From Elusimicrobia bacterium GWB2_63_22 (GTDB taxonomy: Bacteria > Elusimicrobiota > Elusimicrobia > Elusimicrobiales > UBA9959), in contig MGUA01000037.1 of assembly GCA_001799735.1 (NCBI GenBank), positions 1 through 64,000 of the forward strand: 64,000 nucleotides of DNA, written 5' to 3'. Positions 1 through 64,000 of this stretch are shown here, piece by piece (within the stretch, counting starts at the first letter, position 1; the number at the start of each line of letters is the position of its first letter). The notes beneath the pieces were generated by a model. The model had not been told where the DNA came from. It saw only the letters and a program-made list of their open reading frames with translations, and did no database searches. Position numbers and translations under genes: made by a program.

Positions 1-3000
1 GTCGGCCTCGGTGGGCAGCTTGTCCACTATGCGGTGGTAAACCTCCCACAGCTGCCCGGCGGTCTTGCCGGCGTACTTGTGGTTGAAGTAATGGGTGACT
101 TCCTTAAGCAGCGATTCCGTCACCGGGAAGGCCGAGGCGAACACCACGCCGGTCTCCGAGGCCACCGGTTCGGGCAGGGCCCATTTCAGCGGCAGGTAGC
201 TGCCGGTAGTGGTCTTCTTGTAGTAATGGATCAGCGGCAGGCCCGCGTCCTTGAGGGCCAGCACGCCGGCGCCGATGGCCATCTTGAACGTGGAGTCCAG
301 GGCCTTGGCCACGGTGTTGGGCAGGCCGAACTCGGCCTCGATGTCCAGCGAGCCGCGGCGGGCCGAGAGCTTTATGGCCTGGTCCACGGAGTCTATCTTC
401 TCTATGCTGTGGTTGCCCGTCGGGGATTTCACGACGCGGATGATGTTCTTGTCTATCTGCCTGGCGCGCCACTCGCCGGGGATGGGCTCTATCATGTTCT
501 TGCCGGCCAGGATCTCGTCGAGGTTGCCCTCGCGGAACAGCTTGTCCCAGGTGCCCGGCGTGCCGCCGGCTATGCCGGAGATGGCCATCGGGTTGAAGTT
601 GAAGCCGAACTTCTCGGCGAAGGAGGCCTTGTCCGCGGGCAGCGTCGCCGCGGGGAGCGGTACGGGGACACCATGCCGAATGGTGTCCCCCGCTGACGTC
701 TTCAGCGCCCAACCCTGGTAATACGGGTTAAAGAACTTCCCGCCGTTCTGCGGGAGCTTGCCGTCCCACTTCACGGGGATGCCGAGGGCCGTCATGTTGG
801 CCAGCAGGTCGTTAAGCTCGGTGATGCCGCCGCGCTTGGGGTGGTTGGACGCCAGCACGGTGATGTCCTTCTTGTCCTTAAGCGTGGAGGTGGCGAAGGC
901 GCTCAGCACGCGCTTGGGGCCGCACTCTATGAAAGTGCGCACGCCCTCGGCGTACATGCGCTCTAGCTGCGCGATAAACTCGACGGGGCTGGTCATCTGC
1001 TTGATGAGCATGTCGTAGATGCCCTGCGGGTCGGTCGGGAAGAAGTCCGCGGTGACGTTGGACAGGATCTTCATGTCCGCGGCCTTGATCGGGATGTTCT
1101 GCAGGAAGTTGCGGTACGGCCCCATGGCGGGCGCCACGATCTCGGAATGGAAGGCGTGGCTCACGGGGATCTCCCCCGCCTCGACGCCCATGGCCTTGAA
1201 GTGCTGCACGGCGGCTTCCACGGACTTGGCCTCGCCAGCGATAACGGTCTGCAGCGGGCAGTTCTTGTTGGCGCAGATGACATAGCCGGATATTTTCTTC
1301 AGCTCTACATCCACCTTGTCGCAGCCGAGCGCGATGGAGGCCATCTTGCCCGGGTCGGCCACCTGCACGTTGGCCATCTCCTTGGCGCGGCTGGTGACGG
1401 CCTTCAGGCCGTTCTCGAAGGTGAAGATGCCGGCCGCGGTGGCGGCGGCGTACTCGCCGAGGCTGTGGCCTATGGCCATGTCCGGCTTTATGCCGAATTC
1501 TTTGAACAGGCGGTACATTGCGATGTCGGCCGTCATCATGGACGGCTGGGTGAGCTGGGTCTGCTTGATGGCGGCTTCGCGTTTGGCCAGCTCCTCTTTA
1601 CCTTCTCCGGGCTTGCTCCAGATAGCCTCGGTCAGGCGGATGCCGATCATTTTCTCGAGGATGCCGTCGGCTTCGTTAAAGGTTTCCTGTACCACCTGGT
1701 ACTTGGCGGCGAGGTCGCGCATCATATCCACGTACTGCGAGCCCTGGCCGGGGAACAGCAGGCCCACCTTGGCCTGGTTGGTGCCGGTCTTGAAGGTGTA
1801 GACGCCTTTCAACTTGAAGTTGAGCGGCGGCTCGGTCCACGTCTCGGCCTTGCCGGTTTTGGCCAGCAGGTCCACTTTCTCCAGCAGGTCCTTCGGGGAC
1901 TTGGCTACTATGGACACGCCATAGGCGCCCTTGGCCTTCACCATGGAGGGCTGGGCGTACGTCGCCAGCGGGTAGGCTTCGGGCCAGCCTGCGAAGACGG
2001 CGGCGGCCTCGTTCTTGGCGTTGCTGATGACGTCGGCGGGAGTATTGCCGGTAAAGGTCACGGCTTCGCCCTGGAGAGCGCTGAAAGGCGCGCGGGGATT
2101 CTCGACTATCTCTACGGCGGGCGTCTCCGAGGCGGCGCCGGCCTTAGCGTAGCGCTGATGGTTCGGGCCGGTATACTCTTCCATGGTCACGTGGAAGTTG
2201 GTGCCGCCGAAGCCGAAAGACGAGACGTTGGCGCGGCGTATGCCGTTCTTGTTCCAGGGCGCGGCCTTGTCTATGACCTTGAAGAGGTTGAGGTCTATGC
2301 CGGGGTTGGGCTTGACGTAATTGATGGAGGTCGGCAGGGTCTTGTTGTAGATGGCGAGGGCGGTCTTGGCTATGGAGACGGCGCCGGCCGCGGCCTTGGA
2401 GTGGCCGATCTGGGATTTCACCGAGGTGAGGCCCAGCTTTTTACCGTTGCCCATGTGCGGGCCGAACACTTCGCCCAGCACAGCCACCTCGGCGGCGTCG
2501 CCTACCTTGGTGGCGGTGCCGTGGGCTTCCACAAAGTCCACGTCGGCCGGGGAATAGTCCACCCCGGCGAAGGCGTTCTCTATGGCGATCTTCTGGCCTT
2601 TGGGGTTGGGGGCGGTGATGCCCTTGCCCTTGCCGTCGGAGGAGGCGCCCACGGAATTGATGAGCGCGTAGATCTTGTCGCCGTCGCGCACCGCGTCGGA
2701 CAGGCGCTTGAGGATATAGACCGACACGGCCTCGGCCATCACAAAGCCGTTGGCCCGCTCGTCGAAAGAATAGGAGCCTTCGGCCGACAGCGCGCCGATC
2801 TTGCAGAACTTTACGAACGCCGGGGGCGACATCATCTCGTCGGCGCCGCCCGCCACCGCCATGTCGAACTTGCCCGCGCGCAGGCCGAGCACCGCGTAGT
2901 CGAGCGCCGCCATGGAGGAGGCGCAGGCCGCGTCCATGGTCATGTTGGGGCCGTTGAAATTGAAGACGTTGGCTATGCGGCCGGCCGTCACGTTGCTGAG

Positions 3001-3558
3001 CTCGCCGGGCATGGTGTCCTCGGTGATCTTGATGATGCCGTTGTCTATGCCTTCCTCGAACTCCTTTATCAGCTCCTCCCGCTTGGCGGCCGGCAGGGAG
3101 GCGAAGGAGGCGGTTTTCCTGAGGATGTCCTCGTTGTAGAACTTGTAGACGCGCAGGTCGGTCATTTCCTTGCGCATGGCGCCCATGGCGTTGCCGATCA
3201 CGGCCGCGGTCATTTTGGGGTCGAAGGGCTTCTTGTCGTAGCCGGAATCCTCCAGGGCCATGCGCACGGCCTCTATGGTCATCTGCTGCAGCCGGGAGAT
3301 CTGCTCCGCGGTCTGGGGCGGGATCTTGTACCTGATGGAGTCGAACTTGAAGCCTTCTATGAAGCCGCCTATTTTGGAATAGGTCTTGTCCGGAGCCTTG
3401 TGGTCTTCCGAGTAATAGAGTTTCCAGTCCCAGCGGTCGGCCGGCACTTCGCCTATGCAGTTGCGGCCTTCCGTGACGTTCTTCCAGAACTGGTCCTTGT
3501 TAAGGGCTTTGGGGGCAATGATACCGAGACCGACTATCGCTATTTTTTCATTGTTCAT
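1..3558 (-). CDS. KS-AT-KS polyketide / PUFA-type synthase (5' part, cut by window edge)
   Basis: Multidomain type I synthase, related to the PfaA-like enzymes that build long-chain fatty or polyketide lipids in the cytoplasm. The reading frame is open from the ATG at 3558 to base 1 (1186 codons), so the C-terminus is missing. Order seen: a ketosynthase at about residues 1-450 with the active-site Cys in DAACASS (near 209) and two His in EAHGTA (near 346) and GHSKAAAG (near 386); an acyltransferase at about 550-900 with GHSLGEYAA (near 699) and SHAFHS (near 800); then from about residue 980 what looks like the start of a second ketosynthase (a short glycine-rich segment, then a conserved IPGEWR-like stretch). 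No acyl-carrier domain lies in the visible part. The start follows a GAGAGG ribosome site. The exact lipid product cannot be inferred. KS and AT calls are secure; the second KS is less so. Confidence 0.88.
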   Translation of the reverse strand, partial: MNNEKIAIVGLGIIAPKALNKDQFWKNVTEGRNCIGEVPADRWDWKLYYSEDHKAPDKTYSKIGGFIEGFKFDSIRYKIPPQTAEQISRLQQMTIEAVRMALEDSGYDKKPFDPKMTAAVIGNAMGAMRKEMTDLRVYKFYNEDILRKTASFASLPAAKREELIKEFEEGIDNGIIKITEDTMPGELSNVTAGRIANVFNFNGPNMTMDAACASSMAALDYAVLGLRAGKFDMAVAGGADEMMSPPAFVKFCKIGALSAEGSYSFDERANGFVMAEAVSVYILKRLSDAVRDGDKIYALINSVGASSDGKGKGITAPNPKGQKIAIENAFAGVDYSPADVDFVEAHGTATKVGDAAEVAVLGEVFGPHMGNGKKLGLTSVKSQIGHSKAAAGAVSIAKTALAIYNKTLPTSINYVKPNPGIDLNLFKVIDKAAPWNKNGIRRANVSSFGFGGTNFHVTMEEYTGPNHQRYAKAGAASETPAVEIVENPRAPFSALQGEAVTFTGNTPADVISNAKNEAAAVFAGWPEAYPLATYAQPSMVKAKGAYGVSIVAKSPKDLLEKVDLLAKTGKAETWTEPPLNFKLKGVYTFKTGTNQAKVGLLFPGQGSQYVDMMRDLAAKYQVVQETFNEADGILEKMIGIRLTEAIWSKPGEGKEELAKREAAIKQTQLTQPSMMTADIAMYRLFKEFGIKPDMAIGHSLGEYAAATAAGIFTFENGLKAVTSRAKEMANVQVADPGKMASIALGCDKVDVELKKISGYVICANKNCPLQTVIAGEAKSVEAAVQHFKAMGVEAGEIPVSHAFHSEIVAPAMGPYRNFLQNIPIKAADMKILSNVTADFFPTDPQGIYDMLIKQMTSPVEFIAQLERMYAEGVRTFIECGPKRVLSAFATSTLKDKKDITVLASNHPKRGGITELNDLLANMTALGIPVKWDGKLPQNGGKFFNPYYQGWALKTSAGDTIRHGVPVPLPAATLPADKASFAEKFGFNFNPMAISGIAGGTPGTWDKLFREGNLDEILAGKNMIEPIPGEWRARQIDKNIIRVVKSPTGNHSIEKIDSVDQAIKLSARRGSLDIEAEFGLPNTVAKALDSTFKMAIGAGVLALKDAGLPLIHYYKKTTTGSYLPLKWALPEPVASETGVVFASAFPVTESLLKEVTHYFNHKYAGKTAGQLWEVYHRIVDKLPTEAD

Positions 3559-3778
3559 AATCTTGTTGGGCCTCTCTTGGCTATGCTGTTCTATCCCACC
3601 CCAATAAAGGGGTTCCCGGGGTTAAAATTTTAGGGGTAAACGGTCAGAATGGGCCGTTTAAGGATGTCATATATATATTCTAGGAAATATGCGGGGAGTT
3701 AGGCAACCGCCGCCAGCCGGGTATAGGCTGTGCTGGCGAGGAAAAGCTATAAAAAACAATGCTTTATTGGGGCGGGTA

Positions 3779-5416
3779 TTACCGCAGGGACATCAGGTAC
3801 AGCACGCCTTTTCGGGAGGAAAGCGGGGTGGAATATTCCGCCTTGTCTATTACACTTAACCGCTGGTCCGGGGTGTAGGAGATGACGGCCTTGTAGCTGT
3901 TGATCTTCTGCCATTCCCATTCGCCTATCATCTTGAGCGGTTTCATGGTCTTAAGGTAGGCCATGTTTTTCTGGTAGCTGTGCCAGGCCTCGTAGTCGAA
4001 GCCGTTGGCTATCTCCCCCGGGGCCACCCCGGAGGCGGGGCTGGCCGCCAGCGCCCACTTGGCCCCGTTCCAGGCCAGGTAATCCTTCATGCCGGCCCAG
4101 CTCAGGCCGGCGCAGGCCAGCAGTACCGCGGCCGCGGCGGCCCTGGAAAATTTTACGCCCTTCGCCGCGAAGACCGCGGCGACGGCGAACCACGGCAGCA
4201 GGGTGAGGAGGTAGCGGTCGAAGAACTTGGCCCCCAGCAGCGAAACCCCCAGCTGCAGGGCGGCGACCGCGAAGAGAAAGCGCATGGCCCCGTTGCCGGC
4301 CCTCAGGGCCAGGCCGGAGCAGCACATGAGAAAGACGGAGGAGAGCACGGCGGCGGCCGTGGCCAGCGTCCAGAAGACCGGGCTGGCGAACAGGCCCGAA
4401 GGCTTCAGCGCGGCGCCGCCCAGCGTCAGCACCCCCAGGCCCGAGCGGGCGATGTTGTTCTCCAGGTAAGGCAGCGGGCCGTTGAGCAGGGCGAAGCCGC
4501 CCATTACCGCCAGGGCCAGCCAGGGTCCGGCTCGGTTTATCCTGCAGCGCAGGTCGTTGTGGGCGGAGAACCGGCGCAGGCTGAACAGATAGCCGGCCCC
4601 CAGCGGCAGCAGGAACAGTCCGGTCTCGGCCATGGCGGAGAACAGCCGGTAGAAGGAGTCGTTGAGGAGTACCAGCGGTTTTGAAATGTGCCCCAGCGTG
4701 GCGGCCGCCACGTAATTCTCCGAGGCCCAGGTCGGGCCGTGCACCTGCGTGAACCACAGGTAGTAGCCGGCCAGGGCCGCTCCGGGCGGCGCCCAGACTC
4801 CGGCCAGCTCGCGCCAGCTCCGGCGCCCCTGCAGCAGCAGGACCAGGGTGAAGGCCAGCGGGATGGCCAGCGCCAGCTGGCGCGTCAGGCAGGCGGCGGC
4901 GCAGCAGGCTCCCCCCCAGGCCAGGGCCGCGGCGTCGCCGGGGTCGTTGAGCCGCCTGACGTAAAAGTAGACGGCGGCCGTCATCCAGAAGAAATAATGG
5001 ATGTCGGTCATGAAGGAGTTGGCCAGCAGCAGGTAGAGCGGGTTCAGGGCCAGGGCCAGGCCCGCGGCCAGCTTCTCGAAGCTCCCTACCTCGAACTGGT
5101 CCAGGATCTTGACGAACATGAAGAGCGCGGCCGCCGCGACCAGCAGGTTGGCCATGCGCAGCGCCGAGAAGCTGAAGCCGAAGACCTTGGCGGTCAGCGC
5201 GCCGGCGAGGATGTGCGGCAGCTGCGTGGAGGAGCCCCAGTCCGAAAGCGTCAGGCGGCCGGTCTCGGCCAGGGCGCGCGCCGCCAGGGCGTAGGCCCAG
5301 TCGTCGTTGAGCGGAAAATCGTAAAGCCACGGCGCCAGGGTGGCGGCGAAGCACAGGAAGACCAAAGGAACCACGTATTTTTCTTTGCCCACAGACTTAT
5401 CCCTTAACCCGCCCAT
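3779..5416 (-). CDS. GT-C family membrane glycosyltransferase (GT39/ArnT-like)
   Basis: A 545-residue polytopic membrane protein with about ten hydrophobic segments. Near residue 38, after the first membrane segment, it has an acidic pair followed by an aromatic (LNDDWAY), the position of the catalytic Asp/Glu-containing loop in GT-C enzymes that transfer sugars from polyprenyl-phosphate donors. The C-terminal 100 residues are soluble and probably periplasmic. Family knowledge supports transfer of a sugar to protein, lipid A or glycan outside the inner membrane; the acceptor is unknown. It is transcribed toward the synthase gene with a 220-bp gap that contains short hairpins (for example 3711-3738) but no clear terminator. 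An internal GTG a few codons downstream is an alternative start. Confidence 0.72.
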   Translation of the reverse strand: MGGLRDKSVGKEKYVVPLVFLCFAATLAPWLYDFPLNDDWAYALAARALAETGRLTLSDWGSSTQLPHILAGALTAKVFGFSFSALRMANLLVAAAALFMFVKILDQFEVGSFEKLAAGLALALNPLYLLLANSFMTDIHYFFWMTAAVYFYVRRLNDPGDAAALAWGGACCAAACLTRQLALAIPLAFTLVLLLQGRRSWRELAGVWAPPGAALAGYYLWFTQVHGPTWASENYVAAATLGHISKPLVLLNDSFYRLFSAMAETGLFLLPLGAGYLFSLRRFSAHNDLRCRINRAGPWLALAVMGGFALLNGPLPYLENNIARSGLGVLTLGGAALKPSGLFASPVFWTLATAAAVLSSVFLMCCSGLALRAGNGAMRFLFAVAALQLGVSLLGAKFFDRYLLTLLPWFAVAAVFAAKGVKFSRAAAAAVLLACAGLSWAGMKDYLAWNGAKWALAASPASGVAPGEIANGFDYEAWHSYQKNMAYLKTMKPLKMIGEWEWQKINSYKAVISYTPDQRLSVIDKAEYSTPLSSRKGVLYLMSLR

Positions 5417-5473
5417 AGTCTACCAAATGCCCGGGGCGGCGGCAATATTCCGAGATTTGCGGCTTTTGCGGTT

Positions 5474-5502
5474 TTGTCAACCGGGAGCATAAGTATTATA
5501 AT
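5474..5502 (+). promoter_or_regulatory. sigma70-type promoter of cydAB
   Basis: TTGTCA at 5474-5479 and TATAAT at 5497-5502 are separated by 17 bases, a near-consensus housekeeping promoter. It lies about 60 bases before the cydA start, which has its own GGAGGT ribosome site at 5553-5558. Seen directly in sequence; activity is inferred. Confidence 0.7.
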
Positions 5503-5564
5503 TCTATGCTTCTCCGCCGACGGCCATAAAACACTGACGCGCGGGACACACTGGAGGTTTAGCG

Positions 5565-6875
5565 ATGGATGTTCTTGCTTTGAGCCGGCTGCAGTTCGCG
5601 GTAACCGCGATGTTCCATTTCCTCTTCGTGCCGCTGACGCTCGGCCTGGGCTGGCTGACCGCCTGGTTCGAAACGCGCTACGTCCGCACCGGCGACGCGC
5701 AATACCTTTCCATGACCCGCTTCTGGGGCAAGCTGTTCCTCATCAACTTCGCGCTCGGCGTGGTGACCGGCCTTACGATGGAGTTCCAGTTCGGCATGAA
5801 CTGGGCGGAATATTCCAAATACGTCGGGGACATCTTCGGCGCGCCGCTGGCCATAGAGGCCACGGTGGCCTTCTTCCTGGAATCCACTTTCATCGGCGTC
5901 TGGGTGTTCGGCTGGGACCGCATGTCCAAAAGGGCGCACGCCGGCGCCATGTGGATAGTGGCCTTCGCCACCAACATGTCGGCGCTATGGATCCTGCTGG
6001 CCAACGGCTGGATGCAGCGTCCCGTCGGCTACGTGCTGCGCAACGGCCGCGCCGAGATGGTGGACTTCATGGCGCTGCTGACCAACCCCTACGGCTGGCT
6101 GGAATTCTTCCACACCGTCTTCGCGGGCTGGGTGATCGCCGGGTTTTTTGTGATGGGCGTCTCGGCCTGGCACCTGCTCCGGAAGAACCAGGAGGAGCTG
6201 TTTAAAAAATCTTTCGGGACCGGCGCCGTATTCGCGCTGGCCAGCGCCCTGCTGCTCGCCGTGGTGGGCGACCTGAGCGGCGTTAACGCCGCCAGGAACC
6301 AGCCGGCCAAGTTCGCGGCGATGGAGTCCGTCTGGGAGACGCAGAGGGCAGCGCCGTACACGCTGCTCTCGCTGCCCAGGCTCAACGGCGAGGGCAACTA
6401 TTTCGAGGCGCTTAAAGTCCCTTATGCCCTTTCGCTCATGGCTTTCCGCGACCCGCAGGCCGAGGTGAAGGGCCTCAACGATTTTCTGCCCGCCGACAGG
6501 CCGCCTGTGCTGCCGGTGTTCCTGAGCTTCAAGGCCATGGTGGCCCTGGGCGGTCTTTTTATCCTGCTGTCCGCCGCCGGGGTCTGGCTGTGGCGCAAGG
6601 ACCTGCTGCAGCGCTACCCGCTTTTTCTGAAGCTGATGGTGCTGGCCATCCCGCTGCCCTACATCGCCATCCAGCTCGGCTGGATCGTCACGGAGATAGG
6701 CCGCCAGCCGTGGGTGGTGTACGGGCTGATGCGCACGGCGGAAGGCGTGTCCAAGTCGGTGACGCCGGCGCAGGTGTGGCTGTCGCTGGGCGGGTTCACG
6801 CTTTTCTACACGGCGCTCGGCGTGGTGGACGTCTGGCTCCTCGCCAAATACGCTCGCAAGGGCATGGAAGCCTAG
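5565..6875 (+). CDS. cydA: Cytochrome bd ubiquinol oxidase subunit I
   Basis: Catalytic heme-binding subunit of the bd-type terminal oxidase, which reduces oxygen to water with quinol at the inner membrane and has high oxygen affinity. The 436-residue protein has about nine membrane segments. His18 in the first helix matches the conserved heme ligand. The quinol loop is recognisable (GDLSG, then QPAKFAAMES with the conserved Lys and Glu), and GRQPW lies near the C-terminus. The length is shorter than the 520-residue E. coli protein, as in the short-Q-loop subgroup. It starts with ATG after GGAGGT and is followed by cydB, with a 125-bp palindrome between them. No cydX- or cydCD-like gene is visible here. 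Confidence 0.97.
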   Translation: MDVLALSRLQFAVTAMFHFLFVPLTLGLGWLTAWFETRYVRTGDAQYLSMTRFWGKLFLINFALGVVTGLTMEFQFGMNWAEYSKYVGDIFGAPLAIEATVAFFLESTFIGVWVFGWDRMSKRAHAGAMWIVAFATNMSALWILLANGWMQRPVGYVLRNGRAEMVDFMALLTNPYGWLEFFHTVFAGWVIAGFFVMGVSAWHLLRKNQEELFKKSFGTGAVFALASALLLAVVGDLSGVNAARNQPAKFAAMESVWETQRAAPYTLLSLPRLNGEGNYFEALKVPYALSLMAFRDPQAEVKGLNDFLPADRPPVLPVFLSFKAMVALGGLFILLSAAGVWLWRKDLLQRYPLFLKLMVLAIPLPYIAIQLGWIVTEIGRQPWVVYGLMRTAEGVSKSVTPAQVWLSLGGFTLFYTALGVVDVWLLAKYARKGMEA

Positions 6876-6877
6876 CA

Positions 6878-7002
6878 TCTCCGTCGGGGTGTCACCCTGC
6901 CACCCAGACCCGGGAACCGTTGCGCGGTTCCCCCCCGCCCTGGGAAATTAAGGCGGGGGGCCCCCTCCCCAACTGGGTTTCAGGGCGACACCCCGACGGA
7001 GA
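6878..7002. repeat. 125-bp palindromic element (MITE/REP-like) between cydA and cydB
   Basis: Two perfect 16-base inverted arms (6878-6893 and 6987-7002, core CCGTCGGGGTGTC and its complement) enclose a second nested pair (CCCTG..ACCCAG with CTGGGT..CAGGG), so nearly the whole segment can fold into one long cruciform or RNA hairpin. It begins three bases after the cydA stop and ends 33 bases before the cydB start. The loop is C/G-rich with no reading frame. It has the form of a small non-autonomous palindromic repeat. No second copy is present in the window. Confidence 0.75.
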
Positions 7003-7035
7003 CGCAGTTTAATAACAGTTGATCGTGAGGTAACT

Positions 7036-8061
7036 ATGGATTACGCTAAAATTTGGTTCGTGTTCTGGGCGGTACTGTGGACGGGGTATTTCGCGCTGGA
7101 CGGGTTCGACCTCGGCGTGGGGTTCTCCGGCTGGCTGGCGGCAGACAGCGACGAGGAACGCCGCGGGGTGTTCGCCTCGATAGGGCCTTTCTGGGACGGC
7201 AACGAGGTCTGGCTGGTAACGGCCGGCGGCGCCACGTTCGCGGCCTTCCCCCCCGTTTACGCCGGGCTTTTCAGCTGGCTGTACCCCGCGCTGCTGCTCA
7301 TCCTCTTCTCGCTCATAGCGCGCGGCGTGGCGCTGGAGTTCAGGGGCAAGGTGCAGTCCTCGTCGTGGCGGTCGTTCTGGGAAAGAACGGCGGCCGTCGC
7401 CAGTTTCTCCGCCGCCCTGCTGTTCGGCGTGGCTTTCGGCAATCTTTTCCGCGGCCTCGAGATCGGCCCCGACGCCTACTACGGCACTTTCCTGGGCCTG
7501 CTCAACCCGTACGCGCTGCTGACCGGCCTGCTCTTCTGCGCTTTCTTCTTCTTCCACGGCCAGCTCTGGCTGGCCTTCAAGGCCCCGCCCGGCGCGGCCG
7601 CGCGGGCAGCTAGGCTGGCCTCCAGGGGCTGGTACGTTCTCGCCGGGCTGCTGCTGCTGTTCATAGGCGCGAGCTGGCTGGCGACCGGGCTTTCCGGCAA
7701 CTTCCTCGTGCGCCCGTCCCTGCTGCTGCTCCCGCTGCTGCTCGTCGTTTCCCTCGCGGCGGCGAAGGTGCTGCTGGCCAGGGGCCTGCCCGGCAAGGCC
7801 TTCCTCGCCTCTTTCTCCTCCATCGTCTTTTTCTCGCTGACCGGCTTCGCCGGCCTCTACCCGGACCTCCTGGCCTCCAGGATAGACCCGGCGTTCAGCC
7901 TGACCGTCTACAACTCCGCCTCCAGCCCGTACACGCTGAAGCTGATGGCCTGGGTGGTGCTGATCTTCCTCCCGGTGGTGATCGGCTACCAGGCCTGGGT
8001 CTACAGGCTTTTCCGGGCCCCGCTTACTGAGGGAGAACTTAAAAAGAGCGGTATGTATTAA
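7036..8061 (+). CDS. cydB: Cytochrome bd ubiquinol oxidase subunit II
   Basis: Second structural subunit of the bd oxidase, an eight- to nine-helix inner-membrane protein that packs against CydA. The N-terminal signature (FWAVLWTGYFALDGFDLGVG) is typical of CydB, and the length of 341 residues is normal. The ATG follows GTGAGGT. It is co-oriented with cydA but separated from it by 160 bases holding the palindrome, which could lower cydB expression relative to cydA. The gene ends 45 bases before the next coding region. Confidence 0.97.
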   Translation: MDYAKIWFVFWAVLWTGYFALDGFDLGVGFSGWLAADSDEERRGVFASIGPFWDGNEVWLVTAGGATFAAFPPVYAGLFSWLYPALLLILFSLIARGVALEFRGKVQSSSWRSFWERTAAVASFSAALLFGVAFGNLFRGLEIGPDAYYGTFLGLLNPYALLTGLLFCAFFFFHGQLWLAFKAPPGAAARAARLASRGWYVLAGLLLLFIGASWLATGLSGNFLVRPSLLLLPLLLVVSLAAAKVLLARGLPGKAFLASFSSIVFFSLTGFAGLYPDLLASRIDPAFSLTVYNSASSPYTLKLMAWVVLIFLPVVIGYQAWVYRLFRAPLTEGELKKSGMY

Positions 8062-8106
8062 CAGTTAATTAAAAAACCGCGAAGTATTTGCTAATATAAC
8101 TGAATT

Positions 8107-8946
8107 ATGAAGATAAAGTTCTGGGGCGCGCGGGGATCTATCCCCGTTTCCGGCAGGCAATACATAAAATACGGGGGCAGCACCACCTGCGTAGAAGTCC
8201 GCTCCAAGAAGAACGAACTTATCATAATCGACGCCGGCTCCGGCATCCGCCTGCTCGGCAAGGAACTGCTCAAGAACTCCCGCAATAATTTCAACATGCT
8301 GTTCACCCATTCGCATTGGGACCATGTGCTGGGCTTCCCCTTCTTCGCCCCTATCTACAATAAAAAGACCCACATCCGCATCATGGGCTGTTCTTTCTCC
8401 TCCGACCCCGTCAGGGAGATCATCGCCAAGACCATGCAGCCGCCCGGCTTCCCCGTAAAATTCGAGGAGATCTCCGCCCGTTTCGAGTTCGCCTCCCTCT
8501 GCGTCGGGGGCTGCGAGATCGCCGGCCTGCAGGTGCTGCCGATAGAGCTCAGCCATCCCAACAACGGCCTCGGCTACAAGTTCTCCGAGGGCGGGCGCAC
8601 CTTCGCTTTCCTTACCGACAACGAGCTGGGCTTCGTGCACCCCGGCGGCAAGAAGCCCGAGGAGTATGTGGCGTTCGCCCGCGGCGCCGACCTGCTGGTC
8701 CACGACGCGGACTACCTGCCCGAGGAATACCCGCGCCGCAGGACCTGGGGCCATTCCACCTGGGAGCAGGCGCTGGACCTGGCGCTTAAGGCCGAGGTCC
8801 GTTCGCTGGGACTTTTTCATCACAACCAGGACCGCTCCGACGCCGCGGTGGACAGGGTCGTGGCCGAATGCACCCGGCGCGCCCGGAAGGCCGGCTCAAA
8901 GCTCAAATGCTTCGCGGTACGGGAAGGCCAGGAAGTGAAATTGTAG
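8107..8946 (+). CDS. MBL-fold metallohydrolase
   Basis: A 279-residue cytoplasmic metallo-beta-lactamase-fold enzyme of the RNase Z/phosphodiesterase-like branch. It starts with the strand-loop WGARGSIP typical of this subgroup. The metal site is complete: HSHWDH at residues 68-73, a His in ELSHPNN, an Asp in HDADY and a His in WGHSTW. Relatives include cyclic-nucleotide phosphodiesterases and uncharacterised hydrolases fused to or encoded beside signalling genes. The substrate cannot be told from sequence. It is 45 bases downstream of cydB and 19 bases upstream of the next gene, so probably in the same transcript. Confidence 0.85.
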   Translation: MKIKFWGARGSIPVSGRQYIKYGGSTTCVEVRSKKNELIIIDAGSGIRLLGKELLKNSRNNFNMLFTHSHWDHVLGFPFFAPIYNKKTHIRIMGCSFSSDPVREIIAKTMQPPGFPVKFEEISARFEFASLCVGGCEIAGLQVLPIELSHPNNGLGYKFSEGGRTFAFLTDNELGFVHPGGKKPEEYVAFARGADLLVHDADYLPEEYPRRRTWGHSTWEQALDLALKAEVRSLGLFHHNQDRSDAAVDRVVAECTRRARKAGSKLKCFAVREGQEVKL

Positions 8947-8965
8947 ATCCGGAGACGCTGCCCCT

Positions 8966-9490
8966 ATGCCTAAATTCAACCTTTATTCAGCCTGGATGGA
9001 CCCGGTGGTCTACGCCTGGGCCGCGGCTTTCGCCGTAGTGCTGGTCACCCTGGTTTACTGCATACGCAAGTACCTGGAGCTCAAGAACGCCTCTTTCGAC
9101 GAGGACGAGGCGGCCCTGGACGGGGACCTGGAAGCTTACCCGGCCGAAGCCGCCGCCGAGGCCCAGCCGGAACTTATCCAGCCTGAGCCGCAGCCGGTGC
9201 AGCCGGAGCTGGCCGAGGCCGCCGCGGAACCCGACCCCGAACCCGCCCCCGCGCAGGAAGAGTCCCCGGCGCCGGGCAGCCCCGCCGAAAACTTCGTGCG
9301 CGGGATCTACGAGGGCATCTCCGACCTGGATACCCGGCTTAAGGGCATAGAGGCCGCCCTCTCCAAGGGCCGCGTTAACGGCGATTTTACCGTAAAATTC
9401 CTCGAAGACATCCTGGTTGATATAGACAGCCTGGACAAGGCCAAGCTGAAGGCCCGGCTGGAATACCTGGTCTCGGACCTCAAAAAGTAA
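8966..9490 (+). CDS. Membrane-anchored Pro/Glu/Ala-rich protein of unknown function
   Basis: A 174-residue protein with one N-terminal membrane helix (about residues 12-33), then a low-complexity acidic Pro-Glu-Ala-Gln linker (about 45-110) and a predicted helical C-terminal segment (about 112-174) that could form a coiled coil. The layout suggests a bitopic protein whose cytoplasmic helix is held away from the membrane by a flexible tether. I do not recognise a family. It starts 19 bases after the metallohydrolase and ends 7 bases before the barrel protein gene, so it is part of that operon. Confidence 0.7.
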   Translation: MPKFNLYSAWMDPVVYAWAAAFAVVLVTLVYCIRKYLELKNASFDEDEAALDGDLEAYPAEAAAEAQPELIQPEPQPVQPELAEAAAEPDPEPAPAQEESPAPGSPAENFVRGIYEGISDLDTRLKGIEAALSKGRVNGDFTVKFLEDILVDIDSLDKAKLKARLEYLVSDLKK

Positions 9491-9497
9491 CTCCAAG

Positions 9498-10874
9498 GTG
9501 AAGACCCTACCTGCCATTCTGCTGGCTCTGGCGCTCGGCTGCGGCCGGGCCTATGGCGGCTTTTTCCCCGACGGGGCGTTCACCGACGACGCGCGGGGCC
9601 TCTGCGGAGCACAGTTCCTGAAGGTCCCGCCCTCGGCGCGGTTCGCCGCGCTGGCCGGGGCCGGCCTTACGCTGGAGTGGCGGGATTCGTTCTTCCTTAA
9701 CCCGGCGGCGGCGCCGGCCGGCGGGAGCGCGGTCTCCGCGTCCTACGAGGCCCTGCTGGAGGGCTCCTCCAGGACCGGCCTGGTGTTCGCCCGCGGCTCC
9801 GGCGCGGAAACCTTCTCGGCGGGGCTGCTCTATAATAATTCCTCGCCCGGGCTTGAAAAGTTCGACGGCGCCGGCAACGGTTCCGGCGCGGAGTTCACCG
9901 CCTACGACGCGGCGCTGGGCGCCGGCTGGGCCCGGCGGCTGGCCTGGGGCGCCCTGGGCGTCAACCTGAAATATATAAAGTCGCGCCTGGCCGAGGCCTC
10001 GGGGGCTTCGGCCGCGCTGGACGCCGGCCTGGTGTTCAGGGAGCCGTCCCCGTCGGCGACAGAGCTGGCCGTGGCCGTAAGGAACTTCGGTCCCCCGCTG
10101 AAACTGGGCTCGCAAACAGCGCCGCTGCCGGCCGAACTGTCCGGCGGGCTGAAGTGGAAGTACGCCCCGGACTTCAATATCTTCATCGAGGGGCGCCTGC
10201 CCGCGGACCATTCCCCCTACCTGATCTTCGCCGGAGAATGGTTCCTGCGCTCCTCGGCGGCGTCCGGGCTTTTTCTGCGGTCCGGCCTGAACTTCAAGAA
10301 TTACGACGATCACGGTTTTATGGGCGCTTTCGCCGGCGGCTTCGGGCTCAAGCTCGGCGGCTTTACCGCGGATTACGCTTTTTCCCCCTACGGCGAACTG
10401 GGCGCGGCCCACCGCATGACCCTGGGCCTCGCCTGGGGGAGCGCGCCCGCGCCTGCGGCAACAGGCGCTCGCCTGCCCGTTGGCGCGCTGCTGGCGGTGG
10501 CCCCGTTCTACGCCGAGAGCGGCGTGACGGAGACCGAGGCCGCGGTGGTGCGCAACCTGGTGGAGTCCGAGCTCGCTAAAACCGGCCGTTTTAAGGTGAC
10601 GGACAGGTCCCGGGTAGAATTTGTCCTGGCGGAGCAAAAGCTGTCCTACGCCGGGCTCTCCGCTCCCGCGGAGGCAGGCCAGCTGGCCGCGCTCGCCGGC
10701 GCCGGGTACGGCGTTTTCGGTTCTGTTTCAAAGGACGCGGCAGGCTACCGTATCGTGGTGGGTTTCGCCGGCCCCGGCGGGACCGTGCTGGCTTCCGAGT
10801 CCGCCGTGGCGGCGGAGGATTACCTTTTCAGGGACGCCTCAAGGCGCGTCGTGGCCGGGCTTGCCGGCCGCTGA
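9498..10874 (+). CDS. PorV/PorQ-like outer-membrane barrel with C-terminal CsgG/FlgO-like domain
   Basis: A 458-residue exported protein. The GTG start gives a signal peptide (about residues 1-20). Residues 40-315 show alternating short hydrophobic strands and the phrase PSARFAALAGAG followed by FFLNPAA, typical of PorV/PorQ/UPF0164 barrels. From about 325 a soluble domain begins (LLAVAPFYAE) with the helix-strand pattern and phrase VTDRSRVEFVLAEQ seen in FlgO/CsgG-type domains. A similar domain occurs in the ankyrin lipoprotein at 42254-43165. The fusion suggests an outer-membrane protein with a periplasmic module. Its last 36 bases overlap the convergent TPR gene. Confidence 0.72.
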   Translation: MKTLPAILLALALGCGRAYGGFFPDGAFTDDARGLCGAQFLKVPPSARFAALAGAGLTLEWRDSFFLNPAAAPAGGSAVSASYEALLEGSSRTGLVFARGSGAETFSAGLLYNNSSPGLEKFDGAGNGSGAEFTAYDAALGAGWARRLAWGALGVNLKYIKSRLAEASGASAALDAGLVFREPSPSATELAVAVRNFGPPLKLGSQTAPLPAELSGGLKWKYAPDFNIFIEGRLPADHSPYLIFAGEWFLRSSAASGLFLRSGLNFKNYDDHGFMGAFAGGFGLKLGGFTADYAFSPYGELGAAHRMTLGLAWGSAPAPAATGARLPVGALLAVAPFYAESGVTETEAAVVRNLVESELAKTGRFKVTDRSRVEFVLAEQKLSYAGLSAPAEAGQLAALAGAGYGVFGSVSKDAAGYRIVVGFAGPGGTVLASESAVAAEDYLFRDASRRVVAGLAGR

Positions 10875-11375
10875 GTCTTCTTCCCCGCCCAGCAGTTCCC
10901 TGAAGCGCCAGGAGTTCCTCACGGTCGGGTCCAGGGTGGCGGCGGCGCGCGCCGACTCGATAGCTTTTTCCCTCTCTCCCAGCTCTTCATAGATCTCGCT
11001 GGCCCGCTCGAACAGGGCGGCGTTGCCGGGGTCGTTCTTCATATAGCGTTCCAGCAGCCTGGCTTCCGCCCGCAAACGTTTGCGGAGGGAATTGTCGCCG
11101 CCGCGGTAGAGGAGCTCCTTGTAGGCCGAGAAGGCGGCCAGGGCGGCCAACAGCACCAGGTCGTAGGTGATCGCCGAGGACGGCCAGCGCACCAGCACTA
11201 TGATGTTGGTGATGTAGACGAAGAGCAGGACGAAGGTCCCGACGATAAAGGCGTCGGTGAAAGAGGTGGCGCCCTGCCGGTATTTCCGGTCCTTGCGCTC
11301 CAGTATCCAGGCCACGGCCCAGGCGTAGCCTACCGCGAACAGCGTCCCGTAGATTATCACGCCGAACAGCGCCAT
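10839..11375 (-). CDS. TPR-containing membrane protein, unknown function
   Basis: A 178-residue protein with three predicted membrane segments in its first 95 residues and a soluble tail holding about one and a half tetratricopeptide-like helical pairs (GNAALFERASEIYEELG and the following helix). TPR repeats mediate protein-protein contacts; no partner is evident. The ATG directly follows the suhB stop with no spacer, so it is translated from the same mRNA as suhB. Its 3' end overlaps the convergent barrel gene by 36 bases. Confidence 0.7.
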   Translation of the reverse strand: MALFGVIIYGTLFAVGYAWAVAWILERKDRKYRQGATSFTDAFIVGTFVLLFVYITNIIVLVRWPSSAITYDLVLLAALAAFSAYKELLYRGGDNSLRKRLRAEARLLERYMKNDPGNAALFERASEIYEELGEREKAIESARAAATLDPTVRNSWRFRELLGGEEDSAAGKPGHDAP

Positions 11376-12155
11376 CTACAGTTTCCGCCTTATGACGCGC
11401 AGCATGGCTCCGTGCAGCCGCGGGTTGGCGGCCAGGGTCTGCGAGCCCATGCCCGCCAGGGCCCGCCACGGTTTGCCCGAAAAATCTGTGACCTTGCCGC
11501 CGGCCTCCTCCATTATCACCTGGCCCGCGGCCACGTCCCAGGGCTTCAGGCCGAACTCCCAGTAGCCGTCGGTGCGCCCGGCGGCCGCCCAGCACATGTC
11601 CAGCGAGGCCACGCCCATGCGGCGCACGTCGTGCGAGCGGCGCATGAACTCCATCAGGAATTCGCAGTAGTAGGCGGCCCTTTCGGCGCGGTCGTAGGGG
11701 AAGCCGGTCACCAGCAGGGCCTTGTCTATGGAGGGCACCTTGGAGACGGCGAGCCGGCGGCCGTTCAGGAAGGCCCCTCCGCCCCGGCTGGCCAGGAACA
11801 GTTCTTTTCTGAAAGGGTCGTAAACGCCGCCCGCCCTGACCTCGCCGTTCACGGCGAAGCCGATGGACACGGCGGCGGCCGGGAAGCCGTGCGCGTAGTT
11901 GGTGGTGCCGTCGAGCGGGTCTATGATCCACATGCGCCCGTTGGGCGTCTCCACCACGTCGCTCTCTTCGGCCATGAAGCCGTCGCCGGGGAAGGCCGCG
12001 CGGATCACGCTTATCACCTTCTTCTGCGAGGCCAGGTCGGCCTCGGTGAGCAGGTTGGCCCGGCCTTTGAGGCGGTAGGTTACCTTGCCGAACTTGGCAG
12101 ACAGGATGGCGCCGCCGGCGAGCGCGGCTTTTTTTATTACCTGGAGTTCTTTCAT
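11376..12155 (-). CDS. suhB: Inositol-1-monophosphatase family protein
   Basis: Mg-dependent sugar or inositol monophosphatase. The 259-residue protein has the two family signatures: WIIDPLDGTTNY near residue 80, with metal-binding Asp residues, and KPWDVAAGQVIMEEAGG near 205; a metal-ligand Glu lies in FMAEES near 63. The size is typical. The ATG overlaps the upstream kinase stop (ATGA), indicating translational coupling. Pairing with a sugar kinase suggests a role in sugar-phosphate metabolism, but SuhB proteins can also act in rRNA antitermination, so the physiological role is open. Confidence 0.93.
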   Translation of the reverse strand: MKELQVIKKAALAGGAILSAKFGKVTYRLKGRANLLTEADLASQKKVISVIRAAFPGDGFMAEESDVVETPNGRMWIIDPLDGTTNYAHGFPAAAVSIGFAVNGEVRAGGVYDPFRKELFLASRGGGAFLNGRRLAVSKVPSIDKALLVTGFPYDRAERAAYYCEFLMEFMRRSHDVRRMGVASLDMCWAAAGRTDGYWEFGLKPWDVAAGQVIMEEAGGKVTDFSGKPWRALAGMGSQTLAANPRLHGAMLRVIRRKL

Positions 12156-12964
12156 GTCGTTCCTCTTTTTAGAAGGGCTATGCGCGCGGAGGCCTGCTCG
12201 GCCGGGATGGCCGCCTCTATAAAGGAGACCCGGCGCCCGGCCAGCGCGGCGCGGGCCGCCTTTACGAAGCCCGCCCTGAAATGGAAATTCTTTATCAGCC
12301 CGCCCGCCAGGGCGACCTTTACCGGCCCAGTCCCCCGCCCCGCGGCCTGCTTTACAAGGGCGGCCAGTTCTTCCTGCGCCCGCGCGGCCAGCCCCGCCGC
12401 GTGCGGGTGGCCGTCCAGGGCCAGCCGCAGCAGGTGCCTGGCGTAGGCCGCTGAACGCCCGTGCCCCAGCCTGCCGGCTTCATGCAGGCGGCCGCGCAGC
12501 TTCAGGTATTGGCGGCCCAGCCAGCGGCCGGAGCCCGGGTCCCCGGAGACGGGGTTGGCCCCGCCGGTCTGCGTGAAAGCGCCCGGGCGGCCGGTGAACG
12601 CCACGGAGCCTGTGCCGGCTATCAGCAGCATGCCGTCCCGGCCGCGGAAGGCGGCGAAATGGGCGGCCTCCGCGTCGGAGATCACGTCTTTAAGGTTGAG
12701 TTTGCCCGCCAGCGCCTTGAACAGGAACGGCTTCTTCCAGCCCCGGCTGAAAGCTCCGCGCGTGGCTATCACCAGCGGGGCTTCTTTCCCCCCCGGCCAG
12801 CGGGCCAGCAGGAGGGTCAGTTTTTTTGGCAGGCCCCGCAGCGGGGAGGTCTTAAAGCGGGCCTGGCGCAGCAGGCGCGCGCGGGCGTCCAGCGCGGCCA
12901 CCCTGGTCCAGGTACCGCCCCTGTCTACGCCTATGGCCGCTGGCTGCGGGGCTTTCTTTTTCAT
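12152..12964 (-). CDS. BadF/BadG/N-acetylglucosamine-kinase-like ATPase
   Basis: A 270-residue ASKHA-fold kinase. The N-terminal phosphate loop (IGVDRGGTWTR) and the later adenosine/phosphate segments (LLIAGTGSVAF, then SGDPGSGRWLG) match the BadF/BadG/GlcNAc kinase family. It most likely phosphorylates an amino sugar or muropeptide sugar in the cytoplasm. I chose the ATG at 12964 because the residues further upstream need a TTG start and do not fit the family's N-terminus. The stop overlaps the suhB start by four bases. It is divergent from the EIIA-like gene, 59 bases away. Confidence 0.83.
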   Translation of the reverse strand: MKKKAPQPAAIGVDRGGTWTRVAALDARARLLRQARFKTSPLRGLPKKLTLLLARWPGGKEAPLVIATRGAFSRGWKKPFLFKALAGKLNLKDVISDAEAAHFAAFRGRDGMLLIAGTGSVAFTGRPGAFTQTGGANPVSGDPGSGRWLGRQYLKLRGRLHEAGRLGHGRSAAYARHLLRLALDGHPHAAGLAARAQEELAALVKQAAGRGTGPVKVALAGGLIKNFHFRAGFVKAARAALAGRRVSFIEAAIPAEQASARIALLKRGTT

Positions 12965-13023
12965 GCTGTTTATTGACGACGGGAACAGGGAAATGATAAC
13001 ATATAAACACAACAGCGGTCCTT

Positions 13024-13494
13024 ATGATAAGACAGTCCGACGGCATTAGCCTTTCAGCCATAATAACCCCCGAAAACGTGGTTTTCATTGAAGGCAGCCC
13101 TTCTAAAGAGGAGGCTGTGCGCCTGCTCACGGAGAAGATGCTCCCGCAGGTCGGCGGCATCATAAGCCGCAAGGCCCTCTTCGACCGCGTAGCCGAGGTG
13201 GAGAAGCTCAACCAGGTGCTGGAGAGCGGTTTCTACATCCCGCACGCCAAGTTCCCCGAGCTCGACGGCTTCCACGCCGTGCTGGGCATCCTCCCCGAAG
13301 GCTTCACCGACGCCGTTACCGGCCTTAAGGTCCGGGCCCTGATCCTGCTGCTGTCCCCCCACAAGCCGGCTTTCTTCCAGCGCCACCTCAACATGCTTTC
13401 GCTGCTCAGCCAGACCTTCCAGCCCGAACTGATAGACCAGCTCGCCGCGCTTAAAGACCCCGTCGCCGTGCTGGCCCTCATAAAAAGCAAGTAG
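13024..13494 (+). CDS. PTS EIIA type-2 (fructose/nitrogen) domain protein
   Basis: A single-domain 156-residue EIIA protein of the fructose/mannitol/Ntr class. His74 in GFYIPHAKFP is the expected phosphorylation site. No sugar-transporting EIIB or EIIC lies nearby. The next gene, 70 bases away, encodes an APC permease with a cytoplasmic sensor tail. Stand-alone EIIA proteins usually regulate transporters or enzymes, so this one may control that permease; this is inference from adjacency. It starts with ATG and has no strong ribosome site. Confidence 0.85.
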   Translation: MIRQSDGISLSAIITPENVVFIEGSPSKEEAVRLLTEKMLPQVGGIISRKALFDRVAEVEKLNQVLESGFYIPHAKFPELDGFHAVLGILPEGFTDAVTGLKVRALILLLSPHKPAFFQRHLNMLSLLSQTFQPELIDQLAALKDPVAVLALIKSK

Positions 13495-13564
13495 CGCCGC
13501 CCCCCCCCGTTCCTGGTTCCCCGCGCATTCCGTTGGCGCCCTTAAACATATATAATTTACCTTA

Positions 13565-15568
13565 ATGGTCCCCAATCCCAAATTTAAGCAGGTTTTCGTG
13601 CTGAGCACGGCCATGCTGAGTTTCATCTCTTTCTGGAAGGCCGCCTCCATAGTGCTGTGCGACTTCGGCTCCAGCGCCTATTACGCCGGCGGCATAGCCA
13701 TGAACGCCTTCGGCCCCGCTTTCCCCTGGTTCATCATGGGCGTTATGCTGTTCTCGGGCCTGATGCTGGGCGTCTACACCGAGTCCTGCCTGATGTTTAC
13801 CCGCGGCGGGGTTTACGTGGTGGTGCGCGAGGCCATGGGCAAGGTGATGGCCAAGCTCTCTGTTTCGGCGCTCATCTTCGACTATACGCTGACCGGGCCT
13901 ATCAGCTCCGTCACGGCCGGCCTCTACCTCGGCAGCCTTCTTGAAAACATCATGCCGCTGCTGCATATAAACTGGCATGTCCCGGCCCGGGCCTTCGCCG
14001 TGATCTTCGCGGTGATAGTGACCGCCTATTTCTGGCGGGAGAATATCCGCGGCGTGGAGGAGTCGGCGGACAACAACCTGAAGATCATCGCTTTCGTGAC
14101 TGTAGTTGCCGTTATCCTTATCAGCTGGGCGGGGATCACCATCTACCACAGGGGTTTCACCCTGCCGCCTTTTGAACCGGTATTTACCGAGAAAGCGCTG
14201 GGCTGGACCACGCATTTCCCCTGGCTGAAAGCCGTTGGCGTGATAGGTATTATAATGGCTTTCGGCCATTCCATACTCGCCCTCTCCGGCCTTGAGACTC
14301 TGGCCCAGGTCTACCGCGAGATAGAGGACCCCAAGTTCGAGAACCTCAAGAAAGCCGTCATCACCATCTTTATCTTCAGCGTGCTGTTCACCGGCCTGCT
14401 TACCTTCATGTCGGCCCTGATCATCCCGGGCGACCTGATAGCCGGCAAATACGCCGACAACCTGCTCTCCGGCCTGGCGCTGGAACTGGACGGCCCGTAC
14501 TGGGGCCGCCTGGCCATGCAGGTGCTGGTGGTCCTGTCCGGAGTGCTGATGCTGGTGGGTGCGGTCAACACTTCCTTCGTCGGCTCCAACGGGGTGCTCA
14601 ACCGCGTGGCCGACGACGGCATCCTGCACGACTGGTTCAGGCACCTGCACAATAAATTCGGCACCACGCACCGCATCATCAACCTGGTGGCGATAACCCA
14701 GATACTCATAATCCTGATCTCCCGCGGCGACATCTTCCTGCTGGGCGAAGCCTACTCCTTCGGCGTGCTGTGGAGCCTTACCTTCGACACGCTCTCCATG
14801 ATCATCCTGCGCTTCAGGAAGCAGGATGAGGAGCGGGAATGGAAGTTCCCGTTCAATATCAAGTCCGGCAACGTCTACGTCCCCATAGGCATGGTGGCGA
14901 TCCTCATGGTGCTGCTGGCGGCCACCGGCATGAACATGCTCACCAAAAAGGTGGCCACCATAGGCGGCGTGCTGTTCACCATGACCTTCTTTACCATCTT
15001 CCATATTTCTGAGAAGATGAACGAGAAGAAAGCGCAGCTCTACATGCCCGATGAGGACAACGACGAGAAGATGAATCTGCGCAAGGCTGACGACATCCAC
15101 ACGGTGGTGCCGGAGCTTACCAAGGACCGCCGCGTGCTGGTGCCGGTGCGCAACCCCAACAACCTGCTGCACCTGGCCGCGGTGCTCGAGACCGCCGACG
15201 ACGACACTACCGACATCATAGTGCTCAGCGCCAAGATCGCCAAGGGCATCCAGTCGGGCGGCGAGACCATGTCCGACGAGGACAGGGAAGTGTTCAGCGC
15301 GGTGGTGCTGATGGCCGAGAAATACGGCAAGACCGTCAAGCCCATCTTCGTTTTCTCCAACGACCCGTTCTACTCCATGGCGCAGGTGGCGCAGGCCGCC
15401 GGCTGCGACGAGATAGTGATGGGCGTGTCCGGCTCCAGCGGGGCCGAGGTGCAGCTGGAGCGCCTGGCCATGGCCTGGGGCATGCTTAAAAAGCCCGACG
15501 CCCCCGCCAAGCCGGTGGTGGCCAAGGTGGTCTGGGAAGGCCGCCAGATGACGTACCAACTTTCATAA
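13565..15568 (+). CDS. APC-family amino-acid permease with C-terminal Usp-like domain
   Basis: A 667-residue inner-membrane transporter. Residues 1 to about 475 hold roughly 12 membrane helices with the APC-superfamily layout, and residues about 510-667 form a soluble domain resembling universal stress proteins (strand-rich start RRVLVPVRNP and a repeated Ala-rich nucleotide-fold pattern ending GVSGSSGAEV). Such fusions occur in amino-acid permeases of several phyla, where the Usp-like tail is thought to bind nucleotides. A TATAAT at 13551-13556 lies only 8 bases before the ATG and there is no ribosome site, so the mRNA could be leaderless. It is followed by def after 18 bases. Confidence 0.85.
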   Translation: MVPNPKFKQVFVLSTAMLSFISFWKAASIVLCDFGSSAYYAGGIAMNAFGPAFPWFIMGVMLFSGLMLGVYTESCLMFTRGGVYVVVREAMGKVMAKLSVSALIFDYTLTGPISSVTAGLYLGSLLENIMPLLHINWHVPARAFAVIFAVIVTAYFWRENIRGVEESADNNLKIIAFVTVVAVILISWAGITIYHRGFTLPPFEPVFTEKALGWTTHFPWLKAVGVIGIIMAFGHSILALSGLETLAQVYREIEDPKFENLKKAVITIFIFSVLFTGLLTFMSALIIPGDLIAGKYADNLLSGLALELDGPYWGRLAMQVLVVLSGVLMLVGAVNTSFVGSNGVLNRVADDGILHDWFRHLHNKFGTTHRIINLVAITQILIILISRGDIFLLGEAYSFGVLWSLTFDTLSMIILRFRKQDEEREWKFPFNIKSGNVYVPIGMVAILMVLLAATGMNMLTKKVATIGGVLFTMTFFTIFHISEKMNEKKAQLYMPDEDNDEKMNLRKADDIHTVVPELTKDRRVLVPVRNPNNLLHLAAVLETADDDTTDIIVLSAKIAKGIQSGGETMSDEDREVFSAVVLMAEKYGKTVKPIFVFSNDPFYSMAQVAQAAGCDEIVMGVSGSSGAEVQLERLAMAWGMLKKPDAPAKPVVAKVVWEGRQMTYQLS

Positions 15569-15586
15569 CAGTCGCGTGAGGGACCT

Positions 15587-16144
15587 ATGGCAATAAGAAG
15601 GATCTGCAAATACGGCGAGAAAATACTGGCGAAGAAGACCAAAAAGGTCGACTTCGGAGCGTTCAGGAAGGAACTGCCGGCCCTGCTGGCCGACATGTTC
15701 GAGACCATGGATTTTGTGGGCGGCGCCGGCCTGGCCGCCAACCAGGTGGGCCTGGACCTGCGCCTGGCCGTGATCAAGATCCAGCGGGAAGGCGAAGAGC
15801 CGCTCTCCATCGTCATCATCAACCCCGAGATCGTGGAGAAGTCCGGCTCCATGTACGAGGAAGAAGGCTGCCTCTCCTTCCCCGGCCTGTTCGCCCGGGT
15901 GCGCCGGGCCGCCAAGGTTAAGGTGCGCGCCATCAACGAGAAGGGCCTCCCTATAGAGATCAACGCCGAAGGCCTGTTCGCCAAGGCGCTGCAGCACGAG
16001 GTGGACCACCTCGACGGGGTCACCTTCGTGGACCGCCTGCCCCTCATTTCCCGCCTTAAGCTCAAGCCCGCCCTGATGAAGCTGAAGCCCCAGTGGAAGA
16101 AGCTCGACGAGAGCAAGATGCCGCCGGAGAAACTTCAACCCTGA
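15587..16144 (+). CDS. def: Peptide deformylase
   Basis: Removes the formyl group from the N-terminal methionine of new proteins, using a metal ion. The three motifs are all present: GAGLAANQVG near residue 46, EEGCLSF near 92 and HEVDHLDG near 134, which give the Cys and two His metal ligands and the catalytic Glu. Length 185 is standard. The stop codon overlaps the next start region (TGAATG) so that fmt begins directly after it, the classic def-fmt pair. Confidence 0.97.
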   Translation: MAIRRICKYGEKILAKKTKKVDFGAFRKELPALLADMFETMDFVGGAGLAANQVGLDLRLAVIKIQREGEEPLSIVIINPEIVEKSGSMYEEEGCLSFPGLFARVRRAAKVKVRAINEKGLPIEINAEGLFAKALQHEVDHLDGVTFVDRLPLISRLKLKPALMKLKPQWKKLDESKMPPEKLQP

Positions 16145-17095
16145 ATGCAGAAATTACGCGTCGTCTTCCTCGGCACCCCGGAGATCGCCTGCCCGTTCCT
16201 TACGCGGACGGCGGCGTCCGGCCACGAGGTGGCGGGCGTGATCTCCCAGCCGGACCGCCCGGTGGGCCGCGGCCTCAAGCTCTGCTGCGCGCCGGTGAAC
16301 GCGCTGGCCGGGGAACTCTCCCTTACGGCCTATAAGCCCGCCTCTAAGCAGGAACTCCATGCCGTCATCGCCGGCCTCAAGCCGGACCTGGGCGTGGTGG
16401 TGGCCTACGGCCGCCTGATCCCCGAGGAGACGCTGGCGCTGGCGCGCTACGGCTTTCTCAACGTGCATTTTTCCCTGCTGCCCAAATACCGCGGCGCCGC
16501 GCCGGTGCAGTGGGCGCTCATCAACGGCGAAAAGGTCACAGGCGTCACCCTGTTCTGGCTGGACAAGGGCATGGATACCGGGCCCGTGTTCCTGCGCCGC
16601 GAGCTGCCCGTGCTGGAGACCGACGACGCCGCCTCGCTTTTCGCCCGGCTGTCCGCCCTGGGCACGGAGCTGCTGGGCGAAGGGCTGCAGAAGATCTCGG
16701 CCGGAGAGCTGGCCAGGGAGCCGCAGTCGGGCGAGCCCTCGGCCGCGCCCAAACTGCTCCCCTCCGCCGCGCGCCTGGTCTTCGACGAGATGCCGGCGCC
16801 CGCCATCCTGGGCCGCGTGCGCGGCCTGGCCTGCGGGCCCAGGGCCCGCTTTACCATTCCCTCGCAGGGCCGCCTGCTGACCGTGCAGGTGCTGTCAGCC
16901 GGGCCCGCCCCGGAGCCGCCGGCCGCGTCCCTGCCCGGCGCCGTGCTGTCCGTTGAGCCCGGCGGCGGCTTTATTGTAAAATGTGCCTCGGGGGCGCTGC
17001 TGGTGAAGACCGTAAAGCCCGAAGGAAAGCGCGAGATGCCCGGCGCGGATTTCCTCAACGGCCTGCGCCTGCGGCCCGGCGACCGGCTGATCTGA
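16145..17095 (+). CDS. fmt: Methionyl-tRNA formyltransferase
   Basis: Formylates initiator Met-tRNA using 10-formyl-tetrahydrofolate, supplying the substrate chain later processed by Def. The 316-residue protein has the N-terminal hydrolase-like fold (VVFLGTPEIA, then RPVGRG), the catalytic segment VHFSLLPKYRGAAPVQWAL near residue 107 and a C-terminal OB-like domain. Length is typical. It begins immediately after the def stop and is followed after 19 bases by the PASTA protein. Confidence 0.96.
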   Translation: MQKLRVVFLGTPEIACPFLTRTAASGHEVAGVISQPDRPVGRGLKLCCAPVNALAGELSLTAYKPASKQELHAVIAGLKPDLGVVVAYGRLIPEETLALARYGFLNVHFSLLPKYRGAAPVQWALINGEKVTGVTLFWLDKGMDTGPVFLRRELPVLETDDAASLFARLSALGTELLGEGLQKISAGELAREPQSGEPSAAPKLLPSAARLVFDEMPAPAILGRVRGLACGPRARFTIPSQGRLLTVQVLSAGPAPEPPAASLPGAVLSVEPGGGFIVKCASGALLVKTVKPEGKREMPGADFLNGLRLRPGDRLI

Positions 17096-17114
17096 AGCTT
17101 GCAAGGAGACCATC

Positions 17115-18119
17115 GTGGGATTCAAAGATTTCTGGCAGCGCCACTTTTCCTCTTCCGACGAGAAGATAGTCAGCCCCGGCTTCGTGCTGCGCGTCGGCAG
17201 CGTGGGCCTGGTGCTCTTCTTCCTGACCTATTTCCTGTTCTCCTGGACCATGGAGACCGTCATCCACAACCGCAAAGAGGTCATCGCCCCCGACATCGTG
17301 GGTAAGCCCTCTTCCAGCGCCCTGCAGACCCTCTCCGAGATGAACCTGGCGATGAAGATAGAAGGCTACGAATTCAACGAGTCCGTGCCGATAGGCACCG
17401 TGCTGCGCCAGGTCCCCGGCGCCGGCTCCACGGTGCGCGAGGGCAAGATCGTGCGCGTCGTTTTCAGCCAGGGCGGCGAGTCCGTCTTCATCCCCAACCT
17501 GATAGGCCTGCCGCTCAGGAACGCCGAGCTGCTGCTGCGCCAGCGCCAGCTGATGCTGGGCGAGAAGAGCGAATCCTATTCCCTCAAGGCCGAGAAGGGC
17601 ACCGTGCTCTCGCAGGACCCCAGGCCGGAGCTGAGCGTCTCCAAGAACGAGATGGTGCATGTGGTGGTCTCCGCCGGCCTGCCCCCCGCGGGCATAGTGA
17701 TGCTGCCCGACTTCCGCCAGAAGAAGAGCGACGAGGCCCAGCAGTGGGCCTCCCAGTACAACGTGCCGCTGGTGCTCAACGAGGACGCCTCCTCTCTTTT
17801 CCCCGGCGGGACGATCATCGACCAGCACCCGCTGCCCGACGTGGTGGTGTCCGCCGGCGCCAAGGTCACCCTTACCGTCAGCTCGCGCAAAGGCTCCGCC
17901 TCCTCCGAGAAGGAGTTCCGCGTGCATTACGAGGTGTCGCAGAGCGGCTCCCAGCGCCACATCCGCGTGGTCGCTCTCGGCAAGAGCGGCGACCGCGAGA
18001 TCTTTAACGGCCTGCGCGACCCCGGCTCCAAGATAGACCTGTCCGTGCCCTACGGCGGCGCGGAGAAGGTCCGCATCTTCGTCAACGGCATCCTCGTAGA
18101 GGAGCGCCCGGTCAGATGA
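17115..18119 (+). CDS. PASTA-domain membrane protein
   Basis: A 334-residue bitopic protein from a GTG start after AAGGAG. One membrane helix spans about residues 28-46, after a short cytoplasmic tail. Three PASTA repeats follow outside the membrane (about 52-118, 120-190 and 195-262), and a final domain of about 70 residues is unassigned. PASTA domains bind peptidoglycan stem peptides or muropeptides in kinases and penicillin-binding proteins; here no kinase or transpeptidase domain is attached. It likely senses or tethers to cell wall. Its stop overlaps the rpe start (ATGA). Confidence 0.85.
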   Translation: MGFKDFWQRHFSSSDEKIVSPGFVLRVGSVGLVLFFLTYFLFSWTMETVIHNRKEVIAPDIVGKPSSSALQTLSEMNLAMKIEGYEFNESVPIGTVLRQVPGAGSTVREGKIVRVVFSQGGESVFIPNLIGLPLRNAELLLRQRQLMLGEKSESYSLKAEKGTVLSQDPRPELSVSKNEMVHVVVSAGLPPAGIVMLPDFRQKKSDEAQQWASQYNVPLVLNEDASSLFPGGTIIDQHPLPDVVVSAGAKVTLTVSSRKGSASSEKEFRVHYEVSQSGSQRHIRVVALGKSGDREIFNGLRDPGSKIDLSVPYGGAEKVRIFVNGILVEERPVR

Positions 18120-18793
18120 AAGCCCCGGCCTTCCCCCTTCCCTCCGGCCGCGCCGAGTTCGTGCCTTCGGTGCTGTCCGCGGATTTCGCCTGCCTGAAAG
18201 GCAGCCTGGCCCCGGTCAGGCGGCTGTGCCGCTCGGTGCAGGTGGACGTGATGGACGGGCATTTTGTGCCCAATATCAGCTTCGGCCCCGGCATAGTCTC
18301 GGCGGTGGCGCGGGCCGGCGGCCTGCCGGTGGACGCCCACCTGATGGTGGCCGAGCCGCTGCGCTTTATAGACGCTTTCGCCAGGGCCGGTTCCGGCCTG
18401 ATCACCGTGCACGCCGAAGCCGCGGGCGCGGCCGCCTGCGTCAAAAAGATCAAGGCTCTCGGCCTGCGGGCCGGCCTGGCCCTGCGCCCCAAAACCCCTT
18501 TCTCCCGCGTTAAGCCGCTGCTCCGGTCGCTGGACCTGGTGCTGGTGATGACCGTGGAGCCCGGCTTCGGCGGACAGGCCTTCATGGCGGACATGCTCCC
18601 CAAGGTCAGCGAGGCCCGCGCGGCTATCGCCCGCTCGGGCAGAAAGATCTGGCTGCAGGTGGACGGCGGCATCGGCGCCGACACCGCCCCCCTGGCCGCG
18701 GCCGCCGGGGCGGATTCGCTGGTAGTGGGCAGCGCCCTTTTTTCCGCGCCGGACCCCGCGGCTTTCCTGAAGGCCCTCAGGAAGAAGGTGTAA
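18116..18793 (+). CDS. rpe: Ribulose-phosphate 3-epimerase
   Basis: Interconverts ribulose-5-phosphate and xylulose-5-phosphate in the pentose phosphate pathway. The 225-residue TIM barrel shows the family's motifs: PSVLSADFA near residue 18, VDVMDGHFVPNISFGP near 43, VDAHLMV near 76, TVEPGFGGQ near 145 and VDGGI near 180, including the metal-binding His and Asp residues. It overlaps the PASTA gene by four bases and precedes a response regulator by six. Confidence 0.96.
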   Translation: MKAPAFPLPSGRAEFVPSVLSADFACLKGSLAPVRRLCRSVQVDVMDGHFVPNISFGPGIVSAVARAGGLPVDAHLMVAEPLRFIDAFARAGSGLITVHAEAAGAAACVKKIKALGLRAGLALRPKTPFSRVKPLLRSLDLVLVMTVEPGFGGQAFMADMLPKVSEARAAIARSGRKIWLQVDGGIGADTAPLAAAAGADSLVVGSALFSAPDPAAFLKALRKKV

Positions 18794-18799
18794 AGCGCC

Positions 18800-19168
18800 A
18801 TGGCTAAAAAAATACTTATAGTCGAAGACGAGGACCTGATAGCCAAGGTCCTGGCCATCAGGCTTGAGGCGCTGGGCTACAAGGTCTTTATAGCGTCGGA
18901 CGGCGAGGAAGGCCTGGAGGCCGTCAAGAAGCACAAGCCGGACCTGGTGGTGATGGACATAGGCCTGCCTAAGATCGACGGCAACATCCTCTGCGAGCTC
19001 ATCAAGACCACCGAGGCCACCAAGGGCGTAAAGGTGATCATGCTCACCGGCAAGAAGCTCGTCGGCGACATGGAGAATTCCTTCAAGGCCGGGGCCGAGA
19101 TCTACGTCAACAAGCCCTACGACTGGGCCCGCCTGCAGGGGCATATAGAGAAGCTCATCGGCCGCTAG
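18800..19168 (+). CDS. Single-domain response regulator (CheY-like)
   Basis: A 122-residue receiver domain with nothing attached. It has the acidic pocket (VEDED near residue 8), the phospho-acceptor Asp in VVMDIGLPK near 53, the Thr in MLTGKK near 83 and the Lys in NKPYDW near 103. With no output domain it probably works by protein contact or phosphotransfer. No histidine kinase lies in the window. It ends the def-fmt-PASTA-rpe run. Confidence 0.88.
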   Translation: MAKKILIVEDEDLIAKVLAIRLEALGYKVFIASDGEEGLEAVKKHKPDLVVMDIGLPKIDGNILCELIKTTEATKGVKVIMLTGKKLVGDMENSFKAGAEIYVNKPYDWARLQGHIEKLIGR

Positions 19169-19172
19169 GCAG

Positions 19173-19202
19173 TTCACAAACCCCCTCCGAATATAATATA
19201 AT
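19173..19202 (+). promoter_or_regulatory. Candidate promoter upstream of rpsP
   Basis: TTCACA at 19173-19178 and TATAAT at 19197-19202 are 18 bases apart. A second, overlapping TATAAT at 19192-19197 has a poorer spacing. It sits between the response regulator stop and the rpsP leader. Fit to consensus is fair; activity is inferred. Confidence 0.5.
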
Positions 19203-19214
19203 AGACGTTCACGC

Positions 19215-19250
19215 AAATCCGTCCAAGGCGGACGCGTGGCGGATTTTTTT
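19215..19250 (+). terminator. Intrinsic terminator or attenuator in the rpsP leader
   Basis: Arms AAATCCG (19215-19221) and CGGATTT (19240-19246) with an inner GTCC/GGAC pair form a hairpin followed by a run of T. Because a promoter is predicted just upstream, the hairpin could end transcripts early before rpsP. CGGACG at 19229-19234 can instead pair with CGTCCG at 19253-19258. It could equally be a plain terminator for the upstream operon. Confidence 0.6.
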
Positions 19251-19311
19251 GCCGTCCGAAGGTGCCCCGCACGTTTCACGGCACAGCGGTCGTAACATCA
19301 AGGAGGATACT

Positions 19312-19590
19312 ATGGCAGTTGTTCTGAGGCTTCAGAGAATAGGCAAGCGCACCCAGCCGCATTACCGGATCGTCGCTATCGAGAAATCGAGCGGCCCCCA
19401 CGGCCAGCCGCTGGAAATTGTCGGTCATTATAACCCCAAGGCCGGCAAGGACAAGGAGAAGGTCACCCTCAACTCCGAGAAGTTCGACCGCTGGGTAAAG
19501 AACGGCGCGAAGCCTTCCGAGACCGTCGGCTCGCTGGCCGTCAGGGCCCGCAAGGCCGCCGCTGCCTCCGCGCCCGCCGCGGCGAAGTAA
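19312..19590 (+). CDS. rpsP: 30S ribosomal protein S16
   Basis: Small-subunit ribosomal protein of 92 residues. The N-terminus (VVLRLQRIGKRTQPHYRIV) and the middle segment (EIVGHYNPK) are diagnostic of S16, and the C-terminus is a short Ala-rich tail. The start is the ATG preceded by a strong AAGGAGG site at a spacing of six bases; the reading frame extends further upstream but those residues do not match the family. It opens the rpsP-khpA-trmD-rplS operon. Confidence 0.97.
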   Translation: MAVVLRLQRIGKRTQPHYRIVAIEKSSGPHGQPLEIVGHYNPKAGKDKEKVTLNSEKFDRWVKNGAKPSETVGSLAVRARKAAAASAPAAAK

Positions 19591-19601
19591 CGGGACCCGC
19601 G

Positions 19602-19829
19602 ATGAAAGACGTACTCATGTACATCATCGGCTCGCTGGTGGAGAACCCGCAGGCCGTTAAAGTGGGCGTTGCGGAAGACGGGGACATCGTGCGCTTCAGG
19701 CTCAATGTCGCCTCCTCCGACCGCGGCAAGGTCATCGGCAAGGAAGGGCGCGTCGTGAAAGCGATACGCACCGTGCTGCAGACCGCCGCCGTCAGGCAGA
19801 ACAAGAAAGTCTACCTGGACATCGATTAG
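19602..19829 (+). CDS. khpA: KH-domain RNA-binding protein KhpA
   Basis: A 75-residue single KH domain with the GKEG form of the GxxG RNA-binding loop at about residues 46-49. KhpA proteins bind RNA, often with KhpB/Jag, and affect cell-wall and ribosome functions. Its position between rpsP and trmD is a common bacterial arrangement. No rimM lies between it and trmD. Confidence 0.93.
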   Translation: MKDVLMYIIGSLVENPQAVKVGVAEDGDIVRFRLNVASSDRGKVIGKEGRVVKAIRTVLQTAAVRQNKKVYLDID

Positions 19830-19842
19830 TTTTCTGAAAACT

Positions 19843-20550
19843 ATGCGCGTAGACGCGGTCACGCTTTTTCCCGCGATGATAGATTCGCCGCTTTCGGAAA
19901 GCATCGTGGGCCGCGCGCGCACCGAGGGGTTCCTGGAGCTGGGTTTCGCCAACCCCAGGGATTTCACCGAGGACCGGCACCGCACCGTGGACGACAAGCC
20001 TTACGGCGGCGGCACCGGGATGGTGATGATGGCCGAGCCCGTGTACAGGGCCCTCAAGCAGCTCAGGAAGAAGGGTTCGTTCGTGATCCTCCTGACGCCC
20101 AAGGGCCGGCGCTTCGACCAGTCGGTGGCTCTCGAGCTCTCTAAAAAGAAGCATCTCGTCTTTATCTGCGGGCATTACGAAGGTATAGACGAGCGGGTCA
20201 CGCCGCTGGCGGACCTGGAGCTCTCGATAGGCGATTACGTGCTGACCGGCGGAGAACCGGCGGCCGTGGCGGTGATAGACGCGGTAACGCGGCTGATCCC
20301 GGGCGTGCTCAGAAAGAGCGACGCCACCGTCAACGAGACTTTTACGGACGGACTGCTGGAGGCCCCGCATTACACGCGGCCGGCGGTCTGGAGAGGCAAG
20401 ACGGTCCCGCCCGAACTGGTAAGCGGCAACCACAAGCTGATCGCCGCCTGGCGGAGCAAACTGGCGGCGGAGCTGACCGGGAAGGCAAGGCCGGACCTGA
20501 AGCCCCCGCAGCAGGTTAAGAAGAAAAGCCGCGGCAAAGCGGCGCACTGA
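19843..20550 (+). CDS. trmD: tRNA (guanine-N1)-methyltransferase
   Basis: Methylates G37 of tRNAs next to the anticodon to prevent frameshifting. The 235-residue protein has the trefoil-knot SPOUT motifs: DDKPYGGGTGMVM near residue 50, CGHYEGIDERV near 110 and SIGDYVLTGGEPAA near 130. The N-terminus (RVDAVTLFP) is typical. It follows khpA by 13 bases and precedes rplS by 27. Confidence 0.97.
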   Translation: MRVDAVTLFPAMIDSPLSESIVGRARTEGFLELGFANPRDFTEDRHRTVDDKPYGGGTGMVMMAEPVYRALKQLRKKGSFVILLTPKGRRFDQSVALELSKKKHLVFICGHYEGIDERVTPLADLELSIGDYVLTGGEPAAVAVIDAVTRLIPGVLRKSDATVNETFTDGLLEAPHYTRPAVWRGKTVPPELVSGNHKLIAAWRSKLAAELTGKARPDLKPPQQVKKKSRGKAAH

Positions 20551-20577
20551 TTTTGTTCGACAACATTAGGAGGCAGT

Positions 20578-20973
20578 ATGAATAACATCGCTAAGTACCT
20601 GGGCATCAAGACCGAGAAATTCGATTTCCAGACCGGCGACACCGTTAAGGTTCACACCAAGGTCGTGGAAGGCGACAGCGAGCGCATCCAGATCTTCGAC
20701 GGCGTCGTTCTGTCCCGCCGCGGCTCGGGCATTTCCGCGAGCTTCACCGTGCGCAAGATCTCGTACGGCGTGGGCGTGGAGAGGGTCTTCCCCCTTCATT
20801 CCCCGCGCATCGAGAAGATCGAGGTGGTGAAGACCGGTAAGGTCCGCCGCGCCAAGATCTATTATCTCCGCAATCTCTCCGGCAAGGCCGCCAGGCTGAC
20901 CGAAGTGGACAAAGAGGTAACGGTCGCCGTTCCCACGGCCGCCACCGAAGCGCAGCCGCCCGCCGCTAAGTAA
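20578..20973 (+). CDS. rplS: 50S ribosomal protein L19
   Basis: Large-subunit ribosomal protein at the 30S-50S interface. The 131-residue product has the L19 signature ([14 protein letters not shown] followed by [12 protein letters not shown]) at about residues 77-105, and a basic N-terminal region binding rRNA. An Ala/Pro/Thr-rich tail of about 20 residues extends beyond the usual C-terminus. The start follows AGGAGG. Confidence 0.97.
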
Positions 20974-21041
20974 CCGGCCCGTCCCCGCGCGCCCCAGGGC
21001 GCGCGGGGAACTATTTCCAATGAGGAAGCTGCCCTAAAATC

Positions 21042-21692
21042 GTGCCCCTAAGCAGATTCGACCTCGCTCTGCTGGAAGCCAGGAAACCGGATTTCCTCAT
21101 AGGAGTGGACGAGGCCGGGCGCGGGCCTTTGGCCGGGCCGGTAACGGCGGCGGCCGCCTGGATCCCCCATTCCGCCCGACTCCTCATCTCCCCCCTGGTC
21201 GACGACAGTAAAAAACTTTCCCACGCCCGCCGTGAGAAGGCGCTGCGCCTCATGCTCGCCTCCGGCGTCAGGTTCGGTTTCGGCTTCGCCTCCCCGGGCG
21301 AGATAGACCGGGTCAACATCCTGGAAGCAACTTTCAACGCCATGTCCGCCGCCGTCAGGCGGCTTTTATCCGCCACCGGCGCGGCGCCCGGGCGCGCGCT
21401 GCTGCTCGTCGACGGGCCGCACCGCATAAAGCGCCTGGACGGCTGCCTGCAGGAGCCGGTGATCGACGGCGACGCCCGCTCCCTTTCTATCGCCGCCGCC
21501 AGCATCTTCGCCAAGGTGCTGCGCGACCGCTGGCTGGCCGTGCTCGACGGGCGCCACCCGGGCTACGGCCTGGCCGGGCATAAAGGCTACGGCACCGCCG
21601 CCCACCTTGCGGCGCTCAACCGCCTGGGCCCCTGTCCCGAGCACCGGCTCAGCTTTGCCCCGGTCAGGGCCGCCGCGGGGATCCCGCGGTGA
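21042..21692 (+). CDS. rnhB: Ribonuclease HII
   Basis: Cleaves RNA in RNA-DNA hybrids and removes single ribonucleotides from DNA. The 216-residue protein has the conserved GVDEAGRGPLAGPV near residue 21 (two metal-binding acidic residues), the Asp in LLVDG near 125 and the region SIAAASIFAKVLRD near 150. The GTG start gives the normal N-terminus. Its stop overlaps the yraN start by four bases. Confidence 0.95.
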   Translation: MPLSRFDLALLEARKPDFLIGVDEAGRGPLAGPVTAAAAWIPHSARLLISPLVDDSKKLSHARREKALRLMLASGVRFGFGFASPGEIDRVNILEATFNAMSAAVRRLLSATGAAPGRALLLVDGPHRIKRLDGCLQEPVIDGDARSLSIAAASIFAKVLRDRWLAVLDGRHPGYGLAGHKGYGTAAHLAALNRLGPCPEHRLSFAPVRAAAGIPR

Positions 21693-22048
21693 ACCTGAAA
21701 GGCGCGCAGTACGAGGAGCAGGCCGCTCTTTTTTTAAAGCGGGCGGGCTACGAGGTGGCGGACCGCAACTGGGCCTGCCCCATGGGCGAGCTGGATATAG
21801 TCGCCCGCAAGGGGAGCACGCTGGTCTTCGTGGAGGTCAGGGCTCGGTCCAATCCGGGCTACGGCACGCCGGCGGACAGCGTTACCCCGGCCAAGCGGGC
21901 CAAACTGGTTAAAACGGCCATGGCCTATATCAAGGCTGAAAAACCGGAAGCCGAAGAGTACCGTTTCGACGTGATAGCGATAGTCCCGGGCAGGGAGCCC
22001 GAGCACATTGAGGAAGCCTTTACCGCCGACGGGTTCGGCTTCTTCTGA
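21689..22048 (+). CDS. yraN: UPF0102 (YraN-family) endonuclease-like protein
   Basis: A 119-residue member of the YraN family, which has a PD-(D/E)XK-like fold related to Holliday-junction resolvases. Seen: GAQYEEQAALFLKRAGY at the N-terminus, the acidic core in GELDIVARKGSTLVFVEVR at about residues 32-51, and the C-terminal FDVIAI. It starts with GTG overlapping the rnhB stop, the common rnhB-yraN pairing. The precise function of the family is not established. Confidence 0.93.
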   Translation: MNLKGAQYEEQAALFLKRAGYEVADRNWACPMGELDIVARKGSTLVFVEVRARSNPGYGTPADSVTPAKRAKLVKTAMAYIKAEKPEAEEYRFDVIAIVPGREPEHIEEAFTADGFGFF

Positions 22049-22064
22049 TCAAGGAGTCTTTATA

Positions 22065-22901
22065 ATGGAAGCTTCAGAGATACTCGCGAACGTGGAAAAG
22101 ACCGCTGGCTGGCTTAAGAAGATAGCCGCGGGGTTCAAACCCGAGACGGCCATCATCGCCGGTTCCGGGCTGGGCGGGGCGCTGCCCCGCCTGGAGGACA
22201 AGCTGGCGGTGTCCTACAAGGACATCCCCGGTTTCCCCACCACCACCGTGAAGGGCCACTCCGGCGAGCTGATCTTCGGGCGCATGGGCGGCCGCGACGT
22301 GGTTATGATGAAGGGCCGCTTTCACTACTACGAGGGCCGGCCGCTGTCCTTTATCGCCTTCCCGATCCGCGTCCTGCGCGCCCTCGGGGTTAAGAACCTG
22401 ATCCTGACCGCCGCGGTAGGCTCGCTGAAGCCGGGCATCAAGCCCGGGCAACTGGTGGTGCTTAAGGACCACCTCAACCTGATGGGGTCCAACCCGCTGA
22501 TGGGCAACTACCACGAGGCCTTCGGCGAGATGTTCCCCGACATGAACGAGCCCTACGACAAGGCGCTGCGCCGCGAGACCGTCAAGCTGGCCCGCAAGGC
22601 GCGCGTGCGGGCCGTGGAGGGCGTCTACACGGCCGTGACGGGCCCGTCGTATGAAACGCCCGCCGAAGTGAAGATGTACCGCTCTCTGGGCGGCGACATC
22701 GCCGGCATGAGCGTGGTGCCCGAGACCATCACCGCCCGCCAGCTCAAGCTGCGCGTGGCCGGCCTCTGCTGGATCTCCAATTTCTGCAGCGGCATTTCCA
22801 AGAAGGTGCTGACCCACGCGGAAGTGCTCGAGCTCGGAGCGAAAGTCTCCGGCAAGATGCAGGCCATCCTGGAAGGCCTGCTCAAGTCCAAAGTCCTTTA
22901 A
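22065..22901 (+). CDS. punA: Purine nucleoside phosphorylase
   Basis: Cleaves purine nucleosides with phosphate to the free base and ribose-1-phosphate. The 278-residue trimeric-type enzyme has AGSGLGG near residue 29, GHSGELIFG near 63, RFHYYEG near 83, and TGPSYETPAEV near 190, with the later Asn/Cys-containing ISNFCSGIS. The ATG after AAGGAG was chosen over an earlier in-frame codon. It forms a salvage cluster with deoA and upp. Confidence 0.95.
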   Translation: MEASEILANVEKTAGWLKKIAAGFKPETAIIAGSGLGGALPRLEDKLAVSYKDIPGFPTTTVKGHSGELIFGRMGGRDVVMMKGRFHYYEGRPLSFIAFPIRVLRALGVKNLILTAAVGSLKPGIKPGQLVVLKDHLNLMGSNPLMGNYHEAFGEMFPDMNEPYDKALRRETVKLARKARVRAVEGVYTAVTGPSYETPAEVKMYRSLGGDIAGMSVVPETITARQLKLRVAGLCWISNFCSGISKKVLTHAEVLELGAKVSGKMQAILEGLLKSKVL

Positions 22902-22911
22902 GGAGAACGCC

Positions 22912-24222
22912 ATGAGAATGCTAGACCTGCTGCTGAAGAAACGCTCCGGCCTGGAGATGACCCCTGCCGAGCTGGAATTCATATCCATGGGCGCCGCCGA
23001 CGGCTCCATCCCCGACTACCAGCTTTCCGCCTGGCTGATGGCCGCCTTCCTCAACGGGCTGACCCCGGCCGAGACCGCAGGTCTTACCCGGGCCATGGCG
23101 CTTTCCGGCAAGAAGCTCGACCTCTCGTCGATAAAAGGCATGAAGGTGGACAAGCATTCCACCGGCGGCGTGGGCGACGGCGTCTCCATAGCGCTGGCCC
23201 CCGTGGTGGCGGCCTGCGGCGTGGTGGTGCCCATGATGAGCGGCCGCGGCCTGGGCCATACCGGCGGCACGCTGGACAAGCTTGAGGCCATGAAGGGCTT
23301 CAATGTGCGCCTGGAACCTTCCTATATAGTCAAGCAGCTCAAGGCCACCGGCCTCTCCATGTTCGGCCAGACGGCGCAGCTGGCGCCCAGCGACAAGAAG
23401 CTTTACGCCCTGCGCGACGCCTCGTGCACCGTGGAGGCCCTGCCGTTGATCGTGGCCAGCATCCTTTCCAAGAAATACGCCGAGGACATCACCGGCCTGG
23501 TGATGGACGTGAAGTACGGCTCCGGCGCCTTCCTGAAGGACTTCAAGAAGAGCCGCGAGCTGGCGGTGGCCCTGATGAAGACCGCCAAGCTCCTGGGCAT
23601 CCGCTGCGTGGCCGTGATGACGGCCATGAATGAGCCGCTGGGCCTCGCCATCGGCAACGGCATCGAGACTTCCCAGTCCATAAAGATCCTCGCCGGCGAA
23701 AAAGGCCCGGAGGATTTTATGAAGGTCCTCTCCGTCCTCTCCGGCTGGATGATCCACCTGGGCGGCAAGGCCCGCTCGGCGGAAGAAGGCGAAGAGAAGG
23801 CCCTGGCCGCCATCGCCGACGGCCGCGCCCTGGAGAAGTACCGCCTGATGGTGAAATGGCAGGGCGCCGACGTGCGCGTGGTGGCCGACCCTGACCGCTA
23901 CATGCCCAAGGCCCGGCTGGTAAAAGAGATAAAGGCCCGGAAGGCCGGCTTCCTTACCGCCATGGAAGCGCGCACCGTAGGGTTCGCCAGCGTGGCGCTG
24001 GGCGGCGGCCGCGCCAAGGCCGAGGACGCCGTGGACTTCGGCGCCGGCTTTATTCTCGAGCGCAAGCCCGGCGACTCCGTGGCGCCCGGCGACGTGATAG
24101 CCCGCGCCTACGCGTCCAGCCCGGCCAAGCTGGCCGACGGCGTAAAGATGTTCGAGGCGTCGCTCGCCTACGGGCCGAAGGCGCCCCGCAAAGAGCCGCT
24201 GATAAAAGAGATCATAAAGTAA
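22912..24222 (+). CDS. deoA: Thymidine/pyrimidine-nucleoside phosphorylase
   Basis: Phosphorolysis of thymidine or uridine to the base and sugar-1-phosphate. The 436-residue protein has the nucleoside phosphorylase N-terminal helical domain, the glycine-rich phosphate site (KHSTGGVGDGVS at about residue 82), the family signature GRGLGHTGGTLDKLEA at about 112 and a C-terminal PYNP domain. Sequence alone does not separate DeoA from Pdp. The start follows AAGGAGAA, 11 bases after punA. Confidence 0.94.
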   Translation: MRMLDLLLKKRSGLEMTPAELEFISMGAADGSIPDYQLSAWLMAAFLNGLTPAETAGLTRAMALSGKKLDLSSIKGMKVDKHSTGGVGDGVSIALAPVVAACGVVVPMMSGRGLGHTGGTLDKLEAMKGFNVRLEPSYIVKQLKATGLSMFGQTAQLAPSDKKLYALRDASCTVEALPLIVASILSKKYAEDITGLVMDVKYGSGAFLKDFKKSRELAVALMKTAKLLGIRCVAVMTAMNEPLGLAIGNGIETSQSIKILAGEKGPEDFMKVLSVLSGWMIHLGGKARSAEEGEEKALAAIADGRALEKYRLMVKWQGADVRVVADPDRYMPKARLVKEIKARKAGFLTAMEARTVGFASVALGGGRAKAEDAVDFGAGFILERKPGDSVAPGDVIARAYASSPAKLADGVKMFEASLAYGPKAPRKEPLIKEIIK

Positions 24223-24233
24223 GAGGAGCGAGA

Positions 24234-24860
24234 ATGAAGAACGTTCACGTTTCCAGGCACCCTCTGGTCATGGATAAGATCGCCCGCCTGCGCGACCGGC
24301 GCACCAGCGTGGCCGATTTCAGGCGGCTGATGGGCGAGCTGACCATGTTCCTCTCCCACGACGCCCTGCTTAACGCCAAGGTCAAGCGCTCCAAGGTCCG
24401 CACGCCGGTAGGCGTGGCCGACGCGCTGCGGCTGGCCCACGACATCGTCTTCGTGGCCATCCTGCGCGCCGGGCTGGGCATGGTGGACGGCCTGGTAAAG
24501 ATGTACCCCGAGGGGCGGCTGGCCCACATCGGCATCTACCGGGACGAGGAGACGCTTAAGCCGGTGAAGTACTACGTGCGCCTGCCGGAGAACGTGGCCG
24601 ACAGCCTGGTGGTGATAGCCGACCCGATGCTGGCCACCGGCGGCTCGGCCGTGGAGGCCGTGGAGATCATGAAGAGCCGCGGCGCGAAGAATATCTGCTT
24701 TATCTGCATGATAGCGTCCAAGGAAGGCATCAAGCGCCTGGCTGCGGCCCACCCGGAGATGCCGATCTACGTGGGGACCGTGGACGAGCGGCTCAACTCG
24801 GACGGCTACATCGTGCCGGGCCTCGGCGACGCCGGCGACAGGATGTTCGGCACCGCTTAA
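24234..24860 (+). CDS. upp: Uracil phosphoribosyltransferase
   Basis: Makes UMP from uracil and PRPP. The 208-residue enzyme has the GLGMVDGLVKMYP region near residue 81, the PRPP loop DPMLATGGSA near 129, and the uracil-binding C-terminus (GYIVPGLGDAGDRMFGT). It completes the salvage set in which PunA and DeoA release bases. The start follows AGAGGAG, 11 bases after deoA, and a strong terminator follows. Confidence 0.97.
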   Translation: MKNVHVSRHPLVMDKIARLRDRRTSVADFRRLMGELTMFLSHDALLNAKVKRSKVRTPVGVADALRLAHDIVFVAILRAGLGMVDGLVKMYPEGRLAHIGIYRDEETLKPVKYYVRLPENVADSLVVIADPMLATGGSAVEAVEIMKSRGAKNICFICMIASKEGIKRLAAAHPEMPIYVGTVDERLNSDGYIVPGLGDAGDRMFGTA

Positions 24861-24874
24861 CGCTTCGCCGGGAT

Positions 24875-24912
24875 AAATAAAAAAGGGACAGCCGGCTGTC
24901 CCTTTTTTATTT
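24875..24912. terminator. Bidirectional intrinsic terminator, perfect 38-bp palindrome
   Basis: AAATAAAAAAGGGACAGCC and its exact complement meet with no loop bases at 24893/24894. Each side gives a GC stem followed by T-rich sequence, so it can end both upp (plus) and the FNR-like gene (minus), which converge here. The GGGACAG core also occurs in the palindromic element at 27196-27275. Confidence 0.85.
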
Positions 24913-24924
24913 GGCGCGCGCCGT

Positions 24925-25644
24925 TTACTTCTTGGCGTGCGGGTCCGCGATGCGGACCAGCGTCGGGTAGTCCAGGATCTTTATGGCCTTGATCTCGCGC
25001 TTGATGACGTTGCGCTTCTCCAGGTCCGCCAGCGTGCGCACTACGGTCTCGAGCGCCAGGCCGGTGATCTCGGCGATCTCGGTGCGCTTAAGGCCGTGGA
25101 TGGCCGGGACGGAGGTGTTCTTGCTCTTGAAGGAGACGGCGGTGATGAGGGCTTTGGCCACCTTGGAGCGGGCCGGCTTGTAGGCCGTGTCCTTGACCTT
25201 GTACTGCATGCCGCGCATCTCGTTGGCCAGCTTGCGGAGGAAGATCTTGTAGACCTTGGGATGGGTCTCCAGGAAGTGTTCCAGCTTTTTGGTGTCGACG
25301 AAGGAGAGCACCGTGTCGCCCATGGTGCGGGCGTTGCAGATGTACTCGTTCTCCGAGAAGAGCGCGATGTGGCCGAAGGTGTCGCCGGGATGGCGGATCC
25401 AGTTGATCATCTGCTGGCCCCTGGCGTCGGTAGAGTAGATCTTGGCGCGGCCCTTGCAGACGGTGTAGATGCCCAGCGGCTGCTGGCATTCGTTGTAAAT
25501 TTCTTCCTCGTCCGTGAATTTGCGGCCGAGCTTGAGCGCGTTCCATTCTTTCTGCGTCTCGGCGTCCAGCCGGACGACGAAACAATTCTGCTTGAAACGG
25601 CAGTTCATGCAGTCAGGTGCCTGTTGTTTTGTGAATCTTTCCAT
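24925..25644 (-). CDS. CRP/FNR-family transcription regulator with FNR-like N-terminal Cys motif
   Basis: A 239-residue regulator with a cyclic-nucleotide-binding-type beta-roll (about residues 35-150) and a winged helix-turn-helix (about 180-220, with TEIAEITGLALETVVRTL). Cys12, Cys15 and Cys21 have the C-x2-C-x5-C spacing of oxygen-sensing FNR. The fourth FNR ligand position reads Leu, although Cys103 lies nearby. It could carry an iron-sulphur cluster and sense oxygen or redox, but the cluster is unproven. An obvious target would be cydAB, 18 kb away in the window; no clear FNR box was found there. Confidence 0.85.
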   Translation of the reverse strand: MERFTKQQAPDCMNCRFKQNCFVVRLDAETQKEWNALKLGRKFTDEEEIYNECQQPLGIYTVCKGRAKIYSTDARGQQMINWIRHPGDTFGHIALFSENEYICNARTMGDTVLSFVDTKKLEHFLETHPKVYKIFLRKLANEMRGMQYKVKDTAYKPARSKVAKALITAVSFKSKNTSVPAIHGLKRTEIAEITGLALETVVRTLADLEKRNVIKREIKAIKILDYPTLVRIADPHAKK

Positions 25645-25744
25645 TTTTCCCCCACCCGCCTTTGCGGGTTCACTCTATTATAACTTATTTGCCCCCCCGT
25701 CGTCATTTGCTAAACTATGGAGGTCCGGAGCGCCGGAACGACCC

Positions 25745-27202
25745 ATGTTAAAGGACCTGAAATCCCTCGGCAAAGAATCCCTGATCTACGGGCTGTCCAC
25801 CGTGGGCGCCCGCCTGCTCAATTTCATCCTGCTGCCGTTCTACACCCATTACCTGCTGCCGGCCGAGTACGGCATCGTGGCCGCCGTCTTCTCCTATATC
25901 GCTTTCCTCAACATCGTCTACCATTACGGCATGGACCAGGCCTACATGCGCCATTACGCCGACCGGGAGAAGGCCTTCCCTTCGGCTTTCGCCTGCCTGG
26001 GCGTTACCACGCTGCTGCTGAGCGTGCTGCTCTGCGGCTTCTCCGGCTTCTGGGCCGCGGCTTCCGGCATCGGCGCGGAGTACGGTCGCCTGGTCTGGTA
26101 CGGCGCGGCCATCCTGCTGCTCGACACCATCACCATCATCCCCTTCGCCGACCTGCGGATGCGCCACCGCCCGCTGCGCTTCGCCGGCATACGCACCGCC
26201 TCTATCGTCGTCAACGTGGCGCTCAACGTGCTGTTCCTGAAATACCTGGGCCTGGGGCTGGAGAGCGTTTTCCTGGCCAACCTGATCTCCTCGGCGGCGG
26301 CGGCCCTGCTGCTGGCCCCGGAACTGCTGGCCTTCGCCCCCCGTGTGGATCTGCCCGTCCTGCGCAATCTGCTGGCTTTCGCCCTGCCGCTGCTGCCGGC
26401 CGGGCTGGGCTCCATGGCGGTGCAGGTGCTGGACCGCCCTATCATGCTGCACCTGGCCGACACGGCCTCGGTGGGCGTGTACCAGGCCAACTACCGCCTG
26501 GGCATCTTTATGATGCTCCTCGTCAGCATGTTCGACCAGGCCTGGCGGCCCTTCTTTATAGAGCGTTCCCACCGCCCCGACGCGCCGCGGATCTTCGCGC
26601 GCGTGCTTACTTATTTTGTCTTCGGCGGGCTGTGGGTGTGGCTGGCGCTGTCCTTCTTTATAGGCGACCTCGCCCGGCTGCGGGTGGCCGGCGTGAACCT
26701 GATCCACCCCGACTACTGGAGCGGCCTGGGCATAGTGCCGCTGGTGCTGGGCGCCTACCTGCTAAACGGCGTCTATGTAAATTTCCTCGCGCCGGTGATC
26801 ATCGCCAAGAAGACGGGCGTAATTCTTAGCGTAACTCTGGCCGGCGCCGCGGTCAGCATAGCCGCCAACTTCGCGCTGATCCCGCCTTTCGGCATGTTCG
26901 GGGCCGCCTGGGCCGTCTTTATCTCCTACCTGGTCATGGCCGTCATGATCTACCTGCGCGGGCGCAGTTTCTTCCCCGTGCCTTACGAGTTCGGTCGTCT
27001 GGCCGGCGCCCTGGCCGCGGCGGGGGTCTGCGCCGTACCTTTCTTGTTCTTCTCGCCGGAAGGCGTGCCCGGGTTGCTGCTGCGCCTGGCCGCCCTGGCC
27101 GCTTTCCCGCTCTTGCTCTGGTATACCGGCCTGGTGCTGCCGGAAGAGAAGCTGGCCGCCCTGCGCGCCAAGGTGAAGACCAAGGTGTTCGAAATAAAAT
27201 AG
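25745..27202 (+). CDS. Polysaccharide flippase (Wzx/MOP superfamily)
   Basis: A 485-residue inner-membrane protein with about 14 hydrophobic helices, consistent with the multidrug/oligosaccharide-lipid/polysaccharide exporter superfamily. The opening (SLIYGLSTVGARLLNFILLPFYTHYL) is typical of Wzx/RfbX proteins that flip lipid-linked sugar units. I used the ATG at 25745; upstream codons do not fit the family. It stands alone, with no adjacent glycosyltransferase. The stop codon lies inside the left arm of a palindromic element. Confidence 0.87.
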   Translation: MLKDLKSLGKESLIYGLSTVGARLLNFILLPFYTHYLLPAEYGIVAAVFSYIAFLNIVYHYGMDQAYMRHYADREKAFPSAFACLGVTTLLLSVLLCGFSGFWAAASGIGAEYGRLVWYGAAILLLDTITIIPFADLRMRHRPLRFAGIRTASIVVNVALNVLFLKYLGLGLESVFLANLISSAAAALLLAPELLAFAPRVDLPVLRNLLAFALPLLPAGLGSMAVQVLDRPIMLHLADTASVGVYQANYRLGIFMMLLVSMFDQAWRPFFIERSHRPDAPRIFARVLTYFVFGGLWVWLALSFFIGDLARLRVAGVNLIHPDYWSGLGIVPLVLGAYLLNGVYVNFLAPVIIAKKTGVILSVTLAGAAVSIAANFALIPPFGMFGAAWAVFISYLVMAVMIYLRGRSFFPVPYEFGRLAGALAAAGVCAVPFLFFSPEGVPGLLLRLAALAAFPLLLWYTGLVLPEEKLAALRAKVKTKVFEIK

Positions 27203-27275
27203 GGACAGCGCCCTATTTCCACCCCCGCACAGCTTAGCGAATGGGGCAGCGGAAATAGGGCGCTGTCCCTATTTT
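27196..27275. repeat. 80-bp palindromic element at a convergent gene junction
   Basis: Two perfect 25-base inverted arms (27196-27220 and 27251-27275; each reads AAAATAGGGACAGCGCC inward) flank a 30-base loop with a further CCCC/GGGG pairing. Both flanking genes end within the arms: the flippase stop TAG is 27200-27202 and the ABC permease stop is 27269-27271, each reading AAATAGGG. The form resembles REP/RAYT-type repeats that also act as bidirectional terminators. Confidence 0.82.
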
Positions 27276-28027
27276 TCCTGCTGGAGTTTGCCGAAGGCGG
27301 CGACGCCGAGGGCGGTGGTGATGAGGCAGAAGAGGGCTATGGCGCCGAGGTCGGTCCATAGGGTGAAGTAACCCTTGCCGAGCATGATGATGCGGAACAG
27401 GTCCACGCAGTAGGTGACGGGGTCGAAGAGGCTGATGACTTTTATGTAGGGCGCGGCGCCGGCCAGGTCGAAGAGGGCGCCGCTGAAGAAGAAGAGGGGC
27501 CAGGTGAGAAAACTCATGACCAGGCCGAAGCCTTCCATGGACTTCATCCTGGCGCCGATGGTAAGGCCCATGTTGGTGATCATGTAGGAGATAGGGAAAG
27601 CCGCCAGCAGGCACAGCAGCACCTGCAGCGGATTCTGCGGCAGTATAAAGAACGCGCCTATCACCAACAGCAGCAGCGTCTCTATGAGCGCGCCCAGCAT
27701 GCCGCCCAGCGACTTGCCAAAGAACAGCGTGGCGCGCGAGATGGGCGCGGCCAGCACCTCTTTCAGGAAATCCAGCCGCTTGTCCCAGATAATATAGAGC
27801 CCGTAGGTGATGGACGTGAACAGGATCACCATGGCCATGATGCCCGGGAAGATGTACTGCTGGTAGGTAAAGCCCGGCACGGGGCTCTGGCCCTCGGCCA
27901 TGCCCTTGCCCATCACGAACAGGAACAGCAGCGGCGAGATGAGGATGGAGATGATGCGCTCTTTCTCCCGCAAGAAGATCTTGGCTTCGCGCAGCAGCAG
28001 GGCATAGACGGCGTTGAAGTTTATCAT
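27269..28027 (-). CDS. ABC-2 type transporter permease
   Basis: A 252-residue membrane protein with six helices and the ABC-2 permease pattern, including the amphipathic N-terminal segment and the central LDFLKEVLAAPISRATLFFGKSLG stretch. It pairs with the ATPase gene just upstream (one-base gap) to form an exporter of the DrrAB/NodIJ type. Substrates in this class include lipids, polysaccharides and antibiotics; none can be assigned here. The stop codon is provided by the palindromic element. Confidence 0.9.
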   Translation of the reverse strand: MINFNAVYALLLREAKIFLREKERIISILISPLLFLFVMGKGMAEGQSPVPGFTYQQYIFPGIMAMVILFTSITYGLYIIWDKRLDFLKEVLAAPISRATLFFGKSLGGMLGALIETLLLLVIGAFFILPQNPLQVLLCLLAAFPISYMITNMGLTIGARMKSMEGFGLVMSFLTWPLFFFSGALFDLAGAAPYIKVISLFDPVTYCVDLFRIIMLGKGYFTLWTDLGAIALFCLITTALGVAAFGKLQQEK

Positions 28028-28028
28028 A

Positions 28029-29003
28029 TCAGCGCCTCGTGCTATGGTTGACGGCGATGCGCTCGAAGATGCCTTCGGCCTTCTCGTCGGCGTCGTCCGT
28101 GATCTGCTGCCCCGCGAACTTAAGGAAGACGTCGTCCAGCGTTACGCGGCGCACTTCCACCTCGTCTATCTTGCCGCCGGCGTTGAGCAGGGCCTGCAGG
28201 TTGGCGCCCGAGTCCTCGATGCTGATCTTAAATCGGGAATTTTCCTTCTCCACGCTTTTTACAAAGGGCAACGCCCTGACGGCGGCCTCGTCCAGCTCTC
28301 CCTTGATGAAGACCAGGTCCTGGCCCACCTTGCGCTTCAAGGCCTCCGGCGTGTCCAGCTCTATGATCTTGCCGCGGTTGATGATGGCTATGCGGTCGGC
28401 CAGGCTGTCGGCCTCTTCCATGTAGTGAGTGGTGAGGATGATGGTGGTGTTGTGGGCTTCTTTAAGCTCGCGGATATGGGTCCACACCGCCTTGCGGCTG
28501 GCCGGGTCCAGGCCGAGGGTGGGCTCGTCGAGGAAAAGGATCTTCGGGCTGTGGATGAGGCCGCGGGCTATCTCCAGACGCCGCCGCATGCCGCCGGAAA
28601 AAGTCTTTACCAGACTTTCGGCCCGGTCGGAAAGCTTTACCAGCGCCAGCATCTGGTCTATCTTGGGGCCGATCTCGCGGCGCGGCATGCCGTAGAGCAT
28701 GGAGTGCAGGTACAGGTTCTCGCGGGCGGTCAGCAGGTCGTCTACGCTGGGTTCCTGGAAAACTATGCCGATATTGCGGCGCACCGCCAGCGGCTCCTTG
28801 TTAATGTCGCGGCCGGCCACCAGCGCCGTGCCCGAAGTCGGGTGCACCAGCGTGGAGAGCATGCTGATGAGCGTGGTCTTGCCGGCGCCGTTGGGCCCCA
28901 GCAGGCCGAAGACCTCCCCCTCCGGTATCTCCAGCGAAACGCCGGCCACCGCCGTAACTTCGGCGTAGCGTTTTACCAGGTTGTCGGTCTTTATTGCGGC
29001 CAT
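28029..29003 (-). CDS. ABC transporter ATP-binding protein (DrrA/CcmA-like)
   Basis: A 324-residue nucleotide-binding subunit. Walker A is GPNGAGKTTL near residue 38, the signature FSGGMRRRLEIARG near 138, Walker B ILFLDEPTLGLDP near 158, and the switch His in LTTHYMEEA near 195. A C-terminal extension of about 90 residues, as in DrrA proteins, follows. It energises the adjacent ABC-2 permease. Confidence 0.94.
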   Translation of the reverse strand: MAAIKTDNLVKRYAEVTAVAGVSLEIPEGEVFGLLGPNGAGKTTLISMLSTLVHPTSGTALVAGRDINKEPLAVRRNIGIVFQEPSVDDLLTARENLYLHSMLYGMPRREIGPKIDQMLALVKLSDRAESLVKTFSGGMRRRLEIARGLIHSPKILFLDEPTLGLDPASRKAVWTHIRELKEAHNTTIILTTHYMEEADSLADRIAIINRGKIIELDTPEALKRKVGQDLVFIKGELDEAAVRALPFVKSVEKENSRFKISIEDSGANLQALLNAGGKIDEVEVRRVTLDDVFLKFAGQQITDDADEKAEGIFERIAVNHSTRR

Positions 29004-29024
29004 AAGTACAATTCTAGCAAATCC

Positions 29025-29058
29025 AAAAAAGATCCCCGCCGTAGCGGGGATCTTTTTT
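29025..29058. terminator. Bidirectional intrinsic terminator
   Basis: AAAAAAGATCCCCGC, a CGTA loop, and the exact complementary arm form a 15-bp hairpin flanked by A and T runs. It lies 17 bases beyond the stop of the TraF-like barrel gene (minus strand) and upstream of the ABC operon, so it insulates the two. Confidence 0.88.
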
Positions 29059-29074
29059 ACTGCGTTTAAGGCTT

Positions 29075-30625
29075 TTAGAACAGCAGGCCGAAGCTGGCGG
29101 CCACGCCCACCTTGGCTGGTATCTCGCTGTCGTCGAGGGTGGTGCGCTCGCTGGAGACCACGCCCGACACGTCGAAGTGCATGAACAGCATGTTCAGGCC
29201 GGTGCCCAGGGTGTAGGCCATCTTGGAGTCCTTCTCGGCGAGGTTCTTCATAATGCCCGCGCGCAGCGGGATATTGAAGGCCTTGCGGTTGAAGATGTTG
29301 ATCTCCGTGCCCATCGCCAGCTGGCGCGAGTCGAAGCCATTCACCGGGGTCTTGTTCTTGGTGAGGTCCATGTCCAGGGCCAGGGTCCAGAACTTGGCCG
29401 GGTTGAGCGCGAAGCCCAGGCGCACCTGGCGGTCCAGGTCGTAGTCGCCGCCCGCGGGCGTGTCGAACGACGGGCTGTTGATGTTGCGCATCACCAGGCC
29501 GATCTTGGGGCTGAGCGGGGCCTTGGCGTAGGTCTGCTTAACGTCCCACAGCAGGCCCAGGTCGGCCGCGGGCGCCCAGCTGGACTTGCTATTCTCCATC
29601 ATATCTTTAAAGGCGTCGCCTGTCTCGGAGTTCTGCATGAACTGGAAGGTGTTGGAGGCCAGCCGGCCGTTGATCATCTTGAGGTTGGCTCCCAGCGAGA
29701 GGCCGTGCATCCACTTGTCCAGGTTCCAGGCGTAACCGGCGGCTATCTCGGTGAACGAGCCCGCGGCCAACGTCAGGTTGGAGGTGTTGTCGGCGTAGCT
29801 GCCGCCGGTCAGCGCCCCGGCCACCACGGGCGCGGCGCTATCGGCGTACTGTGTTATGGTACTCGCCGCGTCGGTCAGCTGGCTGGCGGCTATGCTGTTG
29901 GTAAAAGCATAGTTTGCCAGCGCGTTGGCGAGGTCGGTGTTGTTCGCGATGGATGCGCCGCAGCCACCCGCGCCGCAGAGCAGCTGCGGGAGGTTATTGG
30001 AAGCGCTGAGCGTATCAAGCGCGGTCTTCAGCGTGCTGGCGGCCGCCGCATAGGTGGGGTCTCCGGGAGCGGTAGTGGCCGTACCGGTGAAGTCTATGCT
30101 GCTGGAGCTGGTTCCGCCGTTGCCGAGGTTGAGGTTATTGACGTCGATGTACGGGTTTGCGCCCACGGCTGTGAAGTTGTTAACCGAGAGGGCGACCTTG
30201 GAGAACTTGAAGTTCACGCCGGCGTTGGCTTCCACCATGGCGCCCTTGCCCGTGTCGTTCATCTCCGCCAGCAACGACATGGTCTTTACGAAGTCGCCTG
30301 CCTGCTGGGGAGTAATGGAGCCGCCGGTGCTCTGGGCGTTCTGTACTGCCGTGAGCTGGCTGGCCATATCGCCGATTTCGCTGGCGTTTTTCATTATCCC
30401 GCCGGTCATCTCCACGCTGACGCCCACCGGGAGCTCCATGCCGGAGACGTTGGCGCTGCTCTTAACCAGGCCGGCCGGGTTCCAGTACTGGGCTATCGGG
30501 CCCTGGGCCACGGCCACAAAGGCGCCGCCCATACCCATAGGCCTGGTGCCTAAAACCTGCCACTGTTCAGCCGACAGCGCGGCAGGAACCGCGATGCAGG
30601 ACAGTATTATAATTAGTTTCTTCAT
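29075..30625 (-). CDS. TraF-like outer-membrane barrel protein (PF13729 type)
   Basis: A 516-residue exported protein. The ATG at 30625 follows GGGAGGG and gives a signal peptide (about residues 1-18). The mature N-terminus (GTRPMGMGGAFVAVAQGPIAQYWNPAGL) is the hallmark of proteins annotated as conjugal transfer TraF family and related FadL-like barrels. The central part (about 150-280) is low-complexity Ala/Ser/Thr/Asn-rich and the C-terminal half shows alternating barrel strands ending with a terminal Phe. No conjugation genes are nearby, so a general outer-membrane role is more likely than DNA transfer. Confidence 0.78.
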   Translation of the reverse strand: MKKLIIILSCIAVPAALSAEQWQVLGTRPMGMGGAFVAVAQGPIAQYWNPAGLVKSSANVSGMELPVGVSVEMTGGIMKNASEIGDMASQLTAVQNAQSTGGSITPQQAGDFVKTMSLLAEMNDTGKGAMVEANAGVNFKFSKVALSVNNFTAVGANPYIDVNNLNLGNGGTSSSSIDFTGTATTAPGDPTYAAAASTLKTALDTLSASNNLPQLLCGAGGCGASIANNTDLANALANYAFTNSIAASQLTDAASTITQYADSAAPVVAGALTGGSYADNTSNLTLAAGSFTEIAAGYAWNLDKWMHGLSLGANLKMINGRLASNTFQFMQNSETGDAFKDMMENSKSSWAPAADLGLLWDVKQTYAKAPLSPKIGLVMRNINSPSFDTPAGGDYDLDRQVRLGFALNPAKFWTLALDMDLTKNKTPVNGFDSRQLAMGTEINIFNRKAFNIPLRAGIMKNLAEKDSKMAYTLGTGLNMLFMHFDVSGVVSSERTTLDDSEIPAKVGVAASFGLLF

Positions 30626-30710
30626 TTGCCCTCCCATTGGATCACAACCCCGATATTCTAATATATCTTCCGCCGCTTTGCGATAGTCTCCCGGTTACAT
30701 GTAACCTGGG

Positions 30711-31586
30711 TTACTTCAGGTTCTTTTCAAAGAAATCCGTGAGGCGGCGCTCGTAGGCGCTGCCGGCGCGGTACCAGTTCTCGCCGTGGCCGGCGCCTTT
30801 TACCAGCCACAGCTCGGCGGCCGGGGCGGCGGCCTTTATCCGTTCGGAGTTGGCGGGCGGCACCTGGGTGTCGGCGTCGCCGTGCACCAGCAGTATAGGC
30901 GTGGTCAGCCGGGCGGCGCTGGCGGCCGGGTTGATAGAGTTGATATTAACGCCCATGAATAGCAGGCTCCAGGTCTTCATCAGCGCCAGCAGCGGGCGGC
31001 GCCAGATGCCCCAGGGCCTGAAAATATAATCCAGCTCTCCCCCCAGCTCGGCGTAAGGCGCGTCCAGCGCGCGGGCGGCAATGGCGGGGTTCTCCGAGAG
31101 CAGCACCGTGGCCGCCCCCATGGAGAAGCCGTAGGCGCCGGTCCGGGCGAAGCCGCGGCTCTTAAGATAGGCCGCGGCCGCATCAATGTCGCGCACTTCG
31201 CGCGCGCCGCCGGTGGAGAAGAACCCGCCGCTGCGGCCGGTGGCCCTGAAATCGAAATACAGCACGTTAAAGCGCTTGGCCAGAAAGACCGTAAGCCCCA
31301 GCACGTCGCTCTTGTCCATCGGGTAGCCGTGGCAGACGATCACCGCCTTCCTGCTGGTCTTATGCGGCAGGAACCAGGCGTCCAGCTGCACGCCGTCGGT
31401 GGTCTGGAGTTTTATCTCCTCGGGCTGGAAGCCGAAGTCCTTGGGGTGGTAGGAGCCGACATAGCGCTTGGGATGCGCGTAGAGCCAGAAAAAAATGAAG
31501 GACAGCGTAATGTAGGCCAGCGCCGGGTAGAGCAGCAGGCGCCAGCCTATCTTGAAGGCGATGGAATCCATTAGTTTTATTTTCAC
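30711..31586 (-). CDS. Alpha/beta hydrolase with N-terminal membrane anchor
   Basis: A 291-residue hydrolase tethered by one membrane helix (about residues 13-35). The fold is clear: oxyanion-loop HGYPM near residue 85, the nucleophile elbow GFSMGAAT near 153, the acid Asp in LVHGDADTQVPP near 238 and the catalytic His in GAGHGENW near 266. Related proteins are esterases or peptidases of unknown substrate. Its start is two bases after the pcm stop, so it is the last gene of that operon. Confidence 0.85.
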   Translation of the reverse strand: MKIKLMDSIAFKIGWRLLLYPALAYITLSFIFFWLYAHPKRYVGSYHPKDFGFQPEEIKLQTTDGVQLDAWFLPHKTSRKAVIVCHGYPMDKSDVLGLTVFLAKRFNVLYFDFRATGRSGGFFSTGGAREVRDIDAAAAYLKSRGFARTGAYGFSMGAATVLLSENPAIAARALDAPYAELGGELDYIFRPWGIWRRPLLALMKTWSLLFMGVNINSINPAASAARLTTPILLVHGDADTQVPPANSERIKAAAPAAELWLVKGAGHGENWYRAGSAYERRLTDFFEKNLK

Positions 31587-31588
31587 GC

Positions 31589-32251
31589 TCAGGCCGGCCG
31601 GCCCAGCATCGGGACGAACCGCACCTGGCAGATGGTCCGGCGCTCGGGCCCCGAGGGCTTATTGGTTATCCGCAGCAGGTCCTGCGGCTCCGGGCCCACC
31701 GGTATGACCAGGCGGCCGCCGGGTTTAAGTTGCTCCAGCAGGGCGGGCGGCACTTCGGGAGGAGCGCAGGTGACAAGGATAGCGTCGTAGGGCGCGCTCC
31801 CGGGCCAGCCCGCAGCGCCGTCGCCGGTCTGGAATTTAATATTGGCGTAGCCGAGCTTTCCGAGTTTCTCCTGCGCGGCGCAAGCCAGCTCAGGCAGCAG
31901 CTCCGTGGTATACACTTCGGCGGCCAGTTCGGCCAGCACGGCGGTCTGGTAGCCGGAGCCGGTGCCTATCTCCAGCACGCGCTCGCTCCCCTTCAGGTCC
32001 AGCAGCTCGCTCATCAGCGCCACTATGTAAGGCTGCGAAATGGTCTGGCCGGCGGCCAGCGGCAGCGGGTAATCCTCGTAGGCGCGGCTCACCATGTCCT
32101 CGGTAACAAAGCAGTGGCGGCACACCTTGTCCATGGCGGCCAGCACCCGCGGGTCTTTTACGCCGCGGGCCTCTATCTGGTCCTTTATCATCGCCCGCCG
32201 TATAAAGCCCAGGTAGGCGTCGTACTTGGGGCCGAGAAGTTTGTTGATCAC
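31589..32251 (-). CDS. pcm: Protein-L-isoaspartate O-methyltransferase
   Basis: Methylates damaged isoaspartyl residues as the first step in their repair. The 220-residue product from a GTG start has the AdoMet site VLEIGTGSGYQTAVLAEL near residue 80 and the PCMT-specific QTISQPYIVALM near 56. The GTG overlaps the upstream stop (GTGA), so the two are translationally coupled. surE lies about 3.4 kb upstream in the same direction; surE and pcm are operon partners in many bacteria. Confidence 0.94.
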   Translation of the reverse strand: MINKLLGPKYDAYLGFIRRAMIKDQIEARGVKDPRVLAAMDKVCRHCFVTEDMVSRAYEDYPLPLAAGQTISQPYIVALMSELLDLKGSERVLEIGTGSGYQTAVLAELAAEVYTTELLPELACAAQEKLGKLGYANIKFQTGDGAAGWPGSAPYDAILVTCAPPEVPPALLEQLKPGGRLVIPVGPEPQDLLRITNKPSGPERRTICQVRFVPMLGRPA

Positions 32252-32619
32252 CAGACGCCCTTTTGCACCATGAAGCAGGCGCTGATGGTTTTTATGCCGT
32301 AAGTCCTGGCTTTTGCCAGGGCGGCCTCGGATTCGGAGCCGGGCTGCATCCAGACGGTCTTTATGCCGAGCGCGTTGCACTCCTCCACCACTCCCTCGGT
32401 GACGCCCGGGTGCACCACGGTGATCACCAGGTCGGGGCGCGCTTCTATTTCGGACAGGCTTTTGTAGATGTTGTTCCCCAGCACAAAGCCGCCTTTCGGG
32501 TTGACGCCCTTCACGGGATAGCCGGCCTTCAGCAGGTCGCGGAAGATCTTATGCCCGTACTTGGAGGCGTCGTCGGAGACGCCCACCACCGCGATGAGTT
32601 TGTATTCGGATTGGTTCAT
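32248..32619 (-). CDS. CoA-binding domain protein (YccU-like)
   Basis: A 123-residue Rossmann-fold CoA-binding protein. The N-terminal glycine motif is AVVGVSDDASKYGHK near residue 10, then VNPKGG near 40, and the later VWMQPGSESE near 89 is typical. Function of this single-domain family is not settled. It overlaps its neighbours on both sides by four bases (ATGA and GTGA). Confidence 0.9.
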   Translation of the reverse strand: MNQSEYKLIAVVGVSDDASKYGHKIFRDLLKAGYPVKGVNPKGGFVLGNNIYKSLSEIEARPDLVITVVHPGVTEGVVEECNALGIKTVWMQPGSESEAALAKARTYGIKTISACFMVQKGVW

Positions 32620-33068
32620 AATTGGCCAAAGTCGCCGCGCAGGCGCTCTTCCCAGAGCGCCAGCCGGGGGAAATGGTAGATCTCGAGACCGAGGGAGAAG
32701 ATGACCAGCAGGTAGAAGTCCAGGCGGTAGCCGGTGAGCAGGAACATGATGAGGCCACAGACGGCCGGCAGCTCGCAGACGCCGGCCTTTACCATGGCCT
32801 GCACGGTCAGCGCCTTCACCGTTTCCTCCGGGGTCGCCTTCTTTTCCGCGAACTTCCCGGCGGAAAACTTGAGCACGGCCAGCGCCGAGAGGCCGATTAT
32901 GTAGAGCGCATATTTAACGGCGTAGGCCGCGGGCGGCGCCAGCGGCGGCGTATGCCCCATGGCCCTGACCGCCTCGGCTATGACCGTATAGAAAACGATG
33001 GCCCCTGTTATCCCCCCCGCGGCCACAGCCGCGGCGAGATAGGCCTTCTTCATTTTCTCCGGAGTCAT
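32616..33068 (-). CDS. Four-helix membrane protein, unknown function
   Basis: A 150-residue integral membrane protein with four predicted helices (about residues 8-33, 45-68, 90-112 and 115-133). The ATG overlaps the stop of the peptidase gene and its own stop overlaps the next start, both as ATGA. No family recognised. The tight coupling suggests co-production with the peptidase and CoA-binding protein. Confidence 0.72.
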   Translation of the reverse strand: MTPEKMKKAYLAAAVAAGGITGAIVFYTVIAEAVRAMGHTPPLAPPAAYAVKYALYIIGLSALAVLKFSAGKFAEKKATPEETVKALTVQAMVKAGVCELPAVCGLIMFLLTGYRLDFYLLVIFSLGLEIYHFPRLALWEERLRGDFGQL

Positions 33069-35026
33069 TTTACCTTGGTCTCCTGGCCCTTCAGCGCCTT
33101 GAGCGCGCGGCCGGCGGCCTTGACCATCGGCTCGGCGGAGATATCCGCCCCGACGGCGCGGCGCATCCACTCGCGCGGGGTGATGGAGCCCTGCACGCAC
33201 ATGCGCTCCATCTCGGTGGCCAGGGTGTGGTCCCGGAAGTATTCCTCGATCTGGAAGGCGATGATATGCCCGAGCGGGTAGTCGGGCAGGTACAGGCCGT
33301 GGTTGATCATATGCGAGTAGATGCCCAGCAGCGGGCTGCCCTTGGCGCCGAACACCGGCGCGAAATGGCGGTCCCACACGCCCTTGGCTATCTCGGCCAC
33401 GGCCTGGCGCAGGTCGGCGGGCTCGGCGTCCTTGTTCTTGTAGAGCCAGCGCCAGACGTTCATGTCCACCAGGGCTACGCCGGCGATCTCGCGGGTGGCC
33501 CAGAAGACGTCCATGGTCTTAAGGTGCTCGGCGCTGCCGCCGGGCGTGGAGAGCCCGAGGATGTCCATGTCCCTGTCCTGGAACACAAAGGCGAAGCCCT
33601 CGGTGAAAGCCGTGTTCGGCACGCCTTCGAGCAGGGTGTGGTCCACCTTGTAGAGCGAGAACACCTGCTCGGTGCAGTGGCCCAGCTCGTGCATGGCGAC
33701 GTTGAAGCCCTGGTAGTCCATGCCGCCGGCGGGCACACGGGTGCGCAGGTGCGCTTTCTCGGTGCGCATGGCGGGGCCCCAGGCGTGGCCGGCGCCGCGC
33801 GCGGCGTTGACCTCTACCCTGGCCGCCACAAATTCGGCGGTCTCGCTGGCAAAGCCCAGCTTTACCAGGATCTCGGGAATGCCTTTCTGAAAGGCGTCGG
33901 CGCTGGGGTACTTGGCCGCGGTGGCCTTGTCGAGCGCCGCGCGGGAGATGCCGGAGCGGGCCTTGAACCCGTCGTACCAGATGTCGAAAGGCTCCAGCGG
34001 CCGGCCCAGCCGCGCGGAGATCAGCTCGGCGGCCTGCAGGCCTTCCTTGGCGTCGAGCAGGCCGGTGAACATGGCCTCTACCTGCTCTTCGGGGATCTCG
34101 CGGCCCAGCTTGAACTTGCGGTCCATGTGCGTGGGCTCCAGCGGGAAATACGGGTCCTCTTTGAGGTGCGCCTGGAAAATATCCAGCAGGCGCTCGTAGC
34201 GGGTGTCGGGCTCGTTGGGGGCCTTGGCGCCGTCGAGGGTGTTGGTCTCCGGGTCCCAGTCATGCTTTTCCGAGTTGATGAACTTGGCCGGGATCTCCTG
34301 CGTTATGATGCGCTCCATGATCTTCTGTATCACGCGCTGCCTGTCCAGGCCGTCCTTGTCCGAGTAGAGGCCTTTGAGGAAGTCGCGCAGGCCCCAGTGG
34401 GAGATCAGGCGCGGGCCGCCGGGGAAGAGATGGTCGCCGTTGGGCGCGGTGATCCGGGACATGAAGATGTTGTAGGTGTTGATGTAGCCCTCGGCTTCGG
34501 AATAGGCCTTTACCAGCTCGCCGTTTATGGCGGAAGGCACCCGGTGCGCGAAGCGCCCGGCCAGGCGGGTGCGGGCCCATTCGTCGCGGGTCCAGGCGGG
34601 GCCGTGCTCCAGGCAGGTCTCCAGCGTCTTGGCCGGGAAATTAAGCAGCGCCATGAAGGCGAGCTTGGTGAGGAACAGGTCCTCTATCATGTGCGAGCCG
34701 GGCGCGTAGGAGGCGAACATCCTGTCCGCCGGGCCCAGCGGGCCGGTGTCCTCGTCTATCTCGCGGCGCAGTTTAAGCAGCAGGGCCGTAAAGTGGCCGT
34801 TGATCTGCTCTATCTTGGCCTCAAAAGAGCGCAGCAGCTTCTCCAGCTCTGGCTCCATCAGGAAATTGGCGTAACAGAAGCGCTTGAAGTCCGACGCGGT
34901 GCCGTCCTTGCGGGTATCCCACAGGCGGGCCGTCTGCCGCACGCAGGCGTTTATGCGCTCCGCTTCCGACGGGTATTTCTTCAGCAGCTTCTCTATCGCG
35001 GCGTTTACAATTTCTTCCTTTATCAT
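33065..35026 (-). CDS. M3-like zinc metallopeptidase (oligopeptidase family)
   Basis: A 653-residue, predominantly helical cytoplasmic peptidase without a signal peptide. HELGH near residue 450 supplies two zinc ligands and the catalytic Glu, and a downstream Glu in TEGFAFV is the likely third ligand, as in gluzincins of the M3 clan. Classical M3 enzymes have HEFGHxxH; here the last His is replaced (HELGHCTE). The helical N-terminal half and the C-terminal catalytic bowl match thimet/PepF-like oligopeptidases that degrade short peptides. Start after GAGAGGG. Confidence 0.82.
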   Translation of the reverse strand: MIKEEIVNAAIEKLLKKYPSEAERINACVRQTARLWDTRKDGTASDFKRFCYANFLMEPELEKLLRSFEAKIEQINGHFTALLLKLRREIDEDTGPLGPADRMFASYAPGSHMIEDLFLTKLAFMALLNFPAKTLETCLEHGPAWTRDEWARTRLAGRFAHRVPSAINGELVKAYSEAEGYINTYNIFMSRITAPNGDHLFPGGPRLISHWGLRDFLKGLYSDKDGLDRQRVIQKIMERIITQEIPAKFINSEKHDWDPETNTLDGAKAPNEPDTRYERLLDIFQAHLKEDPYFPLEPTHMDRKFKLGREIPEEQVEAMFTGLLDAKEGLQAAELISARLGRPLEPFDIWYDGFKARSGISRAALDKATAAKYPSADAFQKGIPEILVKLGFASETAEFVAARVEVNAARGAGHAWGPAMRTEKAHLRTRVPAGGMDYQGFNVAMHELGHCTEQVFSLYKVDHTLLEGVPNTAFTEGFAFVFQDRDMDILGLSTPGGSAEHLKTMDVFWATREIAGVALVDMNVWRWLYKNKDAEPADLRQAVAEIAKGVWDRHFAPVFGAKGSPLLGIYSHMINHGLYLPDYPLGHIIAFQIEEYFRDHTLATEMERMCVQGSITPREWMRRAVGADISAEPMVKAAGRALKALKGQETKVK

Positions 35027-35034
35027 GGTCCCTC

Positions 35035-35694
35035 TCAGTATTTGTAGAACTCTTCGCCGCCGGGTTCCCGGTGGCTGCAGTCTATCAGCAGAAGCCCGTA
35101 GTTGGCCGACTCCGGCGCGGTAAAGTACAGCCAGCCGCCGGAATCCGTCACCGCCTTGGAGGCGTCATTGTCGAACTTCCTGGAATCTATCAGGGTAATG
35201 ACGGCGGAGGCCTCATGCCCCGGCAGCTCCAGCGCGGGCACGGAGTGGATCTGGTCCGGGGCCAGCCTGGCCGGGGAAGCCGGGTACTTGCCGCCGTTGG
35301 TGGCGTAGTACACCTGCAGCTCGGCGCGGAAGCGGGCCAGCGTCTTTTTCGCGGCTTCGGAGAGCCGCGGCGCTTCCTCGCGCTCAACCGCGGCCAGTAC
35401 ATCCCTGCCCAGGGCTTCGCGCACCCTGGCGCTCAGGGCTGCCGCTTCGGCGGCCAGGGCGTCCAGCCGCTCTGGCGGCAGGCTCCAGCCGAACCGCGCC
35501 AGGCGGTCCAGGTCGACAGACAGGCGGCGCAGCGGCGACAGGCGCCACTCCGGCAGCGGCGCCGGTACGGGCGCCGTGGACAGCTGCACCGCCGCGGTGG
35601 AAGCCTGTACGGGCGCCGTGGCTACGGCAGTCTCCTGCGCGGCGCCGGCGGCCGGGACGGCCAGTACAAGGGCGAGTGCGGTTTTAAGAAGCAT
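35035..35694 (-). CDS. Secreted protein with pseudopilin-like C-terminal domain
   Basis: A 219-residue product, taken from the ATG at 35694 one base after the surE stop. A signal peptide (about residues 1-18) is followed by an Ala/Thr/Val/Pro-rich linker, a helical region (about 50-115) and a C-terminal part (LQVYYATNGGKYPASPARLAP, then a Gly-Gly-Trp-Leu-Tyr turn) that resembles the globular head of GspG-type pseudopilins. No prepilin cleavage site is present, so it is not an ordinary pilin. Function unknown. Confidence 0.62.
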   Translation of the reverse strand: MLLKTALALVLAVPAAGAAQETAVATAPVQASTAAVQLSTAPVPAPLPEWRLSPLRRLSVDLDRLARFGWSLPPERLDALAAEAAALSARVREALGRDVLAAVEREEAPRLSEAAKKTLARFRAELQVYYATNGGKYPASPARLAPDQIHSVPALELPGHEASAVITLIDSRKFDNDASKAVTDSGGWLYFTAPESANYGLLLIDCSHREPGGEEFYKY

Positions 35695-35695
35695 G

Positions 35696-36448
35696 TTAAA
35701 GTTTCCAGTTCTCAAGTTCGGGCAGGAACTTGTAGTTGGTCAGGTTGAACTGGATGGGCGTGATCGAGATATAGCCGGCATTCAGCGCGTTGAGGTCGCT
35801 GGCCAGGTCCTGGTCTTTCGGCTCATAGTCGCCGGTCATCCAGTAGTAGGTGTTGCCGTGCGGGTCGGTGCGCTTGTCGAACCAGTCGTTAAAGCACGTA
35901 AGGCTCTGGCTGGTCACCCGCACGCCTTTAAGCTTGCCGGCGGGTAGGTTGGGCAGGTTGACGTTTAGCAGCGTGCCCTGCGGCACCGCGCGCTTCTTCA
36001 TCAGGCCGGCCAGTTTTACGGCGAAGGCTGCGGACGGCGCGAAGTCGGGTTTTACAAAGGTGTCCAGCGAAACGGCCATGGACGGAATGCCCAGCAGCGC
36101 GCCCTCGGTGGCGCCCGAGACGGTGCCGGAATAGAGGATGTTGTAGCCCTGGTTGCCGCCCAGGTTTATGCCCGAGACCACCAGGTCGGGGCGCTTTTTC
36201 ATGATCGCCTTGATGCCCAGCTTTACGCAGTCGGCCGGCGTGCCGCTGGCGGCGTAGCCGAAGAACTTGCCGTTGCGCTTGGCCTCGGTCACGCGCAGCG
36301 GGTCGGTAATGGTGATAGCGTGCCCTACGGCGCTGCGCTGGGTGTCCGGCGCCACCACCGTCACGTTGCCGACCTTGCGCATGGCGGTGGCCAGCGCGTA
36401 AATGCCCTCGGCGTAGATGCCGTCGTCGTTGGTTATGAGTATTTCCAT
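35696..36448 (-). CDS. surE: 5'/3'-nucleotidase SurE
   Basis: Metal-dependent nucleotidase and polyphosphatase linked to stationary-phase survival. The 250-residue protein has the complete N-terminal ITNDDG metal motif, VAPDTQRSAVGHAIT near residue 34, SGINLGGNQGYNILYSGTVSGATEG near 92 and a C-terminal dimerisation extension. It follows the response regulator by 24 bases and precedes the pilin-like gene by one. Confidence 0.96.
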   Translation of the reverse strand: MEILITNDDGIYAEGIYALATAMRKVGNVTVVAPDTQRSAVGHAITITDPLRVTEAKRNGKFFGYAASGTPADCVKLGIKAIMKKRPDLVVSGINLGGNQGYNILYSGTVSGATEGALLGIPSMAVSLDTFVKPDFAPSAAFAVKLAGLMKKRAVPQGTLLNVNLPNLPAGKLKGVRVTSQSLTCFNDWFDKRTDPHGNTYYWMTGDYEPKDQDLASDLNALNAGYISITPIQFNLTNYKFLPELENWKL

Positions 36449-36472
36449 AGTTGTAGTCCGCAGTTCAAAAGT

Positions 36473-36895
36473 TCAGGGGCCGATTTTCCTCACAGGCGTC
36501 CGGGTATTGAGCAGCCGGTGCAGCAGGGCCGCCAGCGCCGCGGTCTTTAGCGGTTTTTCCAGGTATTCCTTCACGTTTGATTCGCGCTTTATCATCTCCG
36601 CCGTGGACTGATCCATAAAGCGCCCCGTCATTATGACGATCGGGATATTGCCGGTCTCTTCCCCCTGCAGTTCGTGCACCACCTCGAAGCCGCCGGACTT
36701 GGGCAGCATCAGGTCCAGGAGGATCAGGTGCGGGGCAAGGGCCCTGGCCTTCTCCAGGGCTTCCGCCCCGTCCTCGGCCATTGCAACTTTAAAGCCCTCT
36801 TTCTCCACTACGATCTGCAGCAGCTCTCTCACGCCCTTGTCGTCGTCCACGATCAGGATGAGCTTATCCGAGGAAGAAGAAAGTTGGTTTTGCAT
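36473..36895 (-). CDS. Single-domain response regulator
   Basis: A 140-residue receiver. The acidic pair is in LIVDDDKG near residue 16, the phospho-acceptor Asp in LILLDLMLPKSGG near 59, the Thr in VIMTGR near 90 and the Lys in YLEKPLK near 113. The protein ends soon after the receiver fold, so there is no output domain. No histidine kinase is linked. It shares direction with surE. Confidence 0.87.
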   Translation of the reverse strand: MQNQLSSSSDKLILIVDDDKGVRELLQIVVEKEGFKVAMAEDGAEALEKARALAPHLILLDLMLPKSGGFEVVHELQGEETGNIPIVIMTGRFMDQSTAEMIKRESNVKEYLEKPLKTAALAALLHRLLNTRTPVRKIGP

Positions 36896-36954
36896 AGTTA
36901 CCCCTGCTCTATTAAACCAATTTTAAGGCGCGTTTATAAGTATAAAATACGGGG

Positions 36955-39225
36955 TCAGAGCGGTTCAAGGCTGTACTCCTCGCCGATAAGGTTGCGCCAC
37001 AGGGCGCGGGGGATGTTGATGTAATCGTCGGACCAGGCGCGCCCTGGCGGAGCTTCTATGTAGGACCAGTCCGGCATAGCCGCCAGGGGCAGTCGGGAAA
37101 GGGCCTGCGGCGACTTGGCTACTATCATGGCGCCGGCGCCCAGCGCGCCGAAGTAGGAAGCGTACGGGTGGTTAAAAGGCTGGCTGACGCGGAAAAGGGC
37201 CGGCGCCTTAAGGTCGCGGGCCACCCGCGCCGCTTCGGAGATGAGCGCCAGGCTGGCGTTGGACAGGTGCAGTATCACTATGCCGCGGTCACTGGTCTTG
37301 CGCAAGTACAGCGCCACGGCCTCGCGGGTAAGGAGATGCGCGGGGATGGAGTCCGACGAGAAAGCGTCCACCACTATCACGTCAAAGGCCCCGTCCGGCT
37401 CGTCGGCTATCTTGAACCGCGCGTCGCCCAGCACCGTGCGCGCCCGGGGCTGGCATTCCTGCACGTAGGTAAAATCTCCGCCGGGCCGCGCGGCCAGGCG
37501 GGCTACCGCCGGGTCTATCTCAAAGATGGTCAGCTGGTCCGTCGGCCGCAGCAGGCACGCGGTGGCGCCGGCGCCCAGCCCGATAAGGGCCACCCGGCCC
37601 GGCTCGCCCGTGCTGAGGCCGGCGAGTACCGCCTCGCCCAGCGCCGTGCGCGGATTGTAATAGGTGAGCGGCTGCCGGGTGAGGCCGGGCCGGGTAAGCT
37701 GCGCGCCATGCACCACATTGCAGTGGGTGAGGATGCGGAAGATAGGCGTCTTATGGTCGGCGGGATCGTAGATCTCCCTAGTGCGCAGTATGCCGAAGAA
37801 GCTGCGTTCCTGCGTGATGTAGCGCCCCGCCCGGTCCTCTTTGAGGAAGAGCACCAGGAAAGCGACCAGCACCAACCCCGCCAGGCGCCGGGGCCTGGCC
37901 CGGTTGAGGAAGATAGCCGCCAGGCAGGCCCAGAACCCGATGAGCATGAGCGTGTGCTGGCCTTGCCCCACCAGCCGCATGGCCCAGGCAGGATCGATCA
38001 CCCGGAGCAGCACCATCGCCAGCCCCAGCAGGGCCGCGGCCCCGGCCGAGACGGCGGCCAGGCGCGGCAGGCTCCCCTCTACGCGCGGCAGGAACAGCGC
38101 CGCCGCCGCCAGGGCGAGAGGGTACTCGTAGACGTTGTTAAAGACCAGCGGCGCCAGCAGGGCCGCGGCCGAGCCGCCCAGCACCCCGCCGAGCGATACG
38201 AAAAAATAAAACTCCGTCAGCCGGTCCGCGGCGGGCCGCGAGCGGGCGAGCGCCAGGTGGCATAAGAGGGCGCTTATGAAGAAACCGAAAAGATTGCCGA
38301 AAGCCACCGGCACCCATTGGCCCGACAGCAGGTAGGAACCGAGCAGCAGGATAAGCGCGAACGGGTACGCCGCGGCGGCGGCCGGGGCCGCCCTTTCGGC
38401 GCGGCGCGAGAAAGCTATGATGAACGTGACCAGGTACAGCGCCAGCGGCACCACCCAGAACAGCGGCGTGGACCCGGCGTTGGTGGAGATCTGCAGCGTT
38501 ACGCCCAGCACCAGCGCCGACGGCACCGCCGCCGCGCCCAGCCAATACAGCCGCCTGGCCGCGCCCGGCGCCGGGGAAACGGCCCGTTCTTCGGCGGGGC
38601 CGGCCGGCGGCCTGGCCAGCAGCACGGTGGCGGCCGCCAGCAGTATAAGGGCGGATACGCCCCAGTAGCCCAGCTGCCAGGCCGCGCTTTGGGCTCTGTT
38701 GCCCAGCAGCGGCTCTATCAGCGCCGGGTAGGCCAGCAGGCCGGCCAGGCTGCCCAGGTTGCTGGCCGCGTAAAGATAATAGGGGTCATGTGCGTCGGCC
38801 AGGCCCGAGCGCGAATACCAGGCCTGCAGCAGCGGGGCCGTGGCCGAGGCCGCCGCGAACGGCGCGCCCACAGAGACGGCCAGCACCGCCAGCAGCCAGG
38901 CGGCGGGGTGTTCGTAATTAGGCGGCCCGAAGGCGCCGCTGACGCGCAGAGGCAGCGCCAGCGCGGCCAGCGCCAGCACGCCGGCGTGCAGCGCGGCCTG
39001 CAGGCGCAGGTCTTTCAGGCGCGCCAGCAGGTGGGCGTAAAGGTACCCTATAAGCAGGGCCGCCTGGAAGAACGCCATGGAAGCGTTCCACACCGCCGGC
39101 GACCCGCCCAGCAGCGGGGTGGTGAGGCGCGTGAACAGCGGCTGCAGCACAAAGATAAGCCCCGCGCTGCAGAACAGCGTCAGCGCGAAGACCAGGGGTG
39201 TTAACCGGCGGGCGAGCGGCTTCAT
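36955..39225 (-). CDS. Fused membrane protein with C-terminal spermidine-synthase-like domain
   Basis: A 756-residue protein. The first 450 or so residues hold about twelve to fourteen helices arranged like a transporter (MFS-like). From about 500 a soluble Rossmann domain follows, with VALIGLGAGATACLL near 555, IFEIDPAVARLA near 577, VDAFSSDSIPAHLLT near 635, resembling spermidine synthase. Such fusions are widespread in bacteria; whether they make polyamines is unclear. The stop lies 59 bases from the response regulator start. Confidence 0.86.
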   Translation of the reverse strand: MKPLARRLTPLVFALTLFCSAGLIFVLQPLFTRLTTPLLGGSPAVWNASMAFFQAALLIGYLYAHLLARLKDLRLQAALHAGVLALAALALPLRVSGAFGPPNYEHPAAWLLAVLAVSVGAPFAAASATAPLLQAWYSRSGLADAHDPYYLYAASNLGSLAGLLAYPALIEPLLGNRAQSAAWQLGYWGVSALILLAAATVLLARPPAGPAEERAVSPAPGAARRLYWLGAAAVPSALVLGVTLQISTNAGSTPLFWVVPLALYLVTFIIAFSRRAERAAPAAAAAYPFALILLLGSYLLSGQWVPVAFGNLFGFFISALLCHLALARSRPAADRLTEFYFFVSLGGVLGGSAAALLAPLVFNNVYEYPLALAAAALFLPRVEGSLPRLAAVSAGAAALLGLAMVLLRVIDPAWAMRLVGQGQHTLMLIGFWACLAAIFLNRARPRRLAGLVLVAFLVLFLKEDRAGRYITQERSFFGILRTREIYDPADHKTPIFRILTHCNVVHGAQLTRPGLTRQPLTYYNPRTALGEAVLAGLSTGEPGRVALIGLGAGATACLLRPTDQLTIFEIDPAVARLAARPGGDFTYVQECQPRARTVLGDARFKIADEPDGAFDVIVVDAFSSDSIPAHLLTREAVALYLRKTSDRGIVILHLSNASLALISEAARVARDLKAPALFRVSQPFNHPYASYFGALGAGAMIVAKSPQALSRLPLAAMPDWSYIEAPPGRAWSDDYINIPRALWRNLIGEEYSLEPL

Positions 39226-39292
39226 GAGTAAGCCACTATTAAAGCAAAAATCGCCATCGGCCGGCCGCGCTTTCTCCCCCCGCCGCTAAAAG

Positions 39293-39320
39293 AAAAACCG
39301 CCGGAGGGCCGGCGGTTTTT
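39293..39320. terminator. Intrinsic terminator
   Basis: AAAAACCGCCGG, loop AGGG, and the exact complementary arm ending in five T. It is placed 29 bases after the stop of the minus-strand gene at 39349-40134 and works in both directions. Confidence 0.85.
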
Positions 39321-39348
39321 AATGCCCGTTCAGGGGCGGCTTCAACTT

Positions 39349-40134
39349 TTAACGGCGGAAGTTGCACCAGTAGCCCCATTTCGTGCCGTCGCCGCCGAAA
39401 TAGGTAGTAGCCGATTTTTCCATGGTCACGTAAACCTCGTTGGGCTGGAAAGGTTTAGTGAGCAGCGCCTGCGCGGAAGGCACGTTGTCGATGAAGATAT
39501 TGACGTCCACCCCCTTGGTCAGCCCGGTCTGGTAGTAACCCTGCAGGTTCACGTAGTTGGAATACTGGTCCGGGGCGCTGGCAACGGCGTTGCCGGTGGC
39601 GTATTTGCCCAGCTCGGGGAACCCGTTCAGCCGGTAGTCGGCCGACACCACTTCCCGCGGCGAGCCGTGCCCGGTGTCCAGGTAGCTCTTGAAATTCTCC
39701 AGCGTGACCGAACAGCGCAGCATCATATCGGTGTCGTATTTCTTAGTGGCCCTGTTGTAGGCATAAAGGTGCCCTTCGGCGTAGACGCGCGCTGCGGACG
39801 CCGCTTTGTTCTGAACCGGCACCATCACAAATAAAGCGCAGCCGCCGTTCTGGGCTACTGAGGAATTAAGGCGGGGCCGGGTTACGGTAGCGCCGCTCTT
39901 GCATATAAAGGAACAAGTGTCGCCCTGTACCGAAGCATACTTGCAGCTTTCCATACCGGCCGGCACCGGGAAGCTTATTTTCTGGCTGGCTGCCAAGTCG
40001 GCAGCGTTCAGGCCGCGCACGATGCTGCCGGAATCTCCCCCCAGCAGTTCTTCAAAAGAGGCCTCGCGGGCATAGGCGCCGGTCGCTATAAGCGTTAATA
40101 CCGCCGCCAGGACTATCAGGTTGAACTTTTTCAT
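39349..40134 (-). CDS. Secreted protein of unknown function
   Basis: A 261-residue exported protein with a clear signal peptide (about residues 1-22, ending AYA). Six Cys residues are scattered through the mature part, some probably in disulphide bonds in the periplasm. Aromatic- and Thr-rich strands near the C-terminus suggest a beta-rich fold. I recognise no family. It stands alone, followed by a strong terminator and preceded by the gene-poor 40-41 kb stretch. Confidence 0.68.
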   Translation of the reverse strand: MKKFNLIVLAAVLTLIATGAYAREASFEELLGGDSGSIVRGLNAADLAASQKISFPVPAGMESCKYASVQGDTCSFICKSGATVTRPRLNSSVAQNGGCALFVMVPVQNKAASAARVYAEGHLYAYNRATKKYDTDMMLRCSVTLENFKSYLDTGHGSPREVVSADYRLNGFPELGKYATGNAVASAPDQYSNYVNLQGYYQTGLTKGVDVNIFIDNVPSAQALLTKPFQPNEVYVTMEKSATTYFGGDGTKWGYWCNFRR

Positions 40135-40524
40135 TTAATTTCTCCTTTCACTCTCACAGCCGGTTAAGCCGTTGATATAGTCTAGCGGTTAGCGGGCGCG
40201 CCGGCCTGAGGCGCAATGCCCAGCGTGCCGGCGTATTAATGCTCAGCCCTTTTACCCTGTCGACTTACGGGCGACCGGGCTACTAAATTGTGGTTTTAGT
40301 GATGCTGTGAGTCTCTAGCGTCGGGAGGGGGCTGCGACCTAACCGGGGATTTTTTCGGGAGCGGTGCGCCAGGCTTCGGCGATCTGGCGGGTGCGGGACC
40401 GCATCCTTGTGATATGCGGGCCCATTATAAATTCAGTGGGCTTTCCCCCCCCGGCTTACGGCTATAAAGTAAGGGTGGTAGAGGTGCTCTCCCGAAGAGC
40501 GCACATTGTACGGATCAAATCCGG

Positions 40525-40668
40525 TCAGCTCCGCAGCGCTTTGAACTCCGCCCATCTGCCCGCCTCAAATCTTTCATGCAGCGCCGCCAGCGCCAGGTTC
40601 TCAGCGTGTCTCAGCTCAAAATTTCGGAGGTCGCGCGGGTAAAAAGCCCCCACCATCATGTCCGCCAT
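40525..40668 (-). CDS. Candidate small protein (47 aa), unknown
   Basis: The ATG at 40668 has a strong GGAGGG site six bases upstream, which is the main reason to list it. The product is charged and probably helical (LRNFELRHAENLALAALHERF in its middle). It overlaps the end of the upstream open frame by 13 bases. No family known to me. It could be a real small gene or a remnant. Confidence 0.35.
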   Translation of the reverse strand: MADMMVGAFYPRDLRNFELRHAENLALAALHERFEAGRWAEFKALRS

Positions 40669-40934
40669 CGGCAGCCCTCCAGTTTCGTCCTGCCAGGCGT
40701 GAGTTTAGGCTCTTGCTCCCAAGGAGTCCCGCACTTATTAACACCTCCTGTGCGCGGCCGGCCGGTACCCCGGTCCGCCTTCGGCGTCCGTACTCCGCAG
40801 AAATTATTCCCCGCGCGCACTGCAACCGAATCGAGCTCATATCTATACAGGCTTTGTCCGCGCTCGCCAGTGGCTGCTGCCACTCGCGGCACGGGCCTGT
40901 TGCTGTTATCTATCTTAACTGACTCCGGTGGCAC
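40656..40934 (-). pseudogene. Possible C-terminal remnant of a larger gene
   Basis: An open frame of 92 codons from a GTG without a ribosome site. The frame remains open upstream of that codon, so it may be the tail of a decayed coding sequence. The product is Arg/Gly/Asn-rich with an alternating-pattern segment (SLYRYELDSVAVRAGNNF) that recalls, loosely, the C-type-lectin-like tails of variable proteins in diversity-generating retroelements. No reverse transcriptase or template repeat is in the window, so this is only a suggestion. Confidence 0.25.
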
Positions 40935-41110
40935 CGTAATTATAAAACACCGCCCCGGCGTCCGCTGCTGCGGCCGCCGCGGCGGTCTTTTCTGTTATTT
41001 ATTTGTAGCCACCGGGAAAGGCGAAAACCGCGAAGAAAACAAGGAAAGGCCAGGGCGGTAGCGTCTTGCCGCGGGTGGCCGCCGCACCCGCCCTGGCCCG
41101 GTCTTACGAT

Positions 41111-41878
41111 TTACCGCCTCATCAGTGCGAACACGCCCCAGCCTAAGTATTCGCGCGTGTAAGCGGCGTAGCGCCCGGGTTCCGAGGTCAGTTTGAGCCG
41201 GACATCTTTCGCCAGCTCGTCGTCGGGATTGGCCTCGAGCCAGCGGCGCAGGGTGAGCCATTTAGCCGCCTCGTACCTGTCCCAGCCGTCCTGGTCAGCC
41301 AGGACCATTTCTACCACGTCGCAGCCGAGGCGGCCGAAAGACGCGAGAAGTTCCGGAAGCGGGAGGAAGTCGGAGGTGGAGTGGGCAAGACATCCCTTGG
41401 CAACATCTTCCGTAGAAGGTAACTGCCTCCAGTAGGGCTCGCCGATGAGGATAATTCCACCAGTGCGCAGGCTCCGCGCCAGAAGTTCGGTAGTACCGGC
41501 GACTCCACCGGCGATCCAGGTGGCGCCGAGACAGGCCGCCACACCAACCTTCTCGTCAGAGACGTAGCCCGCGGCATCGCCATGGATGAACTTTAACTTA
41601 TCGGCCACACCGAGCTCTTTAGCGCGGAGTTTCGCCTGCCCGGTGAATAACTGGCTCATGTCGACACCGGTGCCCGTGATGCCGTGATCGCGGGCCCAGG
41701 TGCATAGCATCTCACCGGAACCGCTGCCGAGGTCGAGTACCCGGGTCCCCGATCCCAGACGCAGAGCCGCGCCGAGCGTGGCGAGCTTTTCGGGCGTGAA
41801 CGGGTTGTGGATGCGGTGAGCGCTTTCAGAGATGTTGAAGATCCGTGGAATGTCCATTGTGGGAGTTTTCTTTTTCAT
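41111..41878 (-). CDS. Class I SAM-dependent methyltransferase
   Basis: A 255-residue methyltransferase from the ATG at 41878, which has AAGGAA upstream. The AdoMet site is VLDLGSGSGEMLCTWARD near residue 48, followed by an acidic residue in GTGVDMS and the motif FIHGDAAGY near 98. The resemblance is to general Methyltransf_11/25 enzymes of unknown substrate. It is preceded by a long leader with a candidate 16-codon peptide and inverted repeats, unlike the other genes here. Confidence 0.85.
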   Translation of the reverse strand: MKKKTPTMDIPRIFNISESAHRIHNPFTPEKLATLGAALRLGSGTRVLDLGSGSGEMLCTWARDHGITGTGVDMSQLFTGQAKLRAKELGVADKLKFIHGDAAGYVSDEKVGVAACLGATWIAGGVAGTTELLARSLRTGGIILIGEPYWRQLPSTEDVAKGCLAHSTSDFLPLPELLASFGRLGCDVVEMVLADQDGWDRYEAAKWLTLRRWLEANPDDELAKDVRLKLTSEPGRYAAYTREYLGWGVFALMRR

Positions 41879-42253
41879 ATTATTTCCTTGGTGTATAGGT
41901 GGTTGGCCGACAGGCGCGCGTAAAGCGCGCGGCCGCACGAGCTTATGCCCGTGCCGACAAGTGCCGGAGTCCTAACAGTTGATCTGAGTTAAAAAGGAAA
42001 GGAGGCCCGGCAACCGCTGTTCATTACAATCTCCACCATAGCAAGCCTCCTGTGTTCGGAAATATTACTGTACTGATATTATACACTATCGCTCCCCTCA
42101 TCTTTAGGAAGGTTTTCACTTATATTGTTTACCAGCCTTAATGGATATTAATATTTTCGTGATTCATAAGAGTGGTAAAACAGGGCGGAAGCCGGGGAGA
42201 ATCTGCCCGGAGGGCCGCCCAAACACCAGAGGCGCCAGGCGGCGGGACCCGGG
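41879..42253. other. Intergenic region, 375 bp: methyltransferase leader and terminator of the ankyrin gene
   Basis: On the minus strand it holds a TATAAT-like element near 42085, the candidate leader ORF at 41989-42039, a GCGCGC hairpin near 41914-41930 and then the methyltransferase ribosome site. At 42183-42220 a GGGCGG/CCGCCC hairpin followed on the minus strand by TGTTTTA is a likely terminator of the ankyrin lipoprotein gene. The middle part is AT-rich compared with the surroundings. Confidence 0.6.
41989..42039 (-). CDS. Candidate 16-aa leader peptide upstream of the methyltransferase
   Basis: ATG at 42039 with a perfect AGGAGG site (42046-42051) six bases away, reading MVEIVMNSGCRASFPF and a TAA stop. 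The ribosome site is part of a 7-base inverted repeat (42045-42051 with 42000-42006) whose other arm is inside the ORF, so translation and RNA folding would be linked. It ends 110 bases before the methyltransferase start. Confidence 0.4.
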   Translation of the reverse strand: MVEIVMNSGCRASFPF

Positions 42254-43165
42254 TCAGTTCACCCAATCGCGAGGGACGCGGCCCGATGCGGCGCCTACGG
42301 CTTGGCCCGATTCCACCTCGGCCAGCCGCACATTGAGCTCCAGCACGGCGCCGGGCAGCTGCACCATTGCGCCTATCACCAGCAGGTCGGCTCCCAGCAT
42401 GCTGCCGATGCGCTTGGCGGATTCGGGGTCTATGGCTCCGGCGTTCTGCAGCTTGAGCTCCGAGAGCACCCGCTCTATCTGGTCGCGCTCCACTACTTTA
42501 AGTTTTTTCAGGCGTATCAGCTCGTTGGTGAAGCGCCCGGCCACTATATTGCCGTCGGTGGAGCCGCGGCCGTCGGAATAGGAAAACCCGGCCACGGCTA
42601 TGGTCTTACCCTCTCCGGCATAATCCTTCAGCAGCGCGGAGACCAGCGGGGCGTATTGTTCGGAGACGGCCGCGGCGCCGGCGGTTATGCCCAGCTTGGC
42701 TTTTATAGCGTCCTTTATGAGATCGGCCGCTACGGAGTGGCCGTTCTTCTCGGCCAGCGCGAGCGGAGTTCCCTCCTCGCTCTTGCCTTGCAGTTCGATC
42801 CAGTGTGATGGACCGGGATCGGGGTTCGCGCCCTTTTCAAGCAGGAATTGCACCATGCTCGTCCGGCCCATTCCGGCCGCGAGATGCAGCGGGGTGGCGC
42901 GGAGTCTGGTGCTGGCGTTAATATCGGCGCCGTGCTCTATCAGAAGCCTGGCGGCATCGACCGCGCCGAAGTAGGCCGCGATCTGAAGGGGCGTCTCGTG
43001 ATTGTAAGATGCGCTGCTCACCCGCTCGTTAGGATCGGCGCCCTGCTTCAGCAGTTCCGCCATGCGGACGGTGTCATTCTGACCCGCGGCACGGTAAAGG
43101 GCCGGCGCGCCGCAGGCCGCGGTAAAGGGCAATATCAAGAGAACCCCTATAACTCTTTTAATCAT
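42254..43165 (-). CDS. Lipoprotein with ankyrin repeats and CsgG/FlgO-like domain
   Basis: A 303-residue lipoprotein: signal peptide with lipobox TAAC at about residue 18. Residues about 25-150 hold three to four ankyrin repeats (for example TPLQIAAYFGAVDAARLL, TPLHLAAGMGRTSMVQFL), and residues about 165-295 a CsgG/FlgO-like domain (VVERDQIERVLSEL, GADLLVIGAMV). The C-terminal domain type also occurs in the barrel protein at 9498-10874. The start follows GGAGG. Probably a periplasmic outer-membrane-anchored binding module. Confidence 0.82.
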   Translation of the reverse strand: MIKRVIGVLLILPFTAACGAPALYRAAGQNDTVRMAELLKQGADPNERVSSASYNHETPLQIAAYFGAVDAARLLIEHGADINASTRLRATPLHLAAGMGRTSMVQFLLEKGANPDPGPSHWIELQGKSEEGTPLALAEKNGHSVAADLIKDAIKAKLGITAGAAAVSEQYAPLVSALLKDYAGEGKTIAVAGFSYSDGRGSTDGNIVAGRFTNELIRLKKLKVVERDQIERVLSELKLQNAGAIDPESAKRIGSMLGADLLVIGAMVQLPGAVLELNVRLAEVESGQAVGAASGRVPRDWVN

Positions 43166-43343
43166 TTTTCCTCCGGGAACGCGACAATGAAATATTATAT
43201 AAAATGGCCCGCCGGAAGCCCTTTTCCTATCCCAAAAATGTGTAATTCAGACCAGTTGTGAAATAGTGAAAAAAAGCTGCCCGCTTATTTACTAAGTAGG
43301 GCAGCTAATTCTAGGCGTTAAATTTGGGGTCCCCGCTTTATCT

Positions 43344-43748
43344 GTGTCACCTTGGAATATTGAAATCGTATTGAAAACCTCCGGTAGAGTGAATACGTTT
43401 CTCGAAAAGTATGTGCGGCCCCTGTTAAATTCCACAAACTTTTCCTCGGTGGCATTTTCAAATTTAACAATTGCCTTGACTCTGCACTGCCAAGGAATGT
43501 ATCACCTCTCCATTATCGAGGTGGATATGCCTTACTGGAAGAAGATGTATGTCGAGATGACGTCAGCCGAGCGGCGCGACCGGATTGTGGAAATTGTGAC
43601 GAAGGCTTCCTTGCGGCTGCTGAAAAAGAAACAGGCAGAGGCGGCGGGGCATGGGACCGAGACTCCGTGGGAAAAACTGCAAAAGTTCAACGCCGCGGCA
43701 GCCGCGGCGAGGGGCGAAAAAGCGTTTTTTGAAATTTGGGGTGGCTGA
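43344..43748 (+). CDS. Hypothetical ORF of foreign composition adjoining tRNA-His
   Basis: A 134-codon frame from a GTG, without a good ribosome site. The first half is notably AT-richer than its neighbours; the second half is Ala/Lys/Glu-rich and helical. Its last 12 bases overlap the 3' end of the minus-strand tRNA-His. It lies between two copies of an 11-base sequence (43320-43330 and 43732-43742), one being the tRNA 3' end. It may be a remnant of an integrated element. Coding status is uncertain. Confidence 0.35.
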   Translation: MSPWNIEIVLKTSGRVNTFLEKYVRPLLNSTNFSSVAFSNLTIALTLHCQGMYHLSIIEVDMPYWKKMYVEMTSAERRDRIVEIVTKASLRLLKKKQAEAAGHGTETPWEKLQKFNAAAAAARGEKAFFEIWGG

Positions 43749-43814
43749 CGGGATTTGAACCCGCGACCTCGCGTGCCACAGACGCGCGCTCTAACCAGCT
43801 GAGCTACAACCACC
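43737..43814 (-). tRNA. tRNA-His (anticodon GTG)
   Basis: Cloverleaf on the minus strand: acceptor GTGGTTG with CAGCCAC (one G-U), D arm AGCTCAGCTGGTTAGAGC, anticodon loop CTGTGGC-type with GTG, and T arm containing GGTTCAAATCC. The extra 5' G at 43814 opposite the C discriminator is the histidine identity element. CCA is encoded (43737-43739). Confidence 0.95.
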
Positions 43815-43880
43815 GTGTAGGCATATTTTAGTTTTTTTGGGGTTGGAAAACAAATGTATAATTTGGGCGGGAGAGTCTAT

Positions 43881-45299
43881 ATGATCAGAAAACCTGCCGT
43901 GGCCGGTAAATTTTACGAGGGAGACGCCGCTAAGCTCAAGGCTGAAGTCGCCGCTTTTCTCAAGAGCGGGGCGGCCCCCGCCGGCAGGCTGACCGGTTTC
44001 CTGGCTCCCCATGCCGGCTACACTTACTCCGGAGCGGCGGCCGGGGCCGCCTTCGCCTGTCTTAAGAACGCGGATATCGACACCCTGGTGATACTGGCCA
44101 CCGGCCACACCATGGCGCTGGATAAAGGCGCGCTGCCGGCGGAAGGTTCGTTCGAGACCCCGCTCGGCCTGGTGGAGATAGACACCCCCTTCTGTGCCGA
44201 GCTGCTTAAGGAGAAAAAACTTTTTGAGACCTCCCCCCGCGCCCACGCCGGCGAGCACGCCGTGGAGGTGCAGTTGCCTTTTCTGCAGGCGCTCAAAGGA
44301 GACAAGGTTAAGATAGTTCCCATCCTGTTCAACTCTTCCGACGAGGGACTGCTGCAGGAGGCCGGCCGCGCCATAGGCCGCGCCATGAAAGGCCGCCGTG
44401 CGCTGTTCTGCGTTTCCTCCGACCTCAGCCATTACCCGCCCGGCAAGATAGCGGAGCTTTCTGACCGCTCCGTGCTGCTGGCGCTGCGCCAGGCCATGCG
44501 CAACTCCAGCCCGGAGTACTTCGGCCTGGCCAACAGCCTGCTGCTCGCCAAGTCCTCCGCGCAGATGGATACTACAGCCTGCGGCCAGGCCGCCATGACG
44601 GCGGGCGCCGCCGCCGCGCTGGAGCTGGGGGCCAACGATTTCGAGCTGGCCGTGTACACGCATTCCGGCAAGGTTTCCGGAGACGACAGCGCCGTGGTTG
44701 GCTACGGGGCCGGCTTCTTTACCGAGGTTTCCCCCAAGCCCGCTGGCGCGCTGGCGCTGGGCGCTCCCATGAAGAAAGAACTGCTGGCCCTGGCGCGCAG
44801 CAGCATAGCCGCCTGCCTTAAAGCCGGAAAGACGCCGGAGCAGGCTCTTAACGCCAGGCCTGAATTCAACCAGCCGGCGGCGGTCTTTGTTACGCTGAAT
44901 ATCGGCGGCCGGCTGCGGGGCTGCATAGGCAGCCTGGAACCGCGCGGCACGCTGGCCGACATGGTGGCGGCCTACGCCGGGGCGGCGGCCTTCGAGGACC
45001 CGCGTTTTGCGCCGGTCACGGCGGCCGAGCTGGCCAAGATCACTATAGAGATTTCCGTGCTGTCGCCGCTGGAGCGGGTAGCCGGGCCTGAGGCGGTAAA
45101 GAAAGGGGTGCACGGCGTCTATGTCAGCGCCGGGCGGCGCTCCGGCACCTACCTGCCGCAGGTCTGGGAGCATTTCGACAGCCGGGAAGAGTTCCTCACT
45201 TCGCTCTGCCAAGAAAAAGCCGGCCTCTCGGCCGGCGCCTGGAAAGAAAAATCCACCGCGTTGTACATCTACACGGTGGATAATTTCTCCGAAGAGTAA
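43881..45299 (+). CDS. AmmeMemoRadiSam system fusion: MEMO1-like (B) plus AMMECR1-like (A)
   Basis: A 472-residue protein joining two families usually encoded by separate genes. Residues 1 to about 270 are MEMO/AmmeMemoRadiSam B (MIRKPAVAGKFYEGD, LAPHAGYTYSG, GEHAVEVQLPFL, SSDLSHYP). Residues about 285-470 are AMMECR1/AmmeMemoRadiSam A (LRGCIGSLEPRGTLADMV and FEDPRFAPV). The third partner, a radical SAM enzyme, is not in the window. The function of the system is unknown. I used the ATG at 43881, which matches the family's N-terminus; an ATG at 43854 is possible. Confidence 0.92.
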   Translation: MIRKPAVAGKFYEGDAAKLKAEVAAFLKSGAAPAGRLTGFLAPHAGYTYSGAAAGAAFACLKNADIDTLVILATGHTMALDKGALPAEGSFETPLGLVEIDTPFCAELLKEKKLFETSPRAHAGEHAVEVQLPFLQALKGDKVKIVPILFNSSDEGLLQEAGRAIGRAMKGRRALFCVSSDLSHYPPGKIAELSDRSVLLALRQAMRNSSPEYFGLANSLLLAKSSAQMDTTACGQAAMTAGAAAALELGANDFELAVYTHSGKVSGDDSAVVGYGAGFFTEVSPKPAGALALGAPMKKELLALARSSIAACLKAGKTPEQALNARPEFNQPAAVFVTLNIGGRLRGCIGSLEPRGTLADMVAAYAGAAAFEDPRFAPVTAAELAKITIEISVLSPLERVAGPEAVKKGVHGVYVSAGRRSGTYLPQVWEHFDSREEFLTSLCQEKAGLSAGAWKEKSTALYIYTVDNFSEE

Positions 45300-45305
45300 A
45301 CCTGG

Positions 45306-45740
45306 TTAAAGGGTCTTCAGCAGGTAGAAGAAGCCGAAAGCCGCGGCTCCTACTGCCAGAGCCGCGCCGCCCGTGCCGATCATCAGGAAGGCGAGCAAGC
45401 CTATTATTATAGCCGAGAAGATCTGGCTAAAATTGTCTCCGACGAATTTCTTCACTTTTTCGCCCATGGTGGGCTCTTTTTTCTCGGGGGTGGCGGCGGC
45501 GGCTGCAGGGGCCGAGGCGGCCGGGATGGCGGCTTTAAGGTCTATGCCCTTCGTCTTGCCGGTGGTCAGGGCGGATGTGTTGCTGACGCCGGCGGCCTGC
45601 ATTGCCTGCACGGCGGCGGTGTCGTTGCCGGCCGCAGCTTTAAGCTGGTCAAGGGCTTCACCCGCGTAGGCGAACCCCGTCGCCAGTATGAAGCTTCCCA
45701 GGATTATGAGGAAAACGGCTTTTGTGTTTTTCATATCCAT
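45306..45740 (-). CDS. Small exported membrane protein, unknown function
   Basis: A 144-residue product from ATG at 45740 (a second in-frame ATG follows two codons later). A signal peptide (about residues 1-24, ending AYA) leads to an Ala-rich periplasmic stretch, then a charged segment and two hydrophobic helices at the C-terminus (about 100-142). No family recognised. It converges with the AmmeMemo gene, with 6 bases between stops. Confidence 0.66.
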   Translation of the reverse strand: MDMKNTKAVFLIILGSFILATGFAYAGEALDQLKAAAGNDTAAVQAMQAAGVSNTSALTTGKTKGIDLKAAIPAASAPAAAAATPEKKEPTMGEKVKKFVGDNFSQIFSAIIIGLLAFLMIGTGGAALAVGAAAFGFFYLLKTL

Positions 45741-45898
45741 ATTATACGGATTGGGGCTGGTTTTTGAAAGGGCAATCTTTCCTATATCGCCATAGGCCAA
45801 AGGACCTATGCCCCTAAAAGGGCATGGGCAGCCGGAAGATTGTATGGTGGACTTACTGCGGGGCTGGGAAAAACGGCGGCAGGAGGCGGAGATTGAGG

Positions 45899-46096
45899 TT
45901 AAAACAGCTTATCCTGCTCCGTTTTGTCCTTATCCGGCTTTTCCTTCCTTTTCCCCAGGTGTTTAACGGCATCCTCCGCCTCGGTTAGGCCGAGGCGGAA
46001 GATGTCCACTATCTGGTAGCCGTCTTCCCTAAGCTGCTGGAGTTTTACGTTGTCGTCTTCCGACAGAGAGATGACTATCTGGTAGCGTGGTTTCAT
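45899..46096 (-). CDS. Small charged protein, second gene of a two-gene cassette
   Basis: A 65-residue product. Residues 1-45 contain two beta strands and a helix (RYQIVISLSEDDNVKLQQLREDG), and the last 18 are Lys/Asp/Glu-rich. It begins four bases after the stop of the first small gene, and its GGAAGG site lies inside that gene's end, so the two are coupled. Size and arrangement recall a toxin-antitoxin or phage-type regulator pair, but no family match supports it. Confidence 0.55.
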   Translation of the reverse strand: MKPRYQIVISLSEDDNVKLQQLREDGYQIVDIFRLGLTEAEDAVKHLGKRKEKPDKDKTEQDKLF

Positions 46097-46099
46097 TGG

Positions 46100-46249
46100 T
46101 TACCTTCCTTTCCCGGTGTAGGCTAATGCTAATTTTATGCGGTCGGCGCGGGCTATGGTGGCGCCCATTTTACCGTCTTTGATCAGGCCGAGGGTTGCAC
46201 ACATCCAGACTTTGAACTCTTTCTGCAGCATGTACCGTTGAGTGTTCAT
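46100..46249 (-). CDS. Small basic protein, first gene of a two-gene cassette
   Basis: A 49-residue basic protein (MNTQRYMLQKEFKVWMCATL at its start) with a predicted helix-turn-helix-like spacing but no certain motif. The ATG at 46249 has an excellent AAGGAGGAG site. It lies downstream of a consensus promoter with repeated sequence at 46271-46305. A basic N-terminal protein followed by an acidic partner fits a self-regulating pair; this is inference. Confidence 0.55.
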   Translation of the reverse strand: MNTQRYMLQKEFKVWMCATLGLIKDGKMGATIARADRIKLALAYTGKGR

Positions 46250-46275
46250 ATCTCCTCCTTGCTTGCGACAAATAT

Positions 46276-46305
46276 AGTATAGCATAGGATAGCATAGTTT
46301 GTCAA
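46276..46305 (-). promoter_or_regulatory. Consensus promoter with direct repeats upstream of the small cassette
   Basis: Read on the minus strand: TTGACA (46300-46305), 18 bases, TATACT (46276-46281). The spacer and the -10 region consist of repeated CTATGCTAT-type units, which would suit binding of a dimeric repressor over the promoter. The ribosome site and ATG follow about 20 bases later. Confidence 0.72.
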
Positions 46306-46435
46306 GGGGTAATTTTCCCCCCTCTGCATAAATGCTTGTAAAACATACACTTTTTTCTCCCCCTCCCTATGAAGGGATGTGTCCCTTCCAGCAAATTTGT
46401 CCGCAGACGGTAATTTAAATTGCTAGAATCTCCAC

Positions 46436-47251
46436 ATGAAGAGATTGCAATTCACGCCCGGCCGCACTCTGATTTGCGGTATCGTCAACGTTACTCCTGA
46501 TTCTTTTTCGGACGGCGGCAAGTGGGATTCAACCCAGGCCGCGGTGGCCCACGCTCTTGAACTGGAGGCCCAGGGGGCAGATATGCTGGATATTGGCGGC
46601 GAATCCTCCCGCCCCGGCAGCGCCCCTGTCTCCCTTGAAGAAGAAGGAAGGCGGGTTATACCGGTGCTGGAGGCCCTGGCGGGCCGGGTTAAGTTGCCGG
46701 TTTCGGTGGATACCTGCAAGCCGGAGCTGGCCATAATGGCCGTAAAGGCCGGGGCGGACATAATTAACGATATAACCGGTTTTACCGATCCTGCCATGCT
46801 GGCGGCAGTTGCCGCTACCGGTGCCGGCGCCATTGCCATGCATATGCAGGGCCAGCCGCGCACCATGCAGGCCGCGCCTATATATAAGGAAGTGGTGGGC
46901 GAGGTTAAAGCTTTCCTGGCGGCCAGGGCGGCGGCGCTGGCGAAAGCCGGCGTTAAGGACATAATGCTTGACCCCGGCATCGGCTTTGGCAAGACGCTGG
47001 AGCATAACCTGGCGCTGATAGCGCGGCTGGGCGAGCTCCGCGCCTTGGGCTACCCGGTGTTCCTCGGCGTATCCCGCAAAAAGTTCATCGGTACCCTGGC
47101 CGGCGGCGAGCCGCATGAAAGGCTTGCCGGCACCATAGCGGCCTGCGTGGCCGGGGCCGCCGCCGGCGCCGATATAATACGGGTGCACGACGTGACAGAC
47201 TGCCGCCGGGCCATGCTGGTGGCCGACGCCATAAGGGCCGCCGGTAGATGA
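46436..47251 (+). CDS. folP: Dihydropteroate synthase
   Basis: Joins p-aminobenzoate to the pterin pyrophosphate in folate synthesis; the target of sulfonamides. The 271-residue TIM barrel has CGIVNVTPDSFSDGG near residue 14, LDIGGESSRPGS near 50, SVDTCKP near 92, INDITGF near 112, DPGIGFGKTLEHN near 178 and GVSRKKFIG near 205. The folKC gene begins four bases before its stop (ATGA), so they are co-translated. Confidence 0.96.
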   Translation: MKRLQFTPGRTLICGIVNVTPDSFSDGGKWDSTQAAVAHALELEAQGADMLDIGGESSRPGSAPVSLEEEGRRVIPVLEALAGRVKLPVSVDTCKPELAIMAVKAGADIINDITGFTDPAMLAAVAATGAGAIAMHMQGQPRTMQAAPIYKEVVGEVKAFLAARAAALAKAGVKDIMLDPGIGFGKTLEHNLALIARLGELRALGYPVFLGVSRKKFIGTLAGGEPHERLAGTIAACVAGAAAGADIIRVHDVTDCRRAMLVADAIRAAGR

Positions 47252-48981
47252 AAGTTTACCTTTCCCTCGGTTCCAACCTCGGCGACAGGTTGGCCAACCT
47301 GCAGCGCGCGTTGGCGCTGCTCGGGCGAAGCGGCTGCCGGGTCGTCAGGAAGTCTTCAGTTTACGAGACCGCCCCCCTCTACTATCTCGCCCAGCCCGCT
47401 TTCTTCAACCAGGCCGTTGTCTGCGAGACCCGGCTTTCCCCCGAAGGCCTGCTGGCGCTTATAGGGCGCGCGGAGAAGGCGCTCAAGCGCAGCCGCCTGG
47501 TAAAGAACGGGCCGCGCACGGCGGACATCGACATCCTTTTTTACGGCGGGCACGTGATAAACGGCCCCGGGCTGCAGGTGCCACACCCCCGCCTGGCCGA
47601 GCGCGAGTTTGTGCTGGCCCCGCTGGCCGAAATAGCGCCCGGCCTGCGGCACCCGGTCACCGGGGTAAGCGCGGCCGAGATGCTGGCGGCCCTTAAAGAC
47701 CTCGGGGGCGCGCGCCGCCTGCCCGCCACTTACGACGAGGCCCAGGCCTGGCTGGCCGCCCTCCCCCCGCCGTCGGCTTCGGCCCATTACTCGCTGGACA
47801 AAATAAAGGCCGCCCTCGCCGGGCTGGGCAGGCCTGAAAAACACATGGGCCTGGTGGTACACATAACGGGGTCTACCGGCAAAACCAGCTCCGCCTGCCT
47901 GACGGCTGCGGCCCTGACGGCCTGCGGCCACCGTACCGGGCTCTACACCAGCCCGCATCTCACCGGGCCGCGCGAACGCATAAAGCTGGGCGGCGCGGAG
48001 ATAAGCCGCAAAGATTTTCTCTCTTGCCTGCTGAAAGTGGAGTCTGTCGCCGCCGGGGAGCTTTCTTATTTTGAACTGCTCACCGCTATGGCTTTTCTGT
48101 ATTTTTCTCAGAAGAAGGCGCGCTTCTCGGTGATAGAGGCCGGGCTGGGCGGACGCCTGGACGCTACCAACGCCGCCGATGGCGCGGTGGCCGGCATCAC
48201 GTCGGTGAGCCTGGAGCACGCGGCGCTGCTGGGCCCCGGGCTAAAAGATATCGCCGCGCATAAGGCCGGCATCATAAAGGAAGGGAGCTGCGCGCTGGCG
48301 GGCCTGCGGATCCCGCCGGCGGCGCTGGCTGTGATCGCAGCCCGGGCGGCCGCCGTTAACGCCGGGCTCGCCAGGCCGTCGCGCTATACCGCCTATCTCG
48401 GCCCGCTGGCCAGGCGTGGAGGAAGCTTTCAGGCCGAGAACGGCGCTTTCGCGCTGAGTCTCGCCGCCATGGCCGCCGGGCTGGCCGGGGGAGAGTTCAA
48501 TCTTAACAAGGCCGCGGCCGCGCTGCCGGGCGCCGTCCCCCCCGGCCGCCTTGAAGCCCTTAAATACAAAGGGCGCGGTTTTATCCTCGACGGGGCGCAT
48601 AACGCCGAGGGCGTGGCCGCCCTGCTGGCGGAGCCGGCCCTGCTCGGCCGCCGGCTGTACCTGGTGCTGTCCCTCATGGAGGATAAGGCGCTGGGCCTTT
48701 TAGTGGGCAAGTTCGCGGCTGTCGCCGAGGGTGTCATCTTCACGCGGGCCTCTTCCTACCGCGCCGCGGACCCCGTAAAATTAAAAGGCCTGCTGCCCGC
48801 GTCTTTCGCCGGGCGCGCCGAAGTTGTAGCGGCGCCTGGCAGGGCACTGGCTGCCGCCCTGCGGCTGGCGCCCGCCGGCGCCGTGGTGCTGGCCGCGGGC
48901 AGCCTCTACCTCGCCGGGGATATAAAGGCTTTCCTGAAAGGCCGCACCGTCACCCACCCCAAAGAAATGCTGACCAAATAA
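47248..48981 (+). CDS. folKC: Bifunctional HPPK (FolK) / folylpolyglutamate-dihydrofolate synthase (FolC) fusion
   Basis: A 577-residue two-domain enzyme. Residues about 1-160 are FolK (LSLGSNLGDRLANLQRAL, RTADIDILFYGG, PHPRLAEREFVLAPL), which pyrophosphorylates the pterin. Residues about 175-577 are FolC: ATP loop HITGSTGKTSSA near 205 (usual form GTNGKGS), GLGGRLDATNA near 306, ILDGAHNAEGV near 447. Together with FolP upstream this covers most of the late folate pathway. Separate genes are the rule; a fusion is unusual. FolK and FolC calls are both secure. Confidence 0.93.
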   Translation: MKVYLSLGSNLGDRLANLQRALALLGRSGCRVVRKSSVYETAPLYYLAQPAFFNQAVVCETRLSPEGLLALIGRAEKALKRSRLVKNGPRTADIDILFYGGHVINGPGLQVPHPRLAEREFVLAPLAEIAPGLRHPVTGVSAAEMLAALKDLGGARRLPATYDEAQAWLAALPPPSASAHYSLDKIKAALAGLGRPEKHMGLVVHITGSTGKTSSACLTAAALTACGHRTGLYTSPHLTGPRERIKLGGAEISRKDFLSCLLKVESVAAGELSYFELLTAMAFLYFSQKKARFSVIEAGLGGRLDATNAADGAVAGITSVSLEHAALLGPGLKDIAAHKAGIIKEGSCALAGLRIPPAALAVIAARAAAVNAGLARPSRYTAYLGPLARRGGSFQAENGAFALSLAAMAAGLAGGEFNLNKAAAALPGAVPPGRLEALKYKGRGFILDGAHNAEGVAALLAEPALLGRRLYLVLSLMEDKALGLLVGKFAAVAEGVIFTRASSYRAADPVKLKGLLPASFAGRAEVVAAPGRALAAALRLAPAGAVVLAAGSLYLAGDIKAFLKGRTVTHPKEMLTK

Positions 48982-48984
48982 AAA

Positions 48985-49007
48985 AGCCGGGGAGTTCTTC
49001 CCCGGCT
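48985..49007 (-). terminator. Intrinsic terminator after tRNA-Arg
   Basis: AGCCGGGGA and TCCCCGGCT with a 5-base loop. On the minus strand it is followed by TTTTTT, so it most probably ends the tRNA-Arg transcript; on the plus strand it lies just after the folKC stop with no T-run. Confidence 0.8.
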
Positions 49008-49018
49008 GAAATCTGGAG

Positions 49019-49090
49019 TGTCCCCACCAGGAATCGAACCTGGATCGCCTGCTTAGAAGGCAGGAGCTCTATCCGTTGAGCTATGGGGAC
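49019..49090 (-). tRNA. tRNA-Arg (anticodon TCT)
   Basis: Minus-strand cloverleaf: acceptor GTCCCCA with TGGGGAC, D arm AGCTCAACGGATAGAGC, anticodon stem CCTGC/GCAGG with loop CTTCTAA (TCT), T arm containing GGTTCGATTCC, discriminator A. CCA is not encoded. A terminator follows. Confidence 0.95.
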
Positions 49091-49127
49091 AATTTGTATA
49101 TTTTACAACAATAACCCGCGGGAACGG

Positions 49128-50153
49128 TCAGCCCTGCGCTCCCAGCTGGCCGTACCCGGCGGCTATGTCCGCGCCCTTTTCCCGGCGCAGGTGGGCGCGC
49201 ACGCCTCCCTCCGCCATTGCCGCCTGGAAGGCCTTGGCCTTCTCAAAGCTGCCCGGAGTAAACGGTTTTCCCGAGGGGACCGGGCTGTACAGCGTCAGGT
49301 CCACCTTGCAGTTGAGGTCCTTTATCAATGCCAGCAGTTTAGCCGCGTCCTGCGGCGTGTCGTTGACCCCGTCGAAAACTATATAGTCGAAGAGCACCGA
49401 CCGCTTGGTCCTGTCGCCGTAGTAGCGCGCGGCCCCGATGATCTGCCGCAGGGAATACTTCTTGGCCACGGGCGTCAGCGCTCCCCGCTGTTCCTCGTCG
49501 GCGGTTATCAGCGACACCGCCAGCTTTATGGCCAGGTGCGAGTCGGCGAGCTCCCTGATCACAGGCACCACCCCTACCGTGGAGACCGTTATCCTGAATT
49601 GCGGAAAATTATAGCCCTTGTTGTCTGAAAGGATCAGGATGCTTCTTTTTACGTCGGCCCAGTTCATGAACGGCTCACCCGAACCGGCGAACTTAAGGCT
49701 GTCCAGCGGCCGGCCGGCCTCGCGGCGGCAGGCGGCGAACTGCGCCAGGATCTCCGACGGTTTAAGGTCGCGCTTGAGGCCCGCGGCGCCGGCGGCGCAG
49801 AACACGCAGCCGCAGGCACAGCCGGCCTGCGAGGAGACGCAGGCTGCGGCGGCCTCCTTGGTGAACGTTATCACGCTTTCGGCCCTGGCGCCGTCGGCGA
49901 AGGTGAAGGCCAGCTTTATCGTCCCGTCGGCGGAAACGCTCTTCTCCACCTTGGGCGCGGGGATAAAATCGTATCTTTCGGCCAGTTTCTGCTTCAGCGC
50001 CTCGTCTATGCCGGGCAGCTCGCCGTAGCCGGCGGCGCCCTTCTTGTGCAGCAGGCCGAAGACCCGGTCTATGCGCGAGCCTTTCTCGCCCAGCGCGACC
50101 AGCGCCCTGGCCAGCTCCTGCCTGGTAAAATCCCTGAGGTCCGGTTTTGTCAT
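49128..50153 (-). CDS. RlmN-family radical SAM protein lacking the methyl-carrying Cys
   Basis: A 341-residue relative of RlmN, which methylates A2503 of 23S rRNA. The radical SAM cluster motif is C112-x3-C116-x2-C119, preceded by Cys105 in CVSSQAGC, equivalent to the first catalytic Cys of RlmN (Cys118 in E. coli). The expected second catalytic Cys (Cys355 in DIDAACGQL) is replaced by Tyr334 (DIAAGYGQL). The SLHAPND-type segment is also changed (SLITADEEQ). So the fold is secure but the standard methyl-transfer mechanism should not work. It may have lost or changed function. Confidence 0.8.
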   Translation of the reverse strand: MTKPDLRDFTRQELARALVALGEKGSRIDRVFGLLHKKGAAGYGELPGIDEALKQKLAERYDFIPAPKVEKSVSADGTIKLAFTFADGARAESVITFTKEAAAACVSSQAGCACGCVFCAAGAAGLKRDLKPSEILAQFAACRREAGRPLDSLKFAGSGEPFMNWADVKRSILILSDNKGYNFPQFRITVSTVGVVPVIRELADSHLAIKLAVSLITADEEQRGALTPVAKKYSLRQIIGAARYYGDRTKRSVLFDYIVFDGVNDTPQDAAKLLALIKDLNCKVDLTLYSPVPSGKPFTPGSFEKAKAFQAAMAEGGVRAHLRREKGADIAAGYGQLGAQG

Positions 50154-50219
50154 CCTGTAATTATAACTTTTAAGGGGGTTCCGACGGAGGCGGCGCGATT
50201 ATTATATAATAGGGTTACG

Positions 50220-51032
50220 ATGCGTACCAGAGGGGCGGAGCTAATACTTATATCGCTGCTGTCGCTGGCGGCCGGTTGTTCGGCGCGCTACGGCGACGCC
50301 GTCGAGCTGGAGCGCCAGGGCCGCTTTGCGCCTGCCGCCGAAAAGTACAAGGCTTTCGCCCTGGCCAACCCCACGGCGCCCGAGGCGCCCAAGGCGCTGC
50401 AGGCCGCGGCCGGCCTCTATGCGCTAAAGCTGGGCGTCTGCCAGGAGTCCAGGCCGCTCTTGGAGCGCCTGGCCCGGGAGTATCCCTCTCATAAAATGCC
50501 GGAGGACGTGTTCCGCCGCATCTTCGTCTGCCCCGACTACTTCCCCGCCGGGCCGGGCCTAAAGTGGACCTACGGCGACTCCCAGACGCTGGGCCGCAAC
50601 GCCAGGCAGGAAGTGATAGTGACCGACCATACCTCCAGGGGCGCGGTCATAAAGAACGCTTTTTACGCCGGTACGTCTCTGGTGAGCAGCCAGAAGAAAA
50701 CCTACCGCTTCGCGGAGATGGATTTTATAGAGGCCAATGCCGGCGCCGTCACAAAAATACTCCGCTACCCGCTGGAGGCCGGCAAGGCCTGGCCCTCCTC
50801 CGCCCCGGAGGGCCGCCTGGAGTTCCTGGTCGAGCAGACCGGCCTGAAGGTAAAGGTGAAGGCCGGGGAGTTTACGGACTGCGTCAAGATCCGCCGCCGA
50901 GTGGCGGGCATGCCGTCGTGGATCTACGAATATTACGCCCCCTGGACCGGCAAGGTGCTTACCTCCGTTGGCGGCACCGGCTTCGCGGAGAACAGGGTGA
51001 CCGAGCTTTTAAAGTATGAAGAAAAAAAGTAA
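50220..51032 (+). CDS. Lipoprotein with TPR-like N-terminal region
   Basis: A 270-residue lipoprotein with lipobox LAAGC at about residue 20. Residues 25-95 have helical TPR-like pattern (AVELERQGRFAPAAEKYKAF, then Ala-rich helix). The C-terminal 170 residues form a beta-rich domain of unknown family. Its 3' end overlaps the nuclease gene by 17 bases, suggesting coordinated expression despite apparently unrelated functions. Confidence 0.72.
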   Translation: MRTRGAELILISLLSLAAGCSARYGDAVELERQGRFAPAAEKYKAFALANPTAPEAPKALQAAAGLYALKLGVCQESRPLLERLAREYPSHKMPEDVFRRIFVCPDYFPAGPGLKWTYGDSQTLGRNARQEVIVTDHTSRGAVIKNAFYAGTSLVSSQKKTYRFAEMDFIEANAGAVTKILRYPLEAGKAWPSSAPEGRLEFLVEQTGLKVKVKAGEFTDCVKIRRRVAGMPSWIYEYYAPWTGKVLTSVGGTGFAENRVTELLKYEEKK

Positions 51033-52284
51033 AGAACCGGCTCCCGCCGCGGGCCTTTTCGGGGAGATAACGCCCCCGCCCGCCCCCGCCGTCAAGAGCG
51101 GCCTGCTGGCCTTCTCTTATTCCAAGATGTCGCTGTACGAGGAATGCCCCCTCAAGTACAAGTTCAAGTACATCGACAAGATCAAGGAAGAGCCCAAGTT
51201 CTACTTCGCCTTCGGATCGGCCATCCACGCGGCGCTGGAGTTCCTCTATTCCGTCCGCAATCCCCCCTTCCCCACCATCGAGGAGGTCTGCGAAGACTTC
51301 CGCCGGGAGTGGAACCTTAAGTCCTACCTGGAGAAAGGCTACCGCACCCAGCAGCGCTCCGACGACGATTACCAGAAAGGCCTGCTGATGCTGAAGGCCT
51401 ACTACGAGCATAACCGCGCGCGCTTCGCCCCGCCGTTCCTGGTGGAGTACGCCACCGACGTGGAGGTGGACGGCCTGCTGGTGCGCACCATCTCCGACCG
51501 CATAGAGCACCTGGGCGGCGGCGAGATAACGATCATAGACTACAAGACCGGCAAGGACGTCAAGCGAGAGCCCGCCCAGCTCTACATGTACCAGAAGATT
51601 ACCGAGATGGACCCGCGCCTGCGGGAGAAGATCGCCGAGACCTACGGTACCCGCGTGGCCGCCGTGAAGATCCGCGAGCTGCTCTACTACCACGTGCCGA
51701 CCAACAAGGAATACCACTTCGAGCGCGCCGGAGACAAGGAGATAGGCGGCTTCTGGGAGCGCGTGCTGGGCGTGGCCGACAGCATCCGCGGCCTCAAGTT
51801 CGACCCCACGCCCGCCGAGCGGGCCTGCTCCTGGTGCGACTACAAATCCCTCTGCCCCGCTTTCTTCGGCGGGCATCCCCATAACGCGGCGCAGCCCGCC
51901 GCGGTCCCCGGGGAGAATATAGAAGTGCTGGTGGACCGCTACGGCCGGCTTAAGGAGCGCATGGACGAGCTGCAGGCGCAGCTGGACCAGGTGGCCGACA
52001 GCATCGCCCGCGCGGCCAAGGACGGCGCGGAGTATGCCGGCTCCCAGTATACCGCCCGGGTGAAGAAGCAGTCCAAATGGGAGTTCAAGGACCGCGACGC
52101 GGTTATAAAGATCCTCAACCAGTTCGACCTGTACAAGGACGCGCTCACGCTGACCCTGACCGGCATAACCAATGTGCTGGAGAGCGCCGGGCTACAGGAG
52201 GAGGCCCGCAAAAAGCTCCTCGAGCAGGCCGTTAAAAAGACCGGCCTGGACATCAAAGTGGTCAAGAAAGAAGGCCTGATCTGA
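51016..52284 (+). CDS. PD-(D/E)XK nuclease superfamily protein (PF12705-like)
   Basis: A 422-residue cytoplasmic nuclease-like protein. Near residue 39 an FSYSKMSLYEECPLKYKFKY opening is typical of Cas4/AddB-type domains, followed by GSAIHAALEFL near 68, SDRIEHLGGGEITIIDYKTGK near 157-177 (Asp and Lys of the active site) and Gln-Tyr QLYMYQK. Cys in ACSWCDYKSLCPAF near 271 could bind an iron-sulphur cluster together with the first Cys, as in AddB and Cas4. A coiled-coil tail follows. No CRISPR or RecB helicase gene lies nearby. Confidence 0.83.
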   Translation: MKKKSKEPAPAAGLFGEITPPPAPAVKSGLLAFSYSKMSLYEECPLKYKFKYIDKIKEEPKFYFAFGSAIHAALEFLYSVRNPPFPTIEEVCEDFRREWNLKSYLEKGYRTQQRSDDDYQKGLLMLKAYYEHNRARFAPPFLVEYATDVEVDGLLVRTISDRIEHLGGGEITIIDYKTGKDVKREPAQLYMYQKITEMDPRLREKIAETYGTRVAAVKIRELLYYHVPTNKEYHFERAGDKEIGGFWERVLGVADSIRGLKFDPTPAERACSWCDYKSLCPAFFGGHPHNAAQPAAVPGENIEVLVDRYGRLKERMDELQAQLDQVADSIARAAKDGAEYAGSQYTARVKKQSKWEFKDRDAVIKILNQFDLYKDALTLTLTGITNVLESAGLQEEARKKLLEQAVKKTGLDIKVVKKEGLI

Positions 52285-52291
52285 CCCCGTT

Positions 52292-53788
52292 ATGCCGGAA
52301 AAATTCATAATCGTACTCGACCAGGGCAGCTCCAGCTCCCGCGCGCTCGCCTTCGACCTCGACGGCAGCGTCCGCTATAAGGCCCAGCGCAAAGTGGAGC
52401 CGGCCTATCCCTCCCCGGGCCGCGCCGAGTACGACGCCGAAAAGCTCTACGCCAGCCAGGCCGACAGCCTCTCCGACGTGCTGGAGAAGCTCCCGGCGGA
52501 CGCCGAAGTGACCGCGCTCGGCATAGCGGCCCAGCGCTCCACCATCGTGCTCTGGGACAAGGCCACCGGCGCCCCGCTGGCCCCCGCCCTGAGCTGGCAG
52601 GACGGCCGCGCCCTGGACCTGCTGGGCAAGATCCCTCTTTCCAATACCCGCATCCACGACCTGACCGGCCTTTACAAGACGCCCTACTACAGCGCCTCCA
52701 AGATCGCCTGGTGCCTGGAGAATTACCCGGAAGTTAAAGCGGCCGCGGCGGAAGGGCGCCTGCTGATAGCGCCGGTGGCTACCTACGTCATCTGGCGGCT
52801 CTCCGGCGGCAAAGCTTTCGTTACGGATCCTTCCCAGGCCCAGCGCACGCTGCTCTTTAACCTGCGGCGGCTCCGGTGGGAGCCCCGGCTGCTGTCCCTT
52901 TTCGGCGTGGACGCGGCGCTGCTGCCTGAAATCAGGCCCAGCATGGGCCGCCTGGGCCACGTAGAGGCGGCCGGGCGCCGCATCCCGGTGACCGCCATGC
53001 TGGGCGACCAGCAGGCCGCCATGCTCGGCCTCGGCCTCGAGGCCCCCAACTCCGCCGCGCTCAACTACGGCACCGGCGCCTTCCTCCTGGTCAACACCGG
53101 CCGCAAGCCGCTCAAGATCCGCGGCCTGCTCAATTCCTTCGGCTGGCAGGAGGGCCGGGGCAAGAAGAAGATCTGCTACTTCACCGAAAGCACGGTTAAC
53201 TCCGCCGGCACGGCGCTGGAATGGCTTAAACAGAAATTCGGCATGTTCGAGGATATCGGGGAAGTGGACGGCATGTGCCGCAAGTCCAAAAACCGCCTGC
53301 TCTGCCTGCCGGCCATCGGCGGCCTGGGCGCGCCCTACTGGGATTTTACCGCCTTCACCACTTTCGCCGGCTTCTCCCCGCACTCGGACAAATACGACGT
53401 GGTGCGCGGCGTCACCGAGGGCATCGCCTACATGGTGGGCGACGCTTTCGACCTGGTAAAGAAGAAGGGCTTCAAGATAGAGGAGCTGAAGGTTTCCGGC
53501 GGGCTGTCCAGGATAGACTGGCTGCTGCAGTTCCAGGCCGACATCACCGGCGCCCGCATAGTGCCCCTCGAGGAGTCCGAGGCTACCGCCATGGGCGCCG
53601 CCCTGGCCGCGGCGCGCGGGCAGGGGCTGGCCCCCAGCTGGCAGGCCAAGGTTTCCAGCCGCGTCTTCACCCCGCTTATCGGCGAGGAGGAGCGCCATAA
53701 CCTGCTTAAAGGCTGGCGCCTCTTCGTTAAAAATATCCGCCGCACCAGCCGGGACCTGCGCCGGACCGGCATCCTCCCGCACGTGTAG
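52292..53788 (+). CDS. FGGY-family carbohydrate kinase (glycerol-kinase-like)
   Basis: A 498-residue two-domain kinase. N-terminal phosphate loop IVLDQGSSSSRALAFD, then LSWQDGRALD near 108, LGDQQAAMLGLG near 240, YGTGAFLLVNTG near 258, and C-terminal ATP-binding segment VSGGLSRIDWLLQ near 405. It is closest to glycerol kinase, but the GlpK substrate pair Arg-Glu (NQRET) reads Arg-Ser here (AAQRST), so the substrate may differ. The stop codon overlaps the left end of a palindromic element. Confidence 0.86.
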   Translation: MPEKFIIVLDQGSSSSRALAFDLDGSVRYKAQRKVEPAYPSPGRAEYDAEKLYASQADSLSDVLEKLPADAEVTALGIAAQRSTIVLWDKATGAPLAPALSWQDGRALDLLGKIPLSNTRIHDLTGLYKTPYYSASKIAWCLENYPEVKAAAAEGRLLIAPVATYVIWRLSGGKAFVTDPSQAQRTLLFNLRRLRWEPRLLSLFGVDAALLPEIRPSMGRLGHVEAAGRRIPVTAMLGDQQAAMLGLGLEAPNSAALNYGTGAFLLVNTGRKPLKIRGLLNSFGWQEGRGKKKICYFTESTVNSAGTALEWLKQKFGMFEDIGEVDGMCRKSKNRLLCLPAIGGLGAPYWDFTAFTTFAGFSPHSDKYDVVRGVTEGIAYMVGDAFDLVKKKGFKIEELKVSGGLSRIDWLLQFQADITGARIVPLEESEATAMGAALAAARGQGLAPSWQAKVSSRVFTPLIGEEERHNLLKGWRLFVKNIRRTSRDLRRTGILPHV

Positions 53789-53915
53789 GGGACGCTCATT
53801 CCTAATTCCTAATTACAGGCGCGATAACAGGCAGGCCGCATTCCCATAGGGAAAACGGCCTGCCTTGTTTTTACCGCGTTCGAAAATAATTAGGAATTAG
53901 GAATGAGCGTCCCCT
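53787..53915. repeat. 129-bp palindromic element with internal terminator
   Basis: Perfect 29-base inverted arms (53787-53815 and 53887-53915, reading AGGGGACGCTCATTCCTAAT inward) enclose a second hairpin (GGCAGGCCG at 53830-53838 with CGGCCTGCC at 53856-53864) followed by TTGTTTTT, a plus-strand terminator. The kinase stop is 53786-53788. On the other side trxB reads through the arm, ending GDAHS and a TAA contributed by the repeat. Its form resembles REP/RAYT-mobilised repeats. Confidence 0.85.
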
Positions 53916-54841
53916 GCCTCTATAAAGGCCAGGGCTTCCAGCGCCGCCTTGCAGCCGGTGCCGGCGGCTACCACGGCCTGTTTGTAGCGGGTATCCATCA
54001 CGTCGCCGGCGGCGTAAACACCGGGGACCGAGGTGGCGGTTTTCTCGTCGGTCACCACGTAGCCGCCCTCGTCCAGCTTCAGCTTGTCCTTTACCAGGCC
54101 GGTGGCCGGGGTGTGGCCTATGGCGATAAAGGCCCCGGTCACGTCCAGCCGGCGGATCGCCCCGGTCTTGACGTTCTTAAGGTTTACCGCGGACAGCTTG
54201 GCCTCGCCGGTGAACTCCTCGGGGATATGGTCGTAGATGATCTCCACTTTCGGGTTGGCCTTGAGCTTTTCCTGCAGGCGGAAACTGGCGCGCAGCTGGT
54301 CCCGGCGGTGCACCAGGTAGACCTTGGCGGCGAACTTGGTGAGGAACAGGGTGTCCTCGGCGGCGGTGTCGCCCCCGCCGATAACGCAGACTTCCTTGCC
54401 GCGGTAAAAGAAACCGTCGCAGGTGGCGCAGCCGGACACGCCCTTGCCTTTGTATTTTTCCTCCGAAGGCGTCCCCAGCCAGCGGGCCTGGGCGCCGGTG
54501 GCCAGGATCACCGCGTCGGCCGTGTAGTCTTTCCCGCTGCCGGCCTTAAGCCGGAACGGCCGGGCGGACAGGTCCAGCCCGGTGATAGAGTCCTGGAAGA
54601 CTTTGGCGCCAAGCCGGGTGACCTGACGCAGCATATTGCTCATCAGGTCGGCTCCTACGACGGGGTCCACGAAGCCGGGATAGTTCTCTATCTCCATGGT
54701 CTGCAGCAGCTGGCCGCCGGGGGCCATGCCGCCGAAGAGGGCGGTGGATGCCCCGCCGCGCGTGGCGTAGATGGCCGCGGTGAAGCCGGCCGGGCCGGAG
54801 CCGATGATGGCTATCTCGAAATGGGAGTCTTGTTCTGTCAT
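53897..54841 (-). CDS. trxB: Thioredoxin reductase
   Basis: FAD- and NADPH-dependent reductase that keeps thioredoxin reduced. The 314-residue enzyme has IIGSGPAGFTAAIYA near residue 12, the redox pair CATC near 137, NADPH site VIGGGDTAAEDTLFL near 155 and the C-terminal FAD segment GVYAAGDVMD near 280. Its last few codons lie in the palindromic element, which supplies the stop codon and changes the tail. Start 54841 precedes queD-like gene stop by 13 bases. Confidence 0.95.
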   Translation of the reverse strand: MTEQDSHFEIAIIGSGPAGFTAAIYATRGGASTALFGGMAPGGQLLQTMEIENYPGFVDPVVGADLMSNMLRQVTRLGAKVFQDSITGLDLSARPFRLKAGSGKDYTADAVILATGAQARWLGTPSEEKYKGKGVSGCATCDGFFYRGKEVCVIGGGDTAAEDTLFLTKFAAKVYLVHRRDQLRASFRLQEKLKANPKVEIIYDHIPEEFTGEAKLSAVNLKNVKTGAIRRLDVTGAFIAIGHTPATGLVKDKLKLDEGGYVVTDEKTATSVPGVYAAGDVMDTRYKQAVVAAGTGCKAALEALAFIEAGDAHS

Positions 54842-54853
54842 TGTATGTTCCTT

Positions 54854-55264
54854 TTAATCCCGGCGGTACAGGGCCATGGAGGTCGGGGTTTCCCAGAAGG
54901 CGGCCTCGTCTACGGGCAGGCCCAGGGCGGCCGCCTGGTCGAAGACCAGCCTGGCCAGCACCTCGGCCGTCGGGTTCTCGTCGGTCAGGTAGCAGGCCTG
55001 GCCTTCTTTGGCCAGCACGCCGGCCAGCGGGTCGGCCTTGCACAGGATCACTTTATGGTCCAGGCTGTCGTCCAGCCAGGTCTTTATGGTCTTGCCGAGC
55101 AGGGTGAAATCCATCACCATCCTCTCTCCGTTAAGCTCGGCGGCTTTAAGCGTTACCTCCACCACGCCGTTGTGGCCGTGCAGGTTTTCGCATTTGCCGT
55201 TATAGTTGAGCAGGCGGTGGCCGTAGGCCAGGTGGAAGGTTTTTTTTATCTTGTGTACGGGCAT
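54854..55264 (-). CDS. queD: 6-pyruvoyltetrahydropterin synthase / QueD family protein
   Basis: A 136-residue zinc enzyme of the 6-PTPS/QueD family. Zinc ligands are His16 (FHLAYGH) and His29, His31 (LHGH); the catalytic Cys25 precedes them, and the Glu in WETPT near 125 is present. QueD makes carboxytetrahydropterin for queuosine; related enzymes serve folate or biopterin. No other queuosine gene is in view, so its exact product is uncertain. The maf gene stops one base before it begins. Confidence 0.87.
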   Translation of the reverse strand: MPVHKIKKTFHLAYGHRLLNYNGKCENLHGHNGVVEVTLKAAELNGERMVMDFTLLGKTIKTWLDDSLDHKVILCKADPLAGVLAKEGQACYLTDENPTAEVLARLVFDQAAALGLPVDEAAFWETPTSMALYRRD

Positions 55265-55265
55265 A

Positions 55266-55826
55266 TCAGTTCGCCTCTGCTTTCTTTATGAATTTGCGGA
55301 CCAGGTTCATCGAGAGGCCGACCACGGTGTCGAAGCGGCCCTCTATCTTCTCTATGAACATGTCGTCCTTGTCCTGCACCGCGTAGGCGCCGGCCTTGTC
55401 ATGATGTTTAGATGCAAGACCCTTTAATTCGGTTTCAGTGAGTTTCCGGGCCTTGCAGCGGGTGACGTCGTTGCCGGCCAGGAAGAGCCCCTTGTCCAGC
55501 CAGACCAGCGCCACGCCGGTGTGCACGGCCTGCCAGGCGCCGTTCTGCCGGCGCAGCAGGCGCAGGGCGTCCTTGTGCCCGGCCGGCTTGCCCAGCACCG
55601 AACCCTTGCAGTAGACCAGGGTGTCCGAGCCGAGCACCGGCGAGCCGGGATGCTTCAGGGCCACGCTCAGGGCTTTCTTGTAGGCCAGCTCGCGCACTAT
55701 CAGGTCCGGCCGCTTGTAGGAGGTAGTCTCCTCGATATGGCTGGGGATGGTCCGGTATTTTATGCCGGCCTGCGCGAGCAGTTCCTTGCGCCGCGGGGAT
55801 TTGGAGGCCAGTATCAGGGTCTTCAT
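55266..55826 (-). CDS. maf: Maf family nucleotide pyrophosphatase
   Basis: A 186-residue Maf protein, which hydrolyses dTTP, UTP or modified nucleotides. Signatures: LASKSPRRKELLAQAG at the N-terminus, GSDTLVYC near 66 and DKAGAYAVQDKDDMFIEKIEG near 145. The ATG at 55826 gives the family start and overlaps the upstream stop by four bases. It is the second-to-last of five genes that follow one another closely on this strand. Confidence 0.93.
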   Translation of the reverse strand: MKTLILASKSPRRKELLAQAGIKYRTIPSHIEETTSYKRPDLIVRELAYKKALSVALKHPGSPVLGSDTLVYCKGSVLGKPAGHKDALRLLRRQNGAWQAVHTGVALVWLDKGLFLAGNDVTRCKARKLTETELKGLASKHHDKAGAYAVQDKDDMFIEKIEGRFDTVVGLSMNLVRKFIKKAEAN

Positions 55827-56083
55827 TTTACGAGCTGCTTGTAGACCACGGCGGAAAGGAAGATACCGATGATGCTGGAGATGTTGAACTTGAAGACCAG
55901 CCCGCCGGTGAATTCCACCAGGTTCAGGTCCACGGTGGTCGGGTTGAGGCCGGTGTTGATGGCCGTGTTGATGAGGGCGTTCACCTGCCCGGCCGGGAAC
56001 CACATGTTGAGCAGCTTGCTGATGAACATGCCCAGCAGCGAGCCCACCACTACCACCACTATGACGTGCAGAACGTTTTTCAT
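55823..56083 (-). CDS. DUF4321-like small membrane protein
   Basis: An 86-residue membrane protein with two hydrophobic helices (about residues 5-25 and 65-82) separated by a loop containing NTAINTGLNPTTVDLNLVEF, typical of the DUF4321 family. The family's role is unknown. It overlaps maf (ATGA) and cutA by four bases each. Confidence 0.78.
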   Translation of the reverse strand: MKNVLHVIVVVVVGSLLGMFISKLLNMWFPAGQVNALINTAINTGLNPTTVDLNLVEFTGGLVFKFNISSIIGIFLSAVVYKQLVK

Positions 56084-56451
56084 ATTTCCTTTTTTACCCC
56101 CGGCGCCTTGTCTTTGGAGATGTTGGTCGTAAAAAGCGTGTTGGCGCCCAGCCAGTCCAGGTAAGCCCCGTCGGCGCCGTCGATCTCGAAGAAGATGGTC
56201 TCGGGCACGCTGTACGGGTGATGCTGCTTGACGAACTGCGTGATGTCCTCGCGCAGCGCCCGGCGGGTCTTGATGACGAGCATGATCTCCGAGGACTTTT
56301 CTATGCGGTCCTTCCACCAGTACGAGGATTCCACGCCGGGCACGGCCGACACGCAGGCCGCCAGTTTCCCCTCCAGCAGGCCGCTGGTGATGGTCTCGGC
56401 GGTCTTCCTGTCCCCGACGGTGACGAAACAGACGTCGTATTGTGTGTTCAT
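56080..56451 (-). CDS. cutA: Divalent-cation tolerance protein CutA
   Basis: A 123-residue trimeric CutA protein. Landmarks are the strand FVTVGDRKTAETITSGLLEGKLAACVSAV, the SSYWWKDRIEKSSEIMLVIKT region near 42 and the turn HPYSVPETIF near 75. The E. coli protein affects copper tolerance; its biochemical role is uncertain. The product ends with a short charged tail. It overlaps the DUF4321 gene. Confidence 0.93.
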   Translation of the reverse strand: MNTQYDVCFVTVGDRKTAETITSGLLEGKLAACVSAVPGVESSYWWKDRIEKSSEIMLVIKTRRALREDITQFVKQHHPYSVPETIFFEIDGADGAYLDWLGANTLFTTNISKDKAPGVKKEI

Positions 56452-56489
56452 AAGTGAAATACTATCAAAAATGCGGTCCGCCTTCCCCC

Positions 56490-57380
56490 TTAGTAAGGCA
56501 GGCCGCAGGCCGAAAATTCCTCGCGCGCGCGGTCCAGGTCCGCCTGGTGCGCCGCCCGCCAGGCCGCGTCCGCGGCGATCTCCCGGGCGTATAATTTCTC
56601 GAAGCGCCTGAAGATGTCGCTCTGCCTGTCGTAGAAGGTGCGCTGGTAGCGGTAGACCTCATAAGTGGGCAGGGCGCGGAGGCGGGCGTCGTTGCGCATG
56701 GCTTCGCTCATGGGCATGGCGCCCTTGCGCACCCGCGCCATGTCCCGCTCGTAGATAAGCTGGTGGAAATTTTCCTCGTTGATCGCCTTGCGCGCCTTCT
56801 CCAGCCAGACGCGCTGGTTCTCCAGCGTCTCCAGCGGGCGCTGGCAGTCCGCGTCCGGCGTGAGCGCCTCTTTGCGGGCCTGCCGCATGGCGTACCTGGA
56901 ATTTTCCAGCACATAGGAACAGAAGGCGGTCTTCATGGCCTCGGCGTGCCGCTCCCGCCCGAAGTCGGCGTCCACCAGGTTTATCTCCAGGGCCAGCCGG
57001 GCCTGGAAGATGGCGCCCAGCTCCTCCTCCTCGGAAATTATCTCCTCCAGCCCGGTCTCCTTGTAGACGCGGTAGATGTGCGCGGCCCGCGCCAGGGCCA
57101 GGGCCAGCAGCAGGTCGGAGCTCTTGTATTCCTCCGGCAGCAGGACCTTGCCGGTGTTGAGCGAGAACTTGTGGCAGAGGCCCGTGCTGTTGGAATACTC
57201 GAAACGCACCGGGTTCTTGTAAAGGAACTTCATCAGCTGCTTGCCCTGCCGCGTGCCCTGAATGATGTCGAAGGCGCGCTCCAGGGAGGGCTCCGTGGTA
57301 AGGCGGATATCCTTGCGGCTGCCCGCGCAGGCGGCGGCGAGCAGGCAGGCGGGCAGGAGCAGCAGCAGTCTGGTTCTCAT
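56490..57380 (-). CDS. Lipoprotein of unknown function
   Basis: A 296-residue lipoprotein with lipobox LAAAC (Cys about 18). The mature protein is highly helical and charged, with four or five long helices (for example LLLALALARAAHIYRV, then Glu-rich ISEEEELGAIF). No domain was recognised. Its ATG overlaps the stop of the AsmA gene by four bases, so it is co-translated with that envelope protein. Confidence 0.72.
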   Translation of the reverse strand: MRTRLLLLLPACLLAAACAGSRKDIRLTTEPSLERAFDIIQGTRQGKQLMKFLYKNPVRFEYSNSTGLCHKFSLNTGKVLLPEEYKSSDLLLALALARAAHIYRVYKETGLEEIISEEEELGAIFQARLALEINLVDADFGRERHAEAMKTAFCSYVLENSRYAMRQARKEALTPDADCQRPLETLENQRVWLEKARKAINEENFHQLIYERDMARVRKGAMPMSEAMRNDARLRALPTYEVYRYQRTFYDRQSDIFRRFEKLYAREIAADAAWRAAHQADLDRAREEFSACGLPY

Positions 57381-59629
57381 TTCTTGAAGAGGCCCTTAAG
57401 CAGTTTGTCGGCGGCCGGAGCCAGCTTGTTGACGGCTTTCTTCACGGCCGGCTGCTCCGCGATGGATTTCATGTCGGCTTTCACGGAGGGCTCGGCGAAG
57501 GTGCCCTTCACGTACATGCCCAGCGGGGCGCTCATGCGGATGCCGCTGCCCTGCTTCAGGGTGGTGTTGATCTTCATGTCCAACTTCTCTCCCGGCAGGT
57601 TGATCGTGCCGGAGGAGGCCACGTCGGCGACGCCGGAGAGCATAACGGACTTGTTTATCTTCATCAGGCCTTTCAGGAAGAAGTAGTCCCCCTCTATGGA
57701 CTGGAACTCGATATTGTTGAAGTCGGGCAGGCGCAGCGCCTTTGCGAGCCCGGAGCTTTTCTGCAGGACCAGCAGCGGGTAGAGCGCCACCTTGGCGGCC
57801 TTGTACTTGCCGGCCAGGGCGTACAGCTGGGAGAACTTGCCGGGCCCCGCCGTGAACGTGGCCTCGCCGTCGAGGGACTTGAGGTCTTCGGAAATGTTCA
57901 CCAGGTCCAGGCTGGCCGTAACCCGGCCGCAGCGGAAATTGGGATGCTCCACCGCGCCGATCTCGGCCTTGCCCGCCACGTCCAGGTAGAACTGCGGCGC
58001 GGCGGCGGTTTTCCCCCCGGCGGTCCCGGCGCCGGCGGCCGCGGCGGGCAGGTCCTTCAGGACCAGCCGGGCCAGCTTCAGCGTGAACGAGGCTTTCGGG
58101 TGGGTCATCAGGTCGCGGGCCGTGAAGGAGGCTTTCAGGTCTTCGCCGTCCAGCCGACCCTCCAGCGCTTTAGAGGAGGCCGAATCTTTAGTGAACTCCA
58201 CCGTCCCGGTAAGGCCGGAAAGTTTTTTGCCGGCGTAAGCCGCGCCCAGGCCGTTGAGCGACGCCTTGCCTTTAAGCGCCAGAGTTTCGGCGTAGGAAAA
58301 ATCCAGTTCGGCCAGCGCTCCTCCCGACGGGGCGTAACTGGCGGCCAGGTCGGGGGCCGCGGTGGCCAGCCGGGCGAGGTTCTTAATGTCGGCCCTGGCG
58401 CGGCCGGAGGCCTTAACGGAGCCGCCGGCGTAGTCTACCCGCGCCCGGCCCGAGGCTGAAAGGCCGTCCGTCTCCAGCGAGAAAGAACGTATGTCGGCGA
58501 GGCCCGGTTTCAGCAGGGCGGTGGCGGCGAGCTCCGTCAGCGGCAGCTTGAAGCCGCGGGGGATAGGCAATTGTTTTACCTTTCTGGCCAGCACGGTGCT
58601 GTCCATCTCCGGGCTCTGCGCCTTTAGCTCGGCGAGGAGGGCGTAGTTTACGGCGGGCTCCCAGGCGGCCTGGCCGCGCAGCGAACCTTTAACCGGGCCG
58701 GCGGCGAACTTGACCGACCGGAGATTTACGCCGGTGAACGTAAGCTTGAAATCCGCGTCCGCGTCTATCTCGGGCAGCAGCACCTTGGCCGGCAGGCCCT
58801 TGAAGACCGTTTTGAGGTCGGCGGTGGAGAACGGCTTTACGGAGATGGAGAGTTTCGCGTCCGGCTCCATCAGCCCCTTCAGCGAGCCTTTGACTTCCGC
58901 CTTTACGCCGCCGAGGGAAAAAGAGCCGCTCTCAATTTCAGCGCGGCCTTTGGCCGGGTCCCAGCCGCCCATCGACACGCGGCCCTTAAGGCGAGCCGGC
59001 ACCGTGCCTGTGAAATAAGGGGAGGCCACGTCTATGGCGCAGGCGGCTTCCAGCGGGAACAGCCCTTCCGGGGAAATGCCGGAGGCCGAGAGGTTAATGT
59101 CGCGCAGGGTTATGGTCATGTCCCCCGCCGCGTTGGCGTAGGTAAACCTGGAATTCTTCACCTTAAGGCTGGAGATGGCCAGCGGCGGGGCGGGCGGCCG
59201 CTTGCCCGCGGCCTGGGCCGGCCTGGGCGCGGGCCCGGCAGCGATCAGGTCCGAGAAATTGTAGGTGTCCTTGCGCACTTCCGTTACGCGCATGCGCAGG
59301 CCTTCCGCGGAGACGGAGTTTATCTGCACCCGTTTCTGCAGCAGGGCCCGCAGCGAAGGGCGCACCGAGAAGGATTCGGCGCTGAAAAATTCCCCCCGCT
59401 TGAAATCGGGGTACTCCGAAACCCTGAGCTTGGTGATGGAGAGGCCGGAAAAATTCAGGGAGGCCGAGTCGAAAGAAACTTCCCGCCGCAGGTTCTTGGA
59501 GGCGTAGTCCGCGGTGACGGCCTTGATGCGGGCGGGCGTGAAATACAGCTTCAGGCCTACCCCCGCGGCCACCAGGAAGAGCAGTGCGGAGAACAGCAGA
59601 CCTCCCGCGATCTTTAAGGCGCGTATCAT
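57377..59629 (-). CDS. AsmA-family protein
   Basis: A 750-residue envelope protein with an N-terminal signal anchor (about residues 7-27), followed by the AsmA N-terminal signature (VSFDSASLNFSGLSITKLRV near 50) and a long beta-rich repetitive body ending in a short helical tail. AsmA-like proteins are now thought to bridge inner and outer membranes and move phospholipids. The C-terminal 200 residues match the AsmA C-terminal pattern (KLDMKINTTL). Co-transcribed with the lipoprotein gene. Confidence 0.87.
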   Translation of the reverse strand: MIRALKIAGGLLFSALLFLVAAGVGLKLYFTPARIKAVTADYASKNLRREVSFDSASLNFSGLSITKLRVSEYPDFKRGEFFSAESFSVRPSLRALLQKRVQINSVSAEGLRMRVTEVRKDTYNFSDLIAAGPAPRPAQAAGKRPPAPPLAISSLKVKNSRFTYANAAGDMTITLRDINLSASGISPEGLFPLEAACAIDVASPYFTGTVPARLKGRVSMGGWDPAKGRAEIESGSFSLGGVKAEVKGSLKGLMEPDAKLSISVKPFSTADLKTVFKGLPAKVLLPEIDADADFKLTFTGVNLRSVKFAAGPVKGSLRGQAAWEPAVNYALLAELKAQSPEMDSTVLARKVKQLPIPRGFKLPLTELAATALLKPGLADIRSFSLETDGLSASGRARVDYAGGSVKASGRARADIKNLARLATAAPDLAASYAPSGGALAELDFSYAETLALKGKASLNGLGAAYAGKKLSGLTGTVEFTKDSASSKALEGRLDGEDLKASFTARDLMTHPKASFTLKLARLVLKDLPAAAAGAGTAGGKTAAAPQFYLDVAGKAEIGAVEHPNFRCGRVTASLDLVNISEDLKSLDGEATFTAGPGKFSQLYALAGKYKAAKVALYPLLVLQKSSGLAKALRLPDFNNIEFQSIEGDYFFLKGLMKINKSVMLSGVADVASSGTINLPGEKLDMKINTTLKQGSGIRMSAPLGMYVKGTFAEPSVKADMKSIAEQPAVKKAVNKLAPAADKLLKGLFKK

Positions 59630-59725
59630 ATAGATAAATTATACTAAAGTGCGCAAAATGCGGGTTCAAAACTTTTACCTAAAATGCTAAATTAGAACTG
59701 CGGCGCCCGGAGCGCCCCCGACACC

Positions 59726-60661
59726 ATGAACGCCCTCATCATCAATCTCAATTTAGCCGTAGACAAGACCGTGCTCGTTGCTGTCCTCGAAAAGGGCAGG
59801 ATCTACCGCCTGGACGACACCCTTACGCTGCCCGGCGGCAAGGGCGTAAACGTGGCGCGCGCCCTGCGCGTGCTGGGCCTGAAGGCCCCCGTCGCGGGCT
59901 TTGTCAGCGGCCATAACGGCCGCTGGATAGAGGAGGCGCTGGAGCGGGAGGGTTTTGAAACTTTCCTCGAGCGGCATAACGCCGGGGAGTCGCGGGTCTG
60001 CTGCAGCGTCGTGGACGGGGCCGGCGTCTCCACCGACTTCAACGAGGAAGGGCCTATCGTCCCGGCCTCCAGCCAGGAGCGGTTCCTGAGCAGGTTCGCC
60101 AGGCAGGCGGGCGAGTACCGCTTTGCGGCCGTCTGCGGCCGCGTCTCCTCCGGCCTGAAGAAAGGCTTTTACACTTCTCTGGTAAAACTGGCCGCCGCCC
60201 GCGGCTGTTTTACCATGTTCGACACCAGCGGGCCGGTGCTGGCCGAGGCGGTGGCGGCCGGCGCCGACGGCGTGAAGATAAACCGCGCTGAATTCGAGGA
60301 GCTTGCCGGCCGGCCTTTTACCCCCGCCGTGCTGGCCGCCTATTTCAAGCGCCATTCCCGCGCCGGGCTCAAGACGCTTATCGTGACGGACGGGCCGTCG
60401 CATTCCTACGCGGCTTCCCCGTTCGGGCTGTGGAGCGTAAAGCCGCCGCGGCTTTCCGGCCTTAAGAGCCCTACCGGCGCGGGAGATTCCTTCATGGCCG
60501 GCTTCCTTTTCGGCTTCCTGAAAGGTTTCGATTTCGAGCGCACGCTGAAGCTGGCGGCGGGGGCCGCGGCCTCCGACTGCCTTACGCTGGGCGCCGGGCT
60601 GGTGCGCAGGGCGCAGGCCCTGGCCCTGGCCCAGAAGACCGTGGTAAAAAAGATCTGCTGA
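59726..60661 (+). CDS. PfkB-family sugar kinase (1-phosphofructokinase-like)
   Basis: A 311-residue ribokinase-fold enzyme. The substrate segment is LPGGKGVNVARALRVLG near residue 36, and the anion hole/catalytic motif SPTGAGDSFMAGFLFG near 248 contains the base Asp. The pattern resembles 1-phosphofructokinase or tagatose-6-phosphate kinase; the choice cannot be made here. No PTS fructose genes adjoin. It is 14 bases upstream of the acyl-CoA synthetase gene. Confidence 0.87.
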   Translation: MNALIINLNLAVDKTVLVAVLEKGRIYRLDDTLTLPGGKGVNVARALRVLGLKAPVAGFVSGHNGRWIEEALEREGFETFLERHNAGESRVCCSVVDGAGVSTDFNEEGPIVPASSQERFLSRFARQAGEYRFAAVCGRVSSGLKKGFYTSLVKLAAARGCFTMFDTSGPVLAEAVAAGADGVKINRAEFEELAGRPFTPAVLAAYFKRHSRAGLKTLIVTDGPSHSYAASPFGLWSVKPPRLSGLKSPTGAGDSFMAGFLFGFLKGFDFERTLKLAAGAAASDCLTLGAGLVRRAQALALAQKTVVKKIC

Positions 60662-60674
60662 CCTGGATTATCCT

Positions 60675-62939
60675 ATGAAAAACTACGAAGAGATAGAAAA
60701 ACTGCTGGCCGCCGCCGGGGCGCAGGAGCGCTCGAGCCTGAGCGAGCCGGAAGTTTACCGCGTGATGGAACTGGCCGGGCTCGGCGCGCCCCGGCACCTG
60801 GTTTACCCGGCCGCCGGCCTGGACGCGACCGCCGCCGCCGCGGCGGCCTGCGCCGCCCTCGCCGGGGACAGGGCAGTGCTGAAGCTGGTTTCCGCCAAGA
60901 CCCTGCACAAGACCGAAGCCGGCGGCGTGAAGGTGCTGGAGAAAACCCCCGCCGCGCTGGAAGAAGCCCTGCGGGCCATGGCCGCCAAGTTCCCCGAGGC
61001 CGAAGCTTTCATGCTGGTGGAATTCCTGCCGCATTCTGCTTTCGCCCTGGGCGAAGAGCTGCTGCTGGGCGCCAGGGCCGACGCGGCCTTCGGCCCCGTG
61101 GTCACCCTCGGGCCCGGCGGCACCAACGCCGAAGCCCTCACCAAATCTTTAAAGCCCGGCACTTCCCCCTCCGTGATGCCGGTGGAACTGGCCTTCAACG
61201 AGAAGACCTGGGCGGCGTTCCTGGAAAAAAGCTGGATCTGGGCCTACGCCTCCGGCAGCGTGCGCGGCGGCCGCCGCGTGGCGGAGGACGGGGAGATGGT
61301 TAAATGGCTGGAGGGCTTCGCCCACCTGATGCGCCATTTTTGCGACGGCGGCCAGTCGGACTGGGCCATAGAGGAATTCGAGGTGAACCCGCTGGCGGCC
61401 GCGAAGGGTAAACTGACTCCGCTGGACGGCGTGCTGCGCTTCAGGAAGGCCAGGAAGGCCGCGCCCCGCCGCAAGCCGTCGCTGCAGGGCGTGGACGGGC
61501 TGATCCACACCCGGAGCGCCGCCGTGGTGGGCGTCAGCGAGAAGAAGATGAACATGGCGCGCATCATCCTCAACAACATAACTAAAGCCGGTTTCCCTAA
61601 AGAGCGGACCTACATCATAAAGGAAGGCCCGGCGGAGATAGACGGCGTTAAATGTTTCGCCTCCCCGGCGCAGCTGCCGGAGAAGGTGGACATGTACGTG
61701 GTGGCGGTCCCCTCGCCGGAGGTGCCGCGCGTGCTGGCCGAGGCCGGCGAGTCCGGCAAGGTCAACGGCGTGGTGCTGATCTCCGGCGGCATGGGCGAGA
61801 AGGCCGGCTCCGAGGGCATGGCCGGCACGGTGGTGGACGCCATAGCCAGCGCCAAGGACAAGAACCCGGATTTCGCGCTCTCCGGCGGCAATTCCATGGG
61901 CATCGTGCTCAACGACGTGAAGCTCAACACTTTCTTCATCCCCGAGTACAAGATGGAGCACCCGCTGGGCGTTAACCCCAACATGGCCAAGACGGCCTTT
62001 GTGAGCCAGAGCGGGGCTTTTGTGATCTCGACGATCAGCAAGATGCCGTGGCTCAAGCCCGCGTACTGCATTACGGTGGGCAACCAGCAGGACGTGACGG
62101 TGCCGGACTACGTGGAGCGGCTGGCCGACGAGGATGACCTGAAGGTGATCCTGGTCTACATGGAAGGCTTCAAGCCCGGCGACGGGACCGCGCTGGCCAG
62201 GGTGATAGAGAAGGCCCGCGCCAGGGGCAAGCTGGTGGTGCTCTACAAGGCGGGCCGCACGGTGGTAGGGCAGAAGGCCGTGATGGGCCATACGGCTTCT
62301 ATCGCCGGGGACTACCTGGTGACGCGGCTCATCATGGAGAGCGCCGGCGCCCTGGTGGCCGAGACCTTCGACGATTTTAACGACCTGGCGGTGCTGGCCT
62401 GCTCTTTCGCGGACCGGCCGGTAAAGCACGGCAACACGTTCTTCATGAGCAACGCCGGCTTCGAGGCGGCGGGCATGGCCGACGGCGTGGCCGGCCGCCT
62501 GACGGCGGAAATGCGCCCGGAGACGGCGGCGGCGATGGACAAGACGCTCAAGGAGTTCCGGCTGGACTCCATCGTGGACGCCAAGAACCCGCTGGATATC
62601 ACGCCGATGGCTTCCGACGACGCTATAGGCGGGGTGGTGCGGTCGGCGCTGGGAGCTGAGGAGTTCTCCGGGGCTATAGTTTCCATGATCCCGCTGACGG
62701 CGATGATGAACACGCTGCCTAAAGGCGGCCAGTATCCGGACGACTTCGAGAAATCTTTCCTGAAGGGCGCTGCTGCGGCGGCTCGGGAGGCGGGTAAGCC
62801 GCTGCTGTTCTGCGTGGGGTCCGGCACCCGCTACGAGCCGTACTGCGCCTACGCGCAAACCCTGGGCCTGCCGGTGTTCCGCTCGGCGGACCGCGCGGTG
62901 AAGATGTATTCGAAGTACCTGGAGTATATCCTGGGTTAA
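60675..62939 (+). CDS. ADP-forming acetyl/acyl-CoA synthetase (beta-alpha fusion)
   Basis: A 754-residue enzyme that converts acyl-CoA, ADP and phosphate to the acid, CoA and ATP, conserving energy in fermentation. An ATP-grasp (beta) domain occupies about residues 1-250 (LKLVSAKTLHKTEAGGVKV) and the CoA-binding and ligase (alpha) domains about 285-754 (FVSQSGAFVIS, GHTASIAGDY with the likely phospho-His). The beta-first order differs from the alpha-first fusions common in Archaea. It pairs with the adjacent alcohol dehydrogenase as fermentation genes. Confidence 0.9.
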   Translation: MKNYEEIEKLLAAAGAQERSSLSEPEVYRVMELAGLGAPRHLVYPAAGLDATAAAAAACAALAGDRAVLKLVSAKTLHKTEAGGVKVLEKTPAALEEALRAMAAKFPEAEAFMLVEFLPHSAFALGEELLLGARADAAFGPVVTLGPGGTNAEALTKSLKPGTSPSVMPVELAFNEKTWAAFLEKSWIWAYASGSVRGGRRVAEDGEMVKWLEGFAHLMRHFCDGGQSDWAIEEFEVNPLAAAKGKLTPLDGVLRFRKARKAAPRRKPSLQGVDGLIHTRSAAVVGVSEKKMNMARIILNNITKAGFPKERTYIIKEGPAEIDGVKCFASPAQLPEKVDMYVVAVPSPEVPRVLAEAGESGKVNGVVLISGGMGEKAGSEGMAGTVVDAIASAKDKNPDFALSGGNSMGIVLNDVKLNTFFIPEYKMEHPLGVNPNMAKTAFVSQSGAFVISTISKMPWLKPAYCITVGNQQDVTVPDYVERLADEDDLKVILVYMEGFKPGDGTALARVIEKARARGKLVVLYKAGRTVVGQKAVMGHTASIAGDYLVTRLIMESAGALVAETFDDFNDLAVLACSFADRPVKHGNTFFMSNAGFEAAGMADGVAGRLTAEMRPETAAAMDKTLKEFRLDSIVDAKNPLDITPMASDDAIGGVVRSALGAEEFSGAIVSMIPLTAMMNTLPKGGQYPDDFEKSFLKGAAAAAREAGKPLLFCVGSGTRYEPYCAYAQTLGLPVFRSADRAVKMYSKYLEYILG

Positions 62940-62960
62940 GTTCTCTGCGAAGGAAAAATG

Positions 62961-62985
62961 GAAAGGCCCCTTAACGGGGCCTTTC
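62961..62985. terminator. Intrinsic terminator between convergent genes
   Basis: GAAAGGCCCC, loop TTAAC, GGGGCCTTTC, with T-rich sequence on the minus-strand side (ATTTTTCC) and a weaker TATTTG on the plus side. It lies between the acyl-CoA synthetase and alcohol dehydrogenase stops and can end both. Confidence 0.85.
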
Positions 62986-63003
62986 TATTTGTCGCGCTTC
63001 AGG

Positions 63004-64000
63004 TCAGACGGCGTTGCGGAGGATCTTTTCTATTTCGGGCTGCTCGTGCTTCATGCCCCACATGCGGATGAGGCCCATGGCGTTGGCGGCTATTTCCGGG
63101 ATGGCGTCGGCGGGGATGGCGGCCTCGGCCAGGCGCACCGGGGCGCCTGCCCTGCGGAAGAAGGCCTCGAAGGCCGCTATGGTCTCCTCGGCGGAGGAGG
63201 TGCCGAAGACGGCGTGGCCGAACTTTTCAAGCCGGGCGGGGCCCTCGGTGGCGAGGTGGTGCTTGAACCAGGCGGGCATCACTATGGCCAGCCCGGCGCC
63301 GTGGGCGATGTCGTAGATGGCGCTCAGCGCGTGTTCGATGGCGTGGTTGATGAAGTTGGTCCCGCCGTAGCCGCAGGTGGCCAGGCCGTTGAGGGCCAGC
63401 GTGGCCGACCACATCATGGAGGCGCGCGCGTTATAGTCGGCGGGGTCTTTTAAAATCCGCTCGGTGGAGGCGACGATGGCCCGGGCCAGGGCGTGCACTA
63501 CCTCGTCGGTGATCTCTACGTCCCGGTCCTTGGTGGTGAAATAACCCTCTATGATATGCGCCAGCGCGTCCACCGCGCCGTAGGCTATCTGCGGGCGGGG
63601 CAGCGTCAGCGTGGTCTCCGGGTCCAGCGCCGAGACTTTGGGGAAAAGCACCGGGGACTGGGTGGAGTATTTCTGGCGCGTAGCCTCGTTGGTGATCACG
63701 CAGCCGGAGTTCATCTCCGAGCCGGTGGCCGGGAGCGTCAGCACCGTGAACAGCGGCAGGGCCTCCCGCGGGGCGGGCTTGCCGGAGAAGAAGTCCCAGA
63801 CGTCGCCGTTATACTTTGTTCCGGCCGCTATGGCCTTGGCTTCGTCTATGACGGAGCCGCCGCCGGCCGCCACTATAAGGTCGCAGCCCTCCGCCAGCGC
63901 CTTCTTTATCCCCTCCCTGGTATGGGAGAGCACCGGGTTAGGTTTCACCCCGGCGTGTTCGGTCACGGCTACGCCGTTGGCGGCCAGGGCCGCGGTGAGC
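63004..64000 (-). CDS. Iron-containing alcohol dehydrogenase (BdhA/YqhD-like), N-terminus outside window
   Basis: An NAD(P)H-dependent alcohol dehydrogenase of the group III iron family. The frame is open through base 64000, so the beginning (about 60 residues) is missing. Seen: GGGSVIDEAKAIAAG, GSEMNSGCVITNEAT and the metal-site region NHAIEHALSAIYDIAHGAGLAIVMPAW, with the His ligands. The pattern is closest to butanol dehydrogenase BdhA/YqhD enzymes that reduce aldehydes with NADPH. It converges with the acyl-CoA synthetase gene. Confidence 0.93.
   Translation of the reverse strand, partial: LTAALAANGVAVTEHAGVKPNPVLSHTREGIKKALAEGCDLIVAAGGGSVIDEAKAIAAGTKYNGDVWDFFSGKPAPREALPLFTVLTLPATGSEMNSGCVITNEATRQKYSTQSPVLFPKVSALDPETTLTLPRPQIAYGAVDALAHIIEGYFTTKDRDVEITDEVVHALARAIVASTERILKDPADYNARASMMWSATLALNGLATCGYGGTNFINHAIEHALSAIYDIAHGAGLAIVMPAWFKHHLATEGPARLEKFGHAVFGTSSAEETIAAFEAFFRRAGAPVRLAEAAIPADAIPEIAANAMGLIRMWGMKHEQPEIEKILRNAV

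What the first reader, a model, noticed from the sequence alone, without database searches (positions are those of the whole stretch)
1..3558. PUFA/polyketide-type KS-AT-KS synthase in an otherwise housekeeping stretch
The 5' part of a large iterative-type synthase is visible: a KS with complete Cys-His-His, an AT with GHSLG, and then what looks like a second KS N-terminus near residue 980. KS-AT followed directly by another KS without an intervening carrier domain is not the usual PfaA order, so this may be a less-studied secondary-lipid synthase. The rest lies beyond base 1.
Basis: partly seen in the sequence, partly recalled or inferred. Interest (0 to 1): 0.55.

Follow-up and report, generated by a model that had tools for sequence, protein, structure and literature searches.

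The report
Giant enzyme replacing the fatty-acid pathway
A giant multi-domain enzyme that looks like a maker of special lipids is, in this group of bacteria, apparently the only machine left for building ordinary membrane fatty acids, because the three standard genes for the chain-building steps have been cut out of the chromosome.

Summary
Observation confirmed: window 1-3558 (-) is the 5' part of a KS-AT-KS megasynthase, cut by the contig start. Complete relatives are KS1-AT-KS2-ACP(about 2-5)-KR-DH, mostly 2,900-3,200 aa, followed by a phosphopantetheinyl transferase and an acyl-CoA carboxylase carboxyltransferase. This is the "Type R secondary lipid synthase" of Shulse & Allen 2011. "Secondary" is probably wrong here. 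In 89 phylum genomes the synthase is in 37 (35/35 of order Elusimicrobiales plus two sister families). Canonical FabH and FabF are in 50 of the other 52 genomes and in none of the 37. In 7 of 7 synthase genomes inspected, the standard plsX-fabH-fabD-fabG-acpP-fabF-rnc cluster has become plsX-fabG-acpP-rnc: exactly the condensing and malonyl-loading genes are gone. Best reading: a PUFA-synthase-like type I enzyme has become the order's primary fatty acid synthase. Two further oddities. All 112 scored ACP repeats carry threonine at the phosphopantetheine-serine position. KS2 is a complete FabF-type KS (not a CLF) in most, but dead in two genomes and deleted in one. Open points: the enoyl reductase of Elusimicrobiales is unidentified, no product is known, and fatty-acid scavenging is not excluded.

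The parts
1..3558 (-). 5' part (1186 aa) of a KS-AT-KS-ACP(n)-KR-DH type I synthase; cut by contig start
2143..3549 (-). KS1, PfaA-like ketosynthase (residues 4-472), catalytic Cys residue 212, His, Lys and His conserved
   Evidence: Pfam; catalytic columns
835..1758 (-). AT (residues 601-908), GHSLGE at residues 697-702
   Evidence: Pfam
1..609 (-). N-half of KS2, a FabF-type ketosynthase (residues ~984-1186); catalytic Cys/His/His of KS2 lie beyond base 1
   Evidence: homologues; profile match to FabF; PDB match of the complete KS2 of a relative

Best explanation
The window gene encodes the N-terminal part of a type I megasynthase that serves as the primary, and usually the only, de novo fatty acid synthase of the order Elusimicrobiales and two related families. 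Shown by sequence: domain order KS1-AT-KS2-tandem ACPs-KR-DH, conserved catalytic motifs, an operon with PPTase and carboxyltransferase, and in-place loss of fabH, fabD and fabF with plsX, fabG and acpP kept. Inferred: the carboxyltransferase (with BC/BCCP encoded elsewhere) supplies malonyl-CoA. The AT loads malonyl on the tandem ACPs, whose phosphopantetheine arm is put on a threonine by the operon's PPTase. KS1 (with KS2 assisting or priming) condenses, and KR and DH reduce and dehydrate. A separate enoyl reductase finishes each cycle: FabI next door in family f5, unidentified in Elusimicrobiales. The chain is finally passed to AcpP/PlsX for phospholipid synthesis.
For: Synthase in 37 of 89 genomes: 35/35 Elusimicrobiales plus G077 and G104. 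Canonical FabH (>=107 bits) in 50 of the 52 synthase-less genomes and 0 of 37 with it; best FabH-family score among the 37 is 97.8 bits in G089. FabF-sized KS (>=130 bits) in 50/52 against 0/37. 16 of 27 family-f2 genomes and 6 of 8 family-f1 genomes have no more KS C-domain hits than the synthase's own one or two. No stand-alone malonyl transferase match in any of the 12 f2 genomes. AcpP kept in 37/37, PlsX in 37/37, FabZ-like in 34/37. Synteny: fabH, fabD and fabF absent between plsX and rnc in 7 of 7 synthase genomes inspected, present in order in 4 of 4 others. Small plsX+fabG+rnc tree groups the synthase-bearing families (local support 0.973). PPTase and carboxyltransferase downstream at 24 of 25 loci with at least 2 kb there. 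Precedent: the PfaA malonyl transferase domain replaces FabD in vivo in P. profundum, and cloned Pfa synthases replace it in E. coli (PMC8174602, abstract and section 10 read).
Against: No product, expression or essentiality data. No enoyl reductase was recognised in the 35 Elusimicrobiales: no FabI at E<=1e-20, no FabK-like match above 37 bits, no FabV. But many synthase-less genomes of the phylum also lack all three. FabG, AcpP and FabZ are kept, so the synthase may not act alone. The replacement is probably one evolutionary event, so the 37/52 contrast is not 89 independent observations. KS2 is degenerate in G058 and G060 and deleted in G022, so KS2 is not always needed. 11 f2 genomes have extra KS hits (an aryl-polyene-like cluster in the one inspected), and G000 and G102 have pfa-type KSs. 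Uptake or reverse beta-oxidation genes were not searched.
Confidence: 0.75

Rival explanations
1. Hybrid system: the synthase's AT and KS domains act in trans on the retained AcpP, FabG and FabZ, so the cell runs a type II cycle with only the condensing and malonyl-loading activities supplied by the megasynthase.
For: FabG, AcpP and mostly FabZ are kept beside the deleted fabH, fabD and fabF, and Pfa synthases can supply FabD activity to a type II system in vivo (PMC8174602).
Against: The synthase has its own tandem ACPs, KR and DH with conserved motifs, which would be redundant. FabG and AcpP may also serve other pathways. Three genomes lack FabZ.
Confidence: 0.25
2. True secondary-lipid synthase in cells that have become fatty-acid auxotrophs: membrane fatty acids are scavenged and the synthase makes a special lipid.
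For: Family f2 genomes are small, 1.3-1.8 Mb. The E. minutum homologue was classed among secondary lipid synthases (PMC3098273, section 7 read).
Against: The pattern is the same in the larger 2.1-3.4 Mb f1 genomes, and some records with the gene are titled as groundwater isolates. The synthase is universal in the order examined and its operon includes a carboxyltransferase.
Confidence: 0.12
3. Fatty acids are made by a thiolase-based reverse beta-oxidation route and the synthase has another role.
For: Acyl-CoA dehydrogenase- and ETF-like ORFs follow the fab cluster in several phylum members (read by eye from ORFs).
Against: No direct evidence; not searched genome-wide.
Confidence: 0.05

Closest known systems
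Type R secondary lipid synthase (Shulse & Allen 2011, PMC3098273): Koribacter, Solibacter, Roseiflexus, Elusimicrobium minutum
   Same: KS-MAT-(second KS-like)-ACP(3-6)-KR with a PPTase gene downstream; E. minutum is one of their members
   Different: They call the second KS-like domain CLF; here it keeps Cys-His-Lys-His in most members. A C-terminal DH is present. Role proposed here is primary fatty acid synthesis, from loss of fabH, fabD and fabF.
PfaA (PUFA synthase subunit, TIGR02813)
   Same: Related KS, AT, tandem ACPs, KR; KS1 40-44% identical to the PfaA KS of the same genome
   Different: Second KS between AT and ACPs; Thr instead of Ser in the ACPs; below the PfaA cut-off; no PfaB, PfaC or PfaD alongside
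Actinobacterial/fungal type I FAS (recalled)
   Same: One giant protein as primary fatty acid synthase in place of type II genes
   Different: Different domain order and origin; no ER or MPT domain recognised by Pfam here; type II remnants (fabG, acpP, plsX) kept
Nonomuraea gerenzanensis locus NZ_LT559118.1, about 5996624-6004375
   Same: KS-AT-KS-ACP-KR/DH-like order, KS2 47% identical, one Thr-ACP, PPTase-like and carboxylase-like matches downstream
   Different: One ACP; large carboxylase-like ORF next door; host's other fatty acid genes not examined

Membership tests
Type R synthase (Shulse & Allen 2011) | KS-MAT-CLF-ACP(3-6)-KR order in one protein | tested here: inconclusive
   Order met apart from the second domain's name: Pfam and alignments show KS1-AT-KS2-ACP-KR-DH; the domain called CLF has the KS catalytic residues in most members. 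ACP counts outside 3-6 occur, some perhaps collapsed by assembly. The window itself shows only KS-AT and the N-half of KS2.
Type R synthase (Shulse & Allen 2011) | PPTase gene downstream | tested here: met
   24 of 25 loci with >=2 kb downstream, including the own genome's C-terminal half on contig C10 (L120)
PfaA / omega-3 PUFA synthase | TIGR02813 curated cut-off (1010 bits) | tested here: not met
   E. minutum full protein 935 bits, window part 544 bits; the C22 protein of the same genome scores 1543
PfaA / omega-3 PUFA synthase | linked pfaB, pfaC and pfaD | tested here: not met
   Neighbour ORFs in 6 loci (read by eye) and Pfam of the two downstream genes; pfa genes lie on another contig with their own PfaA
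Primary fatty acid synthase | only long-chain condensing enzyme in the genome | tested here: met
   22 of 35 Elusimicrobiales have no KS hits beyond the synthase's own count; the other 13 have extra KS hits, none a canonical FabF: pfa-type in 2, aryl-polyene-like in the one of 11 inspected
Primary fatty acid synthase | makes membrane fatty acids / essential | not testable with these tools
   needs genetics or biochemistry
Chain length factor (CLF) | KS fold lacking the active-site Cys | tested here: not met
   Cys, His, Lys, His in 10 of 10 KS2 domains aligned, while the CLF of the C22 protein has Glu; but G058 and G060 KS2 have lost all four

The most novel reading that the evidence does not exclude
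A whole bacterial order and its sister families replaced type II fatty acid synthesis, in one event, by a PUFA-synthase-like type I enzyme whose carrier domains bear phosphopantetheine on threonine instead of serine. Membrane lipid synthesis there would run on Thr-linked carriers made by a dedicated PPTase.
Probability: 0.55. Interest if true: 0.85.

Novelty: new variant of a known kind. Interest (0 to 1): 0.72.

Why it matters
Bacterial type I fatty acid synthases are known (recalled) mainly from Actinobacteria. A second, independent replacement of type II FAS, visible as an in-place excision of fabH, fabD and fabF, would show how a "secondary" lipid synthase can take over an essential pathway. 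It would also offer a natural experiment on threonine as a phosphopantetheine site; in one E. coli study Ser36Thr abolished an ACP interaction that the authors attribute to the phosphopantetheine arm (PMC13343975, passages read).

Tried and rejected
Left extension of the contig: impossible, base 1 is a contig edge. The own genome's C-terminal part was found at G000:C10:23354-26146, ending at the contig end inside an ACP repeat; the middle (rest of KS2, first ACPs) was not found. Structure of KS2 by AlphaFold: mean pLDDT 38.5 with 6 sequences, useless, not searched further. PDB search with the window's KS2 half alone: only chance kinase matches. PDB search with the ACP region: weak ACP matches only. 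Viral and phage searches with KS2: only a FabF-like match in one phage record, no synthase relative.

I considered "CLF" for the second domain and rejected it for most members. I considered an artefact of missing data for the FabH/FabF absence and rejected it: 35 genomes, listed completeness 93-100%, one of them a single contig, plus synteny across the deletion site.

Literature: searches found no paper in the held library (from the listings, and passages of PMC3098273, PMC11257099 and PMC13014828) stating that Elusimicrobia use this enzyme as primary FAS. The E. minutum genome paper (Herlemann 2009) is not held, so it may say so. Searches listed no paper that I recognised as describing natural Thr-ACPs; of those listed only passages of the S36T mutant paper were read.

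Full report
What is in the window. The only long coding frame at the left end is 1-3558 on the minus strand, 1186 aa, open at base 1. The window starts at base 1 of contig C37 of its assembly, so nothing lies to the left. Pfam finds KS (4-472) and AT (601-908). The region after ~984 is invisible to Pfam and to a PDB sequence search on its own, but it is the N-half of a second KS in the complete relatives examined, except G022, where that domain is missing. The KS2 profile aligns with FabF over FabF columns 33-411 and KS2 of a relative matches FabF structures.

The complete protein. All 31 genomes of a first relative search match the window protein. In the GTDB collection 56 of 58 loci found with the window protein come from records titled Elusimicrobia/Elusimicrobiota/Elusimicrobiales/Elusimicrobium or from unnamed bacterial bins, with 58-94% best-segment identity; the other two (33-36%) are KS-AT matches in a Longimicrobiales and a Hydrogenedentota record. 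Complete copies are mostly 2,900-3,200 aa (2,430 to 3,202 among those read). Pfam on two full proteins gives KS, AT, KS, ACP repeats, KR and PKS_DH. In the own genome the C-terminal part (last ACP, KR, DH) is at G000:C10:23354-26146, ending at that contig's end (C10 is 26,148 bases). The PPTase and carboxyltransferase follow it on the same strand (L120). The break falls in the repeated ACP region on one side and in KS2 on the other; the middle was not found in the assembly.

Motifs. AT has GHSLGE and HAFH (malonyl type, recalled). KR has a glycine motif and Ser/Tyr, DH has HxxxGxxxxP and a Glu-containing second motif (the KR Ser/Tyr and second DH patterns did not match in G077 and G104, the KR glycine pattern not in G077, and the first DH pattern not in G104). 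KS2 has Cys, His, Lys and His at the FabF catalytic columns in 10 of 10 aligned relatives, whereas the true CLF of the C22 cluster has Glu. One search shows the same motifs in many loci but was selected on one of them, so it cannot count exceptions. Exceptions exist in one genus of f2: G058 and G060 keep a KS2 of about 30% identity that has lost all four residues, and G022 has lost KS2 altogether. These three also lack FabZ and show a single KS C-domain hit. KS1 alone therefore seems sufficient for condensation there.

Threonine carriers. With the scored residue left free, 112 of 112 ACP motif repeats from 46 loci have Thr where AcpP and the C22 PfaA carriers of the same genome have Ser (two of the loci, L076 and L124, are the same contig; one further pattern hit, in L054, was a chance match outside the carriers). 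The same holds for the Nonomuraea relative (1 repeat) and for G022, G058 and G060 (1, 3 and 1 repeats). Ser-type carriers occur in the two KS-AT-only matches L082 and L083. No other hydroxyl residue lies in the motif. Attachment to Thr is inferred.

What else makes fatty acids. In an evenly drawn set of 89 phylum genomes (90 requested, completeness >=90), the synthase is in all 35 Elusimicrobiales (8 in the window's family f1, 27 in f2), in G077 (f5) and in G104 (f8), and in none of the other 52, which show only FabF-, FabD- or PKS-like partial matches in the rows listed (in several genomes, such as G024 and G081, it is in fragments on contig ends). FabH at >=107 bits: 50 of 52 against 0 of 37. 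FabF-sized KS at >=130 bits: 50 of 52 against 0 of 37 (the row list was cut near 88 bits). The two exceptions among the 52 are G051 and G087. Weaker FabH-family matches in synthase genomes (G089 97.8 bits; G000, G073, G061 78-84; G102, G104, G077 55-61; G063 20.6) lie below every canonical one. The G089 gene is not in a fab cluster by its neighbours (by eye). One of the two G000 matches lies beside the pfa cluster and passes the cut-off of NF006720 (457 bits against 285), which I recall as an OleA-like group. AcpP and PlsX are kept in 37 of 37. I inspected the old fab locus in 11 of the 89 genomes: four synthase-less ones read plsX-fabH-fabD-fabG-acpP-fabF-rnc; seven synthase-bearing ones read plsX-fabG-acpP-rnc. 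A small tree of plsX, fabG and rnc puts the synthase-bearing families on one side of a split with local support 0.973, so one ancestral replacement is likely and the counts are not independent.

Operon. PPTase then carboxyltransferase follow the synthase at 24 of 25 loci with at least 2 kb downstream, L077 being the exception and L076/L124 the same contig (loci with less downstream DNA, duplicates L091 and L097-L100, and the Nonomuraea locus L129 left out). The carboxyltransferase is of the biotin-dependent family (PF01039); its best NCBIfam model, mmdA, is below cut-off, so acetyl-CoA carboxylation is inferred. In G077 (f5) FabI lies directly upstream of the synthase.

Missing step. FabI at E<=1e-20 occurs in 3 of 89 genomes (G104, G077, and weakly G069). 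FabK-like matches of 119 bits or more occur in 16, with one more split in two pieces, none of them synthase-bearing. FabV occurs in 1, plus one weak match. The enoyl reductase of Elusimicrobiales is therefore unknown, as it is for many standard type II genomes in the phylum.

Comparison with the known. Shulse & Allen 2011 (PMC3098273; section 7 read, other passages seen) placed E. minutum Pei191 in Type R: KS-MAT-CLF-ACP(3-6)-KR plus PPTase, with unknown product. G027 is probably that strain (1,643,562 bp single contig; the match by size is recalled). The same paper cites a suggestion of horizontal acquisition from GC content, which its own analysis did not bear out. The window gene therefore belongs to a described kind. 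New here, as far as I could see, are the reading as primary synthase, the intact second KS with its decay in one genus, the C-terminal DH, and the Thr carriers. I cannot say that none of this is in print: the genome paper was not available.

Verdict. The finding is real and more interesting than stated. Most likely it is a takeover of core fatty acid synthesis by a PUFA-synthase-like enzyme across an order, at 0.75.

Noticed in passing
G000 contig C22, L121:1877-18028: Complete pfa cluster in the same genome: PfaA (above TIGR02813 cut-off), PfaBC-like KS-CLF-AT-FabA-like(4), PfaD (above cut-off) and a KSIII above the NF006720 cut-off (OleA-like by recall), suggesting a polyunsaturated lipid or hydrocarbon product.
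   Followed up: partly
L114, L116, L115, L117 (G085, G069, G049, G044): The standard fab cluster is followed by acyl-CoA dehydrogenase- and ETF-like ORFs (by eye); a candidate enoyl-reductase system for the phylum.
   Followed up: no
G051 and G087: The two synthase-less genomes without canonical FabH or FabF; both also lack PlsX and G051 lacks AcpP. Possible fatty-acid auxotrophs or assembly gaps.
   Followed up: no
L133 (G028:C1:865000-884000): Cluster with two ~400-aa KSs, ACP, SDR, AMP-binding enzyme, glycosyltransferase and LpxL-like acyltransferase, aryl-polyene-like by recall; similar KS pairs in other f2 genomes.
   Followed up: partly
window 5565-8061: cydA/cydB-like pair (by eye) near the synthase; similar ORFs near it in L030.
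   Followed up: no
L076 / G050 contig C24: A contig of the same length from a record titled Elusimicrobium minutum falls in the window's family f1, not in the family of G027 (probable type strain): likely a mislabelled MAG.
   Followed up: no

Follow-up and report, generated by a model that had tools for sequence, protein, structure and literature searches.

An RlmN-family paralogue of Elusimicrobia bacterium GWB2_63_22 with tyrosine at the position of the methyl-carrying cysteine

Cys355 is essential in RlmN, the C2-methyladenosine (m2A) synthase of 23S rRNA A2503 and tRNA A37. In RlmN and in Cfr, which methylates C8 of A2503, the methyl group is loaded onto Cys355 and Cys338, respectively, a hydrogen is taken from it by the 5'-deoxyadenosyl (5'-dA) radical, and the S-CH2 radical adds to the adenine; product release is aided by C118, Cys355 is deprotonated by E105, and M176 stabilises the Cys355 radical (PMC9692996). 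The C338A form of Cfr produced no significant 5'-dA and its SAM cleavage was abolished, and the C355A form of RlmN gave reduced 5'-dA (PMC3702613). Escherichia coli RlmN C355A showed no methylation and rescued neither growth nor subunit assembly (PMC11194073), and the Cys-to-Ala forms of Arabidopsis RLMNL1-3 were inactive; the crucial RlmN features named in the latter study are C355, C118, CxxxCxxC, and MGMGE (PMC10838301). No paper on a natural RlmN lacking the cysteine was found in the largely open-access literature searched.

The window analysed here, a stretch of 64,000 nucleotides, comes from a genome of 3.06 Mb that is 95% complete and assembled in 45 contigs. Profile searches, PDB-sequence searches, and an AlphaFold model identified the product of the minus-strand gene at 49128..50153 as an RlmN-family radical SAM protein of 341 aa with Tyr334 at the position of the methyl-carrying Cys, and it is the clade C member of the paralogues described below. 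The gene has an ATG start, a single unbroken frame, and a GC3 of 0.83; the plus strand of the same interval encodes no RlmN. Tyr334 is encoded by TAC at 49152..49154 (minus strand, read 49154-49152); in the phmmer alignments to 6fz6, 3rf9/3rfa, and 4pl1, it stands opposite Cys355 of E. coli RlmN. The preliminary description of this locus, which gave no strand, was thus right that an RlmN homologue carries Tyr334 (TAC) where the methyl-carrying Cys is expected.

The 341-aa protein scored 263 bits against the RlmN equivalog model (NCBIfam TIGR00048), below the curated cut-off of 290. The tested clade C orthologues scored 307-324 bits, the canonical paralogue A of the source genome 311, and its intact paralogue B 264; since the latter is also under the cut-off, the TIGR00048 score alone is not diagnostic. 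The Cfr models gave 151-153 bits against cut-offs of 468-550 (530-550 for TIGR04432 and NF000424), and a Cfr-type Cys338 is absent. For paralogue A, the Cfr models reached approximately 290 bits, almost equal to its RlmN score of 311, yet far under the Cfr cut-offs. The radical SAM superfamily model PF04055 was matched by the 341-aa protein with 50.4 bits (cut-off 29.5), and the cluster motif is present. The closest solved structures by phmmer were RlmN 6fz6 and 3rf9/3rfa, with 4pl1 aligned as well. Furthermore, the AlphaFold model, built with 42 sequences, had a mean pLDDT of 90.4, and its best PDB matches were RlmN 6fz6 (TM 0.87) and 3rfa (TM 0.86); the RlmN fold is thus predicted to be retained in the Tyr334 protein.

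The radical SAM motif and the first catalytic Cys are intact, as had been described: the CxxxCxxC residues C112, C116, and C119 were read at 49797..49820 on the minus strand, and Cys105, equivalent to C118, which in RlmN acts on the crosslinked adenosine, at 49839..49841. Glu92 (49878..49880, minus strand), the equivalent of E105, which in RlmN deprotonates Cys355, and the GEP motif are also kept. Several other motifs, all on the minus strand, are altered in the alignments. The otherwise invariant MGMGE reads AGSGE at 49674..49688 (M176A and M178S in E. coli numbers; ATG to GCC and ATG to TCG), and NLI.YN reads DLTLYS at 49284..49301 (N307D, I309T, and N312S in E. coli numbers). The codon before Tyr334 is GGG (Gly333), where all relatives have Ala (A333G). 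These replacements, together with the further accompanying changes CATG to CAAG and E256D, had been missed by the preliminary description. Of the four crucial features named in PMC10838301, the Tyr334 protein therefore lacks C355 and MGMGE and keeps the C118 equivalent and CxxxCxxC. The SLHAPND motif, read as SLITADE (residues 214-220, 49494..49514), is a different case. Its alteration had been taken as a second sign of divergence; the motif is indeed changed, but the change is clade-wide and accompanied by the normal Cys in all orthologues, which means that it predates, and tolerates, the normal Cys. The His of the SLH motif (E. coli position 235) is Ile throughout clade C and other residues in B, and the catalytic Cys is present in these copies.

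To put these losses in numbers, the columns invariant in twelve orthologues were counted, and 15 of 152 were lost in the Tyr334 protein. Among the 57 columns invariant in the C orthologues, B, A, and E. coli, nine were lost (T134A, M176A, M178S, E278D, N307D, I309T, N312S, A354G, and C355Y in E. coli numbers), while each orthologue lost 0 or 1 of the same columns in a leave-one-out count. The codon changes comprised ATG to GCC, ATG to TCG, CTN to GCC and GCG, ATA to ACG, and TGC to TAC, and several of the nine replacements require 2-3 base substitutions per codon. An error of sequencing, assembly, or binning might be considered in a genome of 45 contigs. Nevertheless, nine coherent replacements are spread across separate motifs, the frame is intact, and the neighbours (lipoprotein-PDDEXK-glpK-trxB-queD-maf) match orthologous loci, so that we consider an error of any kind highly improbable; a sequencing error can be rejected for practical purposes, as the changes are many and multi-base. 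The earlier preference for a divergent paralogue over a sequencing error, which had been based on the Tyr and the SLHAPND changes together, is therefore upheld by the nine invariant positions and by the canonical RlmN encoded elsewhere in the genome, and the SLHAPND argument has to be dropped.

The losses were more frequent among catalytic invariants (4 of 15) than among the remaining invariants (11 of 137), with p 0.044 in a one-sided Fisher test. The catalytic set in this comparison consisted of residues from papers and the SAM contacts of RlmN (residues 179-180, 211, 233-235, and 312). N312, a SAM contact in RlmN, is Ser in the Tyr334 protein. The nearness of the changed residues to the active site was deduced from their E. 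coli residue numbers and from the literature.

The source genome encodes three RlmN-family proteins, namely A (contig 20), B (contig 6), and C (contig 37, the Tyr334 gene), and three RlmN-type clades (A, B, and C) were seen in the genus. Paralogue A is above the RlmN cut-off and has DDIDGACGQL and MGMGEP; paralogue B has DIAAACGQL and MGMGEP. Both paralogues have complete catalytic residues, and A is the canonical RlmN that the preliminary description had proposed looking for elsewhere in the genome. The possibility that the Tyr334 copy is the sole RlmN of the genome was rejected, as two other RlmN genes are present. The single RlmN copies in other members of the order score nearest type A.

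Clade C orthologues were found in 13 genus members, with 65-73% identity to the Tyr334 protein. In all 13, SLIT or SVIT takes the place of the SLHA of RlmN, and all 13 retain DIxAACGQL, so the Cys loss is private to the source genome. The Cys is also present in all A and B paralogues that were read as far as the C-terminus. Moreover, a degenerate DNA pattern for DIxAxYGQL matched in the source genome only, out of 341 Elusimicrobiota genomes, and the Cys version of the pattern matched in 273 of the 341; the pattern search thus found no recurrence of the Tyr motif elsewhere in the phylum. In 26 genomes, the RlmN hits did not match the Cys pattern; of the full-length copies examined there, nearly all had an ordinary Cys in a motif that the pattern did not cover (e.g., DVLAACGQL or SACGQLG), leaving aside L081 and L099. 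One RlmN gene of another Elusimicrobiota assembly lies in two adjacent pieces (L098 and L101, G063 C14:19651-20570), owing to a frameshift or an assembly error. The same change, which the preliminary description had proposed looking for in relatives, was seen in this copy only. Relatives with the normal Cys and no other divergence had been named as a finding that would speak against a divergent paralogue; the first part applies, as the normal Cys is present in the relatives, but the Tyr334 copy shows much other divergence.

Upstream of the Tyr334 gene are genes for a lipoprotein, a PD-(D/E)XK nuclease, glpK, trxB, a queD-type (PTPS) protein, and maf, as in relatives; since this gene order is shared, the Tyr334 gene is a positional orthologue. 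A tRNA-Arg(TCT) gene lies 37 bases downstream (49018..49090, minus strand) and is followed by a terminator-like hairpin (49007-48985). A tRNA-Arg(TCT) with A37 was also found within some kb of an RlmN-type gene in four relatives (L064, L065, L069, and L071). RlmN can modify tRNA A37, and any tie of tRNA-Arg(TCT) to the Tyr334 gene would be a candidate association. A highly conserved RecD/UvrD-like helicase of 385 aa (L065:8201-9355, minus strand, and also L063, L068, and L071; 78-97% identity to the L065 copy) adjoins the clade C rlmN in four relatives and lies 1.5-7 kb off in four more. In the source genome, this helicase is absent downstream of the Tyr334 gene and is encoded on another contig (C7:16360-17517). 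Loss of the helicase as an operon partner was rejected, as it is present elsewhere in the genome and also in relatives without clade C. Elsewhere in the window, a single frame of 577 aa at 47248-48981 (plus strand), which overlaps the end of folP, encodes FolK fused with a FolC/Mur-ligase-type protein, and 43854-45299 (plus strand) encodes a single 481-aa protein with fused Memo-like and AMMECR1 domains.

A careful protein tree placed the Tyr334 protein inside the C clade (support 96/90), with an end branch of 0.44, approximately 3 times that of its sister lineage. In a two-ratio codon model of our own implementation, omega was 0.144 on the Tyr334 branch and 0.091 elsewhere (2dlnL 5.0), and omega = 1 on the Tyr334 branch was rejected (2dlnL 83). 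These values show that purifying selection has acted on the branch. When three-site-class models were fitted, the lnL gain was 5.1 for a uniform neutral tail, 6.4 for a RELAX-like exponent (k 0.69), and 11.6 for the release of a subset of sites, in which 11% of the sites were freed to omega 0.88 on the Tyr334 branch and approximately 89% stayed constrained. The advantage of the subset release over the uniform neutral tail, 6.5 lnL, was reached in 0 of 200 conditional simulations under the neutral tail. The highest posteriors for release were obtained for sites 158, 156, 124, and 82, then for several further active-site positions. As the omega of the released sites is approximately 0.9 and not above 1, positive selection is not indicated. 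On two control branches, the subset model likewise brought a gain, of 6.8-7.3 lnL, at other parameter values; heterotachy is general, and model misspecification inflates the gain of the subset model. Because two control branches gain similarly, the preference for the subset model over decay is suggestive and not decisive.

The same branch can be read as that of a relic, a copy redundant beside two intact RlmN paralogues that recently lost its catalytic residues and is drifting to a pseudogene, with no stop codon yet. The rate acceleration is specific to the Tyr334 gene (excess distance 0.13, against -0.04 to 0.06 for neighbouring genes), a neutral tail clearly improved the fit on the Tyr334 branch alone (+4.5 lnL; next best branch +1.2), and the relaxation parameter noted above agrees with loosened constraint. 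The intact frame is weak evidence to the contrary, since only 0.54 nonsense mutations are expected in the fitted neutral tail. The relic reading also draws on the redundancy of the copy, the length of its branch, and its occurrence in one genome only. However, a uniform-decay tail fitted to the 15 losses predicted 0.87 multi-step replacements, whereas 5 were observed (p 0.003), and a tail fitted to the 5 multi-step replacements predicted 43 losses. The losses are also skewed to catalytic positions, and all cluster ligands, C105, E92, and GEP are retained. A relic is accordingly a possible but somewhat unlikely explanation.

Alternatively, catalysis may be gone and the protein maintained for a role in RNA binding or assembly. 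The constraint on about 89% of the sites, while the catalytic ring is released, would fit such a pseudoenzyme, and methylation-independent assembly roles are known for RlmB and RlmKL (PMC11194073). On the other hand, the failure of E. coli RlmN C355A to restore growth or subunit assembly (PMC11194073) argues that RlmN has no such second role, and if the protein did nothing but bind RNA, loss of the cluster cysteines would be expected too, whereas they are retained here. We hold this explanation to be unlikely.

Since Tyr is unable to form a methyl thioether, the RlmN/Cfr reaction should be barred in the Tyr334 protein, and, given its sequence and the known need for the Cys, m2A synthesis has almost certainly been lost in this copy. 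We favour, with about an even chance of being right, a lineage-specific ex-RlmN in which the methyl-carrier site was taken apart but selection on the fold continued. The ancestor would be the third RlmN-type paralogue (clade C), which in all other members of the genus carries a full set of RlmN catalytic residues. In the source lineage, the methyl-carrying Cys changed to Tyr, and residues that in RlmN surround or serve Cys355 (the MGMGE methionines, N312, N307, I309, and A354) were replaced as well, while about 90% of the sites, together with the [4Fe-4S] ligands, GEP, and the C118 and E105 equivalents, were held by purifying selection. The two intact paralogues may have left the Tyr334 copy free to diverge. 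The present protein may bind RNA of the old type, and its 5'-deoxyadenosyl radical, if used, may act directly on the target. There is about an even chance that selection still maintains the protein in a different role, the simplest being that of an RNA-binding radical SAM protein. The clustered multi-step replacements, together with the retained cluster and the C118 and E105 equivalents, favour selection continuing after the change. Against selection on an ex-RlmN, the copy is known from one genome, with no second sequence to show present-day selection; the approximately 3-fold longer branch is also expected under relaxed constraint; N312, a SAM contact in RlmN, is changed; and the gene context gives no pointer to a new pathway. 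A more specific proposal, which we regard as doubtful and put forward only tentatively, is an RNA-modifying radical SAM enzyme with a rebuilt pocket containing Tyr334, in which the 5'-deoxyadenosyl radical would carry out a non-methylation reaction directly on RNA, possibly with a tyrosine radical relay. Both descriptions of the Tyr334 copy, functionally divergent and catalytically dead, are possible readings of it.

Homology-based annotation would name the Tyr334 protein an m2A methyltransferase, which is very probably wrong. The Tyr334 copy, which lost the Cys along with residues serving it but retained the radical SAM core and was under selection over much of its past, can be regarded as a natural experiment in dismantling or repurposing class A radical SAM methylases, whose unusual chemistry hangs on one protein-bound methylcysteine. 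Compared with known systems, RlmN is by far the best-scoring family, and the E. coli enzyme (PDB 3RFA, 5HR7) shares with the Tyr334 protein the predicted fold, CxxxCxxC, the C118 and E105 equivalents, and GEP; unlike RlmN, the Tyr334 protein has Tyr for C355, AGSGE for MGMGE, Ser for N312, and a TIGR00048 score under the cut-off. With Cfr, it has in common the cluster motif and the scaffold of the class A radical SAM methylases, but it lacks the required Cys (Cfr C338) and is far under all Cfr cut-offs. The clade C orthologues (e.g., L005/L034, MAG UBA11697) share with it 65-73% identity, SLIT/SVIT, and the gene neighbourhood on one side; they differ in that Cys, MGMGE, and NLI..N are all retained and the RlmN cut-off was passed where tested. 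Arabidopsis likewise has several RlmN-type copies, RLMNL1-3, among which rRNA and tRNA targets are divided; all three, however, are active methylases that retain C355 and MGMGE (PMC10838301).
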